DNA from: Burkholderiales bacterium | GTDB lineage: Bacteria; Pseudomonadota; Gammaproteobacteria; Burkholderiales; Burkholderiaceae_D | Length of the DNA: 20,456 nt | Direction: 5' to 3' | NCBI GenBank assembly: GCA_028868455.1 | Contig: JAGWUK010000006.1 | Location: 1 to 20,456, forward strand | Shown here: piece after piece, positions 1-20,456 of the stretch | Position numbering within the stretch: position 1 is the stretch's first letter | Layout: each line of letters starts with the position of its first letter | The notes under the pieces: model-generated | What the model was told of the DNA's origin: nothing | Seen by the model: only the letters and a program-made list of their open reading frames with translations | Databases searched by the model: none | Translations under genes and position numbers: made by a program

Positions 1-1514
1 ACTTCGCCGCGCAGCACCGCCCGCGACGCTTCGGTGAGTTTGAGCGAACTGTAATTTTCGTAATCGACCGCCACCAGTCCCAGTGCGATCATTTGCCGCA
101 GCAAGGCGCGCCATTCAGCTTCGGATTTATCTGCGCCGATGCCAAAGGTGGAGAGCTGATCGTGCTTCCACTGCTGTACCCGATCGGTATCAATGCCGCG
201 CAGGATGTCGATGACATGACCGGCGGCAAAGCGCTGGTCGACGCGATATACGGTAGAGAGTATTTTTTGTGCTGCAATGCTGCCATCGAACGAGGTTGGC
301 GGATTTAAACAGGTATCGCAATTGCCGCACGCCTGTGAAGCCTGGCCAAAATAATCGAGAATATGCACGCGCCGGCAATTCAAGGTTTCGCACAAAGCCA
401 GCATGGCATCCAGCTTGGTGCTTTGGACACGCTTGTAATTTTCGTTGGCCTCGGACTCATCGATCATGCGGCGTTGTTGCACCACATCTTGCAGGCCATA
501 CGCCATCCAGGCATTGGCGGTGGCGCCATCGCGTCCGGCGCGGCCGGTTTCCTGATAATAGCCTTCGATACTTTTTGGTAAATCCAGATGGGCAACAAAG
601 CGTACATCGGGTTTGTCTATCCCCATCCCGAAGGCAATCGTGGCGCACATGACGATGCCATCTTCGCGCAGAAAGCGTGCCTGATTTTTACTGCGGTCGG
701 TGAGTTCCATGCCGGCATGATAGGGCAGGGCAGTGATGCCGTTTTCGTTTAAAAATTCGGCGGTTTCTTCGACTTTTTTGCGCGACAGGCAATACACAAT
801 ACCCGCGTCGCCGTTGTGTTGCGCCTGGATGAAGTCGAGTAATTGCTTGCGGCCGTTTGCCTTTTCCACTATTTGATAGCGGATGTTGGGACGGTCGAAC
901 GATGAGACGAATTGCAACGCGTTTTCGAGTTGCAGCCGATGGATGATTTCATCGCGGGTTTGCTGATCGGCGGTGGCCGTCAGCGCGATACGCGGCACGT
1001 CCGGAAAGCGTTCATGCAATGCCGACAGCTTGATGTATTCTGGACGGAAATCATGCCCCCATTGCGAGACGCAATGCGCTTCATCAATCGCAAACAGGGC
1101 CAGCGGTGTGACTTGCAATAGTTCCAGACAACGCTGCGTCAACAGGCGTTCTGGCGCAATGTAGACCAGATCGAGTTCGCCTTCGCGCATTTTCTTTTCG
1201 ACGGCGAGAATCTGCTCAAAGCTTTGCGTGGAATTGAGAAAGGCGGCGCGCACACCAACTTCGGCCAGCGCATCGACCTGATCCTGCATCAGCGCGATTA
1301 ACGGTGAAACAACGATGCCGACGCCCTGACGTATCAGCGCCGGAATCTGGTAACACAATGACTTGCCGCCGCCGGTCGGCATCAATACCAAGGCGTCGCC
1401 ACCGTGGACGACGTGTTCAACGATCTGACCTTGTTGCGAACGAAATGCCGGGTAGCCAAATACGGTCTGCAATAAATGCAGCGCTTCGGCTACGGTAGAA
1501 CTGGAATCTGTCAC
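1..1514 (-). CDS. recQ: ATP-dependent DNA helicase RecQ (C-terminus beyond left edge)
   Basis: 3'-5' superfamily-2 DNA helicase of RecF-pathway recombination and fork repair, acting on DNA in the cytoplasm. The frame is open from a GTG at 1514 to the window edge, giving 504 residues; E. coli RecQ has about 609, so the C-terminal HRDC domain should lie outside. Visible in order: Walker A TGGGKS (about residues 47-52), DEAH box (144-147), a second RecA-like half ending in the [10 protein letters not shown] arginine-finger motif (about 321-330), and the zinc-binding cysteines C380, C396, C399 and C402 with RecQ spacing, leading into the RQC winged-helix domain. The GTG lies 3 nt after the uppP stop codon, with only a weak GGGTAG-like ribosome site inside the end of uppP, so translation is probably coupled to uppP. 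No frameshift was seen. The family call is very secure; the start is less so because no ATG lies upstream of Walker A. Confidence 0.96.
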
Positions 1515-1517
1515 TGC

Positions 1518-2363
1518 TTAATCTACCCAGGCAATCGTACCGGTATACGCGGTGATCAGGATCATGATGCCGAAGGCGATGCGATACCAGGCGAAGACGT
1601 TGAAATTGTGTGAGCTGATATAACGCAGCAACCAGCGCACACAAAAGAAAGCAGAAATGAATGCGGCGACAGTGCCCAGACTGAACATTGGCAAATCGGA
1701 CATCGACAAATCCTGGCGTGCTTTGTACAACGAATACACGGTCGCACCAAGCAGGGTCGGAATCGCCAGAAAGAAGGAAAATTCGGTAGCGGCTTTGCGC
1801 GACAGCCCGAACAGCATGCCGCCGATAATCGTTGCACCAGAGCGGCTGGTGCCGGGAATTAACGCCAGGGATTGGGCCAGACCAATTTTCAATGCGTCCA
1901 GCATGCTCATGTCATCGACGGAGTGAATGCGGGCGTGGCTGGTATCGTGTTCATCGACGCCTTGGTGTTTGCGCTCTACCCACAAAATGACGATGCCGCC
2001 GATGATGAACGCCAGCGCCACAGGCACAGGTGCAAACAGCACTGCCTTGATTTTTTTGGAGAACAGCACACCGAGCACGGCCGCCGGCATAAACGCAACG
2101 ATCAGGTTCAATGCAAATTTGCGCGCTTTGGCGTCGTTGCCCAGACCGGCGATGACGCTGGCGATTTTTGCACGGTATTCCCAGCAGACGGCAAAAATGG
2201 CGCCAGCCTGAATCACGATCTCGAACACCTTCATCGTTTCGCCAGTGAAATTCAACAAACTGCCGGTCAATATCAGGTGCCCGGTGGATGAAATGGGCAG
2301 GAATTCCGTCAGTCCTTCGACGATACCCATGATGATGGTTTTGAGAGCGAGCAATAAGTCCAT
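1518..2363 (-). CDS. uppP: undecaprenyl-diphosphatase UppP/BacA
   Basis: Integral inner-membrane phosphatase that converts undecaprenyl pyrophosphate to the monophosphate, recycling the lipid carrier for peptidoglycan and other envelope polymers; overexpression gives bacitracin resistance in the family. The 281 residues match the usual length. The two family signatures are present: E16-x3-E20 followed by SSTGH at 25-29, and PGTSRSG at 170-176 whose arginine (R174) is the catalytic/phosphate-binding residue. Several hydrophobic helices are evident. The start is the ATG at 2363, since the N-terminal sequence begins exactly as in the family, although no good Shine-Dalgarno sequence precedes it. 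It is the first gene of a leftward pair with recQ. A TATAAA at 2457-2462 on the minus strand could be its -10 box, but no convincing -35 accompanies it. Confidence 0.97.
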
Positions 2364-2690
2364 GGCAGAGTGAAATGAGGGAAGTTTTGACCGGCACGAA
2401 GCTTAACATGCCGCCCCTTCGCGTTGCCGGGAAATTTCAATGGGTATCGACAGAGATTTATATACTCCCCTATTTTCTATAATTAAATGCCGTGAAGCGC
2501 ACGTATTGATTGCGATGTAGAAATATACAGGGTAGGAGTATTTATTTAGACGTTTTTGTGTGGATTTGTCATCGCAATAGCAGGGTCGCGCGTTTTTATG
2601 CGAATGGTGCCGGAATACGGTACTTTTAATAGTCTGATTGTCAACGGGTAACGGTTTGACGATACTTCTTGCACAATTCAGGAGAACACG
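2364..2690. other. divergent intergenic region between uppP and the 184-aa gene
   Basis: About 330 bases separating two divergently read genes. The middle (2455-2560) is clearly AT-rich and holds a minus-strand TATAAA (2457-2462) and a plus-strand TATAAT (2478-2483), but neither has a recognisable -35 at the right spacing. An AGGAGA ribosome site lies at the right end, just before 2691. Open frames crossing it look non-coding. No repeat, RNA gene or terminator was recognised. Confidence 0.5.
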
Positions 2691-3245
2691 ATGCAGATCG
2701 AAAAAAGAAACCGCAGCACCGCGCCGACCGCTCGTGCTTCTGCGCGCCGTCAGGTGCACGGGGAGCCAGCCGCAAACGACAGCCTGCACGATACGAAAGT
2801 CAAGCGTCTGAGCGATGCGGACGGTTTCAGCGGGCAGTATTTCGCCGATTTCAACCAGCATGTGCATGTGGGGCGCACGGATGTCGCCCGCATGGGCGAC
2901 TATATGTTTCTGTTTGAGCGCAACAAGGCAACGAATGGCTTGCAGATTCAGGTTGATCGTTTAGGACAGCGCATCGTGCAGGAGCAGATTCCATCGGCGT
3001 TTTATATGGGCGACCTGCAAGCCGCCAGCCTGCAGGTGTATGGACAGGACTACCTGTTGCTGGCTGCCAATTCGCGCCGCAGCGCTGCCCGTCGCTGGTT
3101 TGCTATCTATCGCGCCGATGGCCACAAAATGTACGCCGCCAGCCTCGATAAACGACTGGCCCATGTGCGTCAGAATGAGGACGGCGTATCCTTGTTATTT
3201 TTAAATGGTGACAGCATGCGCATCAAACTGATGGCACGCCAGTAA
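2691..3245 (+). CDS. hypothetical protein, 184 aa, unrecognised
   Basis: I do not recognise this protein. It has a good ribosome site (AGGAGA about 6 nt before the ATG) and ordinary codon choice, so it is very probably real. Residues 1 to about 45 are rich in Arg, Ser, Ala and Thr and look disordered and basic. From about residue 48 the chain alternates short hydrophobic stretches with polar turns (for example GDYMFLFERN, LQIQVDRLGQ, YLLLAANSRR, WFAIYRADGH, VSLLFLNGDS). This suggests an all-beta domain such as a small barrel or partial propeller. No signal peptide, transmembrane helix, cysteine cluster or catalytic motif is visible. It stands alone, divergent from uppP and convergent with the epimerase-like gene, so context gives no functional hint. 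Confidence 0.8.
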   Translation: MQIEKRNRSTAPTARASARRQVHGEPAANDSLHDTKVKRLSDADGFSGQYFADFNQHVHVGRTDVARMGDYMFLFERNKATNGLQIQVDRLGQRIVQEQIPSAFYMGDLQAASLQVYGQDYLLLAANSRRSAARRWFAIYRADGHKMYAASLDKRLAHVRQNEDGVSLLFLNGDSMRIKLMARQ

Positions 3246-3273
3246 GCGCTGCAAAAGCCATATCTCCCGTCGA

Positions 3274-3310
3274 GTACGACCTTCGCTTGCAAAGCCAGCC
3301 GGGGTCGTAC
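3274..3310. repeat. inverted repeat between convergent genes
   Basis: GTACGACC at 3274-3281 is the perfect reverse complement of GGTCGTAC at 3303-3310, separated by 21 nt. It sits in the 131-bp gap between the convergent 184-aa gene and the epimerase-like gene. There is no T-run on either side, so it is not a classical intrinsic terminator. It may be a transcript-end hairpin of another kind, or chance. Confidence 0.4.
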
Positions 3311-3376
3311 CGCGAAGCCGCAGCTGCGGACTATGCAATTCGCTGACGGTGTCCGTTCCGCATGCGACAGCCTCCA

Positions 3377-4357
3377 TCAAGAAATGGCATCACGCGCCGC
3401 AGGCTGTGCGAAAGCGGTTTTTGGCACGGCAGCCAGTGTCTGGCGCACGCCTTCTGCATACGATGTTTTTCGGATCGGACCGAGCAGCCGCTGCAGCGCG
3501 GTGTCATCCATGATCAACGGATCGGTGATCAGATAATGCATTTCCACCATTTCGCGCATGAATGGCTTAAACAGGCCAAGCAGGCGCAGCATGGTTTTGC
3601 CAACGACGCGCAATTTCATCGGCTTTCCGGTCAGGCGTTCCATTTCGTTGATTAGCTCGTGCTGGGTCGTTACACCGGCTCCCGCCAGATGCCAGACTTT
3701 TCCAAAAGCGTTTGGCGTGTCAATTAAGCGTGCGACGACAGGTCCGACGTCCGGTACGAACACAAACTCATGCGGGCGATCAATCGGCCCGACCAGATCC
3801 GCAACGCCGCCGTTGACCGCGGCACATGCGGCAAGATGCAATAAACTCGCTTCCACACCAGGGCCATAAAAATCCGGCAGACGCAGTACTGTCGCGCGGA
3901 TACGGCCATCGGCATGCGCTTGCAGCAGCAAATCTTCCTGGGCTTTACGCATACGCCCTTTGTAGGTATGCGGCGCACGCGCATGATCTTCGCGTACCGG
4001 ATTACCCTGCGACCTGCCATAAGGATAGACAGTGCCGATCAGAATAATATTTTTAACTCCGGCCGCGATGGCACCATCCAGCGTTTTTTGCATCAGCACC
4101 GGGTGCAGGTCGAATTGCCAGTAATTAACGCCAACCATATAAATAATCGTGTCTATCCCGGTCGCGGCTGCTTGCACTGAAGCGGGCGAGTTGGTATCCC
4201 AGGTCATGATCTCGGCCAGCGGATCCGAACCAAAGGCTTTGTGCAGGCTGGCGTCATTGCGGCCGACGACACGATATGGCACACCTTTGCTGCGCAGGGC
4301 TGTGGCGATGCTTTGGCCGATGACACCGGCAGCACCGAAAAGGGCGACTTTAGACAT
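3377..4357 (-). CDS. NAD(P)-dependent epimerase/dehydratase family protein (atypical extended SDR)
   Basis: Cytoplasmic Rossmann-fold oxidoreductase or epimerase of the extended SDR superfamily; the substrate is unknown. The N-terminal dinucleotide-binding motif is GAAGVIG (residues 8-14), matching GxxGxxG. A middle segment carries YPYGRSQGNPVRED followed by HTYKGRMRKAQ, the position where classical SDRs have YxxxK; here the Tyr-Lys spacing is not canonical, as in the related predicted-epimerase subgroup. The 326-aa length is normal. The start is well supported: AAGGAG at 4365-4370 lies 7 nt before the ATG. That ribosome site sits inside the last codons of the 84-aa upstream ORF, which overlaps this gene by 8 nt, so translation is probably coupled. 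It is read divergently from a LysR regulator, the usual layout for an LTTR and its target. Confidence 0.88.
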   Translation of the reverse strand: MSKVALFGAAGVIGQSIATALRSKGVPYRVVGRNDASLHKAFGSDPLAEIMTWDTNSPASVQAAATGIDTIIYMVGVNYWQFDLHPVLMQKTLDGAIAAGVKNIILIGTVYPYGRSQGNPVREDHARAPHTYKGRMRKAQEDLLLQAHADGRIRATVLRLPDFYGPGVEASLLHLAACAAVNGGVADLVGPIDRPHEFVFVPDVGPVVARLIDTPNAFGKVWHLAGAGVTTQHELINEMERLTGKPMKLRVVGKTMLRLLGLFKPFMREMVEMHYLITDPLIMDDTALQRLLGPIRKTSYAEGVRQTLAAVPKTAFAQPAARDAIS

Positions 4358-4604
4358 GAGAATTCTCCTTGGAAAGTGAAGGGCAGGGTAAAACAGCGCG
4401 CAGACGTGTCGCGACGGACAAAGCCTGATCGCGGCTTTGTCGCAGGCTTATGTCGATCAGCAGAAGAACAGGAAAGCGCAGGCTGGTTTCGAGCATCGAC
4501 ATACCGATGGCTACCAGTACCACCGCCAGTTGGCGCAAAAGTGCCGCGCTGGCGCGTGGCAGATTGGCTGCAGATGCTTGCTGTGGGATGTCGACTAGTT
4601 GCAT
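4350..4604 (-). CDS. hypothetical small protein, 84 aa, possible membrane peptide
   Basis: Not recognised. The ATG at 4604 is preceded by a reasonable ribosome site (CGGAGT about 5 nt upstream). The frame ends in TAA at 4350-4352, overlapping the first 8 nt of the downstream epimerase-like gene (ATG at 4357). Codon choice (many CTG, CGC, GCC) resembles the neighbours. Residues about 22-52 are mostly hydrophobic (LLRQLAVVLVAIG, then LRFPVLLLIDISL), compatible with one or two membrane helices or an amphipathic hairpin; the rest is polar. The SD for the next gene is encoded by its own final Lys-Glu codons, favouring a genuine two-gene unit with coupled translation. The frame remains open further upstream, but that extension has no coding character. 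It could be only a translated leader. Confidence 0.5.
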   Translation of the reverse strand: MQLVDIPQQASAANLPRASAALLRQLAVVLVAIGMSMLETSLRFPVLLLIDISLRQSRDQALSVATRLRAVLPCPSLSKENSHV

Positions 4605-4635
4605 GACTGACTCCGTTGATTTTGTTTCACGACGA

Positions 4636-4662
4636 CGAATGACGTTAGTTTGCCGAATGACG
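4636..4662. promoter_or_regulatory. direct repeat CGAATGACG x2, candidate LysR operator
   Basis: CGAATGACG occurs at 4636-4644 and again at 4654-4662, 18 nt apart, in the short gap between the LysR gene and its divergent neighbour. The right copy overlaps the predicted -35 of the LysR promoter. LTTRs bind such divergent regions and commonly repress themselves, so this is a plausible binding site. A T-N11-A match at 4626-4638 is adjacent but not a strong palindrome. Confidence 0.35.
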
Positions 4663-4686
4663 GGGCAAAAGAAAATTGCATATAAT
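4657..4686 (+). promoter_or_regulatory. candidate sigma-70 promoter of the LysR gene
   Basis: -35 ATGACG (4657-4662, 4 of 6), 18-nt spacer, -10 TATAAT (4681-4686, 6 of 6). The predicted start near 4693 leaves only about 14 nt before the first ATG at 4707, too little for a normal Shine-Dalgarno leader; none is visible. Confidence 0.5.
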
Positions 4687-4706
4687 CGCGTACCTGATAT
4701 GCAAAA

Positions 4707-5657
4707 ATGTATACGATGCGCGACAAAGAACCGAACTGGGAGTGGTACCGTACTTTTCTGCAGGTGATAGAGACTGGCTCTCTCTCTGCGGCCGGGCGCG
4801 CATTGGGCTTGAGTCAGCCGACCGTTGGCCGACATATCGATGCGTTGGAAAGCGCGCTGCGTTTAAAGTTGTTTACGCGCACGTTTGACGGCTTTGCGCC
4901 GACGGATGCCGCGCGCGAGTTGCGGCCTTATGCCGAGAATATCGCGACGACCGCCGCAGCCTTTCGTCGTGTAGCCAGTAGCCACGGCGCTGGCGTGCGC
5001 GGTACGGTTCGCTTGTCTGCCAGCGAGGTCATCGGGGTTGAAGTGCTGCCGCCCATTCTGACGGCGTTACGTAAAGCGCATCCTGAACTCATCATCGAAT
5101 TACTGTTGTCGAATAAGGCAGACGATCTGTTGCACAGAGAGGCGGATATTGCGGTGCGTATGTTCCGGCCTGTACAAGATGCCTTGGTGGCCAGACGTGT
5201 CGGCGGCATAGAGCTAGGCTTGTATGCGGACAAGGACTATATGCTGCAGCACGGCGCACCTGCAACGATGGAAGCGCTAACACAGCACGCGCTGATTGGT
5301 TTTGATCGTGAGAACGCTTTTATACGCAAGTTTCAGGCCAGATTTAATGTCTTCTCTCGCGATCACTTCGCGTTTCGTTCGGACAGCGACTTAGCGCAAC
5401 TGGGGGCAATCCGGGCGGGGTTTGGTATCGGAATTTGCCAGTCGGCGCTGGCAGAAAAAGACAAGCTGGTCCGGGTCTTATCGACGGAATTTTCTCCGAT
5501 GATGGATACCTGGATCGCCATGCACGAAGATCTGCGCGCCAGCCCGCGTTGCGCAGCCACCTTCGACGCCCTTGCAGCAGGTTTGCAGGCCTATATCGAC
5601 AGCAGTGCAGACAGTAAAGCAGAGCCTGCTGTACAACATGGGTCAACGCCGGAATGA
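4707..5657 (+). CDS. LysR-family transcriptional regulator
   Basis: DNA-binding regulator of the LysR type: an N-terminal winged HTH (residues about 11-70, with TGSLSAAGRALGLSQPTVGRHIDALE as recognition region), a linker helix, and a periplasmic-binding-like effector domain (about 95-300). The length of 316 aa is normal. It is divergent from the 84-aa ORF and the epimerase-like gene, which are its most likely targets. Two starts are possible: ATG at 4707 (MYTMRDKEP) and ATG at 4716. Neither has a Shine-Dalgarno sequence, and a perfect TATAAT at 4681-4686 implies a very short leader, so translation may be nearly leaderless. The effector cannot be read from the sequence. It ends 26 nt before the convergent YkgJ-type gene. 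Confidence 0.95.
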   Translation: MYTMRDKEPNWEWYRTFLQVIETGSLSAAGRALGLSQPTVGRHIDALESALRLKLFTRTFDGFAPTDAARELRPYAENIATTAAAFRRVASSHGAGVRGTVRLSASEVIGVEVLPPILTALRKAHPELIIELLLSNKADDLLHREADIAVRMFRPVQDALVARRVGGIELGLYADKDYMLQHGAPATMEALTQHALIGFDRENAFIRKFQARFNVFSRDHFAFRSDSDLAQLGAIRAGFGIGICQSALAEKDKLVRVLSTEFSPMMDTWIAMHEDLRASPRCAATFDALAAGLQAYIDSSADSKAEPAVQHGSTPE

Positions 5658-5683
5658 TGCAACCGCGTGCCGATTACCCTCAT

Positions 5684-5956
5684 TCAGCTAAAGGGCGTGG
5701 TCGCTTTTTCAATGGCGTTCAGCCAGAGAATCGCTTGCTCCCGGCTATCTCCGCACATTTCTTCTGACGGGCGCAGCCCACCGCAAAATGCGGGTCGTTC
5801 TGGTTTCCCAAACAAGGCACAGCGATTGTCATCCAACAACTGGATACAGCGCACTCCAGCGGGTTTACCTTGCGGCATGCCGGGAATCGGGCTGGTGATG
5901 GAAGGCGCGACGCAGCAGGCACCGCAGGCGGGGCGACAGGTCAGGACATGGTTCAT
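5684..5956 (-). CDS. YkgJ-family cysteine-cluster protein (CxxCxxCC-type, putative metal-binding)
   Basis: Small cytoplasmic protein of about 90 aa of the family named for a CxxCxxCC-like cluster thought to bind zinc or iron; its biochemical role is unknown. The cluster is near the N-terminus (CRPACGACC, residues about 7-15), with further cysteines at C37, C45, C57 and C67 (approximate), fitting a multi-cysteine metal site. The start chosen is the ATG at 5956 because the family begins shortly before the cluster. An in-frame ATG at 6004 would add 16 aromatic-rich residues encoded partly by the upstream terminator and is unlikely. It lies downstream of the MFS gene, but an intrinsic terminator ends 33 nt before its start codon, so it probably has its own promoter. 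Confidence 0.85.
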   Translation of the reverse strand: MNHVLTCRPACGACCVAPSITSPIPGMPQGKPAGVRCIQLLDDNRCALFGKPERPAFCGGLRPSEEMCGDSREQAILWLNAIEKATTPFS

Positions 5957-5988
5957 GCCGGTATTGTACTGACTGTTGAGCGGCGGCC

Positions 5989-6015
5989 AAAAAAAATGCC
6001 GCACATGGCGGCATT
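5989..6015 (-). terminator. intrinsic terminator of the MFS permease transcript
   Basis: On the minus strand an 8-bp perfect stem (AATGCCGC, 6015-6008, with its complement at 6002-5995) closes a 5-nt loop and runs into eight Ts (5996-5989). It is placed about 75 nt after the MFS stop codon and so ends that transcript. Confidence 0.85.
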
Positions 6016-6088
6016 AAGGGGACGTTTTGAAGCGTTAAAACTCGCCTGGTTGGGACAAGCGGTTTTTCATTTGTTATCCGGATTTATA

Positions 6089-7396
6089 TCATTGGTCGAT
6101 CTGTGCTTCCCTATGATGAAATGGTGCGAGCCAGCATACGATGAACGAAGGGATCGTCGCTAGCATGACAAAGATAAAGTAATGCGTATAGCCCAGCCAT
6201 TGTTGCAAATGACCACTGACGATGCCAGTGCTCATCATGCACAAACCCATCAGTCCTGTGCCAAAGGCGTAGTGCGTTGTCGTGTATTTTCCCGGTGCCA
6301 GTTGTTGCATCAGATAAATCATGAATCCTACTGAGCCAAAACCGAAAAAGAATTTTTCAACAGCGACTCCGATCGTAATCAGCACCAGGTTACTGGGTTG
6401 TGCGATGCTCAACAATAAAAAGGTGACATTCGGAATATTGACCGCGCAGCACAAAATAAACAAGGTCTGTTGCAGGCCGCGCCGCGCTACGAATACACCG
6501 CCAAGCAGTGACCCTAACAATACTGCGATCAGACCGTAAGTGCCGTAAATAATGCCGAGCAATTCATTCGACAAACCCAGTCCACCTTTTGCCACAGGAT
6601 CGACCATGAAAAATGGGCCGATTTTTTCCAGAAAACCTATGCTCAGGCGAAATAAAAATGCGAAGGCAATCATTAACCAGACATCGCGTTTCTGGAAAAA
6701 AGTCACAAACGAATCGCGCAAAATTGTCAACGCGGCGCCAAAGCTGCGCGGCGTATTGCTGGCGCGATCACCGTCCGGCATGGAACGCACATGCCACAGA
6801 CCCATGAGCAAAACAAGTGCTGCAACCAGCATAAAAATCACACGCCAGGCATCGGCCCACTCAGGCCCGAACACCTTGGGATCGTGGTGAAAAAAATCCG
6901 AATGCAGCCTGCCGCTCAGATATACCAGACCACCCGACGCGACGATGGGGCCGATGTTCCAGCTCAGGCTTTGTATGCCGCAATACAGCGATTGTGATTT
7001 GCCGTCCAACGACGTGACGTACACGCCGTCGGACGCAATATCCTGCGTGGCTCCGAGAAACGAAATTCCCCAGAACAAGGGCATGAGTACCAGCATATAG
7101 TTGGGCAGCGACATGGCCAGGGCGGCCAGTGCAAAGCCGAGGCCAATCGTGAATTGCATGCAAAGTACAAAAAATTTCTTGGTTTTGTACATTTCAACAA
7201 AGCTGGCAAACAAGGGTTTGATGGTATAAGCCAAAATCAGATAGCTCGCATACTCCGCGGCCTTGCCATTATCCATACCCATATTTTTAAACATGATCGC
7301 GGTTACGCTGGTCAGCGTCATGTATGTCAGCGCCATCGTGAAATACGCCGTTGGCACCCAGAGCAATGGAGAGTTGCTTTTGGCGGGCACAGGCAT
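6089..7396 (-). CDS. MFS permease, AmpG-like, probable oligosaccharide or glycoside importer
   Basis: Inner-membrane secondary transporter with about 12 hydrophobic segments. The stretch GISFLGATQDIASDGVYV resembles the S/A-TQDIA-D signature of AmpG-type (PAT family) permeases that import muropeptides or sugars. Three in-frame ATGs are possible: 7510 (473 aa), 7420 (443 aa) and 7396 (435 aa). I chose 7396 because GGAAG lies 5 nt upstream and MPVPAKSNSPLLWVP leads straight into helix 1; the other two lack a well-spaced ribosome site. The gene has its own terminator. A LacI-type palindrome lies upstream at 7577-7590, and it is read divergently from a beta-glucosidase with the same operators. 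I infer that it carries the sugar from periplasm to cytoplasm for that enzyme. The substrate is not determined by the sequence. Confidence 0.88.
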   Translation of the reverse strand: MPVPAKSNSPLLWVPTAYFTMALTYMTLTSVTAIMFKNMGMDNGKAAEYASYLILAYTIKPLFASFVEMYKTKKFFVLCMQFTIGLGFALAALAMSLPNYMLVLMPLFWGISFLGATQDIASDGVYVTSLDGKSQSLYCGIQSLSWNIGPIVASGGLVYLSGRLHSDFFHHDPKVFGPEWADAWRVIFMLVAALVLLMGLWHVRSMPDGDRASNTPRSFGAALTILRDSFVTFFQKRDVWLMIAFAFLFRLSIGFLEKIGPFFMVDPVAKGGLGLSNELLGIIYGTYGLIAVLLGSLLGGVFVARRGLQQTLFILCCAVNIPNVTFLLLSIAQPSNLVLITIGVAVEKFFFGFGSVGFMIYLMQQLAPGKYTTTHYAFGTGLMGLCMMSTGIVSGHLQQWLGYTHYFIFVMLATIPSFIVCWLAPFHHREAQIDQ

Positions 7397-7576
7397 GTGA
7401 ACTTCCGTCTGTATTGTCATATGAATGCTTTTTAGTGAAGCGGTATCGGATAACGCTGAGGTTTGTTCATAACAAATAAATCTGCGCGGAAATGTCGTCT
7501 GCGCCTGCATTTCTCAGCGCGATCCTGCTACATACGTGTCGATTGCACGGTTCATCAACAGTGCGAAAATTATGTT

Positions 7577-7590
7577 TGAAAACCTTTTCA
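7577..7590. promoter_or_regulatory. LacI-type operator upstream of the MFS permease
   Basis: TGAAAACCTTTTCA matches the locus consensus TGAAAACGTTTTCA except for the central CC in place of CG. The flanks TT and AA extend the symmetry. It lies immediately upstream of a minus-strand CATAAT -10 candidate (7569-7574), a position where a bound repressor would block polymerase. Confidence 0.75.
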
Positions 7591-7899
7591 AAAAAAAGAA
7601 TAACACGAAATTTTTCCTGACTAGCTGATGAGATTAAAAAAAGACACAACTCGTTGGAATTTTTTACGAAAAATAGCATTTTTGCGATCTCGAAGGGCAG
7701 ATTGGGTTGCAGAAATGATTTTTTACAAGAATTTGAAGTTTGCATCGTCTGCCTGCGCAGCCTGTAGCGTCAATCCGCGTTTTAAGGCGAAGAAGAAATG
7801 CTTTTCAGGCGAGTCAGCAGAAGGGAAAATGAAAACTGCACCGGCCAGTTGCGCTTGTCATGCCATTTTCACTCTTGTTATTACAAAACACAGAGTTGA

Positions 7900-7928
7900 T
7901 TGACATGCTGAAATCTCAATGATAAATT
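7900..7928 (+). promoter_or_regulatory. sigma-70 promoter of the GH1 unit
   Basis: -35 TTGACA (7900-7905, perfect), 17-nt spacer, -10 TAAATT (7923-7928, 4 of 6). The predicted start is near 7935, only a few nt before the perfect operator at 7939-7952, a classical repression geometry. The transcript would have a leader of about 185 nt before the 45-codon ORF at 8122. Confidence 0.6.
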
Positions 7929-7938
7929 CCCATTGTAT

Positions 7939-7952
7939 TGAAAACGTTTTCA
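7939..7952. promoter_or_regulatory. LacI-type operator 1 of the GH1 unit
   Basis: Perfect 14-bp palindrome TGAAAACGTTTTCA with the central CpG typical of LacI/PurR-family sites. It covers about +4 to +17 of the predicted GH1 transcript. Confidence 0.85.
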
Positions 7953-8076
7953 TATGCTGAATGCAAATCTGCTGTTCGCAAACGTCGACCCGATTTTCTC
8001 AACGGCGTATTTTGCCTGGAATTTGCCAGACACTTCGGCAGGTTAACAGCTTGGGTGCCGTCAATTTATCGTCGGT

Positions 8077-8090
8077 TGAAAACGTTTTCA
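8077..8090. promoter_or_regulatory. LacI-type operator 2 of the GH1 unit
   Basis: Second perfect TGAAAACGTTTTCA, centred 138 bp downstream of operator 1 and 32 nt before the leader ORF start at 8122. It could act by looping with operator 1, as a roadblock, or at a second promoter not recognised here. Confidence 0.85.
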
Positions 8091-8121
8091 GTTAAAGAGC
8101 GAATACGCTTGAGGGGAAAAC

Positions 8122-8259
8122 ATGCCACATACGAAAACAGAAATGCCTTTGCAGAAATGGCATGAGGCGCGCGCTGCAGCGTTCATCGCGTTTGCCAACG
8201 CTGACTCGTCTTTGTTTTTTCTGGGGTGCCTATTGTTAATGCCAATTTTAATTTTTTGA
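8122..8259 (+). CDS. leader small ORF, 45 aa, directly upstream of GH1
   Basis: Unrecognised 45-residue ORF. GAGGGG at 8111-8116, 5 nt before the ATG, is among the stronger ribosome sites in the window, whereas the following GH1 ATG has none. The stop TGA (8257-8259) is followed by 2 nt and then the GH1 ATG at 8262, an arrangement that allows termination-reinitiation coupling. The first 29 residues are polar to amphipathic (MPHTKTEMPLQKWHEARAAA onward). The last 15 (SLFFLGCLLLMPILIF region) form a strongly hydrophobic C-terminal tail that could insert in the membrane. It may be a functional small protein, a translational leader, or both. There is no known family to compare, so this rests on SD strength and spacing. 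Confidence 0.5.
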   Translation: MPHTKTEMPLQKWHEARAAAFIAFANADSSLFFLGCLLLMPILIF

Positions 8260-8261
8260 CT

Positions 8262-9593
8262 ATGCCGAATTCCATTTCCAGAACCATGTTTCCTTCCACC
8301 TTTTCGTGGGGCGTCGCTACCAGCGCTTACCAAATTGAAGGTGCCGCTGCAACGGATGGCCGCGGCCCGTCGATCTGGGACACTTTTACGCATAGGCTGG
8401 GAACCATTTGCGACGGCAGCAATGGGGACATCGCTTGCGACCACTACCATCGATATGCGGAAGACATAGAGCTGATTGCTTCGCTGAACGTCAATGCCTA
8501 TCGTTTTTCGGTCTCCTGGTCGCGCGTCCAGCCACTTGGATATGGTGCATGGAACGAAAAAGGATTTGATTTTTATTCCCGTCTGTTGGACAAGCTGGAA
8601 GAAAAAAATATTGCGGCACACTTAACCTTGTATCACTGGGATTTGCCGCAGGGTTTGCAGGATCGCGGTGGCTGGCTCAATCGTGAAACAACCGAGCGCT
8701 TTGCCGACTACGCGGCGGAAGTCGCGCGTCGCTTTGGTCATCGCGTCGCCAGCATTGCCACACATAATGAGCCGTGGTGTACGGCCAATCTCGGCTACGG
8801 CAATGCGCAGTTTGCGCCAGGTGTTGCTGATACCGCTTTGTCTATCCAGGTGTCACATCATTTATTGCTGTCGCATGGGCTGGCGATTCAGGCCATGCGA
8901 GCGATCAATTGTCCGGCGAAGCTCGGTATCGTGTTGAACCAATGGCCGGCAACTCCGGCAACGGATAGTGCCGCAGACAGGGCTGAAGCGGAGTGGGAAT
9001 ATGCGCGCTCTGTGCAATGGTTCATGGATCCGATTTTCAAAGGGCGCTATCCGCAAAAAGCGCTGGATCGCATGGATATGGAAAAATTTATCGTGCATCC
9101 CGGTGATATGCAAAGTATTCGGCAAACGATAGATTTTCTCGGCGTAAATTATTATTTCCGCGCATTTGTCAGTACCGAACAGCCTCCCAGAATGCCTGAG
9201 GCGGAACTCGGCTATAGCGATATGGGCTGGGAGGTCTATCCGCAAGGACTGACAAGCTTGTTGCTGGCACTGCGAGAAGAATACCCGGCCTTGCCACCGG
9301 TCTACATTACCGAAAACGGCATGGCCGTGGCCGATAAAATCGAAGATGGCAAAATCAACGATGAAGTTCGCATCCGTTATGTCGAATCGCACTTGCAGGC
9401 AATGCGTGCAGCGATGGATCGCGGCGTTGATGTGCAGGCGTATTTTTACTGGAGTCTGCTGGATAATTTTGAATGGAATTCCGGCTACGCTAAACGCTTT
9501 GGCCTCGTGTATGTCGACTACGCCAGCCAGCAAAGAACGCTGAAACAAAGCGCAATCTGGTATCGCAAGCTACTCGCCGCCGATCCAGGCTAA
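8262..9593 (+). CDS. GH1 family beta-glucosidase (or related beta-glycosidase)
   Basis: Retaining glycoside hydrolase of family 1 that removes non-reducing beta-D-glucosyl (or related) residues from small glycosides. The 443 residues form a single (beta/alpha)8 barrel of normal length. Family landmarks: FSWGVATSAYQIEG near the N-terminus (glycone-binding Gln24), HW at 125-126, acid/base Glu170 in THNEPW, nucleophile Glu351 in YITENG, and the sugar-binding WSLLDNFEW at 397-405. No signal peptide is present, so it acts in the cytoplasm on imported sugar. I chose ATG 8262 because it follows the leader ORF by 2 nt and begins just before the conserved strand; GTG 8226 (12 residues longer) and ATG 8286 are alternatives, none with a clear Shine-Dalgarno sequence. 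Two LacI-type operators and a promoter precede the unit, and a strong terminator follows. Substrate preference (cellobiose, aryl glucoside or other) cannot be read. Confidence 0.96.
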   Translation: MPNSISRTMFPSTFSWGVATSAYQIEGAAATDGRGPSIWDTFTHRLGTICDGSNGDIACDHYHRYAEDIELIASLNVNAYRFSVSWSRVQPLGYGAWNEKGFDFYSRLLDKLEEKNIAAHLTLYHWDLPQGLQDRGGWLNRETTERFADYAAEVARRFGHRVASIATHNEPWCTANLGYGNAQFAPGVADTALSIQVSHHLLLSHGLAIQAMRAINCPAKLGIVLNQWPATPATDSAADRAEAEWEYARSVQWFMDPIFKGRYPQKALDRMDMEKFIVHPGDMQSIRQTIDFLGVNYYFRAFVSTEQPPRMPEAELGYSDMGWEVYPQGLTSLLLALREEYPALPPVYITENGMAVADKIEDGKINDEVRIRYVESHLQAMRAAMDRGVDVQAYFYWSLLDNFEWNSGYAKRFGLVYVDYASQQRTLKQSAIWYRKLLAADPG

Positions 9594-9645
9594 GTACATA
9601 TTGCACCGACGCAGCCGCACGATCGTAACTGAATCCTTCGTTTGC

Positions 9646-9674
9646 CCATATCAGAAATGATGTGGTTTTTTTTT
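9646..9674 (+). terminator. intrinsic terminator of the GH1 transcript
   Basis: CCATATCA (9646-9653) and TGATGTGG (9658-9665) form an 8-bp stem with one G-T pair, capped by a GAAA tetraloop and followed by nine Ts (9666-9674). It begins about 50 nt after the GH1 stop. Confidence 0.85.
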
Positions 9675-9965
9675 GTCGATTGCATCAATGTTTGCATGGA
9701 TGCGAGGAGCAAAAAAAGACGAGATGATGATGTGAATTTTCCTGGGTTTTTTTGATGCTGCCAGGGAATACATACGTGTGTGGCGCTGTATCTTGCAGGA
9801 CTTGCCAGCAAACGCAGTGGAGTTTGCATATGCGGGGCGACTGCAAGCAGCTGGATCGCCTGCGTGTTCGTTGCGCTCGCGTTGAAGCCTGATTCCAGAA
9901 AGTGCGATTCCATTTCCGATTGACATATGGACGCCAAATCCAGTCCATTGAATTTGATGCGCCAG
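9675..9965. other. spacer between two facing terminators
   Basis: About 290 bases between the GH1 terminator and the receptor terminator. Overlapping minus-strand frames cross the spacer, but they run through both terminators and have no coding character. I see only poly-A/T tracts and a CCTGG/CCAGG inverted pair around 9750-9775. No promoter, RNA gene or protein gene was recognised. Confidence 0.5.
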
Positions 9966-9995
9966 AAAAAATGCCCCGCATGTGAGCGGGGCATT
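9966..9995 (-). terminator. intrinsic terminator of the TonB-dependent receptor transcript
   Basis: On the minus strand a perfect 10-bp GC-rich stem (9995-9986 with 9979-9970) closes a 6-nt loop and runs into a T-run (complement of 9971-9966). It is placed 30 nt after the receptor stop. Confidence 0.9.
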
Positions 9996-10024
9996 GGGTG
10001 CGACGGAGGTGGTCAGCAGAGGTA

Positions 10025-12430
10025 TTAAAAATCCGTTCCGATATTGAACCCGACCGTGCGCGGAGGCAGGTATTGCGCCAGCCAAGGCCCAAAACCGTTT
10101 AAAGCACTGGTCTTGATTTTATTGTCGCTGGCATTGCGCACATAGGCATCCAGATACCAGCTGCTCTTGCCGGTGGAGGAGTAACGCAAACCAAGGTCGG
10201 TGCGCGCATAAGCGCTTTGTTTATCGCCTTCACCAAGATTAAATACGCTCAGCCAGCTCTCGGTTTCGTAATGCAGACTGATGCGTGGAGTCAGCGTGCC
10301 TTGACTCAGATGGAAGGTATGTTGATATTGCACCTGTGTCGAAAACTTCGGCGTATGTGGCATGGTATTGCCCGTGACATCCAGACAGTTTCCAATGCCT
10401 GGGACATTGCAGGCTGGCAGGGCATAGTCGTTTGAGCCACCAATCAGTTTGCCAAGTGTCGCCTTGGTAATCGCTAAAGACACCTGAATTTTGTCATCCT
10501 TGCTGAGTCGTGCAGCCAGTTCGGATTCAAATCCATAAATTTTGGCACCTTCCGCGTTGCTGGTTGCCAGGCCATGCGAACCATCGATATTGGTGATCGG
10601 TGCGCTGAACTGGAAATCCTTGAAGTCTTCGTAATACAAGGCGTTATTCAGCTTCAGTGTGCCGCCAAAAAATGAGCTCTTGCTGCCGATTTCATAGTTG
10701 GTCAGTGTCTCCGGTCCGTAAGGTTTCCCGCCGTCTTGCAGGCCGCCGGATTTGTAGCCGGTAGAAATGCTGGCGTAGACCATATGATCTTTATCGATAT
10801 CGTAGCTGGCACGTAACAAGCCCGTCAGTTTGCTGCTGCTGTAGTTGCCATCGTTAATTGAGCTGACTGCAAAGTTGGAGCCTGGCTGCGATGCATCCGT
10901 GGAAGGCGTGATCGGACCTTGCGGCAAGCTGGCATCATATGCCCAGGCGTAGCCGCGTCCACCGACATTGCTACGTTTATCCGAGGTGTAACGTAAGCCC
11001 GCAGTCAAATGTGTTTGCTCAGATGTATTCCAGGTTGCTTGTCCAAACACGGCGCTGGATTCGACAGTTTCTTTCGGTTGAATGAACGAGCCCTGCCAGC
11101 CTACCGTACCTTGTTGCGTACCATTCATAATCGGGATATCAAAGCGCATGTCATTGGTTTCTGCGCCATAGTACAAGCCGAGTTGCCAGTCGATATCACG
11201 CTTGCCAACGGACTGCAATTCCAGCTCATGACTGTAATTCGTGTAATGCGACGTGATCGTATTGTTGGCCTGATAGCTGCCATTCGTGGTGAAACTGGTT
11301 GGCACGGTTGAGCCGCCATCCTGATCAAAGCGTGATGCACCGCTGAATTTTGAGTAACCGCCAATATAGGTCAGCGACATGGAATTACTCAATGCATATT
11401 CCATTCGGCCGCGGAAGGAATCGACATCGCGTTTCAGATACGGCGCGGTGTCGATCAATGCCGACCAAAAGCTTTGTCCTGGCCTTGGCGTTTGCAAAAG
11501 ATTCATCGACAGCGTTCCTCGGTCCATGAATTTTTCATACGACGCATCGATGCGCATGGCATTGCTCGGTTTCCACAAGACGCTAAAACGAGCGGCGCTC
11601 TGATTCTGCGCCCCATATTTCTGTCCATCCTGCACAAACAGATTCGTGTTGATGGGCTGGAAGTCCGCAATTTTTCCACCGCCAGCAAGGAAGGCCGCTT
11701 TCTGACTGTCCAGAGAAATATTCGGCGGAGTCTGAAAATCGACATAGCCGTCGTGCTGTTCATTCACGAAGGCGACGCGCATGGCCATTGTGTCGCTGAG
11801 TGGAATATTGATCGAACCACGAATACCGGATCGGTTAAAACTGCCGAGTCCACCTTCAATATTGCCAGCGCGACTGCCGAGTACCGGTTTTGCCGTTCGC
11901 ATGTTGACTGCGCCGACAGTCGCATTTCTGCCCCACAGCGTACCTTGCGGGCCACGCAAAACTTCAATGCCATCCAGATCGAACAGCAGGGCGGTTGCAC
12001 CTTCCGGGCGAGGTGAGTAAATGCCGTCAATAAACGAGGCGACTTCGGGATCGGCATATTCAGTTTTTGCGCTGTCATTGCCAACGCCGCGCATGGTCAT
12101 GGTGATGACGCCGTGGTCGCCCTCGGCAGTTGCCTGAAATCCTGGCACAAGATTCACGACATCCTGAATGGTCTGCACATGGGCATCGTCCAATGCAGCA
12201 GCGTTGATCGCCGTGATGGCCACCGGTGTCTTTTGCAGCAAGGTTGAGCGCTTGGTGCCGGTAACAATGACTTCAGAAATCTTGCCGTTATCAGCCGCCG
12301 CATTCGCTTGCGCCGGGACGCTACTGTTTGTCTGTGCATGGGCGCTGCCCATTCCGGCGACCAGCGTCAGAATGGCTAACTGTATGGGACTGGCCGAGCG
12401 CAGCCGGCCTGGAAGTGAATGGTGATTCAT
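10025..12430 (-). CDS. TonB-dependent outer-membrane receptor, likely glycoside/carbohydrate type
   Basis: Outer-membrane active transporter energised by TonB-ExbBD. The 801 residues show a signal peptide (hydrophobic core about 15-30, cleavage probably after AHA at 33), a TonB-box-like EVIVTG at 53-58, a plug domain with LRGPQGTLWGRNATVGAVN (about 158-176), and a long beta-barrel ending in a terminal Phe (IGTDF), the usual assembly signal. A strong ribosome site AGGAG lies 6 nt before the ATG. Many relatives take up iron chelates. Here LacI-type operators at its promoter, and a beta-glucosidase, sugar-type permease and LacI gene alongside, argue for a carbohydrate or glycoside substrate; that part is inference. 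It is divergent from the halogenase-like gene and has its own terminator. Confidence 0.95.
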   Translation of the reverse strand: MNHHSLPGRLRSASPIQLAILTLVAGMGSAHAQTNSSVPAQANAAADNGKISEVIVTGTKRSTLLQKTPVAITAINAAALDDAHVQTIQDVVNLVPGFQATAEGDHGVITMTMRGVGNDSAKTEYADPEVASFIDGIYSPRPEGATALLFDLDGIEVLRGPQGTLWGRNATVGAVNMRTAKPVLGSRAGNIEGGLGSFNRSGIRGSINIPLSDTMAMRVAFVNEQHDGYVDFQTPPNISLDSQKAAFLAGGGKIADFQPINTNLFVQDGQKYGAQNQSAARFSVLWKPSNAMRIDASYEKFMDRGTLSMNLLQTPRPGQSFWSALIDTAPYLKRDVDSFRGRMEYALSNSMSLTYIGGYSKFSGASRFDQDGGSTVPTSFTTNGSYQANNTITSHYTNYSHELELQSVGKRDIDWQLGLYYGAETNDMRFDIPIMNGTQQGTVGWQGSFIQPKETVESSAVFGQATWNTSEQTHLTAGLRYTSDKRSNVGGRGYAWAYDASLPQGPITPSTDASQPGSNFAVSSINDGNYSSSKLTGLLRASYDIDKDHMVYASISTGYKSGGLQDGGKPYGPETLTNYEIGSKSSFFGGTLKLNNALYYEDFKDFQFSAPITNIDGSHGLATSNAEGAKIYGFESELAARLSKDDKIQVSLAITKATLGKLIGGSNDYALPACNVPGIGNCLDVTGNTMPHTPKFSTQVQYQHTFHLSQGTLTPRISLHYETESWLSVFNLGEGDKQSAYARTDLGLRYSSTGKSSWYLDAYVRNASDNKIKTSALNGFGPWLAQYLPPRTVGFNIGTDF

Positions 12431-12486
12431 ATGTCTCCTGCATTATTGTAGGTTTTGGCCATGTCTGGCCCGAAAGCATCATGGTT

Positions 12487-12500
12487 TGAAAACGATTTCT
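12487..12500. promoter_or_regulatory. LacI-type operator, receptor-proximal
   Basis: TGAAAACGATTTCT, 12 of 14 matches to TGAAAACGTTTTCA, including the whole left half-site. It falls about +32 to +45 in the predicted receptor leader, 39 bp from the neighbouring operator. Confidence 0.65.
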
Positions 12501-12525
12501 GATCACTATGACGTGTTTTTGTTTT

Positions 12526-12539
12526 TGAAATCGTTTTCA
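12526..12539. promoter_or_regulatory. LacI-type operator overlapping the receptor promoter
   Basis: TGAAATCGTTTTCA, 13 of 14 matches to the locus consensus. It abuts the -10 box of the minus-strand receptor promoter (12539-12544) and covers its predicted start, so binding should block initiation. Confidence 0.8.
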
Positions 12540-12568
12540 TAATAAGTAGTTGCTAAATAATCTGTCAA
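12539..12568 (-). promoter_or_regulatory. sigma-70 promoter of the TonB-dependent receptor
   Basis: Minus strand: -35 TTGACA (12568-12563, perfect), 18-nt spacer, -10 TATTAT (12544-12539, 5 of 6). The start is expected near 12532, giving a leader of about 100 nt. The best promoter match in the window. Confidence 0.75.
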
Positions 12569-12576
12569 ACAAAAAA

Positions 12577-12590
12577 TGGTAACGTTTTCA
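12577..12590. promoter_or_regulatory. degenerate LacI-type site facing the halogenase-like gene
   Basis: TGGTAACGTTTTCA keeps the central ACGT and the full right half-site but has two changes in the left half. It lies 51 bp from the receptor operator, just upstream of the receptor -35 on the halogenase side, so it may serve cooperative binding or the rightward gene. Confidence 0.5.
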
Positions 12591-12694
12591 AGAATACCGT
12601 AATATGTTGTTTTGTTGAACATGTATTCAAAGCAAAAACGTTATGCGAATTCGCTTTGACGGAGTGATCCTTCCTTGTCGTGAGGAGGGGCGCC

Positions 12695-12727
12695 ATGTGG
12701 CATGACGGCCTGAACAGCTATGCGTAG
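12695..12727 (+). CDS. 10-codon mini-ORF with consensus Shine-Dalgarno, candidate leader peptide
   Basis: ATG at 12695 is preceded by AGGAGG (12683-12688), a perfect anti-16S match at 6-nt spacing, and encodes MWHDGLNSYA before TAG at 12725-12727. It lies 100 nt upstream of the halogenase-like gene on the same strand. Such a strong site in front of so short a frame suggests a translated leader peptide; chance is possible. No transcription attenuator (hairpin plus T-run) was seen after it. Confidence 0.35.
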   Translation: MWHDGLNSYA

Positions 12728-12739
12728 GTCCAGAGCCCG

Positions 12740-12769
12740 TACCAATGCTTACCAAAGCTTACCGATGCT
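12740..12769. repeat. three tandem copies of a 10-bp repeat (TACCRAWGCT)
   Basis: TACCAATGCT, TACCAAAGCT and TACCGATGCT follow each other without gaps, each outer copy differing from the first by at most one base in ten. The array ends 58 nt before the halogenase start. The 10-bp period places every copy on the same face of the DNA helix, as in direct-repeat operators, though the array may be simply a short slippage product. Confidence 0.8.
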
Positions 12770-12827
12770 TGTCCGCGTTTGCTTCTCTCCGGATAGTGCT
12801 TGATTGCAATTCAGAAGGAAATGAAAG

Positions 12828-14396
12828 ATGAATGCCGTAAAAAACGTTCTTATCGTCGGTGGCGGCACCGCAGGCTGGCTTTGCGCCTGCTTTCTGGCCA
12901 AAACATTGGGTGCGCGAGATCCGCAAGCGATACGCATTACTTTGGTGGAATCGCCAGAGATTGGCACTATTGGCGTTGGCGAAGGGAGTTTTCCTTCACT
13001 GCGCGGCACGCTGGCCGCTATTGGCATTGAGGAAGCGCGTTTTATACGAGACTGTCAGGCCAGTTTTAAACAGGGTATTCAGTTTGTCAATTGGGTGCAT
13101 CCTCCAGCGGAAACTGGCAGTCAGCATTATTTTCATCCGTTCAATCAGCCCAGTCAGCGACCGGGAGGCGTTGAATTGCTGCCGTATTGGCTACAAGGTG
13201 CTGCTGGTGACAACGTGGCATTTGCTGAGGCGGTCAGCATGCAAAAACGTATCGCCGATGCCAGTCGCGCACCGAAGCGTTTTGACGACAAAGATTTTCT
13301 TGGCCCAATGAATTATGCCTACCACTTTGATGCCGGTCGTTTTGCTCGCCTGTTGTCTGAGCATGGGCGTTCGCTTGGCGTGCATCAAATTCTGGCGACA
13401 GTGCAGGGTGTGGAGCTTGCCGAAGACGGTGCAATTGCGGCGGTTAAGACCAGCGATGGGACTGCATTGCATGCTGATCTGTATATCGACTGCAGCGGTT
13501 TTCGGGCTTTGCTGATTGGTGAGGCACTCGGAGAGCCACTGCATACGCTGGGCGATACTTTATTTGTCGATAGAGCATTGGCGTTGCAAGTACCGTATCC
13601 GGGCGATGATGCCAACATTCCTTCTTACACGATGTCCACTGCGCGAGAAGCAGGCTGGATCTGGGATATTGGTTTGCAAGACCGGCGCGGGCTGGGTTAT
13701 GTCTATTCCAGCCGGCATCTGGATGACACTCAGGCGGAACGACAATTGCGCGCCTATGCCGGGTTTGCCGGAGAGACGCAAACGGCGCGTTTGCTGAAAT
13801 TGCAGCTTGGATATCGCCATGTGCATTGGAAAAAGAATTGCGTTGCAGTTGGTTTGTCCGGCGGTTTTATTGAGCCACTGGAGGCTTCAGGCATTGGTCT
13901 GGTGGAAACAGCCGCTTATCTGATCGCCTATTTGTTTCCATTCCAAGGAAATTTTGCCGCCGTAGCAAAGACGTTTAATCAGCAAATGCAGGGGCGCTAC
14001 GAGCGCATCGTTGATTTTGTCAAAATGCATTACTGTCTGACGCAAAGAACTGACAGCGCCTTTTGGATTGACAATGCGAATCCGGATTCTATCCCGGATA
14101 GTCTCAAAGATAAGCTGGCGATGTGGCGCAGCCGCCCTCCACATCGTCTTGATTTCATTACTGATCTGGAAATGTATCCGCCTTCAAGTTGGCAATATGT
14201 ACTGTACGGGATGCAATTTAAAACGGAAATCCAAAAAAATGCCCAGGCGTATCCGTTTTTCTCGGCGGCGCAAACAGAGTTCAAAACGATTGCGACTATG
14301 GCTGAACGTGCTTTGCATGATTTGCCTTCACATCGCGTTCTGTTGCAGCAAATGTGCAGGGCAGATGCAATTACAGCACCAGCGCGATTTGCTTGA
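12828..14396 (+). CDS. flavin-dependent halogenase family protein ('tryptophan halogenase' type, substrate unknown)
   Basis: FAD-dependent enzyme family that makes HOCl from chloride, O2 and FADH2 and chlorinates an aromatic substrate; a separate flavin reductase is needed and none is seen here. The 522 residues are of normal length. Seen: N-terminal FAD motif VGGGTAGW (about 10-17), GVGEGSFPSL (49-58), SFKQG with the catalytic-Lys position K81, WIWDI at 277-281 (family motif WxWxIP, with Gly replacing Pro), and GFIEPLEASGIGLVE (346-360) holding the catalytic-Glu position E349. A usable ribosome site (GAAGGA) precedes the ATG. Relatives annotated as tryptophan halogenases often accompany TonB receptors in sugar-uptake loci, and this gene is divergent from such a receptor and upstream of lacI. 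The true substrate is probably not free tryptophan, but that is inference. Confidence 0.9.
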   Translation: MNAVKNVLIVGGGTAGWLCACFLAKTLGARDPQAIRITLVESPEIGTIGVGEGSFPSLRGTLAAIGIEEARFIRDCQASFKQGIQFVNWVHPPAETGSQHYFHPFNQPSQRPGGVELLPYWLQGAAGDNVAFAEAVSMQKRIADASRAPKRFDDKDFLGPMNYAYHFDAGRFARLLSEHGRSLGVHQILATVQGVELAEDGAIAAVKTSDGTALHADLYIDCSGFRALLIGEALGEPLHTLGDTLFVDRALALQVPYPGDDANIPSYTMSTAREAGWIWDIGLQDRRGLGYVYSSRHLDDTQAERQLRAYAGFAGETQTARLLKLQLGYRHVHWKKNCVAVGLSGGFIEPLEASGIGLVETAAYLIAYLFPFQGNFAAVAKTFNQQMQGRYERIVDFVKMHYCLTQRTDSAFWIDNANPDSIPDSLKDKLAMWRSRPPHRLDFITDLEMYPPSSWQYVLYGMQFKTEIQKNAQAYPFFSAAQTEFKTIATMAERALHDLPSHRVLLQQMCRADAITAPARFA

Positions 14397-14431
14397 TGCG
14401 CAATCTCCTGCATGTTGAAATGACGCATACC

Positions 14432-14460
14432 TTGTCCAGTGCCAAAACAAAGCGTAGTAT
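14432..14460 (+). promoter_or_regulatory. candidate promoter of the LacI-family gene
   Basis: -35 TTGTCC (14432-14437, 4 of 6), 17-nt spacer, -10 TAGTAT (14455-14460, 4 of 6), predicted start near 14467. The palindrome at 14469-14482 begins right at the start site, which raises confidence in a modest promoter. Confidence 0.5.
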
Positions 14461-14468
14461 CCTTGCCT

Positions 14469-14482
14469 TGAAAAGCTTTTCA
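14469..14482. promoter_or_regulatory. LacI-type operator, autoregulatory site
   Basis: TGAAAAGCTTTTCA is a perfect palindrome identical to the locus consensus except that the centre is GC instead of CG. It lies 5 nt before the first ATG of the regulator and at +2 of its predicted transcript, indicating self-control. Confidence 0.75.
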
Positions 14483-14487
14483 CAATA

Positions 14488-15531
14488 ATGCTGACTGATT
14501 CTGGAAGGGTTGAAGTGCAGGAAAAAGAAAATACGCAACCAGTGACATTGCTGGACGTTGCACGTGAAGCCGGAGTTTCGCCGAGCACTGTGTCACGTAT
14601 CCTCAACGGTACTGCCAAAGTATCACCTGATAAACGCAAGGCAGTAGAAACAGCCATTGCGACAATGAAGTTTGAACCCAATCAGTTAGCGCAGGGCCTG
14701 AAGAGCGGCCGTTCCATGACGATAGGTATTGTCGTGCAGGATATCGCCAGTCCTTTTTTCGATGAAACCTTGCATGGTGTGGATGACGGGTTAAAGGACA
14801 CAGGCTATGCGTCTGTCATCGTCAGTGGGCACTGGAACGCTGCAGAAGAAGCTGCGCGCATCAAATTGCTGCTGGCCAGGAAAGTTGACGGCATCATCTT
14901 GCTGTCGGGGCGCATTGAAGACAAAACCGTACTGGAGTTCTCAAAACACCGCCCGATTGTGGCAACTGGCCGCGCTTTACACAGCGCAACAGCAATAGGC
15001 TTTAAGCTGGATAATGAATACGGTGCTTTTCTTGCAACTCGCCATTTGATTGAACTAGGACATCGCCGGATTGCCTTCGTCAGTGGCCCTGTCAATAATA
15101 GCGATGCGATGGAGCGGCTGGCTGGTTACCGTCGTGCTTTGCAAGAGAGTGGCATTGAGTATGAAGAAGAACTGGTGGCCGAAGGGAATTTCCACGAGGC
15201 CAGTGGTTTAATGGCAATCCATCATCTGATTGAAACGCAGCGCCAATTTACGGCCGTGTTCGCCGCCAACGACCTGACGGCCTACGGTGTACGCCTTGGA
15301 CTGTATCGCAAAGGTATTCGGGTACCTGAGGATATTTCCCTGATTGGTTTCGACGATTTGCCGAGTTCCACCTATACGACACCTCCACTCACTACCATCC
15401 ATCAACCCCTGTACGACATGGGGCTGCTTGCAACACGCACTTTACTGGCATTGATCAGTGGCGATGAAATCGTCAACCAACTCCCACCTTTGGAATTAAT
15501 CGCCAGAGAAACGACGCGTCGCCTTCGCTAA
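14488..15531 (+). CDS. LacI-family transcriptional regulator of the sugar-uptake locus
   Basis: Repressor of the LacI/GalR family: N-terminal HTH TLLDVAREAGVSPSTVSRILNG (about residues 20-41), hinge helix (PNQLAQGLKSGRS region, about 69-81), then a periplasmic-binding-like sugar-sensing domain (about 80-345) with the typical DDLPSSTYTTPPLTTIHQP near the end. Length 347 aa from ATG 14488. A GTG at 14515 with GGAAGGG 5 nt upstream is an equally good start (338 aa), since the HTH begins only later. A perfect operator-like palindrome precedes the gene. The same palindrome type in front of the permease, GH1 and receptor genes points to this protein as their common repressor; the inducer is presumably the transported sugar or its breakdown product. 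Confidence 0.95.
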   Translation: MLTDSGRVEVQEKENTQPVTLLDVAREAGVSPSTVSRILNGTAKVSPDKRKAVETAIATMKFEPNQLAQGLKSGRSMTIGIVVQDIASPFFDETLHGVDDGLKDTGYASVIVSGHWNAAEEAARIKLLLARKVDGIILLSGRIEDKTVLEFSKHRPIVATGRALHSATAIGFKLDNEYGAFLATRHLIELGHRRIAFVSGPVNNSDAMERLAGYRRALQESGIEYEEELVAEGNFHEASGLMAIHHLIETQRQFTAVFAANDLTAYGVRLGLYRKGIRVPEDISLIGFDDLPSSTYTTPPLTTIHQPLYDMGLLATRTLLALISGDEIVNQLPPLELIARETTRRLR

Positions 15532-15614
15532 ATCAACGTTGCTGACGGTATTTTTGCATTTCCTCCATCGGATTTGCTGTTTCGTCGCATTTCTGATGTC
15601 AAGTTTCTATGAAT

Positions 15615-15640
15615 TGGAGAGAATGCTTTCCGGTTCTCCA
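15615..15640. repeat. imperfect inverted repeat after the LacI-family gene
   Basis: TGGAGA (15615-15620) and TCTCCA (15635-15640) can pair around a 14-nt centre. It lies about 85 nt after the lacI stop. No T-run follows, so it is not a typical intrinsic terminator; it may still help end that transcript. Confidence 0.3.
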
Positions 15641-15650
15641 CACGCTTAAC

Positions 15651-15679
15651 TTGACGCTGCACAGGGCGAGGATTATATT
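15651..15679 (+). promoter_or_regulatory. sigma-70 promoter of the TetR/efflux unit
   Basis: -35 TTGACG (15651-15656, 5 of 6), 17-nt spacer, -10 TATATT (15674-15679, 5 of 6). The predicted start is near 15686, inside the inverted repeat at 15684-15705 and about 27 nt before the TetR ATG. Confidence 0.65.
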
Positions 15680-15683
15680 ACTG

Positions 15684-15705
15684 ACTCAAAAGTAAGTTAT
15701 TGAGT
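15684..15705. promoter_or_regulatory. inverted repeat at the start site, candidate TetR operator
   Basis: ACTCAA (15684-15689) and TTGAGT (15700-15705) form a 22-bp dyad with a 10-bp centre, starting 4 bp after the -10 box of the TetR promoter. Size, symmetry and location fit a TetR-family dimer site for autorepression. I did not find a second copy before the adaptor gene. Confidence 0.6.
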
Positions 15706-15712
15706 TTCCATA

Positions 15713-16351
15713 ATGTCATGCCCATTTAAGCCGCGTTGGGAGCGAAGGAAAGACGCACGCCCCCAGGAACTATTGGCCGCCGCGCTGGATTTGTTTGTTG
15801 AGCGTGGATTCGCTGCAACACGTCTGGACGATGTTGCACGTGCGGCAGGTGTATCCAAAGGAACCCTGTATTTGTATTTTTGCAGCAAAGAAGAGCTGTT
15901 TAAAGCGGTTGTCCGGGAAGGTATCGTTCCGATGATTGGTGAGGCGGAAGCGCTCATTGAACAGTTTGCCGGCACAACGGAAGAATTATTCGGATTGGTG
16001 ATGACAACCTGGTGGCGCAGTGTCGCCGATACCAAGCTGTCTGGTCTACCAAAACTGATGATTGCCGAGGCCGGGAATTTTCCTGAACTGGCCAGGTTCT
16101 ATCAGGAAGAGGTGATTACCCGTGGTGAAAAAATGGTGGCAACAATGCTGAAGCGGGGCATGGAACGCGGCGAAATCAGGCCGGTTGATCTGGAAGTAGA
16201 TAGCAGGATTCTGGTGGCTCCGATGATCATGATGATGCTCTGGAAACATTCCCACGGTGTTTGCCAGATTGAGCCAGAAAAACTCGGAACGTACCTGGAG
16301 CACTACATAGAGCTGACTTTGCATAGTTTGTTGTTAAAGCCAGCAATTTAG
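15713..16351 (+). CDS. TetR/AcrR-family transcriptional repressor
   Basis: One-component repressor of 212 aa: N-terminal HTH (about residues 18-65, LDDVARAAGVSKGTLYLYFCSKEELFKAVV) and a helical ligand-binding C-terminal domain. Length and motif are typical. The ATG at 15713 is the only sensible start; its ribosome site is weak (GAG about 8 nt upstream). It stands upstream of and in line with a periplasmic adaptor and an RND pump, so it most likely represses this efflux unit and itself through the dyad at 15684-15705, releasing on binding a pump substrate. That link is inferred from position. Confidence 0.93.
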   Translation: MSCPFKPRWERRKDARPQELLAAALDLFVERGFAATRLDDVARAAGVSKGTLYLYFCSKEELFKAVVREGIVPMIGEAEALIEQFAGTTEELFGLVMTTWWRSVADTKLSGLPKLMIAEAGNFPELARFYQEEVITRGEKMVATMLKRGMERGEIRPVDLEVDSRILVAPMIMMMLWKHSHGVCQIEPEKLGTYLEHYIELTLHSLLLKPAI

Positions 16352-16370
16352 CGTTTTATTTGGAGAATGC

Positions 16371-16399
16371 TTGACCCTTACACAATGTCAGGCTTTAAA
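16371..16399 (+). promoter_or_regulatory. weak candidate promoter before the efflux adaptor gene
   Basis: -35 TTGACC (16371-16376, 5 of 6), 17-nt spacer, -10 TTTAAA (16394-16399, 4 of 6), in the 126-bp gap between the TetR and adaptor genes. It could give the pump a second promoter; otherwise the three genes are read from 15651-15679. Confidence 0.35.
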
Positions 16400-16477
16400 G
16401 TGATCAGCGAAGCTGTCATTTTCAGGCGTCGCAGATAGCTGGACATTTTGTGCATGAATACTTTCGGAAAATGAATC

Positions 16478-17659
16478 ATGTTAAAGCGTAAGGGTCTTTG
16501 GATTATCGTTGCATTCCTCTTGATGGGAAGCGCGTTCATCATTGGGAAAAAGAAACAACACGGCATAACGCCGCCGGTGGCGACTGCATCTACTGCCAGT
16601 CAGGCACCTGTGCTTGAGTTTTTGCCTGATGACGTCATCGAAGTAGTTTCTGCCGATATACAAAAAAAACTGACCGTATCAGGTGCATTGCGAGCATTGA
16701 ATCAGGCGTCTGTAAAAGCCAGGGTGGCTGGAGAAGTCAGTGAAGTATTGGTGCGCGAAGGCGAAGCAGTACAGCAAGGTCAGATTCTGGCGAGGATGAA
16801 TACCTCAGATTATCTTGCAAAGCTGGCTCAGGCGCGCGGAGCTTTGTCGGCAGCACAAGGACAGCTGGACATAGCGCGTCAGGCGCGTGACAACAATCGG
16901 GCTTTGCTAGACAAACATTTCATTTCCCAAAGTGCCTACGACAATACCAATAACCAATTGGCCATTGCTTCTGCGAATGTCGAAAGCGCAAGAGGGGCGC
17001 TGGAAGTGGCGCAAAAAGCGCTTGCCGATACGGTGGTGCGCGCGCCAATTTCGGGCATGATTAGCAGCCGTAGCGTACAGCCCGGAGAAAAAGTGTCTCC
17101 CGACAACCGCTTGCTTGATATTGTTGATTTGCGCGTACTGGAAATGGAAGCGCCGGTGCCAACGCAGGATATTTCCAGTGTCAGACTGGAACAGTCCGTG
17201 GAGTTGCAGATCGAAGGTGTATCAGAAAAAGTAACAGGAAAGGTCAGCCGGATAAACCCCGCTACAGCACCTGGCTCGCGTTCGATCATGATTTACGTGC
17301 AGGTCGAAAACCGCGACCAAACCCTGCGCGCCGGTATGTTTGCCGAGGCGCAGCTGGTGACAGATAAACGGAACAATGTATTGACCTTGCCGCAAACGGC
17401 GATTCAGTATGAAGGTGACAAAGCTTTTGTTTACGCGATTGAAAATAATATTTTGCTGCAAAAGCCTGTCACCCTTGGTTTGCAAGGCAGCAGCAATGGC
17501 GTTCCCGCTATTCAGGTGAATGCTGGACTTCGTAGTGGCACCAAGGTCGTTAAGGCCAACCTCGGAAGTTTGCGGGCGGGATTGACTGTGCGTTTCGTTA
17601 AGCCAGTTCAGCAGCCAGCGCAGCCGGTTCAGTCAACCCAGCCAGCGGATAAGGTGTAA
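16478..17659 (+). CDS. RND efflux periplasmic adaptor (membrane fusion protein)
   Basis: Periplasmic subunit linking the inner-membrane RND pump to an outer-membrane channel. The 393 residues show an N-terminal hydrophobic segment (about 7-24) without a lipobox Cys, so it is probably a membrane-anchored or cleaved periplasmic protein. Then come the first lipoyl half (VKARVAGEVSEVLVREGEAVQQGQIL, about 78-103), an alpha-helical hairpin rich in Ala/Gln/Asn (about 112-178), the second lipoyl half (VVRAPISGMISSRSVQPGEKVS, about 185-206), a beta-barrel, and a membrane-proximal domain. The C-terminus ends in a Pro/Gln-rich tail (KPVQQPAQPVQSTQP). It is 3 nt from the next gene, so the two are co-transcribed. 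Substrates are unknown. Confidence 0.94.
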   Translation: MLKRKGLWIIVAFLLMGSAFIIGKKKQHGITPPVATASTASQAPVLEFLPDDVIEVVSADIQKKLTVSGALRALNQASVKARVAGEVSEVLVREGEAVQQGQILARMNTSDYLAKLAQARGALSAAQGQLDIARQARDNNRALLDKHFISQSAYDNTNNQLAIASANVESARGALEVAQKALADTVVRAPISGMISSRSVQPGEKVSPDNRLLDIVDLRVLEMEAPVPTQDISSVRLEQSVELQIEGVSEKVTGKVSRINPATAPGSRSIMIYVQVENRDQTLRAGMFAEAQLVTDKRNNVLTLPQTAIQYEGDKAFVYAIENNILLQKPVTLGLQGSSNGVPAIQVNAGLRSGTKVVKANLGSLRAGLTVRFVKPVQQPAQPVQSTQPADKV

Positions 17660-17662
17660 GCC

Positions 17663-20456
17663 ATGTGGTTCACACGTATCAGTATAGGCAATCCGGTGCT
17701 GGCAACAATGATGATGTTGGCGATTGTTGTACTTGGCCTGTTTTCATATCAACGCATGCGGGTTGATCAGTTTCCCGATATTACTTTTCCTGTGGTGGTA
17801 ATTCAGACAGATTATCCAGGTGCTGCGCCTGAGACCATCGAATCAGACATCACGCGCAAGATTGAAGAATCCGTCAACACCATCAACGGTATCAGTGCAC
17901 TGACTTCGCGCTCGTATGAAGGGTCTTCGGTTGTGATTCTCGAGTTCGATCTGACGGTTGATCCTGCACAGGCGGCGCAAGATGTGCGGGAGAAAGTTGC
18001 ACTGATCAAATCGACTTTTCGCAAAGAGGTGAAAGAGCCCCGCGTGACGCGCTACGACCCTTCAGACAAGCCGATTTTTTCTGTTTCAGTGACAAATGAT
18101 GATCGTATCAAGAAGCGTGATTTTCGCGAATTGACCACCATCGGCGACCAGCTGGTTAAAAAGCGTCTCGAGAACGTGCGCGGCGTTGGATCCGTCACGC
18201 TGGTGGGCGGCGTCAAGCGTGAAATTAAAATTTATCTGAAGCCAAATGAACTTGAAGCCTTGGGTCTGGGCGTCGATCAGGTGATCAATGCTTTACGCAA
18301 CGAAAATCAGGAATTGCCGACTGGTGCCATTCGTTCTCTGAATAACGAAAAAGTGGTTCAGATAAAAGGGCGCATACAAAACCCACAGGATTTCGCAAGA
18401 ATCATTGTTGCCCGACGCGGTGGGCAGCCGGTTTTGCTTTCGCAAATTGCGACTGTGGTCGATGGGCAGGAAGAGCAGGAAAGTCTTGCTCTGTACAACG
18501 GACAAAGAACCGTCGCGTTGGATATTTTGAAGGCACAAGGTCAAAATACGATAGAAGTCGCTAATGGACTCATGGAAGCATTAAAAGCGATGGAACCGCA
18601 GCTCAATGCGCTGTACCCAGGCGTTAAAGTCCAGGTGATTAAAGACGGTTCGCGTCAGATACGTGTGGGTGTCGAAAACGTTCGCAAAACGCTGATAGAG
18701 GGTGCGGCACTGACGGTTTTGATTGTCTTTCTTTTTCTGAACTCCTGGCGCTCAACCGTGATAACCGGACTGACTTTGCCGGTTGCCCTGATCGGTACGT
18801 TTCTGTTTATGGACATGTTCGGTTTTACCATCAACATGATTACCTTGATGGCGTTGTCGCTGTGTGTAGGATTGCTGATCGATGATGCGATTGTTGTTCG
18901 GGAAAATATCGTGCGTCATGCGGGAATGAAGGTCAATGGCAAGTTTAAAGATCATCATACGGCGGCGCTGGAAGGTACGGCCGAAATCGGTCTGGCAGTG
19001 TTGGCGACGACGTTTTCAATTGTGGCCGTCTTCTTGCCGGTTGGATTCATGGGAGGAATTATTGGCCGCTTCTTTCATCAGTTCGGCGTCACGGTGACAG
19101 CGGCAGTGTTGATTTCCATGTTCGTGTCTTTCACGCTGGATCCTATGCTATCGTCGATATGGCCCGATCCGGATGTGCATGGTCATTCGGATGGCGGCGT
19201 GCGCAAAGGGATTTATGCCAACACCATTGGTCGTGTGCTTGAGCAATTTGAGCGTGGTGTCCAGTGGTTTTCGGGCGTGTATCAGCTGATGTTGCGCTGG
19301 GCATTAAAACATCGCATCAAGACGTTACTGATCGCGGCTGCCACGTTTTTTGCAGGATTGGCCATCCCGGCGACGGGGCTGATTGGCAGCGAGTTTGTGC
19401 CGCAAGCAGATTATTCCGAAACCGGTGTCACGTTTTATACACCTGTCGGTTCTTCTCTTGAGCTGACTGAAACCAAAGTGCATCAGGTCGAGGCCGTGTT
19501 GAGAGAGTTTCCTGAAGTGCGCGATATTTACAGTACGGTCAATACCGGTTCTGCGCAGGGGAAAAACTATGTCACGACCTATATGCGTCTGGTGCCACGC
19601 AAAGAAAGAACACGCAGTACTGGCCAGATGTCCATTCCTTTACGTAATCGTCTGACTCAGATCGCGGGAATCACCGTGACGCATATCGGCGCGCTGGATG
19701 GTGTCGGTGGCGACAATAAGCAACTGCGTTTTAGTTTGCAAGGCACCGACCTTGGCGATCTCGGGAAATTATCTGACGTGGTTCAAAATAAATTGCGCCA
19801 GATACCGGGAATCGTTGATCTGGATTCCAGTTTAAAGGCGGAGAAACCGACCATCGCAATTACACCGAAACGTGATATCGGCGCCGACCTGGGTGTCGGT
19901 GTCGCCCAGATTGGCGCAGCGCTGCGCCCTTTGTTGGCTGGTGAGGCCGCAACAACCTGGCGTGCACCGAATGACGAAAATTATGATGTCTCGGTACGGT
20001 TGTCGCCCGATGACAGAAACAATATCGACGATTTGTCTCGCCTTACACTAAGCAGTACACAAACAAATGCCGACGGTTCGCCAAAAATGATTCCTTTGCG
20101 ACAGGTTGCGGATATCCGGTATTCGACTGGTGCCAACCAGATCAACCGGCGCGATCTGAATCGTGAGGTTGAAATATCTGCCAATGTGGTCGGGCGTTCG
20201 GCAGGGCAGGCTAGCGCCGAAGTCAAGGCAATGCTGGAAGGCATGCAATGGAAACCCGGCTACCGTTTCAAAATGGGCGGTGCAACCAAAAATATGACGG
20301 AGTCGTTTGGCTACGCTCTGTCTGCACTGGCGCTGGCTGTGATTTTTATTTATATGATTCTCGCTTCACAGTTCGCCAGCTTCTTGCAACCGATCGCCAT
20401 CATGTCCGCCTTGCCGATGACGTTGATTGGTGTTTTCCTTGCGCTGATGTTTTTCC
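17663..20456 (+). CDS. RND-family efflux transporter, inner-membrane pump (runs off right edge)
   Basis: Proton-driven resistance-nodulation-division permease of the hydrophobe/amphiphile (AcrB/MexB-like) class. The frame is open from ATG 17663 to the window end, about 931 residues; the family is usually about 1020-1060, so roughly the last tenth is missing. Seen: TM1 after [25 protein letters not shown], first periplasmic loop, TM2-TM6, the TM4 proton-relay pair in [17 protein letters not shown] (two adjacent Asp, about residue 408), a cytoplasmic-facing loop with a His/Asp-rich stretch ([13 protein letters not shown], about 506-518), TM7, the second periplasmic loop, and TM8-TM9 at the edge. 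The start follows the adaptor stop by 3 nt; no strong ribosome site, consistent with coupling. The outer-membrane factor is not in the window and could be downstream or encoded elsewhere. Confidence 0.95.

Follow-up and report, generated by a model that had tools for sequence, protein, structure and literature searches.

The 20,456-nucleotide stretch analysed here (the window) carries what, judged from its sequence, is likely a self-contained LacI-family regulon for beta-glucoside uptake and hydrolysis, repressor binding, repression and two operator strengths all counted within that reading. The compact regulon with its own regulator that a preceding sequence-only reading had proposed is supported by a locus-specific motif whose occurrence across the genus Undibacterium goes with that of the LacI orthologue and which follows the genes through rearrangement; the neighbouring repressor gene very probably encodes the protein that reads the predicted operators. 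Apart from an operator that comes in two versions, the regulon is of an ordinary kind. Its features are these:

6089..7510, minus strand: MFS permease, AmpG-like (PF07690, E=1.5e-13)
7577..7590, no strand: predicted permease operator, non-CG centre, TGAAAAGGTTTTCA in gene orientation
7597..7605, minus strand: extended -10 (TGTTATTCT) of the permease promoter, followed 6 nt later by the operator
7900..7928, plus strand: GH1 promoter, TTGACA, 17 nt, TAAATT (top-scoring promoter candidate; letters checked)
7939..7952, no strand: predicted first GH1 operator, a perfect copy with CG centre that lies 10 nt past the -10
8077..8090, no strand: predicted second GH1 operator, likewise perfect and CG-centred, 138 bp further downstream
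8262..9593, plus strand: GH1 beta-glucosidase, ATG at 8262 (reading frame open from GTG 8226)
10025..12430, minus strand: TonB-dependent receptor (PF00593 and PF07715)
12487..12500, no strand: predicted receptor operator on the downstream side of the promoter, with CG centre and 2 mismatches
12526..12539, no strand: predicted main receptor operator, CG centre, its first base being the last base of the -10
12539..12568, minus strand: receptor promoter, TTGACA (12568-12563), 18 nt, TATTAT (12544-12539)
12577..12590, no strand: predicted upstream receptor operator with CG centre and 2 mismatches; of the listed sites it is the closest to the halogenase gene
12828..14396, plus strand: halogenase-like flavoprotein (PF04820, E=1.3e-135)
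14458..14463, plus strand: -10 of the lacI promoter (TATCCT), with TA here for the TG of an extended -10
14469..14482, no strand: predicted lacI operator, GC centre
14488..15531, plus strand: LacI-family regulator (PF00356 and PF13377)

The regulator has a LacI-type helix-turn-helix and a periplasmic-binding-type domain, both above cut-off, and probably starts at GTG 14515, behind GGAAGGG. The GH1 protein scores 592.2 bits against the TIGR03356 equivalog (cut-off 478.5), and carries the catalytic motifs NEP (residue 169) and TENG (residue 350). For the permease, membership of the AmpG muropeptide transporters (TIGR00901) is not indicated, its 140.8 bits being far below the cut-off of 350. The halogenase-like protein has GGGTAG at 11, which fits the flavin motif GxGxxG of tryptophan halogenases, SFKQG at 79, WIWDIG at 277, and PLEASG. 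In alignments with 9lu2, 2pyx and 9ltb, SFKQG falls on the same stretch, and its lysine may be read as the catalytic one. The WxWxIP motif of tryptophan halogenases is replaced by WIWDIG, and the three best solved relatives likewise lack a proline at that position.

All seven sites of the sequence-only reading are found in a pattern scan of the window, with zero to two mismatches to TGAAAACGTTTTCA (none at 7939 and 8077, one at 7577 and 12526, two at 12487, 12577 and 14469). Each does lie upstream of a gene, the weakest case being the halogenase, where the nearest listed site begins 251 bp ahead of the gene start, and at up to two mismatches the flanking genes indeed have no comparable site. 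With three mismatches allowed, the window has 11 matches versus 1.50 expected, a number reached by 0 of 100 shuffles; the remaining four (5309, 12616, 18673 and 19005) have three mismatches each. As a candidate eighth operator, 12616 was rejected, having no counterpart among the relatives compared.

The scan of the organism's own genome covered an assembly of 4,098,572 bases in 879 contigs that is 89.87% complete. At up to two mismatches there are 22 places, seven of them within this locus; since the same pattern written backwards also yields 22, the 15 places outside are at chance level, and at their density 7511-14487 would be expected to hold 0.026 sites. The four places with zero or one mismatch are all in the locus, and the backward control has none at that stringency, so that the motif is locus-specific within its own genome. 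Exact TGAAAASSTTTTCA occurs at four places, every one within the locus. TGAAANCGNTTTCA occurs at two places outside it, both rejected as regulon members: the first is inside a 531-aa open frame and the second 56 bp past the end of a 202-aa, pilin-like-looking frame.

Among 35 other genomes of Undibacterium, 21 have a LacI orthologue (71-86% identity). With counts that include some sites outside the locus, the mean number of sites per genome is 4.1 with the orthologous repressor (n=21) versus 0.93 without it (n=14; p=3.5e-6); the control pattern is itself somewhat commoner with the orthologue (2.4 versus 1.6, p=0.06). In the LacI group with at least 69% identity the DNA-recognition segment, SP[SA]TVSRILNGTA, is nearly invariant, one row having SAS instead. 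Promoters and operators stand at matching places (the main sites being hand-chosen), the three operators of common motif at the receptor promoter are conserved, and in rearranged loci the sites move together with the genes. In seven of the 21 relatives the fetched stretch does not include all five genes, some stretches stopping at a contig end, and in the distant relative L146 the halogenase has no match within its stretch. No site was found ahead of 9 of 26 GH1 gene copies, nor ahead of 10 of 22 permease copies; often these follow the receptor gene and share its strand. Sites within the GH1 coding sequence itself (L064, at 16212; L068, at 4743) were left out of the evidence. A leader peptide at 8122-8259 was considered and rejected, as it is absent from the five relatives checked (L126-L130).

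The central dinucleotide of the operator is promoter-specific, a new and mildly novel detail. The non-CG sites, taken by the sequence-only reading as imperfect copies, are instead variants conserved at the promoters of permease and repressor. When the nearest site is assigned mechanically to each gene copy (a count that replaces a hand-picked set from which exceptions had been omitted), it has the canonical CG centre in 54 of 57 copies of the receptor, GH1 and halogenase genes, and a non-CG centre, chiefly GC, GG or CC, in 33 of 37 copies of the permease and repressor genes, leaving seven exceptions to the rule. The Fisher value for this, p=1.6e-17, is an underestimate, given the relatedness of the loci. 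In hand-chosen main sites, CG centres pair with TTGACA promoters, and non-CG centres with promoters that lack TTGACA and have an extended -10. Of 16 hand-chosen receptor promoters 13 have TTGACA, one of these (that of L146) not at -35 spacing; the permease promoter's extended -10 is present in 10 of 10 chosen likewise. A two-state code, in which one repressor, reading centre (CG versus GC, GG or CC) together with promoter type, sets two conserved levels of repression kept through rearrangements, is a proposal to be believed and doubted in about equal measure.

Of the rival explanations, the one that survives best, still somewhat unlikely, is that the promoter-specific centres are accidents inherited among related sequences and without functional weight. 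The relatedness of the loci is in its favour, as is a distant LacI group that lacks the pattern, its lacI operators being CG in five of five. However, centre and -10 of the main sites are kept where the flanks on their upstream side have diverged, and where the permease site has moved behind the halogenase gene (L135, L144) it retains its GG or CC centre. Two further alternatives are improbable. The receptor and halogenase could belong to another pathway, for iron or an aromatic compound, as mere neighbours of sugar genes: the top NCBIfam matches of the receptor are siderophore receptors, below cut-off, and the PF04820 enzymes studied so far, as covered in the parts of PMC5945002 and PMC7336383 consulted, act on indoles and other aromatics. 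Against this are the conserved same-motif operators at the receptor promoter and the gene neighbourhood, since, of 80 relatives of the halogenase, 74 are next to a similar receptor, and in the stretches around 64 a LacI-family gene is detectable and around 44 a GH1 gene. Nor is it probable that a different LacI-family protein reads the non-CG sites, giving two regulators in one locus, for though the site classes differ consistently and the genome has four further LacI-type DNA-binding domains, the arms are identical in both classes, the recognition segments of the other four (STTTVSHV, STSTVSRA, SKTTVSRA and STITVSRA) differ from SPSTVSRI of the locus protein, and both exact non-CG sites of this type in the genome are in the locus, so that a second regulator would own these alone.

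The placing of receptor and halogenase in a carbohydrate pathway fares well as to the carbohydrate role, given the glucokinase (L047, L068) and ABC sugar-transport genes (L064, L068) in relatives' loci. Gene association makes the halogenase-like gene a member of the regulon; that it is directly controlled is inferred from the region that it shares with the divergent receptor gene, where its nearest listed site lies. In L134, L135, L136 and L144 a site overlaps the start codon of the halogenase gene. It was rejected as proof of such control: it coincides with codons for MKPIS or MKTIS, and a start coding MKPI occurs also without a full site (L138, L139), so that it counts as weak evidence.

The regulon appears much like the predicted BglR regulons of Shewanella. 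As given in the consulted portion of PMC2996990, these also have a predicted LacI-type regulator with sites before a beta-glucosidase, cytoplasmic in both, an inner-membrane transporter and a TonB-dependent receptor, and differ in having a GPH-family transporter, a second beta-glucosidase, a glucanase, a glucose permease and glucokinase; unlike them, this locus has an AmpG-like MFS permease and the halogenase-like gene. The BglR1-3 regulons of Caulobacterales and other local LacI-family regulons (PMC4052901, in part) are likewise local and autoregulated, with an even, CG-centred palindrome, as here for receptor, GH1 and halogenase, the permease and lacI palindromes being mostly non-CG. Tandem sites are about 21-22 bp apart there and 19-21 bp in the Undibacterium relatives. 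The same part of that paper counts different or degenerate centres per regulator and describes no promoter-specific centre within one regulon. Xanthomonas CUT loci, e.g. sux, share a TonB-dependent receptor, an MFS sugar transporter, a hydrolase-type gene and a LacI/GalR repressor, the sugar, unlike here, being sucrose (PMC1790865, in part). The word 'halogenase' is absent from the main text of both PMC2996990 and PMC1790865. BrvH and Xcc4156, in the sections of PMC5945002 and PMC7336383 consulted, are PF04820 relatives that share GxGxxG and the catalytic lysine and have WxWxIP in place of WIWDIG; neither halogenates free tryptophan, and their natural substrates are not known either. The window's protein has better scores with 9lu2, 2pyx and 9ltb than with either.

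In the proposed mechanism, the sugar would cross the outer membrane by the receptor and the inner membrane by the permease, and in the cytoplasm the GH1 enzyme would release glucose. Without sugar, a LacI-family dimer on TGAAAnCGnTTTCA operators at transcription starts would block transcription, and a beta-glucoside, or a product of it, would free the operators. With TTGACA promoters and multiple CG operators (three and two), receptor and GH1 would for that reason be tightly shut off. Permease and repressor, each with one non-CG operator, probably bound less tightly, and no TTGACA, would on this proposal of two operator strengths always be made in part. The halogenase-like gene, having its control region in common with the receptor, would probably be co-induced. 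As to looping, the helical phase of the site spacings points both ways: 138 bp and 51 bp make 13.1 and 4.9 turns, but 39 bp and 362 bp make 3.7 and 34.5.

For Undibacterium, a beta-glucoside locus gains a regulator, operators and promoters, all predicted. A widespread tryptophan-halogenase-like gene is now tied to receptor-based uptake loci with LacI-type regulators. If the two-state code holds, the catabolic and outer-membrane genes would be under tight control and the importer and repressor genes under leaky control, and the two site classes would be a simple case of one repressor leaving the importer and itself leaky and the rest shut.

Profile searches recognised five genes in the locus over which the seven 14-bp palindromes, the putative operators at 7577, 7939, 8077, 12487, 12526, 12577 and 14469, are distributed:
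6089..7510, (-) strand, MFS permease
8262..9593, (+) strand, GH1 beta-glucosidase, scoring above the equivalog cut-off
10025..12430, (-) strand, TonB-dependent receptor
12828..14396, (+) strand, PF04820 (halogenase-like) protein
14488..15531, (+) strand, LacI-family regulator, as called
The called lacI start, ATG 14488, lies just 5 nt past the operator, and GTG 14515, preceded by GGAAGGG, is the more likely start. Between the GH1 operator at 8077 and GH1, a 45-aa open frame (8122-8259) with a plausible ribosome-binding site stops shortly before the GH1 ATG; no counterpart was seen in five relatives. Downstream of lacI, 15713-17659 holds one regulator gene of TetR type and one RND-type adaptor gene, relatives of both being near lacI in L127, L129, L131, L134 and L142 (L-numbers are stretches of relatives' genomes).

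All seven palindromes of the sequence-only reading were found as described. In the own genome (879 contigs, 4.10 Mb, 89.87% complete, the window being contig C252), TGAAAACGTTTTCA at 0-1 mismatches has 4 places, all in the locus, and the backward control none; at <=2 mismatches it has 22 places, 7 of them in the locus, and the control likewise 22. At the density seen outside the locus, 0.026 sites would be expected in 7511-14487. Exact TGAAANCGNTTTCA occurs at 5 places (control 0), 3 of them in the locus, and one of the two outside falls within an open frame.

Of the 35 other genomes of the genus, 21 have a close LacI orthologue (71-86% identity); among 24 genomes from other families of the order, 1 has a relative at 53% identity. 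Stretches were taken from all 22. Sites at <=1 mismatch average 4.1 in the 21 genomes with the orthologue versus 0.93 in the 14 without (Mann-Whitney p=3.5e-6), the per-genome counts including, among the sites listed, some outside the locus; the control pattern averages 2.4 versus 1.6 (p=0.06). Of the 21 same-genus stretches, 14 contain all five genes (L126-L130, L135-L141, L143, L144). The remaining seven lack some of them or end before reaching them, leaving LacI and GH1 only (L131, L142), LacI and permease (L145), a set without the permease (L132-L134), or LacI alone on a short contig (L147). Gene order varies: permease and GH1 are divergent, like those of the window, in L126-L130, L138 and L139; elsewhere lacI and GH1 point away from each other and the permease follows the halogenase gene (L135, L136, L144), or receptor, GH1 and permease are consecutive (L137, L140, L141, L143). 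In most of these loci the corresponding promoters carry sites. One relative has a long CTGCTA-type repeat run between operators and halogenase gene (L129:10100-10440) that is absent from the other loci compared.

The sites fall into two classes by their central dinucleotide. This was counted in 27 loci including the window (LacI >=69% identical), taking per gene copy the site nearest the start, with arms at <=1 mismatch and the centre free, identical upstream sequences being entered once and near-identical ones separately. A CG centre is found in 21/22 receptor, 16/17 GH1 and 17/18 halogenase promoters with a site (0, 9 and 2 copies lack one), and a non-CG centre in 11/12 permease and 22/25 lacI promoters (10 and 3 copies without). 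Fisher's test of centre class against gene gives p=1.6e-17, or 1.3e-14 with the halogenase, whose sites are common to the receptor, left out, both values being too small since the loci are kin. Where LacI is more distant (48-60% identity), 5/5 lacI operators have a CG centre, and 7 copies lack a site.

Operator centre class accompanies promoter type. With main sites picked by hand and the 52 nt upstream of each examined, TTGACA is present for 13/16 receptor and 10/13 GH1 sites and for 0/10 permease and 0/13 lacI sites; TGnTAnnCT is present for none of the former (0/16, 0/13) and for 10/10 permease and 12/13 lacI sites, the sole lacI promoter without its TG being the window's own. The distance from the end of this element to the site is 5-6 nt in 10/10 permease and 9/13 lacI cases. 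For the window's halogenase promoter the search gave weak candidates only, and none was recognised.

The hinge helices of LacI-family proteins are understood to place leucines into the operator's central step. A survey of LacI-family regulons gives even palindromes for 1251/1303 regulators, with CG centres for 1173, another centre for 49 and a degenerate one for 29 (PMC4052901). From leucine insertion and CG predominance together, weaker binding is expected at a non-CG centre; CG operators would then place receptor and GH1 under tight control, and non-CG operators permease and repressor under leaky control. Several relatives (L132, L135, L140, L141, L144) have tandem sites spaced by 19-21 bp, in line with the 21-22 bp that the survey gives as cooperative spacing (PMC4052901).

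As far as the consulted portions of the sources go, predicted BglR regulons (PMC2996990, PMC4052901) and CUT loci (PMC1790865) have the same arrangement as this locus, which is read as a member of the BglR/CUT kind; its possibly novel part is the two site classes. As to carbohydrate, L047 and L068 have a glucokinase gene flanked by GH1 and permease. The L064 and L068 loci include ABC-type solute-binding and membrane components, and each has a motif site at or close to where its solute-binding-protein frame starts (12116 and 727, respectively). Three glucokinase-family genes are encoded in the own genome, all of them outside the window's contig. A motif match at almost the same position within the GH1 coding sequence (L064:16212, L068:4743) may reflect conserved codons or an internal operator.

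The halogenase-like protein, the only PF04820 match in the own genome (at 89.87% completeness), retains GxGxxG and SFKQG and has WIWDIG in place of WxWxIP; among solved structures, its closest relatives are 9lu2, 2pyx and 9ltb. In the open-access library searched, no paper mentions a tryptophan halogenase together with a TonB-dependent receptor and LacI, or together with polysaccharide utilization and TonB-dependent uptake; since subscription papers and preprints lay outside its scope, the halogenase-receptor-LacI association is possibly in print elsewhere. Four papers there that name both tryptophan halogenase and TonB concern, by title, iron limitation, phenazines and oil dispersants. Among 80 halogenase neighbourhoods kept from 99 relatives found (L046-L125), a similar receptor adjoins the halogenase in 74 (57 divergent, 17 codirectional); in 2 it sits at another place in the stretch, and in 4, one of these at a contig end, none was detected. 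LacI-family genes were detected in 64 of the neighbourhoods, GH1 in 44 and MFS in 38. Outside Burkholderiales the detected LacI genes are just 27-37% identical to the window's and the motif is mostly absent, so the halogenase/receptor pair travels with different regulators. The adjacency extends to Caulobacter, Sphingomonas-type and Xanthomonadales genomes, whose LacI proteins are quite unlike the window's. What emerges is a general link between the PF04820 halogenase-like family and receptor-based uptake.
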